Shown here: one piece after another, positions 1 through 64,000 of the stretch | How the letters are laid out: each line of letters begins with the position of its first letter | How positions within the stretch are numbered: position 1 is the stretch's first letter | DNA from: Planctomycetaceae bacterium | GTDB lineage: Bacteria > Planctomycetota > UBA1135 > GCA-002686595 | DNA: 64,000 bases | Direction of reading: 5' to 3' | Assembly (NCBI GenBank): GCA_016125265.1 | Contig: WGMC01000013.1 | Coordinates: 124,001 to 188,000 of the forward strand | Notes under the pieces: model-generated | What the model saw: the letters and a program-made list of their open reading frames with translations, nothing else | Told to the model about the DNA's origin: nothing | Database searches by the model: none | Made by a program: the position numbers and the translations under genes

Positions 1-529
1 TCGCCGGGTGCCCCGCTCCGAACACGGCCCGGGCCACGAGCCAGGCCAGCGCGATGTCCGTGGCCGTCGGGATGCCCCAGCCGCGGGAGACCTGCGCCAG
101 GGGGTAGAGCTGACCCTCCGCGTTCGTGCCGAACGTGCCCGAGCCGTAGAGCATGTGCAGCACGGCGAAGAAGAACAGCACCGGCCCCGCCACCCCGCCG
201 AGGGTCGCGAACAGCGGATTGAGCGCTTTGCGGAACGGGTTCAGGGACCCGCCGGGGAGGGTCGCCTGGGTGATCTCCTTCGCGGCCACCCCGAAGAAGA
301 ACACCATGAAGATGTCGTTGATCAGGAAGTGGAAGTCGACCTTGTGTCCGAAGATCGCGAAGTCCCCGAAGAGCTTCCAGTGCACGATCCCGTGGTAGAC
401 GTCCGGGACGAGGTTCGCCGCGGCCAGGGCCACGAAGACCCCGAGGATCAAGGGCAGGGACATCTCCCGCGCCCGGGTGAGCAGGGACTTGGGACCGGAA
501 GCACCGTGGTGGGAAGCGTCGGAAGCCAT
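1..529 (-). CDS. nhaA: Na+/H+ antiporter NhaA, N-terminal part (cut by window edge)
   Basis: Inner-membrane sodium/proton antiporter for pH and sodium homeostasis. The gene reads leftwards from ATG at 529, and about 176 codons are visible before the edge. The translation starts MASDASHHGASG and then gives hydrophobic segments with NhaA family signatures. These include INDIFMVFFFGVAAKEIT (the H/N-D-x-F-F-xx-G-x-E-I segment), GGSLNP..KALNPLFATLGG..GP, and WGIPTATDIA, which holds the conserved aspartate region of helix IV. The C-terminal half, with the helix V aspartates, lies outside the window. It is transcribed divergently from the secretion cluster. The family call is firm; activity cannot be judged from half a gene. 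Confidence 0.85.
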   Translation of the reverse strand, partial: MASDASHHGASGPKSLLTRAREMSLPLILGVFVALAAANLVPDVYHGIVHWKLFGDFAIFGHKVDFHFLINDIFMVFFFGVAAKEITQATLPGGSLNPFRKALNPLFATLGGVAGPVLFFFAVLHMLYGSGTFGTNAEGQLYPLAQVSRGWGIPTATDIALAWLVARAVFGAGHPA

Positions 530-1152
530 CGGTTGGGGGGAACGGGGGGAGCTCTGCGCCCGGTGCGGGGGCCCCTCGGCGGCCCGGAGGCCGACGCGAA
601 GGAACCCGCTCTGCGGGACGCCGACCTCGTGGGGGTGGGCGGCGCCCCAGGAGGGCGCCCGTGGGGAGGGACGAGTGCGGACCGGCGCGGAAGGTTGGGG
701 GGGTGGGTCTCCGGCCGTCGGGTCAGAGGGACACTACCCACGGGGCACCGGCCGGAACAAGCGCAACCGCCCCGCGGTCCCTTCGGCAGCCCGCTGGACG
801 GACCTTGGGACGGACCGGTGGGAACGGCGCGGTGGCGGTTCGGGCCGGCGGCGCGCGACGACGACAGGGGAAGACTTCGGTGCCTCCGTCGTCCTCACTC
901 GGCTCGAACTCAGGCTGCGCCTTCCGGCGCGACTTGGATCCGGCGGTGTCCCGAGGGCAACAAGCTCGCGCTTGTGCCGGGTGGCTGGCCGTGGGTCCGG
1001 ACGCAGGCCTGGGCTAGAGTGCCCGCCCGCCGGTTGCACCCGAGCCCCTCGACAGGGGCACCGCGGTGCGCCGGGTCCCGCGCCCTCGGCCCTTCGACAG
1101 GGGTCCGCGCGTCCGACAGCCTCCCGCCACGAGCCCCCCTGAACCACCGCCC
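530..1152. other. Intergenic region between divergent nhaA and gspD
   Basis: About 620 bases without a convincing gene; the open frames here are GC-driven and run into gspD or nhaA in other frames. It must hold the promoters of both neighbours. A degenerate direct repeat is visible: cgacaggggcaccgcg near 1050 and cgacaggggtccgcg near 1095. The only TA-containing -10-like hexamer facing gspD is TAGAGT at 1015-1020. Confidence 0.5.
1015..1020 (+). promoter_or_regulatory. Candidate -10 hexamer for gspD
   Basis: TAGAGT in the context GGGCTAGAGT, about 130 bases upstream of the gspD start. It resembles the TA(G/C)NCT-type hexamers seen upstream of many other genes in the window. No good -35 box is visible at 17 bases. 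Low confidence on its own. Confidence 0.25.
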
Positions 1153-3552
1153 ATGACCCTCCGCCCGCTTCGCACCGCGCTCCTCGCCGTCCTCGGGCTC
1201 CTCGCGGGAGCGCTCCACCGGGACGCCTCTGCGACCGTTCCCCAGGAGGCCGAGGCCCCGGCCGTGCCGCGCATCCAGGACGAGGGCGGTGTGTACGTCC
1301 TGAACTTCGCCGAGAAGACCGGCGACGGGATGAAGCTGCTCGAGTTCGTGAAGCGCTGCCAGGAGGTCACCGGCCTCAACTTCGTGGTGCCGACGGAGTC
1401 GTCGACGGTGATGTCGCAGACCGAGCTGTCCATGCTGGGCCCGAAGCGTGTGCCCAAGCAGGACTTCTACAGCTTCTTCCAGATCATCATGTTCATCCAC
1501 GACTTCGCGTGCGTCGAAGTCGGCCCGCCGGGCCTGAGCGTGATCGTCATCCAGAACCTGAACCAGCAGCGCCAACCGGGCAACATCAAACAGCGCGCGA
1601 TCTACGTGCAGCCCGAGGAGCTGGAGCGGTACGCGGACCAGCCGGCGACCCTGATCACGACGGTGCTCAACCTGCCGAACACGGAGGTGCGCTCCCTGTC
1701 GAACTCGCTGCGCGCGCTGCTGACGGACCAGAACACACAGAACATGTTGCCGGCGGGCAACAGCAACTCGATCGTGCTGACCGGTTTCGGCAGCAACATC
1801 GTGCAGCTCGCCAACCTGCTGCTCCTGATCGACGCGAAGTCGGCGGTCGAAACCGCGAAGTCCCCCGTCTTCGACCGGGTGCCGCTCGAGTTCGCGGCGG
1901 CCCAGGACGTCGCCAACATCGTCAGCGAGCTGCTCCAGGCCCGCGCCCAGGCCATGCGGGAGGTCAACCGCCCGCGCGCCGTCGAGGGCGGTGTGGTCGA
2001 CCCCAACCGCGTGCAGATCGAATCCAAGATCATCGTCGACGCGCGCACCAACGCCCTACTCGTGATGGCGCTGCCCGAGGAGCTGCCGCACTTGAAGGAG
2101 CTGATCGCGCGCCTCGACACGGAAGTGATCGAGCCGGAGCGCAACTACCACGTCTACGCGCTCGAGAACGTCGGTTCCGACGATCTGGCCGAGACGCTGA
2201 CCACGTTCCTCTCGGAGGCGCGCAACGTGACCGCATCCACGGGCGGCACCGGGGGCCGGGCGCCAGCCGCCGGTGGGGCCCAGCCGGGTGGCGGATCGAC
2301 CGGTGCCAGCGACGACGTGGTCGTGGTCTCCGAACCCGCCACCAACGCGCTCCTGATCGCCGCCAACAAGACGCGCTACTCGGAGGTCATCGAGCTGATC
2401 AAACTGCTCGACCGCCGCCAGGACCAGGTGCTGATCGAAACGGCCCTGATCGAACTGACCGGCAACGACTTCCGCGACATCGGCGTGGAACTGGGGCTCG
2501 CGGACATCCCCGGCGTCGACCAGACGGGCGGGTTCGGGCTCACGTCGTTCGGCCTCTCGACCCTCGAGGACCTGGACAGCGACGGTGTGCCCGACGCGCG
2601 TGTGCCGACCTTCGCCGACGGCATCACGGCGGGCATCCTGGACGGGGACAACTTCTCCCTGCCCTTCCTGATCCGCCTGTTCCAGCGCGTCGAATCGGCC
2701 AACGTCCTGTCCGTACCGTCGATCCTGGTGAACAACAACGGCTCGGCCACGGTGTCGACGAAGGACGAGCAGCCGACCACGACCGTCACCGCGTTCGGCG
2801 GCGCGGGCGGCGGCCAGACCCAGGAGAACTTCAACGAGTACCAGGAGGCGGGCATCAGCCTGACGATCTCGCCGTCGATCAGCGCGTCGCGCTACCTGCG
2901 CCTCTCGATCTCGCTCGAGGTGTCGAACTTCCTCGGGGAATCGGGTAGCTCGATCCCCCCGCCGCGCGTCACGCGCCGCATCGAGACGATCGTCAACGTG
3001 CCGGACGGCGACACGATGGTCGTCGGCGGTGTGATCACGAACAACACAGCGTCCAACACGCGCAAGACGCCCTTCCTCGGTGACATCCCGCTGATCAAGC
3101 ACCTCTTCCAGCGCAACACGGACACCGAGAACCGCCGCACGCTCTACTTCTTCGTGACGCCGCACATCATGAAGGACCGCGACTTCGCGGACCTCGCCGA
3201 GCTGAGCTACCGGAAGAAGCTCGAGGCCTCGGACGTGATCGGCGCCGAACGCGTGCGCACCATCGACCCCGACTTCCAGCGGCGCGCCGTGGAACCGGAG
3301 CTCGAAGCGTTCGAGATCCCGCTCTATCGCACCCCGCAGAGCGGTCTGATCCGCGCCGAGGAAGTCGGCCTGGAGGACCCCGTGCGCCGCGCCGAGGCGC
3401 TGCGCCGCTCGCGCGAGGAACAGGCCGCCAAACAGGGTGACACGCCGCAGATCGAGCCGGAGCCGGAGATGGAATCCGAGCCCGAAGGCGACAGCGCGGA
3501 ACCCAGCCCCGAACCCGCACCCGAAGTGCCCCCGGCCGGATCGCCCCGATGA
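1153..3552 (+). CDS. gspD: Type II secretion system secretin GspD
   Basis: Outer-membrane secretin pore (799 aa). Start chosen at ATG 1153, which gives a signal peptide (MTLRPLRTALLAVLGLL, then an A-S-A cleavage-like site near residue 27); an in-frame ATG at 1066 would bury it. Visible parts are an N0/N1-like region, two secretin_N repeats with DARTNALLV (about residue 296) and EPATNALLI, a Gly-rich linker, then the secretin core. The core starts near VLIETALIEL (residue 426) and includes the signature TPFLGDIPL at 639-647. The last ~130 residues are an extra acidic, Pro/Glu-rich tail. It overlaps gspE by ATGA. Gene content and GspG type favour T2SS over type IV pili. Confidence 0.93.
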   Translation: MTLRPLRTALLAVLGLLAGALHRDASATVPQEAEAPAVPRIQDEGGVYVLNFAEKTGDGMKLLEFVKRCQEVTGLNFVVPTESSTVMSQTELSMLGPKRVPKQDFYSFFQIIMFIHDFACVEVGPPGLSVIVIQNLNQQRQPGNIKQRAIYVQPEELERYADQPATLITTVLNLPNTEVRSLSNSLRALLTDQNTQNMLPAGNSNSIVLTGFGSNIVQLANLLLLIDAKSAVETAKSPVFDRVPLEFAAAQDVANIVSELLQARAQAMREVNRPRAVEGGVVDPNRVQIESKIIVDARTNALLVMALPEELPHLKELIARLDTEVIEPERNYHVYALENVGSDDLAETLTTFLSEARNVTASTGGTGGRAPAAGGAQPGGGSTGASDDVVVVSEPATNALLIAANKTRYSEVIELIKLLDRRQDQVLIETALIELTGNDFRDIGVELGLADIPGVDQTGGFGLTSFGLSTLEDLDSDGVPDARVPTFADGITAGILDGDNFSLPFLIRLFQRVESANVLSVPSILVNNNGSATVSTKDEQPTTTVTAFGGAGGGQTQENFNEYQEAGISLTISPSISASRYLRLSISLEVSNFLGESGSSIPPPRVTRRIETIVNVPDGDTMVVGGVITNNTASNTRKTPFLGDIPLIKHLFQRNTDTENRRTLYFFVTPHIMKDRDFADLAELSYRKKLEASDVIGAERVRTIDPDFQRRAVEPELEAFEIPLYRTPQSGLIRAEEVGLEDPVRRAEALRRSREEQAAKQGDTPQIEPEPEMESEPEGDSAEPSPEPAPEVPPAGSPR

Positions 3553-5255
3553 GCAACGTCGCCGACTTGCTGCTGGAAGCGGGCCTCTCCCGCGAGCGTT
3601 TGGAGGAGTGCCGCCGTGCGGCGGCCTCCACCGGGGACTCGTTGGACCGCGTCCTCATCGCGAAGGACTACCTGCCCGAGGGGGTGGTGCTCGCCACCTT
3701 CGCGAAGCTCTTGGGGTACGAGTTCCGCCCCACCCTCGACGGTGTGCGTGTGCCCGGCGCGTTCGTGAACAACATCCCCGTCCAGTTCTCGCGCAACTAC
3801 AGCCTGGTCGCGCTCGAGGAGACCGACGACGGCGCCATGCGCGTCGCCACACCGTACCCCTTCGACCTCAACCCCATGGACGACTTGGCGTCCATGCTGG
3901 GTGTGGAGCTCGAGCCCGTGCTTTCGCCGCGCCAGGAGATCAACACGCTGATCGCGCGCGCCTACCGCCACAAGGCGGACGGTGTCGACGAGGCCCTCGC
4001 GGACGTGGCGGAGGACGGCGACATCGCGGGCCTCGCGAAGGAGCTGGACGAAGCCGAGGACGTGCTCGACGTCTCGAACAAGGCACCCATCATCAAACTC
4101 GTGAACACGATCCTGTTCCAGAGTTTGAAGATGCGCGCGTCGGACGTGCACTTCCACCCCTATCCGGACCGCACCCAGGTGCGCTTCCGCATCGACGGCA
4201 TCCTCTACGACATGGACTCGATCCCGCGCAAGGCGCACGAGGCCATCGTCAGTCGCGTGAAGGTGATGGGCAAGATGGACATCGCCGAGCGCCGTCTGCC
4301 CCAGGACGGCCGCGCGTCGATCCGCCTCGGCGAAGGTGAGGTGGACGTGCGCATCAGCTCCGTGCCGACCAGTCTGGGCGAGCGCATCGTCATGCGTCTG
4401 CTCGACAAGACGGCGCGCATCTACACGATCGGCGAGATCGGCCTGGACATCAAGAACCAGGAGATGCTGCGCGAATACCTCAACTGGACGAGCGGCATCA
4501 TCCTGGTCACCGGCCCCACGGGTTCGGGCAAGACGACGACGCTGTACGCCGGTCTGACCGAGGTCGACACCACGCAGAAGAACGTGCTGACCATCGAGGA
4601 CCCGGTCGAATACTCGTTGGGTGGCATCAGCCAGGTGCAGGTGGCGGTCAAGAAGGGTCTGACCTTCGCGTCGGGCCTGCGCTCGTTCCTGCGCCAGGAC
4701 CCGGACGTGATGATGGTCGGTGAGATCCGCGACCTCGAAACCGCCGAGGTGGCCATCCGGGCCGCGCTCACGGGCCACCTGGTGCTCTCCACGGTGCACA
4801 CGAACGACGCGGCCAGCACGATCACGCGGATGGTCGACCAGGGCGTGGAGCCCTATCTCGTGGCCAGCTCGCTGATCCTCGTGATCGCCCAGCGCCTCGT
4901 GCGCACGATCTGCCCCCACTGCCGCAACCTGCACGACGTCACCCCCGAGATGGCGGCCAAGCTCAAGAAGCTGGGCCTCACCATCGAAGAGATCGGCGGT
5001 CAGATCGCGTTCGGGGATGGTTGCGACGAGTGTTTCCACACCGGCTACAGCGGCCGCACGGCCATCTACGAGTTCATGCCCGTGGACGAAGTTCTGCGCA
5101 CCCAGATCATGGAGGGCGCCACCGCCTCCCAGATGCAGCGCAGCGCCATCGAACGCGGCATGGTCACCCTGCGCATGGATGGCACCGAGAAGATCCGCCG
5201 CCGGATCACGACTCCCGACGAGGTTCTGCGCATCACGCAGATCGAGCTGATTTGA
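3549..5255 (+). CDS. gspE: Type II secretion ATPase GspE
   Basis: Cytoplasmic hexameric ATPase that powers pseudopilus assembly (568 aa). An N-terminal MshEN-like domain is followed by the ATPase core. Walker A is GPTGSGKT at 322-329; the Asp box/Walker B region is LRQDPDVMMVGEIRD; the His box is THLV-like (GHLVLSTVHTND). The zinc-binding tetracysteine is C455/C458 and C492/C495, in ICPHC and GCDEC. Length and domain order match GspE/PilB. The start overlaps the gspD stop (ATGA), suggesting translational coupling. The family also includes PilB; the neighbouring GspG-type pseudopilin favours GspE. Confidence 0.94.
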   Translation: MSNVADLLLEAGLSRERLEECRRAAASTGDSLDRVLIAKDYLPEGVVLATFAKLLGYEFRPTLDGVRVPGAFVNNIPVQFSRNYSLVALEETDDGAMRVATPYPFDLNPMDDLASMLGVELEPVLSPRQEINTLIARAYRHKADGVDEALADVAEDGDIAGLAKELDEAEDVLDVSNKAPIIKLVNTILFQSLKMRASDVHFHPYPDRTQVRFRIDGILYDMDSIPRKAHEAIVSRVKVMGKMDIAERRLPQDGRASIRLGEGEVDVRISSVPTSLGERIVMRLLDKTARIYTIGEIGLDIKNQEMLREYLNWTSGIILVTGPTGSGKTTTLYAGLTEVDTTQKNVLTIEDPVEYSLGGISQVQVAVKKGLTFASGLRSFLRQDPDVMMVGEIRDLETAEVAIRAALTGHLVLSTVHTNDAASTITRMVDQGVEPYLVASSLILVIAQRLVRTICPHCRNLHDVTPEMAAKLKKLGLTIEEIGGQIAFGDGCDECFHTGYSGRTAIYEFMPVDEVLRTQIMEGATASQMQRSAIERGMVTLRMDGTEKIRRRITTPDEVLRITQIELI

Positions 5256-5315
5256 TCCAGCGCCGCCCCAGCTCCACCCCGCGCCGCACCGACGCCCAGC
5301 GCTCGAGGTCAGACC

Positions 5316-6593
5316 GTGCCGATCTTTGAGTACAAGGCCTACGCACCCGGCGGCGCCACGCGCAGCGGGGTCGTGGACGCCGACACCCCGCGCGACGCGC
5401 GCCAGCGGCTGCGCAAGGACAACCTCCTGGTGTCCGAGTTGCGCGAGGTCGCGCGCAAGGGGAGCAGTTCGAAGACCGTCGCCTCGAAGAGTGCTGGTCC
5501 GAAGAAGGGGCTCGGCACCAGGCTTGCCGAGATGCGCGCCAAGGGCCGCAACGGCCCCAGCGGACGCGACGTCGAACTGGTGGGTGCGATCACACGGCAA
5601 CTCTCGACGCTGCTCGGCGCCGGCATTCCGCTCGCCGAGGCCCTGCGCGCGATCATCGAACAATCCGAACTGCGCCGCATCGAGACACTGTTCCGCGAGA
5701 TCCGCGAGCGCATCACACAGGGAACGTCCCTCGGCGACGCCCTGGGCGAGCACCCGACGCTCTTCTCCGACATGTACGTCAACATGGTGCGCGCCGGTGA
5801 GGCCACGGGCCAGGTGGACATCGTGCTCTCCCGCCTCGCGGACTTCTTGCACCAACAGCGTGCCCTGCAGCGCAAGGTGGTTTCCGCGCTGACGTACCCC
5901 CTGCTGATGATCTCGCTCGGCGTGGTGGTCGTCGCGGTGCTGATGACCGTCGTGGTGCCGAAGATCACCGGGATGCTGGAGGACACGGGGCAAGAGCTCC
6001 CCTTGCCCACGCGCATCCTGATGACGACCTCGGAGGTGTTCCAGAACTACTGGTGGGTCGGCTTCCTCGGCATCGCCGCCACCTCATGGGCGGTGGAACG
6101 CTGGTACCGCACGCCCGGTGGGCGCCTCTTCCTCGACCGCTTCTCGCTGCGTATGCCCATTGTCGGCGAGTTGCTGCGCAAACGCGCCATTTCGCGTTTC
6201 TCCCGCACGCTGTCGACGCTCTTGGCCTCTGGTGTGCCCGCGGTGCAGGCCCTCGAGATCACGCGCAACGTCGTCGGCAACCAGATCATCGCCAACGCGT
6301 GCGAAACCGTGCGCGTCAAGATCCTCGAGGGCAACGACTTCGCCACGCCCCTGCGTCAGACCGGTGTATTCCCCTCCGTGGTGGGTTATATGGTCAGCGT
6401 AGGGGAGCAGTCCGGCGAGCTCGAGGTCATGCTCGACCGCATCGCGGACGCCTACGACGAGGAGATCGATGTGGTCACGGAGCGCGCCACTGCGCTGCTC
6501 GAACCCATCATGATCGTGTTCCTGGCCGTGGTCGTCGGCTACATCGTCATTTCGATCATCCTGCCCATCCTGCAAGTGGGCGCCATCGGCTGA
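5316..6593 (+). CDS. gspF: Type II secretion inner-membrane platform protein GspF
   Basis: Polytopic platform protein that couples the ATPase to pseudopilin assembly (425 aa). GTG start at 5316, with GAGGT about 7 bases upstream. The N-terminus IFEYKAYAPGGATRSG is typical of GspF. Two T2SSF domains follow: the first around residues 90-210, ending in a long hydrophobic helix (LLMISLGVVVVAVLMTVV), and the second in the C-terminal half, ending in MIVFLAVVVGYIVISIILP. There are three membrane segments in all. Part of the gspD-J operon. Confidence 0.93.
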   Translation: MPIFEYKAYAPGGATRSGVVDADTPRDARQRLRKDNLLVSELREVARKGSSSKTVASKSAGPKKGLGTRLAEMRAKGRNGPSGRDVELVGAITRQLSTLLGAGIPLAEALRAIIEQSELRRIETLFREIRERITQGTSLGDALGEHPTLFSDMYVNMVRAGEATGQVDIVLSRLADFLHQQRALQRKVVSALTYPLLMISLGVVVVAVLMTVVVPKITGMLEDTGQELPLPTRILMTTSEVFQNYWWVGFLGIAATSWAVERWYRTPGGRLFLDRFSLRMPIVGELLRKRAISRFSRTLSTLLASGVPAVQALEITRNVVGNQIIANACETVRVKILEGNDFATPLRQTGVFPSVVGYMVSVGEQSGELEVMLDRIADAYDEEIDVVTERATALLEPIMIVFLAVVVGYIVISIILPILQVGAIG

Positions 6594-6632
6594 CCGCCCT
6601 GCGCCCCCCTCCCCCACCAACCGAAACGAACC

Positions 6633-7058
6633 ATGAAGATCCTTCAGCGCTCACGCCGGGGCAACCGCCGCGGTTTCTCTCTCGCGGAACTGATGGTGGT
6701 GATCGTGATCATCGGTCTGCTCGCCACCCTCGTTGTGCCCAACGTCATCGCGGCCCTTGGCAAGGGTCAGCGCGGCAAGATGAAGTCCGACATCAGCCAG
6801 TTGGGCACCGCCGTCGACAGCTACTACATCGACAACGGTCGCTACCCGCAGTCCCTGGAGGAACTGGTCGGCGCGAACGGTGGTACGAGCTACATCAAGG
6901 GCAGCAAGGTCCCCACGGATCCCTGGAAGGTGCCGTACATGTTCGAACCCCCGCTGCCGGGCCAACAGGAGTACCGGATCTACTCGCTGGGCCGCGACGG
7001 CGTGCCTGGCGGCGAGAACGAGGACGAGGACTACGACAACACGATGTTGCAGGACTGA
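6633..7058 (+). CDS. gspG: Major pseudopilin GspG
   Basis: Main subunit of the T2SS pseudopilus (141 aa). A short basic leader ends in ...NRRG, followed by the class III prepilin site G^FSLAELMVVIVIIG with Glu at +5. The globular part carries the GspG hallmark C-terminus (TDPWKVPY, then YSLGRDGVPGGENEDED), the calcium-binding loop region of GspG rather than a type IV pilin. A prepilin peptidase is needed for processing but none is encoded in the window. Confidence 0.93.
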   Translation: MKILQRSRRGNRRGFSLAELMVVIVIIGLLATLVVPNVIAALGKGQRGKMKSDISQLGTAVDSYYIDNGRYPQSLEELVGANGGTSYIKGSKVPTDPWKVPYMFEPPLPGQQEYRIYSLGRDGVPGGENEDEDYDNTMLQD

Positions 7059-7059
7059 C

Positions 7060-7650
7060 GTGCGCTCCCTGGGCCTAGGCAACCGAGCTAGACACCCCCT
7101 TCGCGCCCGCGCGCGCGCGGGGTTCTCTCTGATCGAGTTGCTCGTGGCCCTCTTGATCCTCGGCATGGTGGTCGGTGTCGTGGGCCTCGCCTGGGACACG
7201 ATCCTGCCGGGCACCCGCCTCGAGTCGGACGTGCGCGCGCTGTCCGCGCGCCTGCACGGCACCCGCTCCGACGCCATCGCGCGCAACGCCGAGTTCTGGC
7301 TGCTCTACGACCTCGAGAACCAGGAGTACTGGGTGCAGGCCCCCTACGACGCCGAGGGGCGGGTGGTTTCGAGTCCGCGGGACGGTTTCCACGTGCACCG
7401 CACGAAGCTCCGCGAGGGTGTGGTGTTCGAGCAGATCACCATCGACGGGCGCGTGTACCGGGACAACGTCGGCGGCTTCCCCTACGTACGCTTCGACCCG
7501 CTGGGCGCGTCGAACGACCACACCATCGTGCTGCGCCAGCCGAACTACGATCGCTTCTACACCGTGGAAGTCCTGGGGCTGACCGGCCAAATCCGCTTCC
7601 ACGACGGGTTGTTCGAACCCGAGCAGCCCAAGTCGACGGACTTCCAATGA
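7060..7650 (+). CDS. gspH: Minor pseudopilin, GspH-like
   Basis: Minor pseudopilin (196 aa) with prepilin site AG^FSLIELLVALLILG near residues 20-34. GTG start at 7060 lies one base after the gspG stop; an upstream in-frame ATG would run through gspG. The fold after the helix (cysteine-free, beta-rich, ending in a hydrophilic tail) fits GspH/FimT-like tip components. The H assignment rests on position after gspG and general layout, as sequence conservation in these proteins is confined to the N-terminus. Confidence 0.75.
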   Translation: MRSLGLGNRARHPLRARARAGFSLIELLVALLILGMVVGVVGLAWDTILPGTRLESDVRALSARLHGTRSDAIARNAEFWLLYDLENQEYWVQAPYDAEGRVVSSPRDGFHVHRTKLREGVVFEQITIDGRVYRDNVGGFPYVRFDPLGASNDHTIVLRQPNYDRFYTVEVLGLTGQIRFHDGLFEPEQPKSTDFQ

Positions 7651-8213
7651 AACGTCGCACATCGGGATTCACGTTGGCTGAAGTTGCCGTCACGATCGTG
7701 ATCGTCGGCATCGCCGTCGTGATGATGCTGCAGAGCCTCAATCGTGCCAAGCTCGAATCGGCCCACACGCGCAACACCAAACTCGCACGCGAGTTGGCGC
7801 TGATCACCCTGGGCCAAGTCGAATCGGGGCTCTTCCGCGACGACCTGGAGCGCGGCCTCTCGGGCACGTATGCCGACGAGGGGTATCCGATGTTCGCCTA
7901 CGAGGTGGTAGCCGGGGATGACACGTTCCTCTCGTCGGACGCTGGCACCGACGGCGACCGCTTCGACACCTTCGAGGACCGGCGGCAGCGGGAAGAGGAC
8001 GCGCGTTCGGACGCCGAGCAGGAAGAGGCCGAGGACGCCGCCGAGCCCTACGAGCGGGTGAAGATCAAGGTGACCTGGCAGGTGAAGATCCAGGACCTGC
8101 CCACCGAACTGGTGCTCGAACGCTGGATGCCCTGGGAACAGGCCTACGGGCCGCCCGAAGCGGAGGGCGGAGCGGGTAGCGTCGCGGGCGCCGTCCAAGG
8201 AGCCGCGCGATGA
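7647..8213 (+). CDS. gspI: Minor pseudopilin, GspI-like
   Basis: Pseudopilin-like protein (188 aa). N-terminus MKRRTSG^FTLAEVAVTIVIVGIAVVMM is a prepilin cleavage site with Glu at +5. The start overlaps the previous stop (ATGA). The middle is very acidic (residues ~95-130, rich in Glu/Asp/Arg), which is longer and more charged than usual GspI. Assigned GspI by order (G-H-I-J); alternatively an unclassified minor pseudopilin. Confidence 0.7.
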   Translation: MKRRTSGFTLAEVAVTIVIVGIAVVMMLQSLNRAKLESAHTRNTKLARELALITLGQVESGLFRDDLERGLSGTYADEGYPMFAYEVVAGDDTFLSSDAGTDGDRFDTFEDRRQREEDARSDAEQEEAEDAAEPYERVKIKVTWQVKIQDLPTELVLERWMPWEQAYGPPEAEGGAGSVAGAVQGAAR

Positions 8214-9160
8214 AGCACAAGAACCGTTGCGCCCAGAGCCAGGCGGGTTTCTCCCTCGTGGAGATCCTGGTCGTGATGCTGATCATGTCGGGGCTCTTGG
8301 TCACGATCACCCAGTTGCTGCAAGGGGCGCGCACGACCCGCGACCAGATCCACAACATCCAGGAGACTCTGCTGGCGGGGCCGGCTGTGCTCGATCGGAT
8401 CGAGCGCGACCTGCGCGGCCTGTTCGTGCTCGACCGCGACCCCACACTCATCCTGCGTGTGCGCGACCGTGTGCACGCCGGGATGGACGCCGATTCGCTC
8501 GAGTTCGTCACCGCGAACACCGCGCTGATGGTGACCGAGGACATTTCGCGCTCGCTGTTCGTGCGCCCCGACTACGTGGCGGTCGGGTACGTGCTGCGCT
8601 CGAATCCGGAGCTGGACGACTTCCTCGAGATCTACCGCCGCGAGAGTTTCGGCATCGGCGAAGACCCCGCGGAAGAGGCCCGCTACGCCTTCCTGCACGA
8701 CCGCATCCGCGGCTTCGACATCAAGGTGTTCGAGGAGGACGGTCCCGACGCCGACCCCTTGGATTCCTGGTGCGACAACGACAAGGACCAGAGGGGTTTG
8801 CCGGCGCGCATCGAGATCACGCTGGCGCTGGAACTGCGGCCGCGCCTCGTGGAAGAGCGCAGCGCCATCGCCATGACCGAGCGCCGACTCCTCGAGTTCC
8901 GACGTGTGTTCCGCTTCCCTGAGAACCTGCGCAACGCCACGACGGTGCAGCCGCTCGCCCTGATCCCCAGGATCATGGCCGGCTCCCAGAATCCGGTGGG
9001 TGGAACGCCGGGTTCGGGGCCGGGCCAGGGTGGCACGGGCGGCCCCGGTGGGCCGGGCGGAGGCAGCTCCGGGGCACCGCTGATTCCGCCGGGAACCGAC
9101 ATCTTCGGCTCGGGTGGCGGAGCCAGTGGCGCCGCGCCGCCGTTCCCTATCGGCGGTTAG
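8210..9160 (+). CDS. gspJ: Minor pseudopilin, GspJ-like, with glycine-rich tail
   Basis: Pseudopilin-like protein (316 aa), ATGA overlap with the preceding gene. Prepilin site QAG^FSLVEILVVMLIMSG at about residues 12-28. The extracytoplasmic domain is GspJ-like in size, but the last ~50 residues are a Gly/Pro/Ser-rich low-complexity tail not usual for GspJ. This is the last gene of the secretion cluster; the next gene is convergent. No gspC, K, L, M or O follows. Confidence 0.72.
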   Translation: MKHKNRCAQSQAGFSLVEILVVMLIMSGLLVTITQLLQGARTTRDQIHNIQETLLAGPAVLDRIERDLRGLFVLDRDPTLILRVRDRVHAGMDADSLEFVTANTALMVTEDISRSLFVRPDYVAVGYVLRSNPELDDFLEIYRRESFGIGEDPAEEARYAFLHDRIRGFDIKVFEEDGPDADPLDSWCDNDKDQRGLPARIEITLALELRPRLVEERSAIAMTERRLLEFRRVFRFPENLRNATTVQPLALIPRIMAGSQNPVGGTPGSGPGQGGTGGPGGPGGGSSGAPLIPPGTDIFGSGGGASGAAPPFPIGG

Positions 9161-9186
9161 GGCCGATCGGCGGTTCGGAACGCGGT

Positions 9187-10467
9187 TCAGCCGAGTGGCA
9201 CGCCGAGGTGCGTGCGCCCACCCAGGTAGGGCACGAGCGGCGCGGGCACCCGCACCGTTCCGTCCGCTTGCTGGTGGTTCTCGAGCAGCGCGATCAACAT
9301 GCGTGTGCTCGCCGCCACCGTGTTGTTGAGCGTGTGGCAGAACTGCACCTTGCCGTCCGCGTCCCGGTAGCGCAGTGCGAGCCGCCGCGCCTGGTAGTCG
9401 TGGAAGCGCGAAGCGCTGTGGGTCTCGCCGTAACCCTCGCGGGAGGGCATCCACGTCTCGATGTCGAACTTCTGCACCTGGCCCTGGCCCAGGTCGCCAC
9501 CGCACACGTTCACGACGCGGTAGGCGAGGTCGAACGAGCGCAGCAGCTCCTCGGCGTTTTCGAGGATCGCCAGGTGGTGCGCGACGCTGGCTTTGGAATC
9601 CGCCGCCGCGATCACGACCTGCTCGACCTTCAGGAACTGGTGCACGCGGTACAAACCGCGGGTGTCCTTGCCGTAGGTGCCCGCTTCGCGGCGATAGCAC
9701 GAACTGAGCGCCACATACTTGAGCGGCAGTCGGGCCCCGTCGAGGATCGAGCCACCGTGCAGCGCCGTGAGCGGCACCTCTGCGGTGCCCACGAGGCACA
9801 GGTCGTCGCGGTCGTCGCAGCGGTAGGCCTGCTCTTCTCCGCCTGGGAAGTAGCCGGTGCCGACCATCGCTTCGGTGCGCACGAGGGTCGGCACACTGAC
9901 CGGCACGAAGCCCTTCTTCACCATGTGCTCGAACGCGTAGCGCATGACCGCCTGCTCGAGCAGCGCCAGGTCGCCGAGCAGGAAGTAGTTGCGGCTGCCG
10001 CTGATGCGACCGGCCGCCTGCACGTCGATCCACCCCTGGGCCTCCGCCAGGGACATGTGGTCGCGGGCCTCGAACGCGAACTGGCGCGGTTCCCCCACCC
10101 GACGAAGTTCCACGTTCTCCGAGTCGTCGCGGCCCTCGGGCACCTCCGCGGCCGGCGGGTTCGGCACACGTAGCAGCAATCGATCGAGCTCCTCCTGCAG
10201 CGGCGCCAGCTCGTCGTCGAGGGCCTTCAGTTCGGCCTTCTGGGCGCGCTGCTCCTCGAGCAACGCGGGTCGCTCCGCGGGACTGGCCTCGGCCATGCGT
10301 TTGCCGCCGGCCTTCTGGCGCGCGCGGAGTTCGTCCGCGCGCTGGCTGGACTCGCGCAGGCGCTGGTCCAGCTCCAGCAGCCGGTCGATGTCGCAGGCGA
10401 TGCGCTTCTTGGCGGCGCCGGCGCGGAAGAGGTCGGGGTCCTGGCGCAGCAGTTTGATGTCGATCAC
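9187..10467 (-). CDS. serS: Seryl-tRNA synthetase
   Basis: Charges tRNA-Ser in the cytoplasm. Preferred start is GTG 10467, giving VIDIKLLRQDPDLFR at the N-terminus and 426 aa, the family norm. ATG 10503 would add 12 residues and overlap the upstream gene. Order: N-terminal coiled-coil arm (residues ~30-100), then class II core with TAEVPLTALHGG, motif 2 CYRREAGTYGKDTRG and motif 3 region around NNTVAASTRMLIALLEN, followed by QQADGTVRVP. Motif 3 reads AASTR where many SerRS have AVGR; the arginine is kept. A weak GGAAG lies upstream of the GTG. Confidence 0.95.
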   Translation of the reverse strand: MIDIKLLRQDPDLFRAGAAKKRIACDIDRLLELDQRLRESSQRADELRARQKAGGKRMAEASPAERPALLEEQRAQKAELKALDDELAPLQEELDRLLLRVPNPPAAEVPEGRDDSENVELRRVGEPRQFAFEARDHMSLAEAQGWIDVQAAGRISGSRNYFLLGDLALLEQAVMRYAFEHMVKKGFVPVSVPTLVRTEAMVGTGYFPGGEEQAYRCDDRDDLCLVGTAEVPLTALHGGSILDGARLPLKYVALSSCYRREAGTYGKDTRGLYRVHQFLKVEQVVIAAADSKASVAHHLAILENAEELLRSFDLAYRVVNVCGGDLGQGQVQKFDIETWMPSREGYGETHSASRFHDYQARRLALRYRDADGKVQFCHTLNNTVAASTRMLIALLENHQQADGTVRVPAPLVPYLGGRTHLGVPLG

Positions 10468-10474
10468 GGGTGGG

Positions 10475-12583
10475 TCACTTCCAGGAGCTTTCGAGCTTGC
10501 CAAACAGCGGGTGTTTTTTCTCGGTGAGCTGGATCTCGATCGCGTCCGTGTCGAGGCCGTGCTCGATGACCATGTCGAGGGGATACCAGGCCACCTCCAT
10601 GCCCTTTTCGATCACGGTGGACTGGTCCAGGACGAGCGGCATGCGCTCGGGCCGGCCGCCCTTCTTCGAGCCCTCCTTGCGCAGGGTGACCTCGGGCCGC
10701 AGGGTGTACCCCCACAGCCGGTGGTAGCGCTCACCGCCCCGACCCGTGACGCTGAGCGATTTGCCGCGGATGGTCGCCGTCTTGGTGTCGACGTCGGCCT
10801 TGAAGGAGATGTCGAAGGGCGCACCCAACTCGAAACTGGTCGTCTTGCCCTCTTGCACGCTGAAGATCGCCCGGCCGCCGGACCCCAAGAACATGGCTTT
10901 CTGCACGTTGAGGCGTTTGCCCTCGCGCACCACACCCTGCACCAGTTGGTAGCTGCCGATGGGCAGTTCGGCCGTGCCCTTGGTCGCCATCAGGTCGAAG
11001 AAGCAACCGGCGAGCGCGCCCGTGCCGCGCACGATCACCGAGTGCGGCGTGACACCCTTCATGTCGAGTTTGACCTTGCCCGTGCGCAGGCTGGCGGCTT
11101 CCACGTTGAGGTTCGCGCCGCCCGCCGTCGATTCGAGGCGGTACCACGCGTCGCCGATGCGCATCAGCTCGCTGAAGGGTACCGCGCGTTTGGCAGCGCC
11201 CACCACCACGCTGTCGACGTCGATCTGGAACTCGCCTTCGACCACACCCGGGAACGTCCACGTGGTTTCCGGACCGCCGTAGATCCCGTCCATGTTCTCG
11301 TCGACCACCCGCACGCGGGTCCCACCGATGTCGAAGACCATGGAAGCGGCCGGAGCGACGGGCAGGATCATCTGAGTCTTCGTCGGCTGGTAGTTCAGCT
11401 CGAAGCCCTGGTACTGCTCCTTGTCCGTGGGCACGGTCATCAAGAAGGCCCAGGGGCGCCGCGTAGCCTCGTCGCCGATGACCGTGGTGACCAGTTCGAC
11501 GTTGCCCGTGATCGGCACCTCGGACACCGAGCCGTCGGTCCCCAACACTTCGGCCGCGGCGGACCCCGTGCGGCGCACGGTCGGGCCGTCCTTCAAACCC
11601 CCGAACTCCACCGAGCCGGTCTCGCCGGAGATGATGATGCTGGGCCACACCATGTACACGTCGTCGTGGGCGTACCCGAGGCGCTCGAACGCGCCCATCG
11701 AGGCAACGGGTTCGAACGTGCCGGGAGCGGTGCTCATGGGTCCGAGGGCCACCCCCGGGAGCTTGGACGTGGATTCGCTCGCGCCGCCCACCACACCGTC
11801 GTCGGGCGGCACCGCGTAGGGTTCGAGGCGCGCCACATCGAGGCGCAGGTTGCGCAGGATGCGGTCCTCGAGGTCCAACTGCAGGCGTTCGTCGAGGGCA
11901 GTCTTGAGCAGGGTGTGGGCGCGGACCAGATCGCCCTGCTCCCCCACCACGGTGGAGTCGACCAGGTAGCCGGAGTTGGCGAACGACTCGGAGCTGTAGA
12001 AGCGGTCGCCGATCTCGCGGAAGCCGTTGCCCAGAGATTCGAAGCTGAGCGACATGTCGCGGGCCCGCGCCGTGCGGTCGTCGCTCGCCTTCTCGCCGAG
12101 GATGCGGTCGAAGGCGGCCTGCAGCTCGTTGAAGCGGTTGCGCAACTCGATACGCGTGCGCCGGAACTCGGGCCGCAGGCCTGCGAAGAACGCCTCGACC
12201 TTGTCGAAGAAGCTGCTCGAGAACGCGGCGCGCCAACCCACACGCAGCATGTCCATGTCCTTCGTGAGGGCCTCGTTGGGGCCCTCGCTGTACAGCTCGT
12301 TCGTGGTGAGGATCCACGCCACCGTGTTGCGCGGGTTGTTGCGCATCAAGACCGCCACCGCCTGCTGGTCGCCGATTGCCGCGGCCTTGCGGACGTCTTC
12401 GCGGAACTTGCCCTCGGGCAGGGGGTCGTCCTGGGGCGCGGCCAGGGCGCCCGTGGTGAGACCGGCGGCAACGGCCGGGGTCGGCACGACTATCCAGAGG
12501 GCACAGGCCAGGGCGAGGTGCATGGCGAGGGCCAGGCCGGCCAGGTGGAGGGAGGCGAGCGGCGCGCGGAGGTGTTCGTTCAT
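10475..12583 (-). CDS. Unknown exported protein, 702 aa
   Basis: Not recognised. ATG 12583 gives a long hydrophobic leader (LALAMHLALACALWIVV, then AVAA) consistent with a signal peptide. Residues ~45-240 look helical, and the rest is a long beta-type region ending in charged residues near ESSWK. No catalytic motif or repeat stands out; a VRVVDENMDGIYGG segment resembles an EF-hand-like or calcium-binding turn. It lies 7 bases upstream of serS on the same strand and is probably cotranscribed with it. A candidate -10 (TAGCCT) lies at 12648-12653. Likely periplasmic or surface-associated. Confidence 0.75.
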   Translation of the reverse strand: MNEHLRAPLASLHLAGLALAMHLALACALWIVVPTPAVAAGLTTGALAAPQDDPLPEGKFREDVRKAAAIGDQQAVAVLMRNNPRNTVAWILTTNELYSEGPNEALTKDMDMLRVGWRAAFSSSFFDKVEAFFAGLRPEFRRTRIELRNRFNELQAAFDRILGEKASDDRTARARDMSLSFESLGNGFREIGDRFYSSESFANSGYLVDSTVVGEQGDLVRAHTLLKTALDERLQLDLEDRILRNLRLDVARLEPYAVPPDDGVVGGASESTSKLPGVALGPMSTAPGTFEPVASMGAFERLGYAHDDVYMVWPSIIISGETGSVEFGGLKDGPTVRRTGSAAAEVLGTDGSVSEVPITGNVELVTTVIGDEATRRPWAFLMTVPTDKEQYQGFELNYQPTKTQMILPVAPAASMVFDIGGTRVRVVDENMDGIYGGPETTWTFPGVVEGEFQIDVDSVVVGAAKRAVPFSELMRIGDAWYRLESTAGGANLNVEAASLRTGKVKLDMKGVTPHSVIVRGTGALAGCFFDLMATKGTAELPIGSYQLVQGVVREGKRLNVQKAMFLGSGGRAIFSVQEGKTTSFELGAPFDISFKADVDTKTATIRGKSLSVTGRGGERYHRLWGYTLRPEVTLRKEGSKKGGRPERMPLVLDQSTVIEKGMEVAWYPLDMVIEHGLDTDAIEIQLTEKKHPLFGKLESSWK

Positions 12584-12647
12584 GTCTCGGTGGGGTCTCA
12601 GGACGGCGCCCAGGGTGTCCGGGGGCGGTGACTCCGAGGGCCTGCAA

Positions 12648-12653
12648 AGGCTA
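12648..12653 (-). promoter_or_regulatory. Candidate -10 hexamer upstream of the 702-aa gene
   Basis: TAGCCT (read on the minus strand) in a GC-rich gap, about 65 bases before ATG 12583. Same type as TAGACT, TACCCT and TACACT found before other genes here. No clear -35. Confidence 0.3.
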
Positions 12654-12708
12654 CCAGGGCGGGGGGGCGGGCCGGAGAGAACGTACGCGAAGGGGCGCCT
12701 GGGGTTGG

Positions 12709-13533
12709 CTAGGGCCGCTTCGACATGCGTTTCAGGAACTCGCGCTCAGCGTCGTCGAGCGAATCGATGCCCTCGCGGTGGATGCGTCCGAGCAACGCGT
12801 CGAGGCGGCGCTCGTCGTCCTGGCGTTTGTCGACTTCGCGCCGGCGGCGGCGTTTCTCGAGCTGCTCGATGGGATCGATCCAGATCCAGTGGCGGCGGGC
12901 GGCAAAGAAGCCGAATACGGCGCCGGCCAGGTGGGCTCCGTGGGCGATGCCCTGCGATCGGCCCGTGAACTCCCCCAGCAGCCCAAATGCGTCGATCGCG
13001 ACGATGCCGATCGCCAACCACTTGAGTGGCACCGGTACGAACAAAAGGATCACCGGGGTGTTCGGCTGCAGGACGGCGAGCGCCACGACAACCGCCAGAA
13101 TTGCCCCCGACGCGCCGATCACGGGCCCTGTGCCGAGCAACAAGCCGAGGGGCAAACTCGCGAGGCCAGCCACGAGCACCCCCGCCCCGTAGAGCGACGC
13201 AAAACGCCGGCTGCCGAGCAGGCCCTCCAGCATGGTGCCGAAGAAGTAGAGCTGCAGGCAGTTCCAAAGGATGTGGCTGAAGCCCGTGGCGTCGTGCAGG
13301 AACCCGTAGGTCGCGAACTGCCAGAAGGGGAAGAACAGCGGCGCGGCGAACCAACTCCAGGGGTTGAGGCCGAGGACCTGCACGACACCCGCAGCGAGAT
13401 CCGGCGAGGCCATCCGCGCGAAGTAGAGCGCCAAGAAAAGCCCCAGATTCACGATCAAGAGCCACTTCACGACGGGCGTGAGCGACGGGAACATCAGTCC
13501 ACCGGAAGAAGCAGTGTCGAAGCGGGCGGCCAT
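12709..13533 (-). CDS. Rhomboid family intramembrane serine protease
   Basis: Six-helix membrane protease (274 aa) that cuts transmembrane substrates. The catalytic serine lies in GASGA (S142) and the partner histidine in GAHLAG (H201). The SHILWN segment (H87, N91) fits the oxyanion-side residues, so the active site looks intact. A charged coiled tail follows (residues ~220-274, KRRRRREVDKRQDDERR), probably cytoplasmic. Start ATG 13533 overlaps the folD stop by one base (TGATG). The substrate is unknown; it is last in the tatA-mobA-folD operon. Confidence 0.88.
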   Translation of the reverse strand: MAARFDTASSGGLMFPSLTPVVKWLLIVNLGLFLALYFARMASPDLAAGVVQVLGLNPWSWFAAPLFFPFWQFATYGFLHDATGFSHILWNCLQLYFFGTMLEGLLGSRRFASLYGAGVLVAGLASLPLGLLLGTGPVIGASGAILAVVVALAVLQPNTPVILLFVPVPLKWLAIGIVAIDAFGLLGEFTGRSQGIAHGAHLAGAVFGFFAARRHWIWIDPIEQLEKRRRRREVDKRQDDERRLDALLGRIHREGIDSLDDAEREFLKRMSKRP

Positions 13534-14432
13534 CAGTGTGTGGGGCGGTCGTGCGCCGCGCCCGCGGCGCGTTGGGCGGCGAACAGGGTGTTCGAGAGCA
13601 GCATGGCGATCGTCATCGGGCCGACGCCACCCGGAACGGGTGTGATGCAGCCGGCGCGGTGCACCGCCTCCGCGAATGCGACGTCGCCGACGAGCTGACC
13701 CTCGGCCGTGCGGTTGATGCCGACGTCGATGACCGCGGCGCCGGGCCGGATCCAATCGCCGCGCACCATCTCCGCTCGCCCCACGGCGGCCACCAGCACG
13801 TCGGCACCGCGGCACAGGTCGGGCAGGTTGCGGGTGCGGCTGTGGGCGATCGTGACGGTGGCGTTGCGGCCGAGCAACAGCGCGGCCATCGGCTTGCCGA
13901 CGAGCGCGGAACGTCCGACGACCACGGCCGACGCGCCGTCGAGTGCGACACCGGCGCGGTCCAGGAGTTCGATGCAACCGGCGGGAGTGCAGGGCACGAG
14001 TCCCGGCTCGCCGGACCACAGGGCGGCCACGTTCGCGGGGTGCAGGCCGTCGACGTCCTTCGTGGGATCTACCGCGCGCACCACGGCGGCTGCGTCGTAC
14101 CCGTCGGGCAGCGGCAGTTGCACCAGGATGCCGTGCACGCCGCGGTCGGCGTTCAGGGCGAGGACCTCGGCGAGGAGGCGCGCTTGGCCGACCGCCGCGT
14201 CGAGGCGCACGGTGCGCACGTCGAAACCTGCGTCGATGGCGGCGCGGTCCTTGTTGCGCACGTAGACCTGGCTGGCGGGGTCCTCGCCCACGAGCACAAC
14301 GGCGAGACCGGGTTTGCGCCCGTGCTGCGCGAGGTACGCGTCGGCCCCGAGGCGCACCCGTGCGCGCACGCTGGCGGCGATCGCCTTGCCGTCGATCGTC
14401 ACGGCGCCCGGACCCAGGACAGAGTCCGTCAC
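13533..14432 (-). CDS. folD: Bifunctional methylene-THF dehydrogenase/methenyl-THF cyclohydrolase FolD
   Basis: One-carbon enzyme interconverting 5,10-methylene-, methenyl- and 10-formyl-tetrahydrofolate with NADP (299 aa). Visible motifs are [16 protein letters not shown], with the catalytic lysine in [21 protein letters not shown], the Rossmann [12 protein letters not shown], and the C-terminal signature [13 protein letters not shown] 14432 overlaps the upstream prenyltransferase stop (GTGA). Length matches the family. Confidence 0.95.
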
Positions 14433-15430
14433 CACTTGCGGCCGAGCACGAATCCGCCCAGCTCGAAGAGCCCATCGCGCAGCGGCGAGGGCGGCAGTTT
14501 CGCCAGCCTTCCGCGGGCGCTCGCCACAAGTTCCGCGGCGCGGGAGAGTGTGTATTCGATGCCGGGGCCGAGGTCGAGCTCCTCGCGCAGGACGCGCGCG
14601 CGGCGCTCCAGTCCCGGCGCCATGAAGATGTCGCGGATGCGCGCGCGCTTCGTCGCATCGGCACGTGCGAAGGTGTGCAGCACGGGCAGCGTCACCTTGC
14701 CGTCCTCCACGTCGGTGCCGACGGTCTTGCCGAGCTCCGCTTCTTCGCCGGTGATGTCGAGGCAGTCGTCGACCAACTGGAACGCAAGACCGATCTCCCA
14801 GCCGAACTCGCGCATCTCGCGGCCCAGTTCGGGATCCGCGGGTTCGTCCTGGCCCATGCGGTAACTGGCGCCGAGCTCGCAGGCGGCGGCGTACAAACTG
14901 GCGGTCTTGGCGCCGGCGATCGATTCGAGCTGCTCTTGGCTCATCTCGAAGTCGTAGCGCCGCGCGCTCTGCTCGATTTCGCCGACGCAGAGGCGGCGTG
15001 TGGTTTCGGCCAGCACACGACTGGCCAGACGCGAGCTGAGATCGGTCGAGAGCGAGAACGCGCGGGCGTAGAGGAAGTCCCCGAGCAACACCGCGACCTG
15101 GTTGTCCCAACGCTGGTTGACCGACGCCACGCGGCGCCGCACCAGTGCGCCGTCGAGGATGTCGTCGTGCACCAGGGTCGCCAGGTGGATCATCTCGACG
15201 ACCGCGGCAACGCTGGGGTGTTCGGCCGAGAGGTTGCCCGTGGCGCGGCCCAGGAGCAGCACGAGCGAACCGCGCAACTGCTTGCCGCGGAAACGACCGA
15301 CGTGCGCGGTCATGTCGCTGACCGCGGCGGAGCGGTCCTCGAGCTGCGCACCGATGATGGCGCGCATGCGCTCGAGCTCCCCTTCGATGGGGCCGAGCAG
15401 GTCGGTCAGTTCGGGCAATCCGGCGCTCAT
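14429..15430 (-). CDS. Polyprenyl (trans-isoprenyl) diphosphate synthase
   Basis: Condenses isopentenyl diphosphate onto an allylic primer to make long-chain isoprenoid diphosphates for quinones or lipid carriers (333 aa). First Asp-rich motif is DDILD (D89, D90, D93) and the second DDCLD (D221, D222, D225). The [11 protein letters not shown] segment corresponds to the substrate-binding GKxxRP-like region. The small residues before the first motif suggest a long product (octaprenyl-type or similar), but chain length cannot be fixed. Start ATG 15430 overlaps the mobA stop (ATGA). Confidence 0.9.
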
Positions 15431-16122
15431 CGCAAAAGGGCCGCCAGGGGCTGAGGGCCGCCAGCCACGTCCTCGGGCCCGTTGAGGTTGTGGAAGAGGA
15501 ATGTGGACACACCCGGCGCCAACACTTCGGCGTCGACGCGCCGCACGCGCAGGGTGTGGCGCACGGGGCCGGTCGCGGCGAAGAACGAGTCCGCGCGGCG
15601 CTCGCCGCGCGCCAGCGCGCCTTGCACCGCGGGCATGCAAGCGAGGTCGTAGACACCCACGAGCGGTTGGTCGCCGCCCGCGTCGCACCCGATCGTCACG
15701 TCGACGCCGCGCGAAGCCGCGAGCAGCGTTTCGAGATGGCCCGTTTCCACGTGCGGCAGGTCGCAGGCGAGCAGCACCACACGTGTGGCGCCCACGGCGG
15801 CGGCGGCGTTCAGGATTGCTTCGAGCCCAGCGAGCGGACCCGCGCCGGCGCCGTAGGTCGGCCGGTCCAGCACCGCCGTCGCGTTCGCCGCGTCGAGCAG
15901 CTCCGCATAACGCAACTCCGCCCCGGTCGCGACGAAGAGGCGCGAGACGATCGGCGCGAGCTGCGCGAGGGCGCGCTCGAGCAACGTGGTGCCAGACACA
16001 CGAAGCAGCGCCTTGTCGCGCCCCATGCGGCGGCTCTGGCCACCGGCCAGCACGGCGCCGACGGGCATCGTGTCGCGCTCGGTGCGGGGGCCGGGCGAAT
16101 AGGACCCGAAATCGGGTTTCAC
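15427..16122 (-). CDS. mobA: Molybdenum cofactor guanylyltransferase MobA
   Basis: Attaches GMP to molybdopterin to make the guanine dinucleotide cofactor (231 aa from GTG 16122). N-terminal nucleotide-binding signature [16 protein letters not shown]; later LLACDLPHV and QPLVGVYD match the family. GTG 16122 is preferred because it overlaps the tatA stop (GTGA), like the other junctions of this operon; ATG 16068 is the alternative start and still keeps the motif. Being next to tatA makes sense, as many molybdoenzymes are Tat substrates. Could also serve a related nucleotidyl transfer. Confidence 0.88.
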
Positions 16123-16385
16123 CCGCGCTCCTTCTGGGTGGCCTTGCTGCCGGCGGAGTGCGGGCGTTCCGTGCCAGCGTCGACGCGTGGCGGAGGCGGG
16201 GCGCTGTCGAGCGGATCGGCTCGGCCATCCGCGCCCTCTTCGTCCTTCAAGCCGCGCTTGAACTGGGAAATGCTGCTGCCCATCGCGCGCGCCAGATCGG
16301 GCAACTTTCGCGCCCCGAACAGCAGCAGCACGATCAGGGCAATGATCCAGAGTTCGCTGGGCCCAGGCAATGCGAGGAGCGTCAT
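16119..16385 (-). CDS. tatA: Sec-independent translocase subunit TatA/TatB-like
   Basis: Small single-span protein of the twin-arginine export pore (88 aa). An N-terminal hydrophobic helix (ELWIIALIVLLLFGA) is followed by the hinge FGARKLPDLARAMGSS and an amphipathic helix, then a charged, Pro-rich tail. The FGxxKLP motif is diagnostic. TatA and TatB cannot be separated by length here; TatA is preferred because of the FG hinge. First gene of an overlapping operon with mobA. Confidence 0.88.
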   Translation of the reverse strand: MTLLALPGPSELWIIALIVLLLFGARKLPDLARAMGSSISQFKRGLKDEEGADGRADPLDSAPPPPRVDAGTERPHSAGSKATQKERG

Positions 16386-16584
16386 TCGTCGTGGGCGGAC
16401 GGGCCGCCGGGTGGGAGCGGAGGGGCCGGCGCGGCGCGCCGCTCGCGCGCATCGTAGCCCATGGGGGCGCCGGGCCCACCCCCACTTCGGCCCGGACCGG
16501 CCTCGTTTGCGGCCGGGGGCTGGGGGAGGGCTCGGCGCACCGGCGGCGGATCGAAATGGATCCGCACCGGAGCCATCGCCGGGA

Positions 16585-17484
<900 letters not shown>

Positions 17485-17500
17485 GGTGGTGCTCCCGCTT

Positions 17501-18664
<1,164 letters not shown>

Positions 18665-18754
18665 GGATGCGGGCGGATCGGACGATCGCGGGGGGCTGTG
18701 CGGAGGGGCCGTAGGGCCCGTCATGGGGTCCCGAAGGACGCTCGAAGGCGAAGG

Positions 18755-18760
18755 AGTGTA
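18755..18760 (-). promoter_or_regulatory. Candidate -10 hexamer for sucCD
   Basis: TACACT on the minus strand in the context GCCGCTACACTCCTTCG. The same flanking pattern (CGCTA...CTCC) occurs before mdh (24707-24712) and before the Trm112-like gene (34057-34062). TGGCCC lies 17 bases further up as a poor -35. Confidence 0.4.
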
Positions 18761-18836
18761 GCGGCGCCCGCCGGAGGGGGCCAGGAGCGCGGGCGCGCCG
18801 CTTCCCGACGGGGCGCCCCCGCGTCACCATGGGGTC

Positions 18837-20069
18837 ATGCCGGTCCCCGACTCCCCCCCTCGCCCAGCCGCCAACCGCCCAGCCGCCCCGCCCCCCACCG
18901 CCGGCCCAGGCGCCGCGGGCCCGGGCATCCTGGTCGACCGGGACATCCTCGCCCTCCTCGGGACCGCGATCCGCGTGCGCGCGGGCGCGGGCGCGCCGGC
19001 CATCGAACCCCGCCAGGTGCAGCCCGCCAGCCTCGATCTGCGGCTCTCGCCAGAGTTCGCCAGCCTGCGCTGCGGCTTCCTGCCCGAACGCATCAGCGTC
19101 GAGCAGCGCCTCGCGGAGTTGGCCCTCACCCGCGGCCACCTCGGCGGCGAGGGCGAGGTGCTGAAACGCGGGCAGATCTACCTCATCAAACTGGAAGAGG
19201 AGCTCGACCTGCCCGCCGGTGTGGTCGCGCGTTTCAACCCGCGCTCGACCAGCGGCCGCTGCGACATGTTCTGCCGCGTGCTCGTGCCCGGCCACCCGCG
19301 CTTCGACGAAACGCCGCCCGGGTACCGCGGGCCGCTATGGCTCGAGGTCGTGCCGCTGTCGTTCCCCGTGCGCCTGCGCCCGGGCGATCGCCTGGTGCAA
19401 CTGCGTTTGCAGGTCGGCGAGCCGGCGCTGTCGCGCGAGGAACTGCGCGAAGTGCACCGCAACACACCGCTCTGTTTCGAGGGCGAGCGGCCGCTCGGGC
19501 TCGACGAGGTGCGTTTCGACGAACAGGGCGCGCTCGAGTTGCGCCTCGGCCTCGAGGGCCGCCATCCCGCCGGCTGGCGCGCGGCGCTGCACACGAAGGT
19601 GCTCGAGTTCCAGGGCGAGGGTGTGCACGACACCTACGACTTCTGGGAGTCCGTGCACGCGAGCGGCGGCGCGCTCGTGCTCGATCCGGGCCGCTTCTAC
19701 ATCTTCGCGAGCCGCGAGCGCCTGCGTGTGCCGCCGGACCTCGCCGCAGAGATGCTGCCCGTGGACGTGGGCTTTGGCGAGCTGCGCAACAACTACGCGG
19801 GTTTCTTCGACAACGGTTTCGGCTGGCGCGAGGAGTCCGGCCGACCGGTGGGCAACGGCACACCGGCCGTGCTCGAAGTGCGCGCCCACGATGTGCCGTT
19901 CCTCGTCGAGGACGGCCAAGTGTTCTTCCGCCTGCGTTTCTACCGCACGCGCGGCCGCCCGGACCGCCTCTACGGCGAGGGCCGCCAGGGCTCCTCCTAC
20001 CAGGGCCAGGACCTGACGCTGGCCCGCCCGTTCCTGCCCCGCCGGGGCGGGCCGCCAACCCCGACCTGA
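18837..20069 (+). CDS. dcd: 2'-deoxycytidine 5'-triphosphate deaminase, long two-domain form
   Basis: Deaminates dCTP to dUTP for dTMP synthesis. At 410 aa it is about twice the ordinary Dcd and fits the bi-domain family known from some proteobacteria and planctomycetes. After a Pro/Ala-rich N-terminal ~28 residues comes GILVDRDILALL, then QPASLDLRLS and the signature NPRSTSGRCD. A second dUTPase-like half covers residues ~220-400. ATG 18837; an out-of-frame ATG at 18829 lies just upstream. It is isolated on the plus strand between two minus-strand TCA gene blocks, and no promoter hexamer is seen. Confidence 0.85.
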   Translation: MPVPDSPPRPAANRPAAPPPTAGPGAAGPGILVDRDILALLGTAIRVRAGAGAPAIEPRQVQPASLDLRLSPEFASLRCGFLPERISVEQRLAELALTRGHLGGEGEVLKRGQIYLIKLEEELDLPAGVVARFNPRSTSGRCDMFCRVLVPGHPRFDETPPGYRGPLWLEVVPLSFPVRLRPGDRLVQLRLQVGEPALSREELREVHRNTPLCFEGERPLGLDEVRFDEQGALELRLGLEGRHPAGWRAALHTKVLEFQGEGVHDTYDFWESVHASGGALVLDPGRFYIFASRERLRVPPDLAAEMLPVDVGFGELRNNYAGFFDNGFGWREESGRPVGNGTPAVLEVRAHDVPFLVEDGQVFFRLRFYRTRGRPDRLYGEGRQGSSYQGQDLTLARPFLPRRGGPPTPT

Positions 20070-20082
20070 CCACGTTCGCGCC

Positions 20083-21612
20083 ATGGGAACCCAACTACCT
20101 CGCCAGCCCGGATACCGGGCCGTGTTCCCCCTGCTCGCCACCCTCACACTCGGGCTGTTGCTGGGCCTCGGCGCGGCGCAGTTCCTAGGGCCGGGGGGCT
20201 CCGTGCGCGAGCAACCCGAGGTGCTGGCCCGGGTCAGCGAACCGATGGACGCTCCCGCCGTGTCGACCCTGGCACCGCCGACGGCTGCCGCGGGTGTCGC
20301 GCGGCTCGCCCAGGAAACGGCGAGCGCGCGCGCGCCCGTCGCCGAGGTCGAAGGAGCCGGCAACACCGACGACGGCCTCGTGCGCCGGGTGCGGACCCTC
20401 GTTGCGCTGCCGGCTTTCGTGACGCACTACGGCGCGGACGCGGAAGCGCTGCTCGAGTTGGCGTTCGATCTCGAGTTGCGCCTCCACGGGGCCGCCCCGG
20501 CCGTGGCCCTGCTCGGCGCCGAGGACACCCCGTCCGCCCTGCTCCGGCGCGGCGCGGCGGCGCTCGAGGCCGAGGTTGGCATCGCGAGCGCGGCGCCGCT
20601 CTTGCGCCGACTGGTCGACCGCCAGGTCGAGGTTTGGTTGGGGCGCGGCTCGGACGGCGGGGAATCGCCGGGCGAAGCGGCGTGGGAACTGGACGCGGAC
20701 GCCGTGGCCTTCGAGTTCAGCCTGAGCGGCGGCATGGAAATGGTCTCCGAGATGGACATGTGGGGCATCGACTGGACGCGGTACGCCCAGGCGGATCCGG
20801 CCGGGGCGCTCGCACTCGCGCGCGAACTCTTCGCCCGCGCGGGCCCCGACACGCGCCACGATCTCGGAGCCCTGCTCGCCCAGCAGTTGCAGGCGATGGG
20901 GCTCGAGGGCGAAGCGGCGACCGTCGTCCAGTCGCTGCTCGCGGAGCAGCCCGATCGGGGGGACCTCCTGGCGCAGCTCGCGCAACTCGACCCCCGCGCG
21001 GCCGAAGCCCAGATCCGCAGTCGCCTGGCCGAAAGTGAACCCGGCGACGCGGAGCCGCTCCGCAGCATGTTGGCCGGGCTGCTCGCCCGCCAGGGACGCA
21101 CGTCGGAGGCGCTTGCGCTCGTGCGCGCGGGGTTGCCCGACGGGCTGGATCGGGAAGCGCTCGAGTGGGCCCTGGCGGAGAACGCCGAACTCGCGCGCGC
21201 GCTGTCGGTCGAAGAGATGCGGGAGTGGCTGGGGGCACCGCCGACGAGCCCCGCGCTCGTCCACCACATCGTCGAGCGCCACGTCGACGAGGGAGACTTC
21301 GACGCGGCCCTCGGCGCGTGGGGTGCGGTCGTCGATCGCATCACCGCGGGCCAGGATCCGGGCTGGCTCCCATCGTTGCCCGAGCGCTTGGCACAGGAGC
21401 GCGGCCCGGAGCTGCGCGCGCTCGCGCAGCGGCTCGAGGCCCTGCCGACGGAGAACGACGAGGTGCTCGGCGACCTGGGCGACCTCTGGGTGCTGCTAGG
21501 GGACCACGAGGCGGCGCTGCGCACCTACACGCGCGCCGCCAATCTCGATCCCACCGACAGCGAATGGACCAATGCCCTGCGCAACACTCGCGCCCGACTC
21601 CGGGGGCAGTGA
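20083..21612 (+). CDS. Unknown membrane-anchored TPR-type protein
   Basis: A 509-aa protein with one N-terminal hydrophobic segment (AVFPLLATLTLGLLLGLGAA, residues ~12-32) and a long helical region. The C-terminal end reads as a tetratricopeptide repeat (GDLWVLLGDHEAALRTYTRAANLDP), and earlier segments (residues ~270-420) look like degenerate helical repeats. Probably an envelope-anchored scaffold; no enzymatic motif. Starts 13 bases after dcd on the same strand. Confidence 0.7.
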   Translation: MGTQLPRQPGYRAVFPLLATLTLGLLLGLGAAQFLGPGGSVREQPEVLARVSEPMDAPAVSTLAPPTAAAGVARLAQETASARAPVAEVEGAGNTDDGLVRRVRTLVALPAFVTHYGADAEALLELAFDLELRLHGAAPAVALLGAEDTPSALLRRGAAALEAEVGIASAAPLLRRLVDRQVEVWLGRGSDGGESPGEAAWELDADAVAFEFSLSGGMEMVSEMDMWGIDWTRYAQADPAGALALARELFARAGPDTRHDLGALLAQQLQAMGLEGEAATVVQSLLAEQPDRGDLLAQLAQLDPRAAEAQIRSRLAESEPGDAEPLRSMLAGLLARQGRTSEALALVRAGLPDGLDREALEWALAENAELARALSVEEMREWLGAPPTSPALVHHIVERHVDEGDFDAALGAWGAVVDRITAGQDPGWLPSLPERLAQERGPELRALAQRLEALPTENDEVLGDLGDLWVLLGDHEAALRTYTRAANLDPTDSEWTNALRNTRARLRGQ

Positions 21613-21691
21613 GTCGAAGGGCGGTGCTGGCGAGCCGGGCCGCAGCGGCAGCGGGCGGGGCGGGAAGTGCTCCGACGATGGAAAGCGTCGA

Positions 21692-21817
21692 TCAGAAGCT
21701 GCCGTGGCGCGCGCGCTGGCGGGCGTTCGTCTTGCGGCCGCCCTTCGTCTTCTGGCGCGTGCGGTAGCCGGTCTTCTTGGAGTGCTTCTTGTTGGAGCTG
21801 CGGATGTTCGTCTTCAT
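21692..21817 (-). CDS. rpmH: Ribosomal protein bL34 (solitary)
   Basis: A 41-residue, extremely basic protein. The core TGYRTRQKTKGGRKTNARQRA aligns with the L34 consensus (HGFRARM.TK.GR.VLARRRA). The N-terminus MKTNIRSSNKKHSKK differs from the usual MKRTFQPS. ATG 21817; TAGACT at 21877-21882 is a possible -10. It is not followed by rnpA or near dnaA, the usual arrangement; downstream is a convergent TPR gene. Too short and charged to be a chance frame, but a related small basic protein is possible. Confidence 0.72.
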   Translation of the reverse strand: MKTNIRSSNKKHSKKTGYRTRQKTKGGRKTNARQRARHGSF

Positions 21818-21876
21818 GGCGGGCCCTGCCGGTCTTGGGCCCCAGGGTCGCGTCCAGCGGTCCCGGGGGGCCGAGA

Positions 21877-21882
21877 AGTCTA
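21877..21882 (-). promoter_or_regulatory. Candidate -10 hexamer for rpmH
   Basis: TAGACT on the minus strand in the context GCCGCTAGACTTCTC, about 60 bases before the rpmH start. The flanks match the sucC site. TGGCGC sits 17 bases further upstream. Confidence 0.35.
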
Positions 21883-21990
21883 GCGGCGCCCCCCCACTGG
21901 CGCCACGGGCAAGGGGGGAGGTTCCCCGTGTGCGCCCCCAACGGACGGCGGGCTTCACCTACGGAACGGCGTCTCCAGCCTCCAGCGACG

Positions 21991-22199
21991 CCCCGCTGGG
22001 TGCGCGGGCCTCCTGGCCCGCCTTGGAGCGATCCCGACCGTGGCCTGGCCTCGCCCCACTTCCCAAGGCGGGCCTGGAGGCCCGCGCACCCAGCGGGACA
22101 TCGCTGCGCGACACCAACGTCGTTGCGTAGTTGGAAGGTCGCGAGCGGGCCCGCGCACCCAGCGGGGCATCGCTGCGCGACACCAACGTCGTTGCGTAG
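21991..22199. repeat. Inverted plus direct repeat cluster
   Basis: Left arm 21991-22024 and right arm 22065-22098 form a nearly perfect ~34-bp inverted repeat around a 40-base loop; the arms contain GGGTGCGCGGGCC and GGCCCGCGCACCC. The right arm runs into a 50-bp unit (22081-22130), repeated directly at 22150-22199 with a single mismatch; its distal part contains ctgcgcgacaccaacg. The left-arm sequence recurs at 44045-44076. Between the rpmH promoter and the fumC 3' end, non-coding. Confidence 0.85.
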
Positions 22200-22223
22200 G
22201 TGGACTTGAAAGGAGCCGCGGCC

Positions 22224-23636
22224 CTACGAAGCGCCGTCGGGGCGCGGGCCCACCATCGACGAGGGATCCACGGCGGCGTCGAAGGCCTCGCCCGTCATCA
22301 GTTTGAGGGCCACGACCGCCTCGCGCAGCGTCGTGTTGTCCTGGTAGGCCTTCTTCGCGACCTTGGCGGCGTTGTCGTAGCCGATGTGACGGTTCAGCGC
22401 CGTGACCAGCATCAGGCTCTGGCGCATCAACGTGTCGACCCGCGCCTCGTCGAGCTCCAGCCCCGCGATGCAGTTCTCGCGGAACGAGTCGCACGCGTCC
22501 GCGAGCAGGGACGCCGATTCGAGCACGTTGTGCACGATCACGGGCTTGAACACGTTGAGTTCGAAGTTGCCCTGGCTGCCCGCGAACGCCACCGCGGCGT
22601 CGTTGCCAAAGACCTGCACACACACCATCGTCAACGCCTCGCACTGGGTCGGGTTGACCTTGCCCGGCATGATGGAGCTGCCCGGCTCGTTCTCGGGCAG
22701 TTTCAGCTCGCCCAACCCGCAGCGCGGCCCCGAGCCCAGCCAGCGGATGTCGTTGGCGATCTTCATCAGCGCGACCGCGGCCTGGCGCAGCGCGCCGGAA
22801 AGTCCGACGAGCGCATCGTGGCAAGCGAGGGCCTGGAACTTGTTCGGCGCGCTCTTGAACGGCAAACCCGTCAACTCGGCGATGCGCCGCGCGGAGAGCT
22901 GCGCGTAGGCCGGGTGGGTGTTGAGGCCCGTGCCGACGGCCGTGCCGCCGAGGGCCAGTTCGAGCACCGGCTCCGCGGACCGCGACACCGCGGCCTGGGC
23001 GTCGAGCAACTGCCGCACGTAGCCTGAGAACTCCTGCCCCACCGTCAGCGGGGTCGCGTCCTGCAGGTGCGTGCGGCCGATCTTGACGACCTGCGACCAC
23101 GCTTCGGACTTCTTCTGGAACTCGGCGCAGAGCTGCTCGAGCGCGGGCAACAGGCGCTCGTGCACCGTTTCGGCCGCGGCCACGTGCATCGCGGTCGGGA
23201 ACACGTCGTTCGAGCTCTGGGACCGGTTGACGTGGTCGTTGGGGTGGATCGGCGACTTCGACCCCATCTCGCCGCCGAGGATCGCGATCGCGCGGTTCGA
23301 GATCACCTCGTTGGCATTCATGTTCGTCTGGGTGCCCGAACCGGTCTGCCACACGACGAGCGGGAAGTGCTCGTCCCAGCGGCCCTCGACCACCTCTTGC
23401 GCGGCCGTCAGCAGCGCCTCCTGTTGGTTCGCGTCCAACATGGAGAGCTCGCCCAACTCGATGTTCGCCTTCGCTGCGCACAACTTCACGATGCCGAGGG
23501 CGCGGATGAAACTGCGTGTGAAACGCTGGCCCCCGATCTTGAAGTTTTGGCGCGAGCGCTCGGTCTGGGCGCCCCACAGGCGGTCGCCTTGCACTTCGAT
23601 CTTGCCAAACGAGTCGGATTCGGTGCGGTGCGTCAT
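22224..23636 (-). CDS. fumC: Fumarate hydratase class II
   Basis: Iron-independent fumarase interconverting fumarate and L-malate (470 aa; E. coli FumC is 467). ATG 23636 gives [15 protein letters not shown]. Conserved parts are [16 protein letters not shown], the [19 protein letters not shown] active-site histidine region, [12 protein letters not shown], and the signature [16 protein letters not shown] with the catalytic serine loop. It follows mdh by about 50 bases on the same strand, so malate formation and oxidation are encoded together. Confidence 0.96.
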
Positions 23637-23685
23637 GGATGCAATCTTCGGGGGGGCGCGATGGGTTCGAGCGAGGCGGCGGCGC

Positions 23686-24636
23686 TCACCAGAGCCCGCG
23701 TTCGCGCAGGGCTTCGATGTCGCGCTGCACTTCGCCAGCGGTTTTGTTGAGGCCAATGCGGGCCTCGGTGTCGAGCGGCAGTTCGACGATGCGTTCGACG
23801 CCGTTGCGGCCGAGCACACAGGGCACGCCAATGGGCAGGCCCTCGATGCCGTACTCGCCGTTGAGCTCCACGGTGCACGGAATCAGGCGGCGTTGGTCCA
23901 AGAGGATCGACGCGGCCATCTGCACGGCACCCGCGGCGGGCGCGAAGAATGCGCTGCCCGTTTCGAGCAGCTTGACGATCTCGGCGCCGCCGTGGCGCGT
24001 GCGGTCCACCAGGGCTTCGAGTGGCCCCGCGCCGAGGAGTTGGCGCACCGGCACACCCGCCACCGTGGTCGCCGCGGGCAGGGGCACCATCGAATCGCCG
24101 TGCGCGCCGAGGACCATCGCGTCCACGTCCTGCACGCTCGTGCCGGTCGCTTCCGCCACGAAACACGAAAAGCGCGCCGCGTCGAGGGCCCCCGCCATGC
24201 CGATCACGCGCTTCGCGGGGAACGCGAGTTTGCGCCGCATCAGACCCAACATGGAGTCGAGCGGGTTCGTGACGACGATCACGATCGCCTCGGGCGAGTT
24301 GCGCCGCAGCCACTCCGCGACCTGGATCACGATGCGGCCGTTGACCTCGAGCAAGTCGGAGCGGCTCATGCCCGGCTTGCGCGGGCGGCCCGCGGTGACG
24401 ATCACCAGGTCCGAGTCCGCGGCCAGATCGGGGTCGCCGCCGCCCACGAGGCGCGCGCCAAAACCCTCGATGGCGCCGGCCTGGGCCAGGTCGAGGGCGA
24501 TGCCCTTCGCGCGCCCGGCCTGCACGTCGAGCAGCACCAACTCCTCGGCCAGCTCCAGTTGGGCCGCCCGGTGGGCACAGGTCATGCCGACGTAGCCGGC
24601 GCCGACGATCGTGACTTTGCGCGGGGCTCGGCTCAT
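23686..24636 (-). CDS. mdh: Malate dehydrogenase (LDH-like type)
   Basis: NAD-dependent malate/oxaloacetate interconversion (316 aa). Rossmann start [15 protein letters not shown], acidic NAD-binding end VLLDV, then [16 protein letters not shown]. In that loop the residue pair Arg-Lys, rather than Gln-Lys, indicates malate rather than lactate specificity. VTNPLD and [10 protein letters not shown] (catalytic histidine) are present. ATG 24636. Upstream is a reasonable promoter at 24707-24735 (TTGAGG, 17 bases, TACCCT). Confidence 0.94.
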
Positions 24637-24706
24637 GGGGGGGTGTGCCGCGGTAGCTGGGGGGAGCGGCGCCAGGGGCGGGCCGCGGGGTCTCCGAGGG
24701 CGAAGG

Positions 24707-24735
24707 AGGGTAGCGCCGCCCCCGGCGGGCCTCAA
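24707..24735 (-). promoter_or_regulatory. Probable promoter of mdh-fumC
   Basis: On the minus strand, TTGAGG (24735-24730), a 17-base spacer, then TACCCT (24712-24707), about 70 bases before the mdh ATG. Spacing is ideal for a sigma-70-type promoter. Confidence 0.5.
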
Positions 24736-24841
24736 GCGGACCGGCGCCGGCCCGGGAGCGCGCCGTGGCGCACCGCCCGGCACGGTTGGGGGCGCTCCAC
24801 CGCGGTGCCTGGCTGACCCGAAGGACCGGCTCCCGCGCGGG

Positions 24842-25969
24842 TCACGGGCCGGTGGCCACGCCCCCGCTGCGTTTCCACCAGTTGCGCCACTCGTTGACCT
24901 GGCGCGTGCGCTCCGCCGGCGAGCCGTTGGGGTCGAACGGGATGTTGCGCCCTGTGATCGTGCGCAGGGCGAGCAACACCGCCTCGCGCATGCTGGGATC
25001 CGCGTCTTCGAGGGCCTCGATCAGGGCCGGCGCCGCCGAAGTGGCGCCGAGCTTGCCGAGCACACGCGCCGCGGCCATGCGCACGAAGAGGTCGGGATCG
25101 ACGAGCAGCGCCGTCACGTGTTCCGCCGCCGCCGCGTCGCCCAACTGGCCCAGGGTTTCCAGGGCAGCCCAGCGCTCGTTCGGGTCCTCGGCCGTCAAGC
25201 CGCGCAGTTGCGCCACGTAGGCGGGCGGCTCGTTGGAAGTCTCCTCCGCGGGCGCCTCTGCGGCGCCGATGCGCGGCAAGGTCTCGTAGAACGCGCTGAG
25301 CAAGACGTGCAGGTCCTCCTGCAGTTGGCCGACGCGGCTCTCCAACTCGACGAACGCGGGCTCGGGCGCCTTCTGCTCGGCCGCCAGGCGTTGTTCCAAT
25401 CGGGGCAGTTCCTCCGCGAGCGCCGCGAACTCCGCCGACAACCCGTCGACACGCGCGACGAGTTGCCGGATGCGGACGTCGGCCTCGGCCGTACGCATCG
25501 CTTGGCCTTCGCGCAGGAGCGCCACTTCTTCCGCCAGCGATTGCACACGCTCCGACGTCTCGCGTCGATCCATCGCGCGTTCCCGCTCCGCGGCCGCGGA
25601 TACCCAACCCTGGCGCTCGGCCGCCGCCGCGGCGTTGCGATCGAGTTCCTGCCGCGTGAGGTACGCCACCGCGGCCACACCGACCAGCGCGACGGCTGCG
25701 AGCACCGTGGCGACACCGCCTTCTCCGCGGGGTGAGGCCGCGGCACCCACCGCGGACGTCGCGCCCGCCGACGCGCCTGTGGATCCCCCGGACTGGGCCG
25801 CGCCGACCGCGGACGCCAAGTCGCCGTCCGCCCCGTGAGGCCGGGTCGCGCTCATGGCCAGGTCGCACGAGGCGCACACCACACGCCCCTTCCGCTCGAA
25901 CGCGCGGCCCGTGGAGAGGTCGGAGACGGGCACCGACTCGTTGCAAATGTCGCAGAAGCGGATTTCCAT
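24842..25969 (-). CDS. Zinc-ribbon, membrane-anchored coiled-coil protein with HEAT repeats
   Basis: Unrecognised architecture, 375 aa from ATG 25969. Order: N-terminal CxxC pair (RFCDIC, then VCASC, residues ~5-35) forming a zinc ribbon; Ala/Gly/Ser-rich linker; one membrane span (VATVLAAVALVGVAAVAYL, ~85-105); coiled coil (~110-240, heptads with LAEEVALLREG and LPRLEQRLAAEQ); then C-terminal HEAT-like repeats (WAALETLGQLGDAAAAEHV and VRMAAARVLGKLG). A longer in-frame start at 26053 is rejected, because it would precede the zinc ribbon with Pro-rich sequence. Probably a scaffold; no enzymatic motif. Confidence 0.72.
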   Translation of the reverse strand: MEIRFCDICNESVPVSDLSTGRAFERKGRVVCASCDLAMSATRPHGADGDLASAVGAAQSGGSTGASAGATSAVGAAASPRGEGGVATVLAAVALVGVAAVAYLTRQELDRNAAAAAERQGWVSAAAERERAMDRRETSERVQSLAEEVALLREGQAMRTAEADVRIRQLVARVDGLSAEFAALAEELPRLEQRLAAEQKAPEPAFVELESRVGQLQEDLHVLLSAFYETLPRIGAAEAPAEETSNEPPAYVAQLRGLTAEDPNERWAALETLGQLGDAAAAEHVTALLVDPDLFVRMAAARVLGKLGATSAAPALIEALEDADPSMREAVLLALRTITGRNIPFDPNGSPAERTRQVNEWRNWWKRSGGVATGP

Positions 25970-26034
25970 GGGAGCGGGGCGGGGAACCGGGCATCGCGGC
26001 GCATCCCGCCGTTTGGGGGGCTCCCCTGGTCCCC

Positions 26035-26040
26035 ACACTA
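26035..26040 (-). promoter_or_regulatory. Candidate -10 hexamer for the zinc-ribbon/HEAT gene
   Basis: TAGTGT on the minus strand (context GGGCTAGTGTGGGG), 66 bases before ATG 25969. No -35 seen. Confidence 0.25.
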
Positions 26041-26106
26041 GCCCAGGGCGCACCGGGAGCTACAGGGCACTTCCACCGGGGATGGATCCGGGACGCCCCC
26101 GGGGCG

Positions 26107-26112
26107 TAGGCT
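26107..26112 (+). promoter_or_regulatory. Candidate -10 immediately before a GTG start
   Basis: TAGGCT in GGCGTAGGCTCTGCCC. It ends six bases before the GTG at 26119, so a transcript from it would start at or next to the start codon (leaderless). Confidence 0.4.
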
Positions 26113-26118
26113 CTGCCC

Positions 26119-26526
26119 GTGGCACCGGACCCCCTCGACCTCAGCGCGCCCGCCCAGGCCCGCGCCGAGCTGCTGGGCCTCGAGTTCCTGGCGGACTTCT
26201 TCGGCCACGCGGCAGAGCGGCGGCCCCTCGACCTCGATTCGCTCAGCGAGCTGGCGCAGATCCTCACGCTGCTGGGGCGCCACCCGGAGGCCCTGCGGCG
26301 CGACCGGGAGCTGGTGCGCCAACTGCCCGAGGACCCGACCGCCCACTACAACCTGGCTTGTTCGCTGGCGCTCGTGGGCCACGGTTCCGAGGCGCTGGAC
26401 GCGCTCGAGCGCGCGGTCGAGTTGGGGTACGACGACGGCACCCACCTGCTCGAGGACGAGGACCTCGCAACACTGCGCCACGAGGGACGTTTCCGCGAGC
26501 TTTTGGCGCGTCTGGGCGCGCCGTAG
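26119..26526 (+). CDS. Small TPR-repeat protein
   Basis: 135-aa soluble protein. Helical pairs typical of tetratricopeptide repeats: LAQILTLLGRHPEALRRDRELV (about residues 45-65), then DPTAHYNLACSLALVGHGSEALDALERAVELGY. The rest ends in short acidic helices. No export signal and no Shine-Dalgarno sequence; the -10-like TAGGCT directly upstream suggests a leaderless mRNA. Likely a protein-protein adaptor. Confidence 0.72.
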   Translation: MAPDPLDLSAPAQARAELLGLEFLADFFGHAAERRPLDLDSLSELAQILTLLGRHPEALRRDRELVRQLPEDPTAHYNLACSLALVGHGSEALDALERAVELGYDDGTHLLEDEDLATLRHEGRFRELLARLGAP

Positions 26527-26547
26527 CGGCGGCGCCCCGCGCAAGGC

Positions 26548-27165
26548 TCAGTTGCCCGCGCGGATCGGATCGCCCGTGCGCGCCAGCCACCAGCGCTTCC
26601 AGCGCTCCAAACTCTTCTCGCGTTCGTCGTCGGTGCCGCGCGGATCGAAGCCGTGGCGCTCGCCCGTCGCTTCTTCCAGCGCTTGGATCGACAGCGCCCG
26701 GGTGTACACACGTTCGTCCATCAGACCCTCGACCAGCACCGGAACGTCGGTCCAATCGCCGAGGCGCAGCAGGGTGCGCGCGCGCTCGAGGCGCAGGTCG
26801 ATGCCGCGGTCCGCAGCGCCCGGATCGGCGGCGCGGATCGGTTCCACCAGGCGGCGGTCGCCCGTCGCACCGAGGGCCGAAAGGGCCGCCGCCGCCACGT
26901 CGTCGCGCGGGTCCGCGGAGAGCGCGAGAAGGGTCTCGTAGGCCGGCTCGCCGACGGCGGCAAACCAGCGGATCTGTTCGATGCGCTCCAGGCCGCGGGT
27001 CCACGGCAGGCGCGCGGCTTCGTCCACCATCTGCTGCTCGAGCAGCGGCGACGGTGTGAGCCAAGCGCCCGGTTTGGGCTCGCTCTCCTTGGCGTCGCGC
27101 GTGGAGCTGCAGGCGGCCGCGAGGGCCAGGATCAGGGTCAGGGTGAGTCGGGACGTGCAACGCAT
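26548..27165 (-). CDS. Predicted lipoprotein with HEAT-like repeats
   Basis: 205 aa from ATG 27165, chosen for its strong GGAGGAGA ribosome-binding site about 8 bases upstream and because it puts a clean lipobox (LALAAAC, Cys ~20) after a short basic n-region. The mature part has helical repeats typical of HEAT or Armadillo proteins (DDVAAAALSALGATGDRRLV and LRLGDWTDVPVLVEGL). The C-terminus (residues ~175-205) resembles the KSLERWKRWW tail seen in other planctomycete HEAT proteins, and the HEAT protein at 24842 ends in a similar EWRNWWKR. Third in the mnmA-vWA cluster. Confidence 0.72.
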   Translation of the reverse strand: MRCTSRLTLTLILALAAACSSTRDAKESEPKPGAWLTPSPLLEQQMVDEAARLPWTRGLERIEQIRWFAAVGEPAYETLLALSADPRDDVAAAALSALGATGDRRLVEPIRAADPGAADRGIDLRLERARTLLRLGDWTDVPVLVEGLMDERVYTRALSIQALEEATGERHGFDPRGTDDEREKSLERWKRWWLARTGDPIRAGN

Positions 27166-27215
27166 GGTGAATCTCCTCCGGATGGCTTGGGGGCGCGAGG
27201 GCCCCTGCCGAAGGC

Positions 27216-29759
27216 TCATCGGACCGCCTGTCCCGGACCCTGAACCCCGTGGGGCGCGCGCTCCCGCCGCTGCAACAGGAGCGCGCCCACCCCCAGGCCC
27301 AGCCCCGCCCCCACGAGCCAGGGCGCGAGCGCATGCGGCCCCGACGGTGGGTCCGCGGAGGGCACCGCGGCGGGCAGGTCCCCGGGGCCGAGCGCCGCGA
27401 CCGGCGGCGCGGGGTTCTGCTCCAGGGGCAAGGGAGCCGCGACCGAGAGCGGCGGCCCAGGCACCCCCCCCACGCTGACCCGAAGCGCCGTGCCCCCGGC
27501 CAGATCGAGGGGCGGCCAGGGACCGCGGCGCTCGCGGAGGCCGCCCTCGCCCAGGGGCCCCGACGGGGCCCAGAGCGGCACGCGGGCCAGGTCACGGCCG
27601 GGCTGGGCCGGGTCGCGGAGCACCGCCTGGACCCCGGCCGGGAGCGCCGGGTCGAGGCCCCCGACGACGAGTTCGGGCGACCCGTCCCGCCCCGGCAGGA
27701 CCGTCGCCCGCGCCACGGGACTGGGACGCTCCGCCAGCCAGGCCAGGAGGGCCGCCAGGCGCTCCGGCGCGAACTCCGCCGGCTCCGCGACCGCATCGAA
27801 GGGCCCCCCCGCCAGGGTCGCCACCCGTCCCAGACCCCGGCGCGCGACCGCGCCCACGGGTTCGCCGTCCGGGCCGCCCAAAAAAGCCTCCGCCCCGGGT
27901 TGGAGCTGGGCCGCCATGGGCCTCAGGACCGCGCTGGGTGGGGCGGCGGCGCCCGCGACGCGCCGGGCCAGATCGCCGCCGCGCGACCAATCCAGGGCCA
28001 GGGGCTGGTCCTGGAACCGCTCGCGCGAAATCTCCCCCACCAGCAACTCCGCCAAACTCGCGAGCGCCTCCTGCGGCACCTCGAACACGCGCCCGGGCGC
28101 CAGCGCTTCGAGCGGCGCCAATTGCCGCTCGGGACCGAGCGCCACCGCGACCAACTCCACCCCGAGTTCCCGGAGGTTTTGTGCCACAGCGGCCGCGCGC
28201 TCCTCGGGCCGAGTCGGGTCGCCCTCCTCGCGGCCGTCGCTCAAGAGGAACGCGAGCGCCGGCCGAGCGACTTCGCGGCGCTCGTTGACGAAGTCCTCGG
28301 CCGCGGCCAGCAACGCGGTGGGCCCACTCGGTGGGCGTGTGTCGAGCAAGCGCTTCGCGGTGCGCGTGCGTTCGTCGGCGCCGCCGAGATCGATCCCTTC
28401 GTAGAGCCGCGCGGTGAAGAAGTGCACACGCACACGATCGCCCGCGGGCACCGCGTCGAGCACCGCCGTCATCGCGCGTTCGAGGGCCGCGAACGGTTCG
28501 CCGGCCATGCTGCCGGACGCGTCGACGAGCATCACCACGTCGCGCGGCGGCCGTTCGGGCGGCGCGGGCAGGAGTGCCGCGCGCTCGGCGAGACGCGGAT
28601 CGCGTTCGAGGCCCAGGAAGCGGGCGTCGAACGCGCCCAGCCAGCCGCCGCCCCGATCGATCCACGAGCTGAGTGCGTCGGGGCTGAGGTCCCACGTGCC
28701 CGCGCCGAGGCTGATGCAGAGGTCGAACTCGCCGATGCGCGCCGCGAACTGGGCCGGTTCCAAGCGCTCGATCCCGAGGCCCAACTCGGCCATGCGTGCG
28801 GCGTCGAGCCACGGCGCCGCCGCCGCGCGGTGCTCTTTCGGCACGAGCAACGCCGCGCGCGCGAGGTCGCCCGCGAGCACGGCCAACTCGCGCCGGTTGT
28901 TCTCCGGAAACGCCTCGAACGCGACCGAACCGCCCAGGGAGAGCGATACCGCGAGGCGCGAAAGCCCGGGCGGCGCCGGACCGACGTCGAGACCGACCCT
29001 CCACCGCGTGCCCTGTTCGGCGCCTTTGGGCACGGGCACCCGCGCGGTGCGCGGCGCGTCCCCGCGGTTCGGCCCAAGCCACTCCGAGCGCAGCTCGATC
29101 CACTCCGGCGGTTCCGGGTGCACGAGCGCCAGGTCCACCGCGACGACGAGCGGCGCGCCGGGCACGACCCGCTCGGGCAACTCGACGTCGAGGAGCGCCC
29201 CGTCGGGACGCGTCGACACGGGCAGCGGCGCCCAATGGGTCGAGCTGACGCGCAAGGCCGCGAGCAACGCCCGTGCGCCCGTTCCGCCGGTGATGCCGTC
29301 GGTGAACAGCGCGAGGCGTCCGGGGCGGCGCTCGGGACCGCCGAGGTGCGCGCGCGCCAGCTCGAGGGCGCCGGCGAGGTCGCTGGCGCCGTCCTGCCCG
29401 CGGGGGGGACGGGGGTCGAAGGGCTCGCCGCCGCTGCCCGCCAGTCGGTCGAGCAACTCGCGCGGATCGCCGGGGCCGAAGAGCGTCGCGGCGGAGCTCG
29501 CGAAGGTCACGACCGCGATCGATTCGCCGCGCGCGCGCGCGCCCTCGGCCTCGTCGCGCAGGAGCGCTGTCGCGGCGGCGAGGCAGTCCGGGCGCGGCCG
29601 GCGCACACTCGCCGACAGGTCGAGCACCACCACGGTGCGGGCGGCGAGGGGCTCCACCCCCTCGGGAAACAGCGGCAGGGAGGCGACGGCGCCGAGGACC
29701 ACCAGGAGCGCCGCCAGCAGAAGGCCGCGGGACGCGCCGTATCCGCGCGGTCGGTTCAA
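27216..29759 (-). CDS. Two-vWA-domain membrane protein
   Basis: 847 aa from TTG 29759, which overlaps the mnmA stop (TTGA). An N-terminal span (LLLAALLVVLGAVASL, ~13-30) is followed by a first von Willebrand A domain (VVVLDLSASVRR; the MIDAS DxSxS is kept). Next come a beta-type domain, a region with GGGWLGAFDARFLGL resembling a class I glutamine amidotransferase-like fold, and a second vWA domain (VVMLVDASGSMAGEPF, then FLLSDGREEGD). It ends in a C-terminal span (LVGAGLGLGVGALLLQ). Similar layouts occur in membrane vWA proteins of planctomycetes; function unknown, perhaps envelope assembly. No catalytic Cys triad seen, so the middle domain is probably structural. Confidence 0.78.
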   Translation of the reverse strand: MNRPRGYGASRGLLLAALLVVLGAVASLPLFPEGVEPLAARTVVVLDLSASVRRPRPDCLAAATALLRDEAEGARARGESIAVVTFASSAATLFGPGDPRELLDRLAGSGGEPFDPRPPRGQDGASDLAGALELARAHLGGPERRPGRLALFTDGITGGTGARALLAALRVSSTHWAPLPVSTRPDGALLDVELPERVVPGAPLVVAVDLALVHPEPPEWIELRSEWLGPNRGDAPRTARVPVPKGAEQGTRWRVGLDVGPAPPGLSRLAVSLSLGGSVAFEAFPENNRRELAVLAGDLARAALLVPKEHRAAAAPWLDAARMAELGLGIERLEPAQFAARIGEFDLCISLGAGTWDLSPDALSSWIDRGGGWLGAFDARFLGLERDPRLAERAALLPAPPERPPRDVVMLVDASGSMAGEPFAALERAMTAVLDAVPAGDRVRVHFFTARLYEGIDLGGADERTRTAKRLLDTRPPSGPTALLAAAEDFVNERREVARPALAFLLSDGREEGDPTRPEERAAAVAQNLRELGVELVAVALGPERQLAPLEALAPGRVFEVPQEALASLAELLVGEISRERFQDQPLALDWSRGGDLARRVAGAAAPPSAVLRPMAAQLQPGAEAFLGGPDGEPVGAVARRGLGRVATLAGGPFDAVAEPAEFAPERLAALLAWLAERPSPVARATVLPGRDGSPELVVGGLDPALPAGVQAVLRDPAQPGRDLARVPLWAPSGPLGEGGLRERRGPWPPLDLAGGTALRVSVGGVPGPPLSVAAPLPLEQNPAPPVAALGPGDLPAAVPSADPPSGPHALAPWLVGAGLGLGVGALLLQRRERAPHGVQGPGQAVR

Positions 29760-30955
29760 CCGCCGCGGCGCGCCGCGGGACGCGCGGGGCTGGAACCGGC
29801 GCGGGCCGCGCCGCCGTCGGGCGCTTCCGGCGCGGCGGGCGCGGGCGGACGCTCGGCGCGCGCGATCCACCCTCCACCGACCAGGCGATTGCCCAGGTAG
29901 AGGGCCGCACCCTGCCCCGCGGCCACCGCCAGTTGCGGCGTGTCGAAGAGCACACGCGCGCGACCCGCGCCGTCGACGTGCACCTCGGCAGGCGCCGCGT
30001 TGTGGTGGTAGCGCACCTGCACGTCCGCGCGGAGCGGGCCGCCGCTCGGCGGATCGATGCCGATCCAGTTGACGGCGTCCATCTCGAGCCACGCGCTCGT
30101 GCACGCATCGGCTGGCCCGAGCACCACGGTCGCACTGTCGACGATCAGATCGACCACGTACATGGGATTGCCGGTCGCGACACCGAGGCCGCGGCGCTGG
30201 CCGATCGTGTAGCGCTCGATCCCGTCGTGTTCGCCGAGCGGTTTGCCCGCCGTGTCGACGATCGGGCCGGCGCGGAACTCCACACCACGCTCGGCGAGCA
30301 GGCGGCGGTAGTCGTTGCCCGGCACGAAACAGATCTCCTGGCTGTCCGCCTTCTTCGCGGTGCGGAGGTTGGCGCGTTCGGCGAGCGCGCGCACCTCGGG
30401 TTTGGTCAAGTCCCCGAGCGGCAGACGCGTGCGCGAGAGGTGCTCCTCGGAGACCGCGAAGAGTTGGTAACTCTGGTCCTTCGCGCGGTCCACGCCGCGG
30501 CGCACGGCCACGCGGCCGCCCTCGCGCCCGATGCGCGCGTAGTGGCCCGTCGCGACACCGGCAGCGCCCAGTTCCTCGGCGCAGTCGAACAGGGACCCGA
30601 ACTTGAGGTCGCGGTTGCAGAGTGCGCAGGGATTCGGCGTGCGACCGGCCTGGTACTCGGCGACGAAGTGGCGGATCAGGGAGCCGAATTCGCGCTGGAA
30701 ATCGACCGCTTGGAACGGCACCCCGAGTGCCGCGGCGACCATGCGCGCGTCCCGCGCGTCCCCGGCCGAGCAGCACGACTTCTTGGCGGACTGCTCTTCC
30801 CCCACGGAGACGCCGTTGCGCATGAACACACCCACGAGGGGGTGGCCGGCTTCGCGCAGCATCCAAGCGGCGACGGAGCTGTCCACACCCCCGCTCATCG
30901 CAACCAGGAGGCGCGAGGAAGGGTCAAAGACGTCGTGAGGAAGATCCCTGTGCAT
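29756..30955 (-). CDS. mnmA: tRNA-specific 2-thiouridylase MnmA
   Basis: Thiolates U34 of tRNA-Glu, -Gln and -Lys in the cytoplasm; both tRNA-Glu(UUC) and tRNA-Lys(UUU) are encoded nearby. PP-loop SGGVDSS at 21-27. The catalytic cysteine C110 is in TPNPCALCNR, with partner C209 in SQEICFVPG. The GQRRGLGVA segment of the central domain is present. The last ~30 residues (Pro/Ala/Gly/Arg-rich) extend beyond the family norm. ATG 30955; TAGACT at 31051-31056 is a possible -10. Followed by the TTGA-coupled vWA gene. Confidence 0.95.
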   Translation of the reverse strand: MHRDLPHDVFDPSSRLLVAMSGGVDSSVAAWMLREAGHPLVGVFMRNGVSVGEEQSAKKSCCSAGDARDARMVAAALGVPFQAVDFQREFGSLIRHFVAEYQAGRTPNPCALCNRDLKFGSLFDCAEELGAAGVATGHYARIGREGGRVAVRRGVDRAKDQSYQLFAVSEEHLSRTRLPLGDLTKPEVRALAERANLRTAKKADSQEICFVPGNDYRRLLAERGVEFRAGPIVDTAGKPLGEHDGIERYTIGQRRGLGVATGNPMYVVDLIVDSATVVLGPADACTSAWLEMDAVNWIGIDPPSGGPLRADVQVRYHHNAAPAEVHVDGAGRARVLFDTPQLAVAAGQGAALYLGNRLVGGGWIARAERPPAPAAPEAPDGGAARAGSSPARPAARRGG

Positions 30956-31050
30956 CGGGAAGGGGCGGGCCGCCGGTCTGGGGGCGAATGGGGACGGGGG
31001 CCGGGAGGCCGTGTCCGAAGGGGCGTTCGCGCCCGGATCCTGGGGCCGTT

Positions 31051-31056
31051 AGTCTA
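31051..31056 (-). promoter_or_regulatory. Candidate -10 for mnmA
   Basis: TAGACT on the minus strand (context GAGTAGACTAACGG), about 95 bases upstream of the mnmA ATG; GGGACA lies 14 bases further up, a short spacer. The opposite strand of the same spot is near the yajC side, so assignment is tentative. Confidence 0.3.
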
Positions 31057-31190
31057 CTCGGCCCTCGTGCTGTCCCAGCCGGTCCCGGCCGACGCAGCAC
31101 ACCCCCACGCGTTTTCCCCCGCATCCTTAGCCCAGGCCCAGCTCGCACCCCAGGGGACGCGATCTGGGCACGCCACGCCGCCCGTTGCCC

Positions 31191-31628
31191 ATGACCGCCG
31201 CCACGCCGCCCGTTCTGCCCCTCTCGTTCCTCACGTCGCTGCCCTCGGTCCAAGAGGGCCAGAGCGCCACCACCGCGGCTCCGCAATCCGGCGGCGATGG
31301 GACGGGGGCGGGCGCGACGGAGCCCCGACCGGGCCTCTTCGATTCCATGTGGTTCCCGGTGCTGATGATGGTCGGCATCTTCTGGCTGATCGTGATCGGG
31401 CCGGAGCGCAAGCAGCGCAAGAAGCGCGAAGCGATGCTCTCCTCCCTCGAGAAGGGCCAAAAGGTGCTGACCACCAGCGGCATCTTCGGCCAGGTGGCGC
31501 AGATCCAGGACCAGGTGGTCACGGTGCAGGTGGCCGAGGGTGTGCGCATGCGTTTTGCGCGCCACGCGATCCAGACCGTCGTCGACACCGACGCCGCCGA
31601 CACCAAGGACGAGAAGAAGGACAAGTGA
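31191..31628 (+). CDS. yajC: Preprotein translocase auxiliary subunit YajC
   Basis: Small inner-membrane partner of SecDF (145 aa). An N-terminal extension of ~40 residues precedes the span (WFPVLMMVGIFWLIVIG), followed by the diagnostic PERKQRKKREAMLSSL and the beta barrel KGQKVLTTSGIFGQV. ATG 31191 is preferred over an upstream TTG at 31185. A charged tail (DTKDEKKDK) ends the protein. secD/secF are not adjacent, unlike in many bacteria. Its stop overlaps the next gene (GTGA). Confidence 0.92.
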   Translation: MTAATPPVLPLSFLTSLPSVQEGQSATTAAPQSGGDGTGAGATEPRPGLFDSMWFPVLMMVGIFWLIVIGPERKQRKKREAMLSSLEKGQKVLTTSGIFGQVAQIQDQVVTVQVAEGVRMRFARHAIQTVVDTDAADTKDEKKDK

Positions 31629-32233
31629 CGAGCGGCGCGCGCCGGGCCCGGCTCGATGCGGCCCGGCTCGGCGCGACGCGCGCGGCGGCGCTCACGGCCG
31701 CCCTGTCCGTGCGGGCGGGACGAGCGCTCCGCGGCGCTGGCCGCAGGTGGGCGCGCTCCCTCGAACTGGCGCTCCTTACCCATCTGCCGGCGCCGCTAGC
31801 GTCGGCGCTGGGACTCGACGCGTTCCGGCTCGACGCGCACCGCTTTGGCGCGCTGGGTGAAGCGCTCGCGCGTCGGTACCTCGAGTCCGTCGGGTGGCGC
31901 ACCTTGGCGCAGCGGCTCTGGGCCGGGGATGCGGAGTTCGACCTCTTGCTGGCGCGAGCCGGCGAGTTGGCCGCGGTCGAAGTGAAGTCCCGCCGTGTGC
32001 CCCGCGGCGAGGATCCCGCCCGCTGGCCAGCGGCGGAGCGTGTGGACCCGGAACGCCTCGCTCGCCTGCAAGACGCGGCCCGGCGCCTTGCGCGGGACAC
32101 ACGGCGGGCCGTCCGTGTGCACGTGCTCGAGGTCTACCTCTTCGAGGACCGCCGCCGGCCCTGGGTGCGACTCGATCCCGCGGGCGCGGGCGGCGTGCAC
32201 GTGCCACCGGGGAATGCACGGGACGGGAGATAA
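31625..32233 (+). CDS. yraN: UPF0102 (YraN-like) protein
   Basis: 202 aa from GTG 31625, overlapping the yajC stop (GTGA). After an Arg/Ala-rich N-terminus of ~75 residues comes the family core: FGALGEALARRYLESVGW, then FDLLLARAGELAAVEVKSRR. The D...E.K pattern matches the restriction-endonuclease-like fold of YraN. The C-terminal YLFEDRRRPWVRLDP is also typical. Function of the family is poorly known (nuclease-like). The stop codon TAA merges with the A-tract of the minus-strand tRNA-Glu terminator. Confidence 0.8.
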   Translation: MTSGARRARLDAARLGATRAAALTAALSVRAGRALRGAGRRWARSLELALLTHLPAPLASALGLDAFRLDAHRFGALGEALARRYLESVGWRTLAQRLWAGDAEFDLLLARAGELAAVEVKSRRVPRGEDPARWPAAERVDPERLARLQDAARRLARDTRRAVRVHVLEVYLFEDRRRPWVRLDPAGAGGVHVPPGNARDGR

Positions 32234-32274
32234 AAAGGCGGGAGGCCGCGGGACTGGTGTCCGGCGGCCTCCCG
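32232..32274 (-). terminator. Intrinsic terminator of tRNA-Glu
   Basis: On the minus strand, a 10-bp perfect stem (CGGGAGGCCG/CGGCCTCCCG, 32265-32274 with 32239-32248) is followed within two bases by TTTTT. It lies directly after the tRNA 3' end. Confidence 0.85.
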
Positions 32275-32352
<78 letters not shown>

Positions 32353-32390
32353 TGGTGGCTCCGCGGTCGTTTCCGTCGCGGAGGGGCGGG

Positions 32391-32419
32391 AGGATAGGGC
32401 CGTGCGTGGGGCCTGTCAA
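32391..32419 (-). promoter_or_regulatory. Promoter of tRNA-Glu
   Basis: On the minus strand, consensus TTGACA (32419-32414), a 17-base spacer, TATCCT (32396-32391), about 40 bases before the mature tRNA 5' end. This is the best sigma-70-type promoter in the window. Its TATCCT matches the -10-like hexamer before the lipoprotein gene at 62293. Confidence 0.82.
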
Positions 32420-32458
32420 CCAAAGAAGCCCAGGGTCCCGGGACAAAGTGTCCCGGGG

Positions 32459-33745
32459 TCAGGCCCGGGTCCAACCGGCGGCCGCCAGCCCGGCCAGGGC
32501 GTGCCGAGTTTCGCGCTCCATGTTGTCGACCAGCTCGCCCGGGCCGCGCACGTCCCGCGGCAGGACGTCGAACGTGTAGGTTTCGACCTCGAGGTGCAGT
32601 TCGTCGACGCCCCAAGTTTCCGGGTGCGAAAGGGCGAGCGCCAAGAGCTCGGCCCCGTGCCGCGCCGTGGTGCCGAGTCCCCCACCGAGATTCGACTCGC
32701 CCTCCGGCGCTGCTCCGAGATCGACGGGCACGTGGAAGTGGCAACGCCATTCCTCGGCGCGCAGCCAGTCGCTCCGCCCGCGGGTGAGTTGCTGCGCGAC
32801 GTCCGGCAGGTCGTCGGCGCGCAGCAGTTCGCCGCCGGGCAAACGCGCGCTCGTCTGGTGCAGGTACACACCTTCCGCCAGGGCGAGGAAACGCGCACGC
32901 GCTTCGCCGTTCGCGCCCGGATCCAAAAGTCGCAGGGCGTTCGAGAGCTGCAACTTGCCGAGCGGCACACGCGCGGCGCGCGCGGCTTCGAGGGCGACCG
33001 CGGGCGCTTCGAACTCCACCGCCGCATGGCAGGCGTCGAGGCAGAGGCCGAGGTGCCGTAGCACGGCGGCGCGCGCTTCGTCGGGCGAAACACCCCGTTC
33101 GTCGGCGGCGCTGTCCGCACCGCGCTCGAGCAGCGCCGCGACGAGCTCGCCGAATTCGGCGGTGTCGTTGGCGGCCGAGCGCGGTTCGGGCTCCACGCTC
33201 AACACCACCCGCACACCCGTCGCGGCTTCGAGTTCCGCGAGGTCCACCGCGACGGCCGCCAGCGCTTCGGCAGCCCCCGTGCGGCCCGCCGCGCCGAAAC
33301 CGCCCGCGTGGGTACTGATGGAGACGTGGCCCGCCAGCCGCCCCGACCGCCGCGCGACACGTTCCGCGACGGACGCGACCGCCAACGTGAACTCGCGTCG
33401 GCGCGGGTCGTGCCAGTGGGGCGCGAACACACCGCGTTTCAGGCCGGGTGCGTGGAAGCCGCCGAACGGGAACGCGTTGAACGTGAAGCCGTCGAGACCG
33501 CGGTCGACGAGGCGGCCCGCGAACGCGTCCGCCGCGCCGCCGGGCAGCCCGAGTTCGAACGCGGCCTTCGCGGGCAGGTAGAGCCCGACACCAAATGCGC
33601 CGCTCCCGCCGAAACGCCGGGCAAGGGGCACGGCGACCCGGTCCAGGGCGAGCTCCACACCGGCCAGGTCCTCCGCGGGCACCACGTTGAGGCAGTACCC
33701 AAGGCGCACGCGGCGGCCGGGGTGGTCCGGGTGCTCGAACTGCAC
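32459..33745 (-). CDS. eboE: EboE-like TIM-barrel protein
   Basis: 428 aa from GTG 33745. The N-terminus (GYCLNVVPAEDLAGVE) and internal FNAFPFGGFH, HVSISTHAGGFG, VVLSVEPEPRS and GLCLDACHAAVEFE fit the EboE branch of the xylose-isomerase-like TIM barrels. These belong to the ebo (metabolite traffic) clusters known in cyanobacteria, algae-associated bacteria and others. The usual partners eboA-D and F are not in the window, so it is a solitary copy. An unrelated sugar-phosphate isomerase is the alternative. Metal ligands H/D/E typical of the fold are visible, but activity is not inferred. Confidence 0.65.
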   Translation of the reverse strand: MQFEHPDHPGRRVRLGYCLNVVPAEDLAGVELALDRVAVPLARRFGGSGAFGVGLYLPAKAAFELGLPGGAADAFAGRLVDRGLDGFTFNAFPFGGFHAPGLKRGVFAPHWHDPRRREFTLAVASVAERVARRSGRLAGHVSISTHAGGFGAAGRTGAAEALAAVAVDLAELEAATGVRVVLSVEPEPRSAANDTAEFGELVAALLERGADSAADERGVSPDEARAAVLRHLGLCLDACHAAVEFEAPAVALEAARAARVPLGKLQLSNALRLLDPGANGEARARFLALAEGVYLHQTSARLPGGELLRADDLPDVAQQLTRGRSDWLRAEEWRCHFHVPVDLGAAPEGESNLGGGLGTTARHGAELLALALSHPETWGVDELHLEVETYTFDVLPRDVRGPGELVDNMERETRHALAGLAAAGWTRA

Positions 33746-33755
33746 GGGCTTGTGT

Positions 33756-34031
33756 TCAGGCGCTGGGGACGGGCAGACCCTCGTCCACCAGGAGCACGGG
33801 GATGCGGTCGCGCACCGGATAGGCGATGCGCTGGTCCTGGCGCACCAGGGCGTGTTCGAGCGGCTCGGTCACGGCGGCTCCGCCGACGTTCTCGAGGTTG
33901 CCTTTCGAGATCGCGCCGTTGAGCCGCGCCAGAAGTGCGCTGTCGGCCAGCGCCAGCGGTTGGTGGCTCTCGGGGCAGGCCAGGATCGCGAGCAGGTCGG
34001 GATCCACGACGGGGGGTTGGGTTTGGGCCAT
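33756..34031 (-). CDS. Trm112-like (UPF0434) protein
   Basis: 91 aa from ATG 34031. The core pattern DPDLLAILACPESHQPL and the C-terminal YPVRDRIPVLLVDEG are typical of Trm112/YcaR small methyltransferase activators. Only one Cys remains of the usual zinc-binding set, so it may not bind zinc. It ends 10 bases before the EboE-like start, suggesting cotranscription. Confidence 0.8.
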   Translation of the reverse strand: MAQTQPPVVDPDLLAILACPESHQPLALADSALLARLNGAISKGNLENVGGAAVTEPLEHALVRQDQRIAYPVRDRIPVLLVDEGLPVPSA

Positions 34032-34056
34032 GGGAGGTTCGCGCGGTGGCGTGAGG

Positions 34057-34062
34057 AGGGTA
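34057..34062 (-). promoter_or_regulatory. Candidate -10 for the Trm112/EboE-like pair
   Basis: TACCCT on the minus strand in context CGCTACCCTCC, about 25 bases before ATG 34031. The flanks are nearly identical to the mdh and sucC sites. Confidence 0.4.
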
Positions 34063-34067
34063 GCGGT

Positions 34068-34096
34068 TCGACCGCCAGGTTGGCGCCGGTTAGGCT
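34068..34096 (+). promoter_or_regulatory. Candidate promoter of the 360-aa exported protein
   Basis: TCGACC (34068-34073), 17-base spacer, TAGGCT (34091-34096). The ATG lies 11 bases further on, so the leader would be only a few bases. It overlaps the opposite-strand Trm112 promoter region, making a compact divergent pair. Confidence 0.4.
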
Positions 34097-34107
34097 GCCT
34101 TCCCGCC

Positions 34108-35190
34108 ATGTCGAGACCGTCCGTGTGCGCGTTCCTGGCGCTGGCCTTGCCCGGTTGGGCGGGCCAGGGAAGTGCCGATGCGCCGGGACTCCGCGTCGAT
34201 CCCGGCCCCCTGGCCGCGGCGCTCGGCGCCGTGGCGGGTGTCGAGAAGCCCCGTGCGCTCGCCATCGCCCCCTGGCCCCGCGCGCCCGACGGCGCGGCCT
34301 TCGCGCCCGAGGAGTGGCGCGCGGCGGATTGGGAGCGCCTCGGGGCGCTCTACGCCGCGGCGGGTGGCGAGTCGCCCAGCGCCTTCAACCGGGCCGAGCT
34401 GGCGCTCGCCGCCCTCGCCAGCGGCCGTACCGGGGACGCCTGGCGCCACGGCGCCAAGCTCCCCCCCGCCGAACTGGCCACGATCCTGCCGCACTTCTTG
34501 CCCGGCGCCGCGGCCGCAGCAGGCCCTGGCGGAATCGCGAGAGACCTGCCCGAGGGTGTGGTGTTGCGCCCCGCGCTGCCGCCGCCGACGGGCCAGGGTG
34601 GCTCGCCGGAGCGCGCGCGTGTGGAACTCGTCGGTTTCGAGATCGCGGACGCGACCGTCGCGGTGGTGGTCACGGTGGAGGGCGACGGCGTGGAACTCGA
34701 GTTCCGCCACCTCGGCGGACCGCCGGTTTCGTTCTCCGCCGTGGTGCCGTGCCCGCCGCGGCTCGTGATGACCGTCGAATACGCCGACTGGGAGCGGCAG
34801 GAGGGTGTCGGACTGGCCCGGCCCCTGCGACTGGAGCCCGGTTCCGCGCCGCTGCGCCTGTGGGGCCGCTTCGAGCGCCGCCGACCGGCCTGGCCCGGGC
34901 ACCTCCCCCACCCGTTGCCGGCCCAGATCGCCGCGTACGGACTCGCGTTCCACCTGCCCGAGGGCAGCGACTGGGAGGCCGGGCACGGTTTGGCGGGGCT
35001 CGCGCAGTTGATCGGACGCACCACGGGTCTGCGCGTGTCGCAGGCGGTGCCCGTGTCCGAGGCGGTGCCCGCGGCCGACGGCGCGCCGTGGCCGATCGGG
35101 ATCCACCTCGTCAGCGAAGTGGCCCGCGCGGAAAAGGTCGCCGACCTCCTCGGCCAACTGGAGCGATTCCTCCTCGGGGCCAGACGTTGA
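34108..35190 (+). CDS. Unknown exported protein, 360 aa
   Basis: Not recognised. ATG 34108 gives MSRPSVCAFLALALPGWAGQG, a short signal-peptide-like start. The middle has VELVGFEIADATVAVVVTVEGDG, a beta-sandwich-like stretch; the C-terminal third is mixed alpha/beta. No motif or repeat stands out. The stop overlaps an alternative TTG start of the aminopeptidase gene, and the two are probably cotranscribed. Confidence 0.6.
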   Translation: MSRPSVCAFLALALPGWAGQGSADAPGLRVDPGPLAAALGAVAGVEKPRALAIAPWPRAPDGAAFAPEEWRAADWERLGALYAAAGGESPSAFNRAELALAALASGRTGDAWRHGAKLPPAELATILPHFLPGAAAAAGPGGIARDLPEGVVLRPALPPPTGQGGSPERARVELVGFEIADATVAVVVTVEGDGVELEFRHLGGPPVSFSAVVPCPPRLVMTVEYADWERQEGVGLARPLRLEPGSAPLRLWGRFERRRPAWPGHLPHPLPAQIAAYGLAFHLPEGSDWEAGHGLAGLAQLIGRTTGLRVSQAVPVSEAVPAADGAPWPIGIHLVSEVARAEKVADLLGQLERFLLGARR

Positions 35191-35204
35191 ACGCGGAGTC
35201 GCCG

Positions 35205-36530
35205 ATGTCCGCCGCGGTGTTCGTCGAGCACCGCCGGCGCCTCTTCGAGCACCTTCGCACCACCCACACCGCGGCGCTCGTTTTCGCGGCGTCGCCCAAG
35301 TACCGAAACAACGACTCGGAGTTCCGCTACCGGCCCGACAGCGATTTCTTCTGGTGCACGGGATTCGACGAGGCGCACGCGGCGCTCCTACTGCTACCCG
35401 GGCGCCAAGCTGGCGAATCCGTGCTGTTCCTCCGGGACCGTGTGCCGGCCGAAGAGCGTTGGGAGGGACCGCGGCTCGGAGTCGCGCGCGCACCCGAGAC
35501 GCTGCTCGTCGACGAAGCGCGCCCCATCGAACAACTGTGGGAATCGCTGGGGTCCCTGCTTCGTGGCTACGAACGTGTGCTCTACCGCACCGGCGTGGAC
35601 GAGGAGCGCGACCGACGGCTCTTGGCGCTGTGTTCGCGCATGGGCCGCGACGCGCTCGCGTCCGAGGACCCGGACGGTGCCGCGCCGCGGGACTGGATCG
35701 ATCCCGCGCACAGCCTGCACGAGTTGCGGCTCTTCAAGGGCCCGGAAGAACTGCACAGGATGCGCCGCGCCGCCGCCATCAGCGCGGAGGCGCACGTGCT
35801 CTGCATGCAGATGGCGCGCGGTGGCTCCAGCGAGGCGGAACTCGACGGCCTGCTCGAATACACGTTTCGCCGCCGCGGCGGCAGCGGCGCGGCCTACACC
35901 AGCATCGTGGCCGGTGGCCCGCGGGCCTGCGTGCTGCACTACACCGCCAACCGCGCGCCGCTCGCGGAGGGTGAGCTGGTCCTGATCGACGCCGGAGCGG
36001 AATACGGCTGGTATGCGAGCGACGTGTCGCGCACGTTCCCGGTCGGCGGGCGCTTCTCGGCGCCGCAGCGCGCGCTCTACGAGTTGGTCCTCGCCGCGCA
36101 GGAAGCGGCGATCGCCGCAGTGCGCCCCGGGACGACGGTGGCCTCCGTGCACACGACCGCGGTGCGGGTGCTGGCGGCGGGACTCTTGGACCTCGGCCTC
36201 TTGCAGGGCAGCCTGGAGGAGGTCGTCGAACAGCGGACCTACACCCGCTTCTTCATGCACGGCACGGGGCACTGGTTGGGCCTCGACGTGCACGATGTCG
36301 GCCTCTACACCGAGCCCGACGGCAGTTCGCGGCGGCTCCTGCCGGGCATGGTGACCACGGTCGAGCCGGGGCTCTACGTTTCCGCCGACGACACCAGCGT
36401 CGCCCCCCACTGGCGCGGCATCGGCATCCGCATCGAGGACGACGTGCTCGTCACGCCGGAGGGCAACGAGGTGCTCTCGCGCGCCACGCCCAAGAGTGTC
36501 GCCGACGTGGAAGCGGCGTCGGGCGGGTGA
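35205..36530 (+). CDS. pepP: Xaa-Pro aminopeptidase (M24B)
   Basis: Removes N-terminal residues ahead of proline using a binuclear metal site (441 aa, the same as E. coli PepP). ATG 35205 is preferred because GGAG lies 7 bases upstream; TTG 35187 would overlap the previous stop. An N-terminal AMP_N-type domain (YRPDSDFFWCTGF) is followed by the pita-bread domain. Metal ligands are D262 (LIDAGAEYG), D273 (ASDVSRTF), H352 (MHGTGH), E387 (TTVEPG) and E411 (IRIEDD). All are present, so the enzyme looks active. Confidence 0.94.
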   Translation: MSAAVFVEHRRRLFEHLRTTHTAALVFAASPKYRNNDSEFRYRPDSDFFWCTGFDEAHAALLLLPGRQAGESVLFLRDRVPAEERWEGPRLGVARAPETLLVDEARPIEQLWESLGSLLRGYERVLYRTGVDEERDRRLLALCSRMGRDALASEDPDGAAPRDWIDPAHSLHELRLFKGPEELHRMRRAAAISAEAHVLCMQMARGGSSEAELDGLLEYTFRRRGGSGAAYTSIVAGGPRACVLHYTANRAPLAEGELVLIDAGAEYGWYASDVSRTFPVGGRFSAPQRALYELVLAAQEAAIAAVRPGTTVASVHTTAVRVLAAGLLDLGLLQGSLEEVVEQRTYTRFFMHGTGHWLGLDVHDVGLYTEPDGSSRRLLPGMVTTVEPGLYVSADDTSVAPHWRGIGIRIEDDVLVTPEGNEVLSRATPKSVADVEAASGG

Positions 36531-36563
36531 GCCGAGCGCTCCCAAAACACGGCCGCCCCAAAA

Positions 36564-36607
36564 CACGGCCGCGCCGACCACCCCGTGGGATGGTCGGCGC
36601 GGCCGTG
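36564..36607. terminator. Strong hairpin between pepP and tRNA-Lys
   Basis: Perfect 17-bp inverted repeat (cacggccgcgccgacca, 36564-36580, with its complement at 36591-36607) around a 10-base loop. It lies 34 bases after the pepP stop and right after the convergent tRNA-Lys 3' end, so it probably terminates both. There is no long T-tract; an AAAA run precedes the left arm, i.e. TTTT for the minus strand. A partial extra copy of the left arm (acggccgc) sits just before it. Confidence 0.7.
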
Positions 36608-36611
36608 TGGT

Positions 36612-36685
<74 letters not shown>

Positions 36686-36687
<2 letters not shown>

Positions 36688-36711
36688 TGATTTGTCAGCC
36701 TGATTTGTCAG
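36686..36711. repeat. Tandem 13-bp duplication at the tRNA-Lys 5' end
   Basis: cctgatttgtcag occurs twice head to tail, its first bases being the end of the tRNA acceptor sequence. On the minus strand this reads CTGACAAATCAGG twice directly before the tRNA. May be replication slippage in the 5' leader. Confidence 0.75.
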
Positions 36712-37024
36712 CCTGAGCCCTTCGCCTCCGGGCCGTTGCCCAGCGCGAGAGGACGTCTCGACCAGTCCCACCGGCCGGTGGGCCAGTTGGGGGCGAGGAG
36801 GATACCGAAGGGCAAGGGCAAGGGGAAGCCCCCGGGAGTCGGACGCGGGATCGGAATCGGGGTCGACCCAAAGAACCCGTCGCCGACCAAACGGTTCGCC
36901 GGTGGCCTCGGGGAAGTGACGTCGGCCTCCCCTCCCACGACAGCCGCTCCAGCGCCGCCAGGCGATGGGCCAAACATCACGTGACAGCGCTTTGGCGACG
37001 GGATCGCGGGCTCTCCCCACGCTG
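36712..37024. other. Spacer between frr and tRNA-Lys
   Basis: About 310 bases without a recognisable gene. The open frames on either strand are short, without a ribosome-binding site or family motif. Should contain the tRNA-Lys promoter (minus strand), but no clear -35/-10 pair is seen. A tract with repeated gggatcggaatcgggg-like sequence lies near 36848. Confidence 0.4.
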
Positions 37025-37582
37025 TCACTCGCGGATCTCCTCGACCTTCTTCTTGAGGACCTGGTCGATCTTGAGCTCGTACTCCTTGAGCAGCTCCTGG
37101 ATCTGGTCGTGGAGCTTGCGCCCCTCGTCCTCGGTCAGGCCGCCGGCTTTGATCTGGGCGTCCGCCAACTTGTTCATGTCGCGCCGGCCGTTGCGCATGG
37201 CGATGCGCGTCTCCTCGCACATCTCCTTCACCTTGACGGCGTACTTCTCACGCTGCTCGCCCGAGAGGGCCGGCAGGTTGAGGCGCACCATCTTGCCGTC
37301 GTCCTGGGGCTGCGAGCCGAAGTCCGCCTTCGACAGGGCCTTCAGGATCTCCTTGATGATCGACGGATCGAAGGGTTTGATCGCGATCTGGCGCGGTTCG
37401 GGGATGCTGACGGCGGCCAATTGGGAGATCGGCGTGGCGGCGCCGTAGTAGTCGACGCGGATGTTGTCGACGAGCGCGGACGACGCGCGTCCCGTGCGGA
37501 TCGCCTTCAGTTGGTCCGAAAGGTGTTGGAGCGCCTTCTCGAAGCGGTCCCGTGTGTCCTTGATGACTTGGTTTTCACTCAT
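37025..37582 (-). CDS. frr: Ribosome recycling factor
   Basis: Splits post-termination ribosomes together with EF-G (185 aa, normal length). Family landmarks are LKAIRTGRASSALVDNIRVDYYG, TPISQLAAVSIPEPR, then NLPALSGEQREKYAVKVKEM, and a C-terminal three-helix bundle ending in KKKVEEIRE. ATG 37582. Last gene of the rpsB-tsf-pyrH-frr group. Confidence 0.96.
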   Translation of the reverse strand: MSENQVIKDTRDRFEKALQHLSDQLKAIRTGRASSALVDNIRVDYYGAATPISQLAAVSIPEPRQIAIKPFDPSIIKEILKALSKADFGSQPQDDGKMVRLNLPALSGEQREKYAVKVKEMCEETRIAMRNGRRDMNKLADAQIKAGGLTEDEGRKLHDQIQELLKEYELKIDQVLKKKVEEIRE

Positions 37583-37620
37583 GGTTTTTTTCGGCTGCCG
37601 AGGGCGCGAACGCGCGGGAT

Positions 37621-38331
37621 TCAGGCGCGGATCGTGGTGCCGAGGCGCTCGCCCTTGACCACACGCTCGATGTTGCCCTCGGAGAAGAAGTCGAAGACGA
37701 TCACGGGCAGGGATTTTTCCATGCACAGCGTGATCGCGGTCCCATCCATCACCGCGAGTCCGCGCGACAGCACGTCCATGTAGGTGAGGGTTTCGAGGCG
37801 CACGGCCTTCGGGTCCTTGCGCGGGTCGGCGCTGTACACACCGTCCACCTTGGTCGCCTTGAGCAGCACCTCGCAGCGCAGCTCCGCCGCGCGCAGCGCC
37901 GCAGCCGTGTCGGTGGTGAAAAAAGGGTTGCCGGTACCCGCGGCCAGCACCACGACACGCCCCTGGTCGAGGTGCGACAGGGCGCGGCGGCGGGTGAACG
38001 GCTCGGCGACCTGTCGGATGTCGATGGCGCTCATGAGGCGTGTGTCGACACCCTGCGATTCGATCGCCTCGCTCAGGGCGATGCCGTTGATCACCGTGGC
38101 GAGCATGCCCATGTGGTCGGCGCTGGCGCGGTCGCCTCCGATGCGGCTGAACTCGGCGCCGCGCAGGATGTTGCCCCCGCCGCAGACGAGCGCGATCTCG
38201 ACACCCAGCTCGGCGACGCGGGCAACCTGGCGCGCCACGAGTTGCACGGCATCGGGATCGATACCGTGGCCGTTCTGGGGGGAGCCCAGGGCTTCCCCGG
38301 ACAGTTTGAGCAGGACGCGTGAGAAGGTCAT
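37621..38331 (-). CDS. pyrH: Uridylate kinase
   Basis: Phosphorylates UMP to UDP; amino-acid-kinase fold (236 aa). VLLKLSGEALG at the N-terminus, CGGGNILRGAEF, DRASADHMGMLATVINGIAL, then KATKVDGVYSADPRKDP and AVMDGTAITLCMEKSLPVIVF. All match bacterial hexameric PyrH. ATG 38331. About 40 bases separate it from frr. Confidence 0.96.
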   Translation of the reverse strand: MTFSRVLLKLSGEALGSPQNGHGIDPDAVQLVARQVARVAELGVEIALVCGGGNILRGAEFSRIGGDRASADHMGMLATVINGIALSEAIESQGVDTRLMSAIDIRQVAEPFTRRRALSHLDQGRVVVLAAGTGNPFFTTDTAAALRAAELRCEVLLKATKVDGVYSADPRKDPKAVRLETLTYMDVLSRGLAVMDGTAITLCMEKSLPVIVFDFFSEGNIERVVKGERLGTTIRA

Positions 38332-38464
38332 GGCGTGGGGGCGCACGGGGCGCGGGGGGATTGTGCCGACACCCGGGGTCCCGGCGTAGGGTCGGGCGCC
38401 CAAAAATGGTCGCGGAAGGCCCGCCGATGGGGACGGTCGCTCCAACGCGTGAGGGACGTCGTGC

Positions 38465-39073
38465 CTATTCCGTCCCGGATTGCCCGAGCGACAAGGACAC
38501 GAACGCGAGCCATTCCGCCGGGGCGCCGGCCTCTCGCGCGAGCGCCGCGGCCACGGTTTGCTCCGGTGCCATCACCCAAGGTGCCGTCCGTTCCGCCTCC
38601 AACGCGTCGCCCTCGAGTGTGGCCAGGAGCCGCCCGCGCGGGTGGCGACTCACCACGTGCATCGCGAGTCGTTTCGCGGCGCGCTGCACCGCCGCGGGCT
38701 CGCCGCCGCCGGCCACGGCCACGAGTGCGGCACGGCGCTGGTCGTGGTGCACGTAGGCCCCGACGATCGCGCCCGGCCGCTCCAGTCGCACGGCCGCGGC
38801 CAACTCCAGCTCTTCCTCGACGGCGCTGCGCGCCTCGGCCAGGCGATCTGCAACGGTTTCGGTGCTCGAGACCGCAGTGGTGGCGAGCAGCGCCCGCACA
38901 CCGAGGTCCGTCCCCCGGGAGAGGGGACCTAGGTCCGCGGTGAGCGCTGTTTCCGCGAGCTCCCGCGCCAGCCAGCGGTCCTGCGGCGTGGGCCGGTGGA
39001 ACGACAGCCGCAGGGCAACCAGTGCCCCCGCGGAATGGTCGCCCCGGAGGAATGCCTCCACCAGGCCTTCCAC
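38465..39073 (-). CDS. EF-Ts-like paralogue, degenerate, downstream of tsf
   Basis: 202 aa from GTG 39073, three bases after the tsf stop; GTG 39061 is also possible, with AAGGAG 11 bases upstream of it. The centre (VGAYVHHDQRRAALVAVAGG, then AAKRLAMHVVSRHPR) parallels the dimerisation domain of the adjacent tsf (VSAYVHHNNKIGALVAVSTS, then VAKKLAQHI). The N-terminal ~70 residues (RPTPQDRWLARELAETALT) may replace the UBA-type start of EF-Ts, and the TDFV EF-Tu contact motif is absent. So it is a truncated or rebuilt EF-Ts copy. The codon pattern looks like normal coding DNA, with no internal stop. Function unknown. Confidence 0.7.
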   Translation of the reverse strand: MEGLVEAFLRGDHSAGALVALRLSFHRPTPQDRWLARELAETALTADLGPLSRGTDLGVRALLATTAVSSTETVADRLAEARSAVEEELELAAAVRLERPGAIVGAYVHHDQRRAALVAVAGGGEPAAVQRAAKRLAMHVVSRHPRGRLLATLEGDALEAERTAPWVMAPEQTVAAALAREAGAPAEWLAFVSLSLGQSGTE

Positions 39074-39076
39074 TCC

Positions 39077-39937
39077 TTACAGCTCGACGAGGCAGAAGGC
39101 GTCGATGCGGGTGCCCGCGCCGAGTTCCTTCTCGAGGGCCTTCTGCACACTCTGCTTGTCGTCGAACGTCCAGGGCTGCTCGACCAACGCCGAGGCCTGG
39201 AAGAACTTCTCGATCTTGCCGAGCACGATCTTCTCGCGCATCTCCGGCGGGCGGCTGGCGAGTTCCTCACTGCCGAGGTGCACGGCGCGCTCGCGCTCCA
39301 CCTCCTCGGCGGGCACGGAGGCGCGGTCCAGACACATCGGCTTGGCGGCGCAGATGTGCTGGGCCAACTTCTTCGCCACGTCGCTCGCCTTGTCGGCGGC
39401 GGCGGACGTCGACACGGCCACCAGCGCGCCGATCTTGTTGTTGTGGTGCACGTAGGCGCTGACCACGCCGCCCTTCACGTCGAAACGCGCGACGTTGGAG
39501 ATGCGCATGTTCTCGCCCAGCTTGCCGACCACCTGGGTCAGCCGCGCGGAGACCAGCTCATCGCCGCCGGCGACGGCAGAGCCCAGCAGGGCTTCCGCCG
39601 CGGCAGCGCCCTGGCCGCGCACCTTCTCCTGTGCGGTGTCGACGAGCACACCGAGGAAAGCCTGGAAGTCCGGCGTCGCCGCGACGAAGTCGGTCTCGCA
39701 GGAAACACCGACGATGGCTCCGCTCTTGCCATCGGCGGCCACCTTCGCGGCAACGCGGCCCTCGTTGGTCTCGCGGGAGGACTTCTTGGCGGCGTTCTTC
39801 AGGCCCTTCTGGCGCAGGAGGTCGACCGCCGCATTCTGGTCGCCGCCCGCCTCCTCGAGGGCCTTCTTGCAATCCATCATCGCCGCCCCGGTGAGGTCGC
39901 GCAGGTCGCGCACCATGCCCGCCGTAATGTTCGCCAT
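39077..39937 (-). CDS. tsf: Elongation factor Ts
   Basis: Guanine-nucleotide exchange factor for EF-Tu (286 aa). UBA-type N-terminus (VRDLRDLTGAAMMDCKKALEE), then CETDFVAATPDFQAF with the TDFV EF-Tu contact motif. The dimerisation domain carries VSAYVHHNNKIGALVAVS, and the C-terminal FEATURE-like VEQPWTFDDKQSV is present. ATG 39937, 91 bases after rpsB. Confidence 0.97.
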   Translation of the reverse strand: MANITAGMVRDLRDLTGAAMMDCKKALEEAGGDQNAAVDLLRQKGLKNAAKKSSRETNEGRVAAKVAADGKSGAIVGVSCETDFVAATPDFQAFLGVLVDTAQEKVRGQGAAAAEALLGSAVAGGDELVSARLTQVVGKLGENMRISNVARFDVKGGVVSAYVHHNNKIGALVAVSTSAAADKASDVAKKLAQHICAAKPMCLDRASVPAEEVERERAVHLGSEELASRPPEMREKIVLGKIEKFFQASALVEQPWTFDDKQSVQKALEKELGAGTRIDAFCLVEL

Positions 39938-40028
39938 CGCTAGGATCTCGTTCGTGTGTGTACGGGTGGAGGGCCGCCGGTGAGCGGCCCCGCGTGGTTG
40001 GGCCCCGTGAGTGGCGGGGCCCGTTCGA

Positions 40029-40934
40029 TCAGACGGAAGCCGCGGAGTCGCCTTCGCCCTCGGCATCCACCGGCGCCGCGGCCGGTTGCGCGCCCTGGCT
40101 GCCGGAGGACTGGCCGCCGGAGGACTGGCCGCCGGAGCCTTGGCGCCCGGGGCGCGGGGCGCGGTTGCCGCGGGTCGGACGGGGTTCGTCGCCCATCGGC
40201 GTGTTGGACTCGCTGGCGCGCTCGGCGGCGCCCATCGCGGCCATGCTCTCACGGGCATTGGCGGCGCCTTCTTCGACGGCGGTCACCAGGCTCTCCACCA
40301 GCAGGCGCACCGACTTGAGGGCGTCGTCGTTGCCGGGGATCACGATGTCGACGTTGGACGGATCGCAGTCCGTGTCGAGGATGCCGATGATCGCCAGGCC
40401 CATGCGGCGGGCTTCGCGGATCGCGTTGTACTCGCGCGAGGGGTCCACGACGACGAGCGCGCCGGGGATGCCGTTCATCTCGCGGATGCCGCCCAGGTTG
40501 CGCACGATCTTGCGCTTCTCGCGGCGCAGCGAGCTGACGGCCTTCTTCGAGAACTGGTGGATGCCGCCGTCCTCTTCCATCTTCTCGAGCTCCTCGAGGC
40601 GGCGCAGACGGCTCCGGATGACGCCGTAGTTCGTCAGCGTGCCGCCGATCCAGCGCTCGGTCACGACGGGCATGCCCGTGCGTTCGCCGGCTTCGCGCAC
40701 GACACCGCGCACTTGGCGCTTGGTGCCGGCCCACAGGATCTGGCCGCCGTCGGCCGCCAGGTGGTAGAGCACGTGGCGCGCGCGCAGCAGGCCGCGCACG
40801 GTCTCGCGCAGGTCGATGATGTGGATCGTGCCGCGGCGGCCCTGGATGTAGGGCGCCATCTTCGGGTTCCAGCGGGAGGCGTGGCAGCCGAAGTGCACAC
40901 CGGCGTCGATCAGTTCCTGGACGTTCGTTTGCAT
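40029..40934 (-). CDS. rpsB: Ribosomal protein uS2 with extended tail
   Basis: 301 aa. Core typical of S2: LIDAGVHFGCHASRWNPKMAPYI, then GTLTNY, PGALVVVDPSREYNAIREA and DTDCDPSNVDIVIPGNDD. The tail beyond residue ~235 is a low-complexity Gly/Ser/Gln/Pro/Arg region ending in AEGEGDSAASV, longer than in most bacteria, as often seen in GC-rich lineages. ATG 40934. The upstream leader may be very long (see 40935-41531). Confidence 0.96.
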   Translation of the reverse strand: MQTNVQELIDAGVHFGCHASRWNPKMAPYIQGRRGTIHIIDLRETVRGLLRARHVLYHLAADGGQILWAGTKRQVRGVVREAGERTGMPVVTERWIGGTLTNYGVIRSRLRRLEELEKMEEDGGIHQFSKKAVSSLRREKRKIVRNLGGIREMNGIPGALVVVDPSREYNAIREARRMGLAIIGILDTDCDPSNVDIVIPGNDDALKSVRLLVESLVTAVEEGAANARESMAAMGAAERASESNTPMGDEPRPTRGNRAPRPGRQGSGGQSSGGQSSGSQGAQPAAAPVDAEGEGDSAASV

Positions 40935-41531
40935 GGGAGTCGTGCCCGCATCCGATGTCGGCGGGCGATGGGTACGTGGCAAAAGGTGCAGCGGCGGCGC
41001 CAGAGGTGTCGGTGCGCCGCATCGGACGGCGAGATCGGAGCAGTCCGATCGGGTCCGTCGACGGAACGCGCCGCGGAGCCGACTTCGGCTCCCTGGGCAT
41101 TCGCTCCCCCTTCGCTCCGCTCTGGGCACCTACCGCCGCGGCATGGCCTTGGCCGTGGGCTGGGCTCGGATCGCACCAGCGCCACCGGATCCCGCGGTCG
41201 GTCGAAACCGACGGAGAGGGTTCCGACGAGGCGAACTCGTCGGCGGTGAGCGCCCGGACGCGGGACTTGGAGGGCCGAACAGACTAACGGCCGACCGGGT
41301 ACAAGGGAAGTGCGACGGGGCTGGCCGGAAACCGAAAGCGAAACCAGACGCGGGACCGAGGGGTATTCCTCGGATGGCCGGGGTGCATGGAACCGGCAAA
41401 ATGCCTGCCACCTCGCCCCAATGCGGATTCCTACATTATCCTTGGTCGGTTCCCGAGCGGGCCAGAAGCCCGAGACCCCGGAACCCGGGTCCGCTGGGAG
41501 CTCCGGCGGCTCCCGGACCGAGCCGACCCCC
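40935..41531. other. Divergent rpsB / GGDEF intergenic region
   Basis: About 600 bases with no supported gene; the antisense frames are GC-driven. It carries the rpsB leader and the GGDEF-gene promoter. TAGTCT at 41281-41286 faces rpsB. An unusually AT-rich spot (TACATTATCC, 41432-41441) faces the GGDEF gene. I see no obvious S2-binding structure without folding. Confidence 0.4.
41281..41286 (-). promoter_or_regulatory. Candidate -10 for rpsB-tsf
   Basis: TAGTCT on the minus strand (context CGTTAGTCTGTTCGG), with TTCCCT 17 bases further up. If used, the rpsB leader is about 345 bases. Confidence 0.3.
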
Positions 41532-42482
41532 ATGGCCCGCGCGCCGCTAGTCCTGCTCTGCGACCACCGCGGGGCCACTTCGCAGATCGAACGACTCCAG
41601 GCCGCCCTGGGGCCGGAGTACCGCCTCGTGCACTCCTCGAACCTGCGCACCAGCCTGGAGCGCCTCGCCGCCGAGGCCCCCGCCGTCCTGGTGGTGGACC
41701 CTCTCGTCCTGGGCCGGGGCGGTGAGCTGATCGCGCTCAAACACGCCCGCGGCCGGGACCAGGACGTGCCGCTGCTCGTCGTGGTCGACGGGGGTAAGGC
41801 GGGTTTCGCCCTCGACTCCCTGCGCGGCGTCGAGCTGGGCCCCTGGGACCTGATCGACCGCGGCGCCAGCGACGCCGAGTTCCGCATGCGCGTGGCGCGC
41901 CTCGCCAGCGAGGGCCGCCTGCGCCGCGAGATGCGCGACCTGCGGCACCGGGCGTCCCACGACGACCGCACGGACCTCCTGCGCCCGGACGCGTTCGAAG
42001 CGCGCCTCACCGAGCACTTCGCCGCGGCGCGCCGGCACGGCTTCAACCTCGCGCTCGTGCTGCTCGACCTCGACCGCTTCGGCACGATCAACAAGGAACT
42101 GGACCACACCATCGGCGACCTGGTGATCGCCCAGGTCGGCGAGGTCGTGCGCAAGACCATCCGCACCGAGGACGTGGCCGGCCGCCTCGGCGGCGACGAG
42201 TTCGCCGCCGTGCTGCCGTACACCCGCCGCGCCGACGCGGCGACGGTGGGCGAACGCCTGCGCGAGGGCATCAAGCGACTCTCCGGCCGCCCGGTGGGCG
42301 CCGCCCAGGACGTGGCCGTGTCCGCGAGCATCGGCTTCGAGACCTTCGACGGCCAGGACCTGGGCGACGCGATGCAACTGCGCCAACACGCCGAACGCGC
42401 GCTGCGCGAGGCCAAACGCCAGGGGGGCGACCAGGTCGTGTACTTCCGCTCCCTGACGGGCCCCCGCCGCAGCGACATCTGA
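41532..42482 (+). CDS. Diguanylate cyclase (receiver-like domain + GGDEF)
   Basis: Makes cyclic di-GMP from two GTP (316 aa). The N-terminal ~120 residues resemble a response-regulator receiver (acidic D11, candidate phospho-acceptor D56 in VVDP), without a clear C-terminal Lys. The GGDEF domain carries an intact GGDEF at 220-224 and the inhibitory RxxD site at 211-214 (RTED), so product feedback is expected. Also DLLRPDAFE, LALVLLDLDRFG and VSASIGFETF. ATG 41532. No partner kinase nearby. Confidence 0.9.
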   Translation: MARAPLVLLCDHRGATSQIERLQAALGPEYRLVHSSNLRTSLERLAAEAPAVLVVDPLVLGRGGELIALKHARGRDQDVPLLVVVDGGKAGFALDSLRGVELGPWDLIDRGASDAEFRMRVARLASEGRLRREMRDLRHRASHDDRTDLLRPDAFEARLTEHFAAARRHGFNLALVLLDLDRFGTINKELDHTIGDLVIAQVGEVVRKTIRTEDVAGRLGGDEFAAVLPYTRRADAATVGERLREGIKRLSGRPVGAAQDVAVSASIGFETFDGQDLGDAMQLRQHAERALREAKRQGGDQVVYFRSLTGPRRSDI

Positions 42483-42566
42483 GCGAGAGCCGGGGCAAGG
42501 GCACCGGCTCGATCTTTTTCGCGGCGCCGCGCGCGGCGCCATGAACCACGGTCGAGGTTCCTCGCC

Positions 42567-43955
42567 ATGTCGACTTCGAAGCGCACCCAAGTCTCGATCG
42601 CCGCGGCGGTGGCGGGCCTGCTCGTGGTCGCGTTGCTGCTGCGCTACGTGCCGCAATCGAAAACCGATGCCCAGGCGATCGGTCCCGCCGAAGTCGCGGC
42701 GGATGCAAAGATGCCTGCGCTCGTCGAGGACGCGCCAGTCCTAGGCGCCGCAGAGGTGCCAGCAAGAGCCGAGGTAGAGACGGAACAGCGCCAGGAACCC
42801 GTCCCGGTGGTGTTGCGAAACGCACCGCGTGTGCCGCCGCACTCGGCAAGAACGCCGCCCAGTGCCCCGCGTCCCCTCCCGAAGTACGTGCTCCTCGCCC
42901 AACTGGTCGACGAGACCGGGCGGCCGTTCACGGCACCGGTGACCCTTACGATCGAGTGCACGACCGACGCGCTCTCGAGATGGTTTGGGATCGGAGTGGA
43001 GAGCGACGGGGCTCTTCGCTGGGAACTCCAAGACAGCCCCCCTTTCGAGCAGTACCACATTCAGTTGAGTTCGGAACAGGCGGTGGCCAAGCCGCTCGCG
43101 TACTCGCTTCAGGAGGGTACCAACGACCTTGGGCGGATCACGATGGTCCTGAAGCCCGTGGTTGTCGCGGGCCGAGTCGAGGAATCGAACGGCACGCCGA
43201 CGGTCGGAGCCAGCGTCGTCATCTACCACGACTTCAACATGGACACGGAGGCCGACTGGGGCGGGTTTGGAACCGTAGAGGCCTTCCCCACCGCGACCAC
43301 GGACGAAACGGGGCAGTTCACGATTCGTTCCACGGAAAAGGGCAAGCGCCTTCTGGTCCAGGTGGCGGACGCGCGCAATCGACGCACGGCAGTTAGCACC
43401 CACTTCGGCGACGCGGAGTGCCTGATCGTGATGCCTGCGTCCATGCAGCGGGTGGAGTTTGAACTGAAACTTCCGCCCGCGTCTCCGCGGACGCCCTATG
43501 TGACGGCGGTGCTGCTCAAGGATCCCTCCGCGACGCGGAACGTCTTCCGCAGCATCGTGCACCCAGGAGAGAAGGTCGTGTTCAGCGCGGTGGAACCCGG
43601 GGAGTACTCGCTGCGACTCACTGGTGGCTGGCTCTTCGGGGATGTTGAGCTCGAAGCCAAAGTTGAGGTGCGCTCAACGGGAGGCAATGCGCCGAGCGTG
43701 CTGGGCCCCTACGACATCAGCGCGCAACTCGGCGAAGTCCGCCTGACGGTGACGGATCCGGAGGCCCGGGGCATCGCTTCGCGCAGCGGCTCGCGCAACT
43801 TGAAGGCCGGCACGACGCTCCACTTTTGGATTCCCTTGGAAGGCGTGGAGACTGTGGTCACCATGGACTCCTCCAACTGGGAGATCGTCGACGGCAAACT
43901 TGTGGGCGTGAACGTGAGAGAAGTCTTCCTGACCCCCGGCGCGATCACGCTCTAA
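42567..43955 (+). CDS. Membrane-anchored carboxypeptidase-regulatory-like protein
   Basis: 462 aa. An N-terminal membrane helix (VSIAAAVAGLLVVALLLRYV, residues ~8-27) and Pro/Ala-rich linker precede beta-sandwich domains. The first contains LLAQLVDETGRPFTAPVTL, the second VAGRVEESNGTPTVGASVVIY followed by TTDETGQFTIRSTEKGK; this is the CarbopepD-reg/Ig-like pattern. The C-terminal part is unassigned beta sequence. Codon use is less GC3-biased than the neighbours (frequent ttg, gtt, act, gga). Probable surface or periplasmic binding protein; starts an accessory islet. Confidence 0.7.
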   Translation: MSTSKRTQVSIAAAVAGLLVVALLLRYVPQSKTDAQAIGPAEVAADAKMPALVEDAPVLGAAEVPARAEVETEQRQEPVPVVLRNAPRVPPHSARTPPSAPRPLPKYVLLAQLVDETGRPFTAPVTLTIECTTDALSRWFGIGVESDGALRWELQDSPPFEQYHIQLSSEQAVAKPLAYSLQEGTNDLGRITMVLKPVVVAGRVEESNGTPTVGASVVIYHDFNMDTEADWGGFGTVEAFPTATTDETGQFTIRSTEKGKRLLVQVADARNRRTAVSTHFGDAECLIVMPASMQRVEFELKLPPASPRTPYVTAVLLKDPSATRNVFRSIVHPGEKVVFSAVEPGEYSLRLTGGWLFGDVELEAKVEVRSTGGNAPSVLGPYDISAQLGEVRLTVTDPEARGIASRSGSRNLKAGTTLHFWIPLEGVETVVTMDSSNWEIVDGKLVGVNVREVFLTPGAITL

Positions 43956-44015
43956 AGCGAGGTCCTTTGCGGTGCTCCGCCGCACGCACCGTTCCCCTTG
44001 GGCGCGGACAGGGCC

Positions 44016-44076
44016 GCGCCCCTACAGAACGCACGACGGGGTGGGCTCCAAGGCGGGCCAGGAGGCCCGCGCACCC
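44016..44076. repeat. Copy of dispersed repeats (22-kb and 56-kb families)
   Basis: 44045-44076 is identical over 32 bases to the reverse complement of 21998-22029. 44016-44031 (gcgcccctacagaacg) is the exact reverse complement of 56085-56100. Two elements sit side by side here, just after a gene end. Confidence 0.8.
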
Positions 44077-44173
44077 GGCGACGCAGCGTTCGCAGCGCCG
44101 TGGGCGGCCGGTGGTCGATCCGTGCGGCGTTCGCCTTCGGCGTCGCACCGCGCGAAGCCGACGCGGCCCGCGG

Positions 44174-44500
44174 TCAGTTGGCGGAGCCGGGGAGTAGGCG
44201 CACGCGCAGCCAGTTCGCGCGGTCGCCGGCGAAGCTGTCGCCGCTGTTTTCGGCCACGAGCGCGAGTGTTCGGGCGCGATTGAGGCGAGGGGCGGCGCGT
44301 CGAAGGTCGCGTCCGCGACCGTCAGCACGGGGCTCTGCCACACGCGTTTGCCGTCGAGTTCCACCGCACAACGCACCAAACTCCGCGCACATGGGCGCAG
44401 GCTCGACGCGACCACGGCGAACGCGAGGATGTTCGCGTCGTTGTGAATCTTGGAGGGGAGCAGTCCCGGCAAGGAGGCATTCCAGCAGTGGTCTCTGACG
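44174..44500 (-). pseudogene. Decayed NPCBM-domain fragment
   Basis: Read on the minus strand, this remnant matches the C-terminus of the intact NPCBM protein at 47741-49018. The first stretch reads RCAVELDGKRVWQSPVLT (intact: RFAVELDGKRVWQSPLLT). After a frameshift near 44280 another frame reads ARTLALVAENSGDSF, then AGDRANWLRVR (intact: AKSLALIAEDGGDGF, then AGDRANWLRAR), ending at TGA 44174. Upstream (SKIHNDANILAFAVVAS) is a weaker match to the domain core. The N-terminal two-thirds are missing. Confidence 0.75.
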
Positions 44501-44518
44501 TCCCGCACCCGGGGCCGC

Positions 44519-44905
44519 TCAAACCCGTGGGGCTCGGCGCCGAAAAAAGTCCGCGACTGCTTTCCCACCCCGGCGCAAACTCGTGCCCAGCTTGCGCGAC
44601 CAGGCTGGGCCGACCAACTCCTCAAGTTTGGCGCGGACCAGCTCTTCGGCCATAGCTCGGGCCGTGCCCTGGATCGCCTGGATGAGCGCGTCCCGGATGG
44701 GCCTGCGGGCCGCGGCGCCCCAAGGATGGCGCCCGCCGGCCGACGCCTCCCGCTGGGAATGGCGGCGAAGGGACTTGACGGGCGGCAGACTCGCGAGTAC
44801 ATCTCTTGCTAGTAAGGGGGGGGGGCATCTCCATGGAACTGGAGCCAGGAAACTCCTGCTTGCCAGGTCGAACTGCCCCCTCAAGTCTCGCAAGGCTCCG
44901 GACAA
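44519..44905 (-). other. Uncertain open frame next to the NPCBM fragment
   Basis: 128-codon frame starting at a weak TTG. Residues ~70-125 (IQAIQGTARAMAEELVRAK, then LEELVGPAWSRKL) look like an amphipathic helical segment, but there is no family match, ribosome-binding site or plausible start. May be another remnant of the decayed locus. Confidence 0.2.
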
Positions 44906-44928
44906 TCTCGTTCCTGAGGACTCACACT

Positions 44929-46431
44929 ATGGGCACGTACCGACCCAAACAGCTCGCCGCGATCGTGATCGCAGTTCCGTTCTTCTGGATCGAAGCGGGC
45001 GCCGCAAACGCCGTTCCCTGCACCTTCGCAACCGATGCAGACTTCGTAGCAGCGGATGGCGCGGAACTCTCCGGCGAAATTGTTTGCCAATCTTTCCACG
45101 TGCCGGCTGGCCACACGGTGTTCATCGTTGGAGACCTAGTGATTGACGCCAAGGATCGCATCGAAGTTCACGGTGAACTTCGGGTGCGCGACGCGGCTGC
45201 GATGCCTCGCACGTTCTCGGAAATCTCCCTCGAAATCCCTGCTCTTTCTGTCGAGGCGATCAACCTGGCCACCATCCGAGCTGGACTGCCGGACCTGCGG
45301 CTTGTGCCCTCCCTCGCCGCCCCCAACCTCGAGTTGCGCGCCGGGTCGTTGCTCTGGCTACATGGGCCGACGACGGGTGGGCGAGGAGCCTCCGCCGTGG
45401 ATTGGCCGGACGGAATGGATCTGCTAGTGCCCGGCGGTCAGGGGTCTAGCATCCTCCTGCATGCGCCCTTGATTGTGGTGGAAGCTCCGGTCCTGGCCGG
45501 CGTTGGTGGATCCGCCGGGCGTGCGGGACACGGCGGCCACGGAGGCGACGTCATCGTTGTCGGCACGGCACTCACGCGGTCCCACGCGGAGCCGCACGGT
45601 GTGTTGGCTGGCGGCGCCGGAGGCGCGTCGTCGGCGGGTGTATGGGCGTTGGAAGGGGAGGATCAAGTTCCCCTGCCCGGGGGCAACGGTGGGAATGGCG
45701 GCAGCGTCGAGTCTCACCCCCATCCGGCGGTCTTCGCGGGGGACGCGGGATTCACCGTCGACCTAGCTGTTCTGCTCGAAAGCTTGCCTCTCGCCGCCTC
45801 CTCAGCGAATGGAGCCGCGGCGCTCGATTGTGGCACAGCACCCGGGGCCGTGGGTCTGGCGGGTACGAGCATGACCGGCGCAACAGGTTCCCCGGGCAGC
45901 CAAGGCGCCCACGGGCAGTCGGCGTCCCAGCCCAACGGAGCGCCGGGAGGCACCGGAGGTTCCGGGGGCAACGCCACCGGGCGCACAGGTGGTCCCGGCG
46001 GAGCCGGGCAAACCTGCTGCTCCCCTCCGGCAGCGGGGAGCGCCGGTGGGCAGGGAGGGCCGGGCGGAAACGGAACTGGAGGGGTAGGTGGAGTCGGAGG
46101 TCTCGGCGGGAACTCGTTCTACGATGGAACGTCCTGGGTAGGGCAGGGTGGCAACGGAGGCAACGGCGGGCCTGGAGGAACCGGCATCGGCGGGGACGGG
46201 GGCAAAGGGGGCACTCGCGGCGGTGGCTCAATACCTGGTGCAGGCGGCCCAGGTGGGACGCCGGGCAACGGGACTGGGGGAGCTGGCGGCGGGTTCGGTC
46301 AGGGCGGTGTTGGCAATCTGAATGGACTCGAGGGAAGCACGGGCGGAATCGGCGGCGCAAGCGGTGGAGGTCACGGGGCGCAAGGGGACCTCGGCTCGCA
46401 GTGCTCGTCCCTCTTCTGGGGGCCCAAGTGA
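44929..46431 (+). CDS. Exported glycine-rich repeat protein A
   Basis: 500 aa from ATG 44929 (GAGGA about 10 bases upstream), chosen because it gives a signal peptide (MGTYRPKQLAAIVIAVPFF, then an ANA-type site). Residues ~25-250 show beta-helix-like rungs (VFIVGDLVIDAKDRIEVHGELRV, LIVVEAPVLAGVGGSAG). The second half is Gly/Asn/Ser-rich (GGNGGNGGPGGTGIGGDGGKGG), reminiscent of extracellular Gly-rich or PGRS-like tails, with few Cys. Tandem paralogue of the next gene. No function known. Confidence 0.75.
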   Translation: MGTYRPKQLAAIVIAVPFFWIEAGAANAVPCTFATDADFVAADGAELSGEIVCQSFHVPAGHTVFIVGDLVIDAKDRIEVHGELRVRDAAAMPRTFSEISLEIPALSVEAINLATIRAGLPDLRLVPSLAAPNLELRAGSLLWLHGPTTGGRGASAVDWPDGMDLLVPGGQGSSILLHAPLIVVEAPVLAGVGGSAGRAGHGGHGGDVIVVGTALTRSHAEPHGVLAGGAGGASSAGVWALEGEDQVPLPGGNGGNGGSVESHPHPAVFAGDAGFTVDLAVLLESLPLAASSANGAAALDCGTAPGAVGLAGTSMTGATGSPGSQGAHGQSASQPNGAPGGTGGSGGNATGRTGGPGGAGQTCCSPPAAGSAGGQGGPGGNGTGGVGGVGGLGGNSFYDGTSWVGQGGNGGNGGPGGTGIGGDGGKGGTRGGGSIPGAGGPGGTPGNGTGGAGGGFGQGGVGNLNGLEGSTGGIGGASGGGHGAQGDLGSQCSSLFWGPK

Positions 46432-47354
46432 TGGGCCGGTGCGCCTGCGGATGGCACCCGCACGTCCAAGCCAATCGAATGGCTGCGGTGTCGATGCTGG
46501 CCCTGGCGGGCTGTGCTACGCCGGTCGTCCGGCAGACGAATGCCCCGTCGCCGCTCGCCGTAGTATCCGCGGCAGGCCCCGCAGAATCGGCGTATGTGGT
46601 TCGGGACGGCGAGCGACTTGCGGGGAGTGCGCGCTGTGCCAACTGGATCCTTCCCGAGGGCGTCGAGGCCGTGGTGGTCGGAGATTTCGAGGTCCAGGCG
46701 ACGGGTCGGATCGAGTTGCGCGGGACCCTGCGAGTGGCCGACAACGTGGGCACACCGATGGACCGGGAGGCGATTGTTCGCGAGTGGAGCCGGTTCCTCC
46801 GCGCACACCCGCCCGCGGATGGACGGTCGCCTGACCGCCCCCCCGGAGACCTCAGCGCGACCCCGCCGTTGCGCGGTCACGCGCTGGTGTTGGAAGCCGA
46901 CGGACTCGTATGGGTGGCGGGGGAACTCCACGGCGGACACGGTGTGTCGCCCGCCGATTGGCCGACGGAACTCGCCGTCGGTCTCCCGGGTGGGCAGGGC
47001 TCGCCGATTGTGCTTGTCGGCGAGCGTGTTCAAATTGACGGCCGAGTGGTCGGAGGCACTGGCGGGGTCGCTGGGCCGGGCGGAGACGGTGGAAAGGGCG
47101 GCGACGTCGTGGTCTTCGAAGCGAATGTGGAAGCGGACGCCCGTCGCGCCGGTGCCATCCGGCTGGCTGCACATGGGGAAATCAGAACGGGCGCGGGTGG
47201 GCAAGGCGCGACCACGCCGCCTGGGATCTTGATCCAGGGCTTCCCCCGCACGGGGAGCAGCGGTGCGCCCGGCTCGGTGGAACGGCGGGATCGGAGCGAG
47301 TGGACGGGATTGCACCGTTGGCTCTGGGACCGCATGGAAACTCGGGAAAACTAG
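46431..47354 (+). CDS. Glycine-rich lipoprotein, paralogue of protein A
   Basis: 307 aa from ATG 46431, overlapping the upstream stop by one base (TGATG). The N-terminus has a lipobox (SMLALAGC, Cys ~28), so a membrane-anchored lipoprotein; ATG 46479 is an alternative start. Its domain aligns with protein A: VVVGDFEVQATGRIELRGTLRVAD versus VFIVGDLVIDAKDRIEVHGELRVRD, and GGHGVSPADWPTELAVGLPGGQGSP versus GGRGASAVDWPDGMDLLVPGGQGSS. It lacks the long Gly-rich tail. Protein A plus lipoprotein may form a secreted/anchored pair. Confidence 0.72.
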   Translation: MGRCACGWHPHVQANRMAAVSMLALAGCATPVVRQTNAPSPLAVVSAAGPAESAYVVRDGERLAGSARCANWILPEGVEAVVVGDFEVQATGRIELRGTLRVADNVGTPMDREAIVREWSRFLRAHPPADGRSPDRPPGDLSATPPLRGHALVLEADGLVWVAGELHGGHGVSPADWPTELAVGLPGGQGSPIVLVGERVQIDGRVVGGTGGVAGPGGDGGKGGDVVVFEANVEADARRAGAIRLAAHGEIRTGAGGQGATTPPGILIQGFPRTGSSGAPGSVERRDRSEWTGLHRWLWDRMETREN

Positions 47355-47740
47355 CCCGGGTTGTGCATCAGGTTTCCGATCGGACGAGCCCAAACCGCTG
47401 CCCGATGGTGCCTCTTGGCCGTGGCATCCGCAGTCGACCTTCAGCGGGTCGTCGAGGACGGCCCCGGCACCAAAGCGCCACCAGGCCGCCGGTTTGGCCG
47501 TTCGATCAGAAACGTGGTGGATCGACCGGGCGAGCTCTCCTCGCATCCCCGTGCGCGGGCCGGGCGGGTCGATACGCGCGGCTCAAGGCGGCCGTTCGTC
47601 ACCTAATGCGCAGACCCTATGCGCGCCGCTGGTCGGTTCGACTCGGGCCCGCACGGGTCTCACCCACGGGGTGGACCCTGCCCCATTGAGCGGGACAATC
47701 CAAAGCCCGCGCATCGCTCGCGGTTCGCCCGCGGTCGAGG
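47355..47740. other. Gap between the Gly-rich lipoprotein and the NPCBM gene
   Basis: About 385 bases between convergent genes. No gene, hairpin with T-tract or repeat supported. A short plus-strand frame near 47560-47690 has no motif or credible start. Confidence 0.4.
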
Positions 47741-49018
47741 TCAGTCCGCCGCCGAGCGCACCATTCGTGCGCGCAGCCAGTTCGCGCGGTCGCCGGCGAA
47801 GCCGTCGCCGCCGTCTTCGGCGATCAGCGCAAGCGACTTCGCGCCCGCGAGATCGACGGTCGGTGTCTCCACCGCCGGATCGGCGCCCGTCAGCAGTGGG
47901 CTCTGCCACACACGTTTGCCGTCGAGCTCCACGGCAAAACGCACCGAACCGCGCACGCCCAAGCGCTGCGTCGAGGCGTCCACCGCCACGGATCCGAGGA
48001 AGCGCGCGTACTCGCCCGAAAGCTCCCACTCCATGCGCGTCGGCGCCAGCACGCCGATGCCGCGCGCCACGGTCCCGGCGCGTGTGGTGAGCGGCCCACC
48101 GTGCACCGCGCCGTCGATGCGCGGCGCGAAGACCATGCCGAGGTCGTCCCCGAACGGCCGTCCGCCGTCCACCTTGCTCGGCGGCAGGCTCCCGAGGTGC
48201 ACGAGCCGGCCATCCTCCGCGGCGAGCTCCCGAATGGCTTCGTAGGGCAGCGCGAACGCCGAGCCGTAAGCTTCGAGCCGCACGGCGTCGCCGCCGAGCG
48301 CGACCAGGTGCCCGGTCAACCGTCCACCGCCGACGAGATCGACGGCAACCGGTCGGGCCGGCGGAGGCCCTTGCGGACCGGAGCCCGGCAACGGGGCCAC
48401 GAAGAACGCCGCCACCTCCGTCCACGGGTAGGTGCGCCGACCGGCCAGCCCGTCGAAGACGAGCCCCTCGTCGCGGAATCCGTCCAGCGTGCCGTCCACC
48501 CGGTCGAGCCCCTCCCCCACGCGCAGGTACAGGCGGTCCGCGTCATCGGCCGCGACCAGACTGGCGAGCGACCCCGGGGGCACGCGCCCGGGGAACACCG
48601 CGCGCCGGATCCAGTCCACGGTGAGGTCGAGGCGCGGCCCCGCCGCCAGGCCGAAGCCGAGCCGTTCGCCGCTCCCTCCGGCCACGGCGCCCTGCAGCCA
48701 GTCGCCGCCGACGAGCTGGAGCTCCACCCGGTCCGGGTCCGCGTCGCCGGGGGCCGGGGGCGGCTGCTCCGCCGACGCGAACACGAGGCTCACCGGGCCG
48801 AGGGCCTGGCCCTCGGTCGGGCTCAGCTCTGGCAGCTCGGACAGGGAACGTGCCTCGGAGGTCCCATCGGCCCGCTCCACGACCACGGTTTCCTCCCCCG
48901 CCGCACCCGGCCCAGGGGGCAGCCCACCGGCCGAGCGCCCGAACGCGAGCCCCAGGACGATGGCGAGCAGCACCCGCGGACGGGTTGCGAACGGGGTGGA
49001 GCGAGGGGCGGTGCGCAT
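47741..49018 (-). CDS. Exported NPCBM-domain protein
   Basis: 425 aa from ATG 49018, giving signal peptide MRTAPRSTPFATRPRVLLAIVLGLAFG. The C-terminal ~150 residues form a carbohydrate-binding NPCBM/NEW2 domain: HGGPLTTRAGTVARGIGVLAPTRM (family theme HxxGxGxH/S), LSGEYARFLGSVAVD, VRFAVELDGKRVWQS, then ALIAEDGGDGFAGDRANWLRAR. The N-terminal part has beta strands, e.g. VELQLVGGDWLQGAVAGG and VAVDLVGGGRLTGHLVALGG. Common in planctomycetes; probably binds cell-surface or polysaccharide glycans. A decayed copy of the C-terminus is at 44174-44500. Confidence 0.75.
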   Translation of the reverse strand: MRTAPRSTPFATRPRVLLAIVLGLAFGRSAGGLPPGPGAAGEETVVVERADGTSEARSLSELPELSPTEGQALGPVSLVFASAEQPPPAPGDADPDRVELQLVGGDWLQGAVAGGSGERLGFGLAAGPRLDLTVDWIRRAVFPGRVPPGSLASLVAADDADRLYLRVGEGLDRVDGTLDGFRDEGLVFDGLAGRRTYPWTEVAAFFVAPLPGSGPQGPPPARPVAVDLVGGGRLTGHLVALGGDAVRLEAYGSAFALPYEAIRELAAEDGRLVHLGSLPPSKVDGGRPFGDDLGMVFAPRIDGAVHGGPLTTRAGTVARGIGVLAPTRMEWELSGEYARFLGSVAVDASTQRLGVRGSVRFAVELDGKRVWQSPLLTGADPAVETPTVDLAGAKSLALIAEDGGDGFAGDRANWLRARMVRSAAD

Positions 49019-49379
49019 GGGACGATCGTACGCCAGCCGCTCCCCGGCCCAAGTGCCTGCCACAAGGGCAGGAGCGCTGCGCGGTCCATCGCCGAGCTGC
49101 CAACCTGACAGTCCGGCCCACGGCGGGCCGTAGCCCCGGCCCTGGTAGGCCACCGTCTGGCCCGCGCACGCGTCGGCATCATTCTTGCATAGCCGGGCAG
49201 CCGGGCGCCGTCACTTGGACCCGTCCACCGCCCCCTCGGGGCCGCGGAGGACGCCACCCAGGTCGCCGCGCCCCGTCCGCATTCCCTCACGCACCTGCTC
49301 GAGGCCGCTCACCGCGTCCTCCCGGTGCCTTCGGACTCCCCCACGCAAGCACCCCTTCAAGGCACAAGAGAACAGCCCC
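49019..49379. other. groEL1 upstream region
   Basis: About 360 bases between the divergent NPCBM and groEL1 genes. I see no CIRCE inverted repeat (TTAGCACTC-N9-GAGTGCTAA), no groES frame and no clear sigma-32 boxes. An inverted ctgcc/ggcag pair lies near 49050-49070. Confidence 0.4.
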
Positions 49380-51041
<1,662 letters not shown>

Positions 51042-51092
51042 TCCAAAGCGCCCCAACACCTCGAACCAATCACCCCGACGAGAACTCAAGTT

Positions 51093-52697
51093 ATGGCCAA
51101 GCAGATCCTGTTCGACGACAACGCGCGCCAGAAGATGCGCGTGGGCATCCAGAAGCTCTCCAAGACCGTGCGCGTGACGATGGGCCCCGCGGGCCGCAAC
51201 GTCGTGCTGCAAAAGTCCATCGGCGCGCCGCACGTGACCAAGGACGGCGTTTCGGTCGCCAAGGAGATCGACCTCGCCGACCCCTTCGAGAACATGGGCG
51301 CGAAGCTCGTGCTCGAAGTGGCCAAGAAGACCAACGACGTGGCCGGTGACGGCACCACCACCGCGACGGTGCTCGCCGCCGCGATCTTCGAGGAGGGCCT
51401 GCGCTTCCTCGCCACGGGCATCAACCCGGTCGCGCTCCGCAACGGCATCGAGAAGGCGGTCGGTGTGGCCGTCGAATCGATCCAAGCCCAGTCGCGCAAG
51501 GTCAAGTCCCGCGACGACAAGGCCAACGTGGCGCGCATCTCGGCCAACAACGACACGAAGATCGGCAACCTGCTCGCCGACGCCTTCGAGAAGGTCGGCG
51601 ACACCGGCGTGATCACGGTGGAAGAGAACACCGGCCTCGAGACCCAGCTCGACGTGGTCGAGGGCATGGAGTTCGACAAGGGCTACGTGTCCCCGTACTT
51701 CGCCACGGACGCAGCCAAACTGATCGCGGAGCTCGAGGACCCCTACATCCTCATCCACGAGAAGAAGATCTCGAACGTGCGCGAGCTGATCCCGCTGCTC
51801 GAGAAGACCGCGCAGAGCGGCCGCCCGCTCTTGATCATCGCCGAGGACGTCGAGGGCGATGCCCTGGCTGCCCTGGTGATCAACCGCCTGCGCGGCATCC
51901 TGAACGTCTGTGCCGTCAAGGCCCCCGGGTTCGGCGAACGCCGCAAGGCCTACCTCGGTGACATCGCCGCCCTGACGGGTGGTGTCGCGATCACGGAGGA
52001 GCTGGGCACGACCCTCGAGAAGGTCGGCATGGAGCACCTGGGCCGCGCCAAGCGCGTGCGTGTTGGCAAGGACTCCACCACCATCGTGATGGGCGCCGGC
52101 ACCAAGAAGGCGATCGACGAACGCTGCACCCAGATCAAGGTCGCGATCGAAAAGAGCAACTCCGACTACGACAAGGAGAAGCTCGAGGAGCGCCTGGCCA
52201 AACTTTCAGGCGGCGTCGCCGTGCTGAAGGTCGGTGGCAACAGCGAATCCGAGATGAAGGCCATGAAGGACCTCGTCGAGGACGCGCTCAACGCGACCCG
52301 CGCCGCGATCCAAGAGGGCATCGTCCCCGGCGGCGGCGTGGCGCTCATGCGCGCTGCCCAGGCCGTCGGCGAAGCCCGTTACAAGGGCGACGAGCGCTAC
52401 GGCGCCGAGATCCTGAAGAACGCCCTGGTCGTGCCCATGCGTCAGATCGCCGAGAACGCCGGTGAAGACGGCTCGGTGGTGATCGAACTGGTCCGCGAGA
52501 AGGGCGCGACCTTCGGCTACGACAGCCTGGGCCGCGAGTACGTGGACATGTTCAAGGCCGGCATCATCGACCCGGCGAAGGTCGTGCGCACCGCGCTGCA
52601 GAACGCCGCGTCGATCGCCAGCCTCCTGCTGACGACCGACTCGATGATCACGGACCTCAAGGACGACAAGGACCGCGTGGCCGGCAGCCTGAGCTGA
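51093..52697 (+). CDS. groEL: Chaperonin GroEL, copy 2
   Basis: 534 aa. [79 protein letters not shown] and [11 protein letters not shown] are all intact. The C-terminus ([12 protein letters not shown]) has no GGM repeats, unlike copy 1. Probably a functional paralogue with a different substrate range. Followed by a strong terminator. Confidence 0.97.
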
Positions 52698-52725
52698 ACG
52701 CCTAGAAGCGTCGGCACGGTTTGCA

Positions 52726-52767
52726 GCGCCGGCCGGGGGGCAACGCACCTCGGCCGGCGCTTTTCTT
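52726..52767 (+). terminator. Intrinsic terminator after the groEL pair
   Basis: 10-bp perfect GC stem (gcgccggccg, 52726-52735, with cggccggcgc, 52751-52760), 15-base loop, then TTTTCTT. Separates the groEL unit from dnaJ. Confidence 0.85.
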
Positions 52768-52814
52768 GAGGGGGCGCCGTCGCGCCCCCACGCCCCCACC
52801 AGGATGGAACTCCG

Positions 52815-53933
52815 ATGAGTGCGAAGCGCGACTACTACGAAGTGCTCGGCGTGGAACGGAACGCCGGTGAAGACGAGCTGAAGAAGGCCTACCGCAAGCT
52901 CGCCATGCAGCACCACCCGGACCGCAATCCCGGGGACGCGCAGGCCGAACTCAAGTTCAAGGAGGCCGCGGAGGCGTACGACGTCCTGAGCGACGAGCGC
53001 AAACGGGCCCAGTACGACCAGTACGGCCACCAGGCCTTCGCGGGCGGCGGCGGCGCCCAGTACTCGAACATCGAGGACATCTTCCAGGCCTTTGGCCACG
53101 TCTTCGGCGGCGACGGCGGCATCTTCGGAAGCCTGTTCGGCCAGCGCCGCCCACAGAGCGGCCCCCGCCCGGGCCGCGACCTGAAGATCGTGCTCGACCT
53201 CACGCTCGAGGAAATCGACGCGGGTGTGGACCGCACCGTCAGCATCAAGCGGCACGAGTCGTGCACGACGTGCACGGGCACCGGTCTCGGCGCTGGCGGC
53301 ACCAAGAAGCGCTGCACGACCTGCGCCGGCCGCGGCCAAGTGCAGCGCAACCAGGGCTTTTTCTCGGTCGCCGCCCCTTGTCCCACCTGCCGCGGCGCCG
53401 GTGAGACGATCGACAAACCCTGCGGCACGTGCCGCGGCAGCGGCCGCGAGGCGCGCGAGGGCGAGGTCGAGATCCAGATCCCCGCCGGTGTCGAAGAGGG
53501 CATGCGCCTGCGCATCACCGGCCAGGGCGACGTGGGTGAACCGGGCGCCCCGCGCGGCGATCTGTACGTGGTCGTGCGCGAAGTCGAACACAAGGTGTTC
53601 ACGCGCTCCGGCTCGGACCTCGTGACCGAGGTGCCCTTCTCGTTTGCCCAACTAGCCCTGGGCGACAAGGTCGAAGTGCCCACCCTGCGCGGCAAGGTCG
53701 AAATGGCGATTCCGCCGGGCACCCAGTCGGGCAAGGTGTTCCGTCTTCGCGGCCAGGGGCTTCCTTCCCTGGACGGCAGTGGGCGCGGCAGCCAACTGGT
53801 GCGGGTGTTCTTGGAAGTCCCCACCAAGTTGACGGATCGCCAGCGGGATCTCCTGCGCGAGTTCAACGAGATCGAAGAGGAAAAAACCGGCTCGAAGTCC
53901 TTCTTCGAGCGCATCGTCGATTACTTCAACTGA
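52815..53933 (+). CDS. dnaJ: Co-chaperone DnaJ
   Basis: Stimulates DnaK ATPase and holds unfolded chains (372 aa). J domain with HPD at 34-36, then Gly/Phe-rich GGGGAQYSN...[13 protein letters not shown]. Four CxxCxGxG zinc repeats start at C150, C167, C189 and C203 ([32 protein letters not shown]). A C-terminal substrate domain follows. ATG 52815. grpE follows after 11 bases; dnaK is not in the window. Confidence 0.97.
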
Positions 53934-53944
53934 GAGGAGGCAAG

Positions 53945-54493
53945 ATGAGCCACGAGAGCCACGCCACATCGCCGCTGCCCGAAGACCACACCATGGAAAC
54001 CAACAACGACCAGGGGCAGGACGGGGCTCAGGACCCCGAGCAGCGCATCGCCGCCCTCGAGGCCGAGTGCGAGGAACTGCGCTCGAACTGGCAGCGCGCG
54101 CAGGCGGACTACCAGAACGCCCGGCGCCGCGCCCTGGCCGACGTCGAGTCCGGTGTGCGCCGCGCGCTGCAGCCGTTGCTCGACGGGCTCTTGACGGTGC
54201 TCGACAACCTCGACATGGCCCTCGCAGCCCCCACCCAGTCCGAGGACGCGAAGAACTTGGCCATCGGTGTCGAGTTGACCCGGCGCCAACTGGCGAGCGC
54301 CCTCGAGACCCAGGCCGTGGAGCCGATCCCCGCGGTCGGCAAGTTCGACCCGGAGCGGCACCAGGCCGTTTCCCAGGTGCCGAGCGACGACCACGCACCG
54401 GGCGACATCGTCGAGACCCTCCGCCTGGGCTATACGTGGCGCGGCGGTGTGCTGCGCTACGCCCAGGTGGTCGTCGCGGCCGAAAAGGAATGA
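53945..54493 (+). CDS. grpE: Nucleotide exchange factor GrpE
   Basis: Releases ADP from DnaK (182 aa). ATG 53945 follows a strong GAGGAGG ribosome-binding site. A charged N-terminus precedes the long dimer helix (RIAALEAECEELRSNWQRAQ), and the family signature covers FDPERHQAVSQVPSDD, then GDIVETLRLGYTWRGGVLRYAQVVV. The order dnaJ-grpE is the reverse of the common grpE-dnaK-dnaJ. Confidence 0.94.
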   Translation: MSHESHATSPLPEDHTMETNNDQGQDGAQDPEQRIAALEAECEELRSNWQRAQADYQNARRRALADVESGVRRALQPLLDGLLTVLDNLDMALAAPTQSEDAKNLAIGVELTRRQLASALETQAVEPIPAVGKFDPERHQAVSQVPSDDHAPGDIVETLRLGYTWRGGVLRYAQVVVAAEKE

Positions 54494-54522
54494 TCGGGAC
54501 CTCTCGCTGAAGGGATCCAACT

Positions 54523-54813
54523 ATGCCTACCTACGAATACGAGTGTGGTGCCTGCAAGCAGCGGCACGAGGCCTTCCAGTCGATGACCGAGAAGCCCCTC
54601 AAGAAGTGCCCGGCGTGCGGCAAGTCGCAGCTCACGCGGCTGATCGGCGCCGGAGCCGGTTTCCTGTTCAAGGGCTCGGGCTTCTACTCGACGGACTACC
54701 GCAGCGATTCCTACAAGGAGGCGGCCAAGTCCGACGCGGGCGGCGGCGCGTGCCAGGCGGATCCGGCGACGGAAAGTTGCGCCGCGCCGAAGTGCCAGCC
54801 GCCAGAAGTTTGA
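54523..54813 (+). CDS. FmdB-type zinc ribbon protein
   Basis: 96 aa. MPTYEYECGACKQRHE and KKCPACGKSQLTRLIG form the CxxC...CxxC ribbon of the FmdB/CxxC_CXXC_SSSS family. The Gly/Ala-rich middle ends in Cys-containing segments (GACQAD, ESCAAPKC). Possible regulatory or redox role; family function is poorly known. Downstream of grpE by 29 bases with AAGGGA before the ATG. Confidence 0.82.
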   Translation: MPTYEYECGACKQRHEAFQSMTEKPLKKCPACGKSQLTRLIGAGAGFLFKGSGFYSTDYRSDSYKEAAKSDAGGGACQADPATESCAAPKCQPPEV

Positions 54814-54907
54814 CGGCACGGGCGCGTTCGGAGCCCCACGGGGGGCCCTCGTCGCCGTGTTCCGTAAGCCGTGGCGCACCGCGGGAGCCCCGCTCGCCGG
54901 GACGTGG

Positions 54908-54913
54908 TAGCCT
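54908..54913 (+). promoter_or_regulatory. Candidate -10 of the radical SAM gene
   Basis: TAGCCT in GTGGTAGCCTTGCC, about 28 bases before ATG 54941. No -35 seen. Confidence 0.35.
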
Positions 54914-54940
54914 TGCCTCGCGAAATCTTCCCCACACGTG

Positions 54941-56080
54941 ATGAGCGACAGCACGCCCCAACCGGCCCAGGATGGCCGCCCGAAGTACCGCCGGGAACTC
55001 GCCAACTTCGTGGCCGCCACGAAGGATCTGGGCGAACGCCACACCGTCTGGACGTCGCGTCCCTACTACCTCGAGTACTCGACCAACTCCGCGTGCAACC
55101 TGCGCTGCATCATGTGCAGCCAGGTCGAGAACCCGCCCGTGTACTCGACGCCCCTCGCGCAGCAGGGGCCGCTGCTGGAAGAGCTGTTCAGGAACACGAC
55201 CCTGTGGACGCCGAGCGCCACGAGCGAGCCCCTGCTCAACAACTTCGATCGGCTCTGGCCGCTGATCCAAAAGCACAACGTCCAGCTCGACATCATCACC
55301 AACGCGATGCTGTTGACACCTGCGGTCCTGGAGAAGCTGCTGCCGCAGTTGCACCGCATCACGCTGTCGGTGGATTCGCACCAAAAGGCGGTGCTGGAGA
55401 AACTGCGCGCGCCGGCGGTGTTCGAGACCGTCATCGAACACGCGCGCCACGCGACACGTCGCTGCCGCGAAGTCGGCGTTCCCGTGATCTACCACATGGT
55501 GCTCGCGTACGACGTGCTCGACGGCCTCGAGGACTACGTGGACTTCATCGCCGAGCTGGGCGGCACGCGGATCACGGTGCTGGAGCTGCTCCCGAACACA
55601 CCGCACTTCGACGAGCTCGACCCCTTCCGGCGTGTCGGCGAGGCGAAGATCGCCGAGCGGCTCGAGGCGATGCGCCGACGCGCCGAGGAACGCGGCATGG
55701 GCCTTTTCCTCGAGGTGCACGCGCCCCTGGGCGGTGAGTACGACTATGGCTCGCCGAACACGCGGGTGCAGTCGGGCACCGTGCTCGAGATGATGCACTC
55801 CGAACTGGCCGAGGCCCACGCGGGCTTTTGCCCCATGGTCACGGGTTACCTGAAAGTCGAGCCCGACGGCACGACGTTCCCGTGTTGCCGCGCGCCGCGG
55901 GAACTGGTGCTCGGCAACGTGCTGAAGGACGGGGTCGAAGCCGTGTGGAACGGCGCGCCGATGCAGCGCCTGCGCGAGCGCATGTTCGCGGGCGACTACC
56001 CCGAGCCGTGCAAGGGCTGCGTGGTGCTCGAAGCCCCACGCTGGCGCGCCGAATCGAGAGCGCGGCAGAACCCGGGCTGA
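54941..56080 (+). CDS. Radical SAM/SPASM domain enzyme
   Basis: 379 aa. The radical SAM cluster site is C52xxxC56xxC59 (ACNLRCIMC). A C-terminal SPASM domain carries additional Cys: GFCPMVTG, TTFPCCRAPRE, then PEPCKGCVVLE. The combination fits anaerobic sulfatase maturases, peptide-modifying enzymes and relatives; no substrate peptide is obvious nearby. ATG 54941 follows a GTG at 54938; the ATG is preferred. The protein lacks an export signal, so it is cytoplasmic. Substrate unknown. Confidence 0.85.
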   Translation: MSDSTPQPAQDGRPKYRRELANFVAATKDLGERHTVWTSRPYYLEYSTNSACNLRCIMCSQVENPPVYSTPLAQQGPLLEELFRNTTLWTPSATSEPLLNNFDRLWPLIQKHNVQLDIITNAMLLTPAVLEKLLPQLHRITLSVDSHQKAVLEKLRAPAVFETVIEHARHATRRCREVGVPVIYHMVLAYDVLDGLEDYVDFIAELGGTRITVLELLPNTPHFDELDPFRRVGEAKIAERLEAMRRRAEERGMGLFLEVHAPLGGEYDYGSPNTRVQSGTVLEMMHSELAEAHAGFCPMVTGYLKVEPDGTTFPCCRAPRELVLGNVLKDGVEAVWNGAPMQRLRERMFAGDYPEPCKGCVVLEAPRWRAESRARQNPG

Positions 56081-56090
56081 CGCACGTTCT

Positions 56091-56139
56091 GTAGGGGCGC
56101 CGGGTGCGCAGGCCGGGTGCGCGCACCCGGCGCCCCTAC
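56091..56139. terminator. Perfect 19-bp hairpin between convergent genes
   Basis: gtaggggcgccgggtgcgc (56091-56109) and its exact complement (56121-56139) around an 11-base loop. It overlaps the HAD stop codon and ends 11 bases after the radical SAM stop, so it can terminate both. Its left flank is shared, inverted, with 44016-44031. No T-tract on either side. Confidence 0.7.
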
Positions 56140-56969
56140 ACCGGAAACAATTCCTCGATCAACTGCGCCAGCGTGTCGCTCTCGCAGTCCCCGAGGATTC
56201 GCTGCGCCGCCGCGTGGGCTTCGGGCAGCGACACCGCCATCGCACACCCCAGCCCGGCCTCCAGCAACATGGGCACGTCGTTGCCGCCGTCGCCCACGGC
56301 GACCACACGCGCCGGCGGAATGCCGAACTGCTCGCGCAGGATGCGCAGCGCTTCGGCTTTCCCGCGGCAAGGCGGTTGCACGTCGACCACCTGCAGTCGA
56401 CTGTCCCGATGGTTGGCGAGGTGGTCGAGGGGGAAGTCCGTCAGGTAGAGCGGCAGGTCGACCGCGCGCTCGAGCGCCGCCGCAAACGTGGCCGAATCCC
56501 CGTGCCGGTCGGAGAAGAGCGAGATGCGGATGATGTACTCGCGCGGCAGGTCGGCAAAGGGCACGAATTCGAGCCCGTACATGTCGGCCATCGCCGAGAT
56601 CTCGGCCGGTGTGCGCGGGGCGATCGCGAACTTGACGCCGTTGCCCATCACCACGGGGTACAAGTCCTCGCGCGCCGCGAACGCCAACACGCGGTCGACG
56701 GCGCGGTTCGAGAGGAGCCGCTCCTCCAGCAATTTGCCGGACTTCGGGCACCACACACCCGCGCCGTTGAACACCACGGCCGGGGTGGTGAGCCCGAGTT
56801 CGGCCAGGATCGGAATCGTGCCGAGCTCCGAGCGCCCGGTCGCGATCATCACGAGGCCGCCGCGGGCCACCAGGCGCGCGATGGCCTGCTTCGTGGCGGG
56901 ATGCACCTGGCCCGACGCGCCGAGCAGCGTGCCGTCCACGTCGAGAACCAATGCGTCGTAGTTGCCCAC
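56136..56969 (-). CDS. Cof-type HAD hydrolase
   Basis: Phosphatase-like HAD with a type IIB cap (277 aa). Motif I is VLDVDGTLL (nucleophile D10, general acid D12), motif II IATGRS. The motif III Lys lies in GKAEALRIL, and motif IV is VAVGDGGNDVPML. All catalytic residues are present. GTG 56969. Substrate unknown (sugar phosphates or nucleotides in this group). Confidence 0.88.
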   Translation of the reverse strand: MGNYDALVLDVDGTLLGASGQVHPATKQAIARLVARGGLVMIATGRSELGTIPILAELGLTTPAVVFNGAGVWCPKSGKLLEERLLSNRAVDRVLAFAAREDLYPVVMGNGVKFAIAPRTPAEISAMADMYGLEFVPFADLPREYIIRISLFSDRHGDSATFAAALERAVDLPLYLTDFPLDHLANHRDSRLQVVDVQPPCRGKAEALRILREQFGIPPARVVAVGDGGNDVPMLLEAGLGCAMAVSLPEAHAAAQRILGDCESDTLAQLIEELFPV

Positions 56970-57019
56970 AGGGCGAGCAGTTTACCCGCTCGCCCGCGCC
57001 CAACCCGACACGATGTCCT

Positions 57020-60000
57020 TCAGTCGGCTACCTCGAGGGTGATCTCGGCGGTCTCCCCGGCCTCGACTTCGACACGGCGTTCCGCGGCCGGCTCCGGGCT
57101 CGGGCCCATCGGCACGACCCACACCCGCCACGCGCCCGGGGCGAGGCCGCGCAGGGTGCCGACGCCGTCGGGACCGACGAACCCTGTCGGGGCTTCGACC
57201 TCGCGGCCGTCCGCCGGTTCTGCGTTGAGGATGAGGATGCCGCGGGGTTGGCCGTCGGCGCCCGTGACGCGCACGCGCACGTTGCCCGCGGCCTCGGCCA
57301 CGAGGTCGATGCCGGTGCGCACTTCGTCGGGGAGTAGCCGCAGCACGGCGCTCGTCACCTCGCGCACCTCGGGGCCGCTGGCCACGACCTGGATCTCGGT
57401 GTCCGCGGGCAATCCGTGCAGTCGGTACCGGCCGTCCTCGTCCGTGCGCGCCACGCCACCCGACGAGGCGTCCCCCACCTGCATCACACCGGATTCCTCG
57501 CCGTCGTCGGTCGTCATCACCATCATCGCGCGCATGCCCCTCGCCGCCCCTTCGGGCGCGGGACGCTGGGCGCGCACACGCAATCCGGCCACCGGTTTGC
57601 CGGCGCCGTCGGTGATCCGGCCCTCGATGGCCGTGACGGGGAGATCCACGTCGCGGCGCTGGGCCTGGGCGGCGATCTCGATGGGGATTTCCTCGGCCAT
57701 CGCGCGACGCCCGTGGGTGATGCGCAACACGTACGAGCCCGGACGCAGATCGCCCAGGCGGTAGCGGCCCTCGCCATCGGTCTGCACCGCGCCACCGCCG
57801 CCGAAGAACCCGCGCATGCCCGCGAGCCGGAAGGGGTCGTCGGCGGAGGCCGGCATCAGGTCCACGTCGGCGCCCGCCAGGGGTTTGCCGGCTTCGCGCA
57901 CGCGGCCCTCGAGGGAGCCTATGCGCTCGGCCACCAGCCGCAGGTCGGCGCGCCCGTCCTCGACGACCGTGACCTCGCTCCAGGGCGGACCCGTATCGCG
58001 GGCTCCCTCGACGCGGAAGGTGAAGTTGCCCGTGGCCGCGGGCGAGGCGTCGAGCCGGAAACGGTGCACGCCGGGTTCGAGTCGCTCGACGGCGACGATG
58101 CCGTCGCGATCGCTGACGAGGGGGTCGCTGTTGCTGAAGAAGTCCATCGCTCCGCGTTCCCGCGGGGCACGGTGTTCGACACGCGCGCCGGCCAGGGGCG
58201 CGCCATCCGCGTCGAACACCTCGACCCGCACGGAACCGCCCATGGTGAGCGAAAGGTCGCGCCGGACGCGGCCCTCCGTCGGCATCTGCACGTCGGCGAG
58301 CACGAGCGGCGCGTGCGCGGTCGACTCGACGGTCAACATGCCGACCCCCGCTCCGGGCGCGGCGACCACGGCAATGCCGCGCTCGTCCGTGCGCGCGCTG
58401 CGGCTTTCGCTGGCGCCTCCCATCGTCCGTCCGCCGCGGGTCGCGGCCGCGCGGAATCCCACACGCCGTTCGCCCGGCGCAACGGGCTCGGGCGCGAGTT
58501 CGAGCCGCACCGTCGCCCCCACGACCGGCGTTCCGTCGCGGCCGTCGCGCACCGCAACTTCGATGGACGGCGCCGAACGCAAGAGCACGTCCCCGAGATC
58601 GAGGGCCTGGCCGGGTTGCAGCTCGACCCCCGTGCGTTCGAACGGCTCGTACCCGTCGGCGACGATGCGAAGGGTGCCGGGGCGCCCCTCGCGCACCGCC
58701 AGATCGCTGAGCACACAACGGCCGTCGACCCACAACTCCGATTCGGCCTCTGCCGCGAAGCGTGCGAAGCCCATCGTGCCGCCGCCCTCGAACGTGGCGC
58801 GGTAGCGCTCCACGGGCACCATGGTCCCCGACTCGAGGGCGCGGAAGCTGAGGCTGGCCGGTTCGCTCCATTCGAGCTCCACGTTCCGCGCCCCGGCCTT
58901 CGCGTTCACTCCCTGACCGCCCATGCCCCGCCCGAAGGCGCGCATCGCGGCCTGGGGCGAATCCGGGCGCGGCGACGCGGTCACCCGCAGGCGGTAGTCG
59001 CCGCCCTGGACGAGGCCCTCCACGCGGAAGCTGCCGTCGGCGGCGACCGGCGCGCGCCGTTCCGCTCCCGCGGGGCCGAACACCATCGTCGGGCCCGCGC
59101 CACCCGCGCGGCTCGCAATCACGCTCACACCTTCTCGACCAGCCGGAAGTCCGAGCACACGCCCTTCGATCGCGGCGCCGTCGGCGAGCTCCACCACCAG
59201 CCCGACCATCCGGGGCGCGACGTCATCCGTTTGGCCCTCGACCGCGCGTGTCGGGTGGCGCTGCGAGGTGAAGTCGAGGCGGAACGGGCCAAGCGGCAGG
59301 CGCCGCACGTGGAACGCGCCATCGGCGGCGGTGGTCGCCAGCGGCGCGTCGAGGCCGAACAGCGCGCCCACCGAGAACCGTGGCATGTCGCCCTCCGCGC
59401 GACCGAGGTGCACGGCGACACCCTCGACCGGCCGACCGGAGCTGTCCACGACGCGGCCGCTGACCTCGGCGCCGAGGGCGAGCACCAGGGGCTCGAGTTC
59501 GGTGACCACCCCGGGGACGGGCGCCGGCACATCGCGCTCGAACGGAGCAAACCCGTCCGCTCCCACCTTCAGCGTTCCGCCCGTGGGCGACGCCAGGGTG
59601 AGTTCGAACCCGCCGTCGGCGTCGGTGCGGGCCTCGGGCCGGCTCGGCGCGCCGTCGCGGAACACCATGGGCGCGAAACTCGGCTCGAGGACCACGTCCG
59701 CCCCCGCGACCGGGCGACCCTGCGGATCGACGACCCGGCCCGCGAGGCCGGTCGCCGCTGCCGTGGGCGCGTCGGCCGGACGGGCCGCCGGGGCCTCGGC
59801 CACCGGCGCCACGGCGGCGCGTTCCCCGAGCGGCGCCTCCTTCGGCCCCGCGACCGGCGCCACGGACGAAGCGGCTTCGAGCGCAGTGGGCCCCGCCGCC
59901 TGCTCCAGCGGAGCCGCGGGCGCCTCTCGGCTGGCCGCTTCCCTCCGGGATCCGTCCCCGAGGGCCACGTAGGTCACGAGGCCGGCCAGGGCGAGCAAGA

Positions 60001-60034
60001 GTCCGAGAACGATGAGCGTCGTTTTGGTGGCCAT
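57020..60034 (-). CDS. Large carboxypeptidase-regulatory-like repeat protein
   Basis: 1004 aa from ATG 60034. An N-terminal hydrophobic helix (LIVLGLLLALAGLVTYVAL, ~7-25) anchors or exports it. An Ala/Pro-rich linker is followed by at least seven Ig-like repeats of the pattern GRVVDPQGRPVAGADVVLE ... DADGGFEL ... VGADGF (e.g. residues ~95-165, ~190-260, and later GRVREAGKPLAGADVDLMP, GRITDGAGKPVAGLRVRAQ). This is the CarbopepD_reg/SdrD-B-like architecture common in planctomycete surface proteins. No catalytic motif. A start at 60175 would add a Pro-rich extension and is rejected. Confidence 0.8.
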   Translation of the reverse strand: MATKTTLIVLGLLLALAGLVTYVALGDGSRREAASREAPAAPLEQAAGPTALEAASSVAPVAGPKEAPLGERAAVAPVAEAPAARPADAPTAAATGLAGRVVDPQGRPVAGADVVLEPSFAPMVFRDGAPSRPEARTDADGGFELTLASPTGGTLKVGADGFAPFERDVPAPVPGVVTELEPLVLALGAEVSGRVVDSSGRPVEGVAVHLGRAEGDMPRFSVGALFGLDAPLATTAADGAFHVRRLPLGPFRLDFTSQRHPTRAVEGQTDDVAPRMVGLVVELADGAAIEGRVLGLPAGREGVSVIASRAGGAGPTMVFGPAGAERRAPVAADGSFRVEGLVQGGDYRLRVTASPRPDSPQAAMRAFGRGMGGQGVNAKAGARNVELEWSEPASLSFRALESGTMVPVERYRATFEGGGTMGFARFAAEAESELWVDGRCVLSDLAVREGRPGTLRIVADGYEPFERTGVELQPGQALDLGDVLLRSAPSIEVAVRDGRDGTPVVGATVRLELAPEPVAPGERRVGFRAAATRGGRTMGGASESRSARTDERGIAVVAAPGAGVGMLTVESTAHAPLVLADVQMPTEGRVRRDLSLTMGGSVRVEVFDADGAPLAGARVEHRAPRERGAMDFFSNSDPLVSDRDGIVAVERLEPGVHRFRLDASPAATGNFTFRVEGARDTGPPWSEVTVVEDGRADLRLVAERIGSLEGRVREAGKPLAGADVDLMPASADDPFRLAGMRGFFGGGGAVQTDGEGRYRLGDLRPGSYVLRITHGRRAMAEEIPIEIAAQAQRRDVDLPVTAIEGRITDGAGKPVAGLRVRAQRPAPEGAARGMRAMMVMTTDDGEESGVMQVGDASSGGVARTDEDGRYRLHGLPADTEIQVVASGPEVREVTSAVLRLLPDEVRTGIDLVAEAAGNVRVRVTGADGQPRGILILNAEPADGREVEAPTGFVGPDGVGTLRGLAPGAWRVWVVPMGPSPEPAAERRVEVEAGETAEITLEVAD

Positions 60035-60470
60035 GGGGGGCGATGGAGCCGGGAGGGTGGGCCCCGGGGGGGCGACCGTGGGGGGCGACCGTTGGGGGCG
60101 ACCGGGGGGGTGGTTCGGGGGACCGCTAAAGAGCCTAGGCGTAGTCCTCCGGCGGTGGGCAGAGGCTGGCGACACCCCGGAGAGAATCCGTCGACGACCG
60201 CGGTCGTTGAGAGTACGCCGGACCCACCGCTCGGTTTGCAGGACTTTTTTGGAGGCCGGTTAGGGTTCTCTGCGGCTTCCCGGGAGTTCCCCCGCGCGAC
60301 GCCAGCTCCCGCCCGCCACGGGCCCCCGACCGCCGATCCCGGGTTTGTAACGGCCGTGCGATCCGCCCTTGCGAACATAACCCCGACCGGTTCGTATGGC
60401 GCAGGCCCGTGATCCGGCGCACTCGCCCGCCGGTGGGGTCCCGTCGACGTTCCTCTTCCCCAAGACGCCC
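60035..60470. other. Divergent gap before the metallopeptidase gene
   Basis: About 430 bases, including a possible 25-codon N-terminal extension (ATG 60396) of the next gene. A gggggcgacc-type simple repeat lies around 60065-60110. The likely promoter of the plus-strand gene is TTGCAG (60236) / TAGGGT (60261). Confidence 0.4.
60236..60266 (+). promoter_or_regulatory. Candidate promoter of the HExxH gene
   Basis: TTGCAG (60236-60241), 19-base spacer, TAGGGT (60261-60266). The spacer is slightly long. The start codon lies 130-205 bases further, depending on the start chosen. Confidence 0.35.
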
Positions 60471-62201
60471 ATGGACTGCCTGACCACACCCCTGACCCTC
60501 TCCGACGTCGCCCGCGCCGTCGCGCCCCGTCGCGAGTCGCTGGCGCGCTTCGGGCGCCGGGCACTGCTGACCTGCCTGGCCGCGTTGCTGGTTGCGTTCG
60601 GGACCCCGACCGCAAACGCCCAGACCACCCCGAAGGCGGGGGACTGGTTCGAGGAGAAGGCCGACATGGGCTTCCGGGTCAAGACCCCGAAGGACTGGAC
60701 CTTCGTGCCGCCCAACATGGGCGACCCGATCAACCTGGCCAAGTACGTGCCCAAGGGGCGCGACTGGATTCCGCTCAAGGGCGACGCACAACTGTGGGTG
60801 TACGGCTGGGTGATGCGCTTCGACCTGGTTGCCTACCAGAAGTCGCGCGCGGAAACGCTGCGGCGCCTCCTCGGTCTGGAAGCGGGCGACGAGATCCCCG
60901 CCGAGGAATGGGAGGAGATCGACCGCGATGACCTGATCCTCGATTGGCTCACCGGCACCGCGGGCCAGGCGACGGGCTGGGCGCTCGTCGAGCGCAAGGA
61001 GCGCAAGTCGGGACGCGACATCATCGAGGAGCGCATCTACGAAGGCACCATGAGCTGGAACGAGGACTCGTTCCCCGTGCGTGTGTACATGGCGTTGTTG
61101 CCCGTCGGCCAGGACCGCTGGGCGGGTGTCGCCTTCAACGGATACGGCGAGAAGGGCGAGTGGAAGAAGGCGGAGTCGGCCTTCTCCAAGATCGGCAGGA
61201 CCCTGGAGTCCCTGGATATCGTGGCCGCGAAGGGCGCGGTGGCCGCCGACGGCGGTGCGGTCGGCATGCGCGACGAGAAGCGCGCGGCCCTCGAGAAGGA
61301 AGTCGCGCGTTTGCCCGGTTGGTGGCTGCACGAAACTTCCAACTACTTCATCCTGACCGACAGCCGCGACAAGGGCTTCATCGAAGAGCTCGGCGACCGT
61401 TTGGAGGCCATCCGCGCGGTCTACGAGACCGACTACCCCTACACGATGGCGCGCAGCTACGAGCGCCCGGGTGAGTCGCGGCCCGAGACGGAGGAAGGTG
61501 AAGAGGGCGCCGAGGACGAGGAAGAGCCGGACCGCGCGACCAGCGCGGGCCGCAACTCCTACGAACTCTCCCGCACCAGCGTCGTGCGGGTGTGCTCCGA
61601 CTCCGAGATGTACCACGAGTACGGCGGCCCCTACGGCTCCGCCGGATACTGGTCCTCGTACCACCAGGAGTTGGTGGTGTACGACGACCAGAAGGGCGGC
61701 GGCCGCGGCGACACGTGGTCGGTGGTCAACCACGAGGCCTTCCACCAATACATCTTCTACTTCTACGGGAACATCGCCCCGCACAGTTGGTACAACGAAG
61801 GCACGGGCGACTTCTACGCGGGCTACGAATACAACACCAAGCGCAAGCGCTTCACCCTGACGCCGTTCGACTGGCGCAAGAGCCTCGCGAAGGACTGCAT
61901 CCGCCAGAAGAAGTTCGCGCCGCTGCGCGAGTTCGTGCGCTGGACCCAGCGCGAGTACTACGGCTCGAACCAGTACGGCCTGGGCGGCGGCGAGAACTAC
62001 GCCCTCGGCTGGTCGTTCATCTGGTTCCTGCGCACCGGCAAGGAGAAGGCGAAGGGCTGGGACCCGGCGTGGGACGGGATCCTCGACGTCTACCTGGCCG
62101 AACTCGCCAAGTCGGGCAACCTCGACAAGGCGGTGGACGCGGCCTTTGCCGGTGTCGATTGGGACAAGCTGCAGGAAACCTGGGTGCGGTACTGCGGCTG
62201 A
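60471..62201 (+). CDS. Exported HExxH (gluzincin-type) metallopeptidase-like protein
   Basis: 576 aa from ATG 60471; ATG 60396 would add 25 residues. A signal peptide follows an Arg-rich start (RRALLTCLAALLVAFGTPTANA, with the A-N-A site). The C-terminal domain carries HEAFH at 421-425 and, 18 residues on, E443 in WYNEGTGD; this HExxH...E arrangement is gluzincin-like. The middle (residues ~330-350) is a very acidic insert (EEGEEGAEDEEE). The first half is an unassigned beta domain. Related to DUF1570-type proteins common in planctomycetes. Protease activity is inferred from the motif only. Confidence 0.78.
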   Translation: MDCLTTPLTLSDVARAVAPRRESLARFGRRALLTCLAALLVAFGTPTANAQTTPKAGDWFEEKADMGFRVKTPKDWTFVPPNMGDPINLAKYVPKGRDWIPLKGDAQLWVYGWVMRFDLVAYQKSRAETLRRLLGLEAGDEIPAEEWEEIDRDDLILDWLTGTAGQATGWALVERKERKSGRDIIEERIYEGTMSWNEDSFPVRVYMALLPVGQDRWAGVAFNGYGEKGEWKKAESAFSKIGRTLESLDIVAAKGAVAADGGAVGMRDEKRAALEKEVARLPGWWLHETSNYFILTDSRDKGFIEELGDRLEAIRAVYETDYPYTMARSYERPGESRPETEEGEEGAEDEEEPDRATSAGRNSYELSRTSVVRVCSDSEMYHEYGGPYGSAGYWSSYHQELVVYDDQKGGGRGDTWSVVNHEAFHQYIFYFYGNIAPHSWYNEGTGDFYAGYEYNTKRKRFTLTPFDWRKSLAKDCIRQKKFAPLREFVRWTQREYYGSNQYGLGGGENYALGWSFIWFLRTGKEKAKGWDPAWDGILDVYLAELAKSGNLDKAVDAAFAGVDWDKLQETWVRYCG

Positions 62202-62279
62202 GCATTGCGTATCGGGCCACTCGGGCCACTCCGCATCGCCAGTGCAGCGCGGCCGTGCGGGTCCGGCGAGCCGAGGCGC

Positions 62280-62285
62280 TATCCT
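62280..62285 (+). promoter_or_regulatory. Candidate -10 immediately before the lipoprotein start
   Basis: TATCCT, seven bases before ATG 62293, so a transcript would begin at or next to the start codon. Same hexamer as the tRNA-Glu -10. No good -35. Confidence 0.45.
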
Positions 62286-62292
62286 CCCCCCC

Positions 62293-62940
62293 ATGAGCCT
62301 GCGAAGCGCCTCCCTCGCCGTCCTCCTCGTCTGGACCTCCGCGTGCGCGGTCACGCGGAAGGACGCGGACCCCACCGTGCTGGTGGAGACCCGCGCCGGG
62401 CGCGAGCTGGGTGTCTCCACGGACTGGGGCATCGTCTTCCTGGGCCAGAGCGCGCGCTTCGGTCGCGCCGACGTGGTGGTCTGGTACGGCGACGGCCCGA
62501 GCATCGAACCCAGCGTGGTCGAGCCCGTCGGCGGCGGACTGCACGTGCTCGAGATCGAAATCCGCCCGCCGACGGTGGGCATCGTCTTCGAGGAACCCGA
62601 GGCCGGCACCTGGGTGGACGTGGTCGGGCGGAACGGCGCGGGCCGCTGGCGGGCGCGCGCGCGTGTCGCAAGCCATCCGGGGGTCGAGGGACTCCTCCTC
62701 GAAGTGCCGCCCGAACTGGACTCCCCCAGCGACCAGGTGGGCGCGGGGGTCTTCGTGCCGGGGATCCGCGGGCGCGAGTCGCTGCTCGGCCTGGTCTCCG
62801 GTCGAGTCGTGCTCGAATCCGCCGCGGGCCGCGCCGAGTACCTCACCGTCGTCGGACCGCGCGACCTTTGGCGGCTGGTGGCCTACCGCCGCACCGACGC
62901 GCTGCGCCATCCGTTCGTGTACCGGGACGACGTGCTCTAG
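62293..62940 (+). CDS. Unknown lipoprotein, 215 aa
   Basis: ATG 62293 gives MSLRSASLAVLLVWTSAC, a lipobox-type start (Cys 18). The mature part is beta-rich with VRVASH-like and GVFVPGIRGRESLLG segments. No domain recognised. Convergent with trkH four bases later. Probably envelope-attached. Confidence 0.65.
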   Translation: MSLRSASLAVLLVWTSACAVTRKDADPTVLVETRAGRELGVSTDWGIVFLGQSARFGRADVVVWYGDGPSIEPSVVEPVGGGLHVLEIEIRPPTVGIVFEEPEAGTWVDVVGRNGAGRWRARARVASHPGVEGLLLEVPPELDSPSDQVGAGVFVPGIRGRESLLGLVSGRVVLESAAGRAEYLTVVGPRDLWRLVAYRRTDALRHPFVYRDDVL

Positions 62941-62944
62941 GAAC

Positions 62945-64000
62945 TCAGCCGCGCCAGAAACGCGGCAGGACCAGCACGGCCACCGCGTAGAACTCGAGCC
63001 GCCCGAGGATCATCATCAGGGCGAGCATGAGTTTGCCGAGCTCCGGCAGGTCGCCCCAGTGCCCCGCCGGGCCCAGGGCGCCGAGGGCCGGGCCGACGTT
63101 GGAGAGCGCGGAGAGGGCGGCGGTGAAGGCCTCGACCGTCGGCACGTCCAACGCGGAGAGCACCGCGTAACCGCCCAGCAGGCACAGCACCCACAGGCCG
63201 AAGAAGCCGGTCACGTTGGCGACCGTGGCCTCGTCGAGGGTCTCGCCGTCCATGCGCACCGTGTGGATCGCCCGGGGGCGCGCGAAGGCCAAGAGACCGC
63301 GCACGGCGACCTTGGCGACGATGATGCCGCGCACCAACTTGAGCCCCCCCGCCGTCGAGCCCGCGCAGGCGCCGGTGAACATCAGGAGGCAGAGGACCGC
63401 TCGGTTCAGCTCCGGCCACAGGTTGTAGTCGGCCGTGCCAAAACCGGCGGTGCTGATGATGCTGCCCACCGTGAAGCTCGAGTCGCGCAAGCAGCGCCCG
63501 AGACTCGAATAGTCCGGCAGCGGGCTGCCCTCGACGCCGTTCGATCCCCCCCAGAACCAGAGTCGACCGGCGATGACCAGGGTCGAAACCGCGACGATCA
63601 GGCCGAAGGCGCGCAGTTCGCTGGAACGCGACGCGACGCGCCAGCCGACTTGGGGGCCCCGCCGCAGCAGCACGTCGTAGAGCGCGAAGGTCGTGCCCGC
63701 GAGCAGCATGAACACGAGGATCAAGACCTCGATCGCGACCGAGTCGAACGCCGCCACACTGGCGCCCTTGTTCGAGAAGCCCCCCGTCGAGACGGTGCTG
63801 AACGTGTGCAGGAGCGCGTCAAAGACCGGCATGTCCGCGACGACGAGTAGACCGAACAGCGCCAGCGTGAGCCCCACGTAGATGCGCGCCACACCGAGGG
63901 CGGAGTCGCGCACGCGGTGGGAGTCCGCGTCGCGGCGGATGCCCGAAACCTCGGAGCGGAACAGGCTGCGGCCGCCGGTGGGAAAGAGCACGACGAACAT
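62945..64000 (-). CDS. trkH: Potassium uptake protein TrkH/KtrB family, C-terminal part (cut by window edge)
   Basis: 351 codons; the gene continues past the right edge, so the ATG at 64000 is probably internal. It has filter-type loops of the family (STVSTGGFS, STAGFGT, GACAGSTAGGLK, SNVGPALG), i.e. selectivity-filter glycines of repeats B-D, and intervening membrane helices. The C-terminal MMILGRLEFYAVAVLVLPRFW is typical of TrkH. The N-terminal repeat and possible trkA partner lie outside the window. Confidence 0.88.
   Translation of the reverse strand: MFVVLFPTGGRSLFRSEVSGIRRDADSHRVRDSALGVARIYVGLTLALFGLLVVADMPVFDALLHTFSTVSTGGFSNKGASVAAFDSVAIEVLILVFMLLAGTTFALYDVLLRRGPQVGWRVASRSSELRAFGLIVAVSTLVIAGRLWFWGGSNGVEGSPLPDYSSLGRCLRDSSFTVGSIISTAGFGTADYNLWPELNRAVLCLLMFTGACAGSTAGGLKLVRGIIVAKVAVRGLLAFARPRAIHTVRMDGETLDEATVANVTGFFGLWVLCLLGGYAVLSALDVPTVEAFTAALSALSNVGPALGALGPAGHWGDLPELGKLMLALMMILGRLEFYAVAVLVLPRFWRG

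Follow-up and report, generated by a model that had tools for sequence, protein, structure and literature searches.

Directly behind tsf, in the window analysed here (by which we mean the whole stretch of 64,000 nucleotides), lies a second gene of EF-Ts descent. Its product, designated X, is a true EF-Ts relative, strongly altered and shortened to a bare two-subdomain core. The reading we prefer, at a probability of about 40%, is that this diverged EF-Ts duplicate would act as an EF-Tu partner that performs no exchange, and would compete with EF-Ts or tune it.

Gene order and translation signals

The gene order in the window is rpsB-tsf-X-pyrH-frr, with the following features.

37025..37582, minus strand: frr, ribosome recycling factor (open reading frame and homology across relatives)
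37621..38331, minus strand: pyrH, UMP kinase (open reading frame and homology across relatives)
38412..38424, minus strand: terminator-like hairpin and T run between X and pyrH (weak; 2 such sites against 2.1 expected in shuffles)
38465..39073, minus strand: X, EF-Ts-core paralog, 202 aa, GTG start (PF00889, 48.5 bits; AlphaFold2 pLDDT 89.1, pTM 0.87; Foldseek to EF-Ts, E=4e-9)
39073..39078, minus strand: Shine-Dalgarno-like AAGGAG, overlapping the tsf stop codon (sequence inspection)
39077..39937, minus strand: tsf, EF-Ts, 286 aa, full length with TDFV (TIGR00116, 213 bits against a cut-off of 104)
40029..40934, minus strand: rpsB, ribosomal protein S2 (open reading frame and homology across relatives)

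A frame of 202 residues right behind tsf had been reported from the letters of the DNA, and it is there as described, with only three nucleotides (GGA) between the tsf stop codon (39077-39079) and the GTG start of X. The AAGGAG directly adjoins this start codon; its distance to another in-frame GTG, at codon 5 (39061), is more favourable. The layout suggests that translation of X may be coupled to that of tsf, from the AAGGAG that overlaps the tsf stop. The predicted hairpin at 38412..38424 might perhaps terminate an rpsB-tsf-X transcript. No RNA element was found in the gap between X and pyrH (fold z=+1.0), the sole Rfam result being a tRNA gene downstream of frr (36615-36687, minus strand, 76 bits). 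On the other side of the cluster, divergent from rpsB, an open reading frame at 41310-42482 on the plus strand carries the GGDEF-type motif LGGDEFAAVLP and probably encodes a diguanylate cyclase.

Homology and predicted fold

Residues 63-187 of X match the Pfam EF_TS model PF00889 with E=1.1e-12 and 48.5 bits, above the gathering cut-off of 27 bits, while the score to the EF-Ts equivalog model TIGR00116, 22.8 bits, falls below the curated cut-off of 104 bits. BLASTP aligns X to the adjacent tsf product with E=4e-13 (25% over 233 columns). Across the whole genome, PF00889 matches at exactly two places, tsf and X, with no third. The AlphaFold2 model of X is a two-subdomain EF-Ts core (pLDDT 89.1, pTM 0.87), built from an alignment that included true EF-Ts rows, which pull the model toward the EF-Ts fold; a Foldseek search of the PDB with this model returned EF-Ts for all of the top nine matches, the best at E=4e-9 and TM 0.70. 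As a model, then, the core of X is shown to fold as EF-Ts. The sequence-only reading had called the gene EF-Ts-like, and profile search and structure prediction both bear this out.

Alignment with tsf places the start of X where the EF-Ts core begins (EGLVEAF against EGRVAAK), and its end close to that of tsf. The N-terminal UBA-like domain is absent, the first ~58 residues of tsf having no counterpart by alignment or model, and ~35 residues are missing from the coiled-coil region. X differs from tsf by several indels, every one of which preserves the frame. The strings VGAYVHHDQRRAALVAVA and AAKRLAMHVV, cited earlier as a repeat of the dimerisation-domain pattern of tsf, are present in X, as are their counterparts in tsf. 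That similarity is real, but what was taken for the dimerisation domain corresponds to subdomain C of the EF-Ts core, and the N subdomain, more weakly conserved, is present as well.

EF-Tu contact residues and proposed role

Contact with domain I of EF-Tu and displacement of Mg2+ involve the N-terminal domain of EF-Ts together with T79-D80-F81-V82, I125 and G126 (PMC3747624, PMC9529903), and, of all EF-Ts residues, F81 makes the most extensive contact with EF-Tu (PMC5770160). When X is mapped onto E. coli EF-Ts numbering, all of the domain I and Mg2+ positions are missing or changed except Phe81. The TDFV segment (79-82), correctly reported as absent, aligns with L-S-F-H, so that T79L and D80S are found and only Phe81 may remain; G126 is replaced by Glu, and K23 and K51 are missing. 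T79, D80 and F81 are invariant in 49 tsf products of the planctomycete family. The profile scores, the predicted structure and the residue mapping all support the loss of the exchange residues that was proposed from the outset. Since X lacks the regions that hold domain I of EF-Tu and displace Mg2+, and a normal tsf is present, we strongly infer that it does not function in guanine-nucleotide exchange.

The positions of EF-Ts in contact with EF-Tu domain III include H147, I151, K166, M170, A174 and V234 (PMC3747624, PMC9529903). X is identical to the E. coli protein at H147, K166, M170, V234 and M235, and is altered at two domain III positions (I151R, A174S). Agreement with the tsf consensus is closer in subdomain C of X (19 of 40 positions) than in subdomain N (24 of 85; Fisher p=0.04, a modest value obtained from a single sequence). 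The retention of H147, K166, M170 and V234 weakly suggests that X may use subdomain C to dock onto domain III of EF-Tu, an argument drawn from six positions in one sequence.

Taken together, the domain III contact positions that persist and the location of X so close to tsf suggest an EF-Tu partner without exchange. In such a scheme, a tsf duplicate cut down to the two-subdomain core would be sited for translation directly behind tsf; X, produced beside EF-Ts, would dock on domain III through subdomain C; and X bound to EF-Tu without exchange would compete with EF-Ts or tune it. That X regulates EF-Ts, as the sequence-only reading put forward, would be a guess. Service to a second EF-Tu was also considered and is unsupported: the window's genome has one EF-Tu match and no family genome shows more than one, so that no additional EF-Tu seems available to X.

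Copies in related genomes

An EF-Ts-derived frame of ~202-231 aa occurs between tsf and pyrH in 12 of 81 genomes of the family, the window's included, in five genera; for fragmented assemblies, adjacency was judged from pyrH and frr alone. The family is a group of uncultured Planctomycetota, probably largely marine to judge by how the isolates in related records are named. The 11 other carriers, from four genera (g3, g14, g23 and g62), have copies of ~205 aa. The expectation that rpsB-tsf-pyrH-frr normally holds no extra gene is thus correct for most relatives, but not for these 11. Neither result that would have spoken against the sequence-only reading was obtained: an EF-Ts profile match exists, and the gene is not missing or disrupted in every relative. 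In the other relatives examined, the gap from tsf to pyrH is 11-235 bp, with no room for X. Spacing from tsf to X in the related carriers inspected is ~90-390 bp, against 3 nt in the window. Strong hairpins, terminator-like by eye, lie between tsf and X in some relatives (L050, L032), and there X may therefore have its own promoter.

The 11 other copies share replacement of H147 by Pro and alteration of D80 (11 of 11 in each case), and a single one keeps F81. Their subdomain C is eroded and their subdomain N is better kept than in the window copy; a model of one family member reached pLDDT 88.3 and matched with Foldseek E=1.4e-12. Between species, dN/dS (NG86) is 0.09-0.21 in g62, 0.23 in g23 and 0.35 in g3, compared with 0.06-0.11 for tsf; all of these X values come from pairs of other family copies, the window copy having no close orthologue. 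The proposed comparison of dN/dS in related genomes thus bears on those other copies. The X proteins in the pairs compared are under purifying selection, as functional proteins would be.

These copies bring forward a serious, if less favoured, alternative, in which the EF-Ts core has been reused as a scaffold for a task unrelated to EF-Tu. All 11 combine H147P with an altered D80, the fold is kept in the model and dN/dS is 0.09-0.35 in the tested pairs; without the domain I and domain III contacts, they already look like such scaffolds. The replacement of H147 by Pro in every other family copy counts against the non-exchanging EF-Tu partner. Against reuse as a scaffold stand the domain III contact residues still present in the window copy and its distance of 3 nt from tsf.

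Other EF-Ts-derived frames were seen in the family. In G025 (L092:3065-3727, plus strand), one of ~221 aa with CETEFV directly follows a Xaa-Pro aminopeptidase gene and converges with frr, and in G004 (L093:5581-6309, minus strand), one of 242 aa keeps ETDFV and is found on a different contig from tsf; no close match to either was found in the family. The remainder of the order yielded no X-like gene; across the order, a PF00889 search shows EF-Ts of ~280 aa for the window's family and open frames of ~200 aa, Thermus-like in length, for other families. Nor was an X-like gene evident in a sample of 246 genomes from the phylum, nearly all with one EF-Ts match. X as a phylum-wide feature is therefore unsupported by that sample, in which the few double matches look like split hits of short EF-Ts.

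Coding signal of the window copy

Codon adaptation of the window copy is 0.49, where its neighbours score 0.71-0.83 and an antisense frame scores 0.51, figures that tell against the EF-Tu partner. With the base composition found here (74% GC), a run of 202 codons would escape stop codons with a probability of ~0.04, and openness of the frame is by itself weak evidence. A serious though rather unlikely alternative is that the window copy is a non-functional duplicate in decay, left open since stops are rare at 74% GC. The low codon adaptation, the ~0.04 chance and a very long branch (2.2-3.8 changes per site) all fit decay, as does G078, a genome of a carrier genus in which a remnant of X (L094:2563-2950) has lost ~400 bp and acquired a premature stop while sister species have intact copies, so that the gene evidently can be lost. 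Against decay stand the in-frame insertions and deletions relative to tsf, unequal GC at the three codon positions (0.82/0.55/0.84), a score above the Pfam cut-off and the confident model of an EF-Ts core.

Two further explanations fare worse. That X is an active minimal exchange factor, working through Phe81 alone, draws on the Phe of X that aligns with F81 and is very improbable, given the loss of T79, D80 and G126, the missing N-terminal domain and the normal tsf alongside. A chance open reading frame in GC-rich DNA, which the many spurious long frames overlapping in this region might bring to mind, is excluded, since EF-Ts is matched by profile search, by pairwise alignment and by structure.

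Origin of the window copy

The species tree places the window's genome with G016 and G030, both of which lack X, and away from the other carriers. In a joint tree, the 11 other copies form a single clade (100/100), and the window copy, on the longest branch in the tree, joins its own tsf (96/76) inside a group with G016 and G030 (97/96). A tree built with the window copy as the only X, and on other columns, places it elsewhere. The AU test does not reject a single origin of all 12 copies (p=0.21); nesting of the 11 others within the tsf of their own species clade, absent from the tree, is likewise unrejected (p=0.15). The tandem duplication put forward by the sequence-only reading is thus backed, as a lineage-specific event, by one tree but not by the other. 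A duplication independent of that behind the other 11 copies is favoured, not proven, because the joint tree separates the window copy and because the retained parts differ, subdomain C in the window and subdomain N elsewhere.

Relation to known EF-Ts proteins

The operon that encodes EF-Ts is highly stable, and the gene is usually present once. A divergent additional copy that lacks the exchange residues and is kept by selection in related genera would amount to a naturally exchange-deficient EF-Ts, one that might regulate EF-Tu recycling. X also makes it possible to ask, in a natural setting, what the core of EF-Ts does once its catalytic parts are removed. A broader proposal, that the family has repeatedly made non-exchanging EF-Ts-core proteins that constitute an undescribed class of EF-Tu regulators, with the window copy binding domain III and setting EF-Tu recycling by EF-Ts, strikes us as distinctly unlikely.

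With bacterial EF-Ts (TIGR00116/PF00889), X shares the two-subdomain core, the AYVHH motif, four of the six EF-Tu domain III contact residues compared and the rpsB-tsf-pyrH-frr location; it differs in having no UBA-like N-terminal domain, coiled coil or TDFV, in G126E, and in scoring 22.8 bits against the 104-bit cut-off. The short EF-Ts of Thermus type (1AIP, 1TFE), which those of other families of the same order resemble in length, combines a UBA-like domain and TDFV with one core subdomain and works as a dimer. It is of similar length to X, ~200 aa, whereas X has two subdomains, no UBA-like domain and no TDFV.

Like the window copy, those of g3, g14, g23 and g62 are ~205 aa in length, lie between tsf and pyrH and are formed of a core without UBA domain and coiled coil. 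They differ from it in forming a separate clade in the joint tree (100/100), in H147P, in an eroded subdomain C beside a better kept subdomain N, and in lying ~90-390 bp from tsf. A literature search found no published bacterial EF-Ts paralog family, the nearest cases being a phage protein and plastid two-domain proteins. The former, gp247 of phage Colossus, is a truncated EF-Ts-like protein of 98 aa with subdomain N and F81 only (PMC3556154); X too is truncated and EF-Ts-like, but gp247 is phage-borne and limited to subdomain N, where X keeps subdomain C best. The latter, the chloroplast proteins EMB2726 and OsAL7 of plants, also have a duplicated EF-Ts domain, which is reportedly fused within one plastid polypeptide, while X is a separate, diverged gene.

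Follow-up and report, generated by a model that had tools for sequence, protein, structure and literature searches.

Two adjacent genes in the planctomycete DNA analyzed here encode paralogous proteins, P1 and P2, of an undescribed family, and we found that the Gly-rich tail of P1 points to a conserved folded domain with fixed Cys positions, which is predicted to form a bundle of polyglycine-II (polyproline-II) helices. In the reading that we favor, to which we assign a probability of roughly 0.4, the beta-solenoid domains predicted for both proteins would associate, the lipoprotein P2 would anchor P1 at the surface, and P1 would display a rigid adhesive or structural bundle.

The window, that is, the whole stretch of 64,000 nucleotides that was analyzed, contained the two open reading frames (ORFs) reported in a preliminary description of this DNA (Table 1), and their one-base overlap was confirmed at the junction CCCAAGTGATGGGC, where the last base of the P1 stop codon (TGA) is also the first base of the P2 start codon (ATG). 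Since the genes overlap, P1 and P2 are probably co-translated. The sequence GAGGA was located 8 bases upstream of the P1 ATG. BLASTP revealed 33% identity between the two proteins across 153 residues (E = 1e-17), in agreement with the common domain proposed earlier, and the motifs quoted for that domain were found as well: VGDLVIDAKDRIEVHGELRV in the P1 translation, VGDFEVQATGRIELRGTLRV in the P2 translation, and the DWP and PGGQGS blocks in both. In the genome that carries them (48 contigs totaling 5.1 Mb, approximately 92% complete), the only relatives of P1 and P2 were each other. The GC3 values of 0.69 for P1 and 0.75 for P2 were below the window median of 0.89, as the lower GC3 noted beforehand implied; this median is a crude reference taken from 37 mechanically picked ORFs that may include wrong frames. 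The N-terminus of P1 was judged by eye to be signal-peptide-like, with AANA ahead of VPC, and a pattern search found no lipobox in this protein. In P2, which has no tail, the pattern search identified LAGC at residues 25-28. The signal peptide of P1 and the tail-less, lipobox-bearing character of P2 had both been described before and were retained.

Table 1. Features of the P1-P2 locus in the window.
Feature	Positions	Strand	Remarks and basis
P1 gene	44929..46431	+	500 aa; ORF and translation
Putative P1 signal peptide	44929..45012	+	Residues 1-28, cleavage after AANA; judged by eye
P1 beta-solenoid domain (predicted), as aligned	45013..45759	+	Alignment A3; model; solenoid matches
P1 Gly-rich tail, predicted polyglycine-II (polyproline-II) bundle	45826..46428	+	Alignment A2; lag-3 periodicity; Cys positions; model
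P2 gene	46431..47354	+	307 aa, lipoprotein-like tail-less paralogue; ORF, translation and BLASTP paralogy
Putative P2 lipoprotein signal	46431..46514	+	Lipobox LAGC, acceptor Cys at residue 28; pattern
P2 beta-solenoid domain (predicted), possible short terminal polyglycine-II stub	46545..47303	+	Alignment A3; model; matches

The C-terminal part of P1 had been described as a long Gly/Asn tail. Its Gly richness was evident, with 87 Gly among residues 300-500 (201 residues), but notable Asn richness was not observed (9 of 201), and several features distinguished the region from a loose extension. The spacing of Gly was periodic, with a lag-3 z of 6.7 against composition shuffles, and alignment A2 of eight tails revealed many invariant Gly columns. 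Four Cys, corresponding to residues 301, 363, 364 and 492 of P1, were in register in eight of nine tailed members, a set made up of the eight in A2 and that of genome G021; they follow the order Cys, approximately 60 residues, CysCys, approximately 120-133 residues, Cys. The exception is the tail of G092, in which only one Cys occupies the middle position. We also observed a mid-tail loop with aromatic residues that was preserved in most members of A2. The Gly periodicity, the invariant Gly columns, the Cys register and the aromatic loop together suggest that the tail is a folded domain. When the tail profile was used for searching, no further protein beyond P1 was detected in the same genome; among 392 genomes of the phylum, in which about eight candidates per genome were scored, only the window and the complete genome Planctomycetes bacterium Pla86 reached E ≤ 1e-12; and among 81 genomes of the family, eight proteins were found, each of them already part of the profile alignment. 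The divergent tail of G021 was missed, so all of these counts are minimum values.

The structures of the mature proteins were predicted with AlphaFold2, the P1 run using 13 aligned sequences. The kept P1 model had a mean pLDDT of 75.3 and a pTM of 0.72, while the remaining four models scored 54-60, one of five being confident. In the kept model, the tail is not disordered and is predicted to form a polyglycine-II helix bundle, which disulfides probably pin. Foldseek with the P1 model revealed two matches at E ≤ 0.001, which were the two chains of 7jjv, a springtail antifreeze protein; in VIA-align comparisons, 7jjv matched the P1 model with a Z-score of 14.8 over 118 residues at 1.9 Å, and the snow flea antifreeze protein 2pne with a Z-score of 10.2 over 81 of 81 residues at 1.1 Å. 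The sequence identity between the tail and these antifreeze proteins stems from their Gly content and does not indicate common descent, and the tail profile gave no match among the sequences of solved structures.

Both proteins are also predicted by AlphaFold2 to contain a parallel beta-solenoid. In the kept P1 model, pLDDT values of 91-96 were reached in the solenoid blocks that cover most of mature residues 11-60 and 101-190; the mature P2 model scored 78.1, and its five models spanned 74.6-78.1. The models thus place P1 and P2 in the same fold class and not in unrelated folds, which supports the earlier view that a duplication produced two exported proteins sharing a beta-helix domain, as does their paralogy. 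VIA-align matched the N-terminal domain of P1 to assorted solenoids with Z-scores of about 8-11, including LpxD, the hemopexin-binding protein, carbonic anhydrase, tailspikes and DUF3494 ice-binding proteins. The top structural match of P2 was the secretion domain of EtpA (Z-score of 11.1), followed by other solenoids. P2 also matched 7jjv and 2pne more weakly (Z-scores of 8.3 and 6.2), which suggests that the P2 model carries a short polyglycine-II stub like the P1 tail. No match at E ≤ 0.001 was obtained by Foldseek with the P2 model or in the viral structure library, and the domain profile found only weak matches among the sequences of solved structures, the best being Obg at E 0.14.

No Pfam family was matched at E ≤ 0.01 by any of the 15 members of alignment A1, P1 and P2 included, and Pfam and NCBIfam searches with P1 and P2 gave nothing at E ≤ 1; the family, for which no known relative had been obvious from the outset, is undescribed. 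The profile of the N-terminal domain recovered proteins from 12 of 154 genomes of the class at E ≤ 1e-5, and all 12 belonged to the planctomycete family of the window itself. In the sample of 392 genomes of the phylum, there were ten matches, four from the same family (that of the window included) and six weaker ones from other families. A re-scan recovered five of these six proteins (L079-L084, with L083 missing), and the five may be members of a broader superfamily. Gly-rich sequence was observed in L079 and L080, which are long and begin like lipoproteins, and in L081 and L084, which contain runs of GGxGG; two of the six were searched against Pfam and had no match. The weak hits G008, G025, G026 and G088 were not recovered by the profile at E ≤ 1e-5, and these hits and L007 (genome G012, E 6.5e-4) were left out of the family set. 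A scan of the contig collection with a strict DNA pattern, whose design excludes P1 and P2 themselves, yielded 21 loci. Seven were backed by the profile, all titled planctomycetes or Planctomycetota, with Pla86 among them; the remaining 14, which included loci of Thermus, Cerasibacillus and Sphingomonas, lacked profile support and were removed.

Conservation of the pair, which the preliminary description had proposed to look for in other genomes, was found in part. A tailed gene followed by a short gene on the same strand was present in four of the 12 genomes with the domain (the window, Pla86, G023 and G094), which represent three genera, and the other eight were without the pair. The two genes are separated by approximately 15 bases in Pla86 and, with Met starts assumed, by 82 and 167 bases in G023 and G094, which belong to the same genus. 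A lipobox-like Cys was found in the short partner of all four pairs (LAGC in P2, LGAC in G023, TASC in Pla86 and ALAC in G094, where SVGC is an alternative by eye); those of Pla86 and G094 are non-canonical. A tailed gene alone was found in five genomes (G003, G005, G021, G092 and G104), short genes alone in two (G017 and G030), and the locus of one (G080) was interrupted by a contig end. As the pair is missing from eight of the 12, the partner is not obligatory, and these absences are soft because many of the genomes are incomplete drafts. The single protein of G104 combined a lipobox-like TSGC, a solenoid and a tail, an arrangement suggesting that the anchor and the tail work together as a unit; the single protein of G005, with a lipobox-like LAAC, may be similar. 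The pattern search found no lipobox in the short protein of G017. The tailed gene of Pla86 is frameshifted and lies in two overlapping frames (L029:6624-7319 and L029:7189-8001), for which a real mutation and a sequencing error are both possible. G030 has two tail-less copies (L034:7232-7912 and L056:1396-2262, near 4.79 Mb and 1.40 Mb), and neither the N-terminal domain profile nor the tail profile found a tailed gene in it.

A tree of 17 N-terminal domains was used, from which L079-L084 were excluded. P1 and P2 grouped together (85/61), and the long and short genes of G023 and G094 formed one group (82/82), neither node being strongly supported. An insertion near P1 residues 95-130 was common to P1 and P2 and was absent or shorter in the other rows of alignment A3. 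A single clade of the four paired short genes was rejected (AU p = 5.9e-5), as was one of all seven short genes (AU p = 2.8e-8). A second tree omitted G030_shortA, G030_shortB, Pla86_short, G021_long and G080_cut, and here the three remaining paired short genes were likewise rejected as one clade (AU p = 4.4e-4). Because the trees reject a single clade of short partners, we conclude with moderate confidence, the branches being long, that the pair arose repeatedly or is homogenized by gene conversion; either fits. If the pair arose several times, the arrangement itself was probably selected.

In the mechanism that we favor, P1 would be processed by signal peptidase I and P2 would be held in a membrane by its predicted lipid. 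The bundle of polyglycine-II helices would follow the solenoid that P1 has in common with P2, the two solenoids would bind each other through their ends or their sides, the lipoprotein would anchor P1 at the cell surface, and P1 would present its rigid bundle there, for adhesion or as a structural element. We infer the link between the two proteins from their adjacency, its recurrence and the one-protein form in G104. Searches of the neighboring genes and of family membership found no pointers to adhesion. A more elaborate version, which we hold only tentatively, is an undescribed surface display system of planctomycetes in which a solenoid lipoprotein docks a paralogous solenoid protein with a disulfide-pinned polyglycine-II bundle: the two-gene form would have arisen repeatedly, when a tailed gene was duplicated and one copy lost its tail and acquired a lipid anchor, whereas one protein would combine the functions of both partners in a further genus. 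If read correctly, the family, in which the Cys and Gly register is preserved across genera, would provide a compact two-gene system for the folding, export and surface retention of such bundles. Alternatively, P1 could be freely secreted or part of a matrix and P2 a lipoprotein with a role of its own, their adjacency reflecting local duplication. The lone tailed and lone short genes are consistent with such independence, and the grouping of P1 with P2 is what local duplication would be expected to leave. However, the same gene order and division of features recur in three genera though the short partners are not one clade, and the gene overlap makes co-translation probable; we therefore regard independence as possible, though unlikely.

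We also considered whether the predicted bundle could be an artifact, the tail being instead an unfolded spacer or a trimer of the collagen type. Gly at every third residue is the collagen pattern too, four of the five P1 models were of low confidence, and the identity to the antifreeze proteins is driven by Gly content. In contrast, the tail contains only 13 Pro in 201 residues, GPP and GPA triplets are absent, so that the Pro-rich Gly-X-Y triplets of collagen were not found, and GGxGG occurs 16 times. The preservation of Cys positions and Gly register across divergent members is unlike a spacer, and the tail blocks of the kept model had pLDDT values of 64-84. This explanation is accordingly improbable.

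The structural matches raise a further alternative, in which P1 is an antifreeze-like protein whose bundle binds ice and which P2 holds near the cell. The solved structures closest to the tail belong to antifreeze proteins of springtails and the snow flea, the solenoid matches include DUF3494 ice-binding proteins (Z-scores of about 9-10.5, among many other solenoids), and the P1 tail is low in charge, with nine charged residues among the last 205. Few solved structures contain Gly-rich polyproline-II bundles, and the known settings are few as well; in addition to springtail antifreeze proteins, they occur in Obg, in acetophenone carboxylase and in adhesins of phages (PMC8409303), so the same bundle fold is not confined to ice binding. 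Moreover, the tails of relatives contain up to 35 charged residues per 205, the solenoid matches form a large and varied set (LpxD, carbonic anhydrase and tailspikes), and the DUF3494 profile matched none of the 15 members at a Pfam E ≤ 0.01. Because tail charge ranges from 9 to 35 of 205 and the fold serves many roles, an antifreeze role, although possible, is very unlikely and is not favored over surface display or adhesion.

We compared the pair with known systems. Like the predicted P1 tail, the collembolan antifreeze proteins (2pne and 7jjv) are Gly-rich polyproline-II bundles with disulfides; in contrast, they are free-standing animal proteins that bind ice through an Ala/Ser/Thr/Val face, described as flat in the springtail proteins (PMC10235112), whereas the P1 bundle comes after a solenoid domain in a bacterial protein. 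Polyglycine-II structure has also been modeled for the PGRS domains found on the surface of mycobacteria, and the PE_PGRS envelope proteins (PMC9436101 and PMC13243192) resemble P1 in having an N-terminal anchoring or export domain followed by a GGX-rich polyglycine-II sandwich. P1 shares the GGX-rich feature in its pattern and predicted model. It differs in that its N-terminal domain is a solenoid and a lipoprotein paralogue adjoins; no PE domain was found in P1 or P2, which matched no Pfam family at E ≤ 1. The gp38 adhesins of the S16 type use a layered polyglycine-II domain for recognition and resemble the predicted P1 tail, a likeness taken from their description in PMC8409303; unlike P1, gp38 is a phage protein. 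DUF3494 ice-binding proteins, EtpA and the hemopexin-binding protein share the solenoid fold with the P1 and P2 models (Z-scores of about 9-11), but no sequence kinship to known solenoids was found in Pfam or among solved-structure sequences below E 0.14. EtpA, the top fold match of P2, belongs to two-partner secretion, which pairs a TPS domain with a dedicated outer-membrane TpsB protein, yet P2 has no Pfam match. The structural pieces, as predicted, are of known kinds, and their union with a solenoid and a lipoprotein paralogue was not found in print: searches of open-licence papers revealed neither a pair of this kind nor any planctomycete polyglycine-II protein.

Finally, four neighboring proteins were assigned with Pfam to GGDEF, CarboxypepD_reg-like (below the cut-off), NPCBM and chaperonin. 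Across 12 loci and the window, neighbors were common only to two species of one genus, and the other similarities were scattered; the context therefore indicates no function, as no neighbor recurs beside the pair. A direct repeat flanks the pair (44203-44390 and 47770-47956, with 79.7% identity over 192 alignment columns). Its copy upstream of P1 reproduces the end of the NPCBM gene (47741-49153, minus strand) only in part and with a broken reading frame. The chaperonin (GroEL) gene, two genes downstream of the pair at 49377-51041, encodes a GGM-rich C-terminus, which is usual for GroEL.
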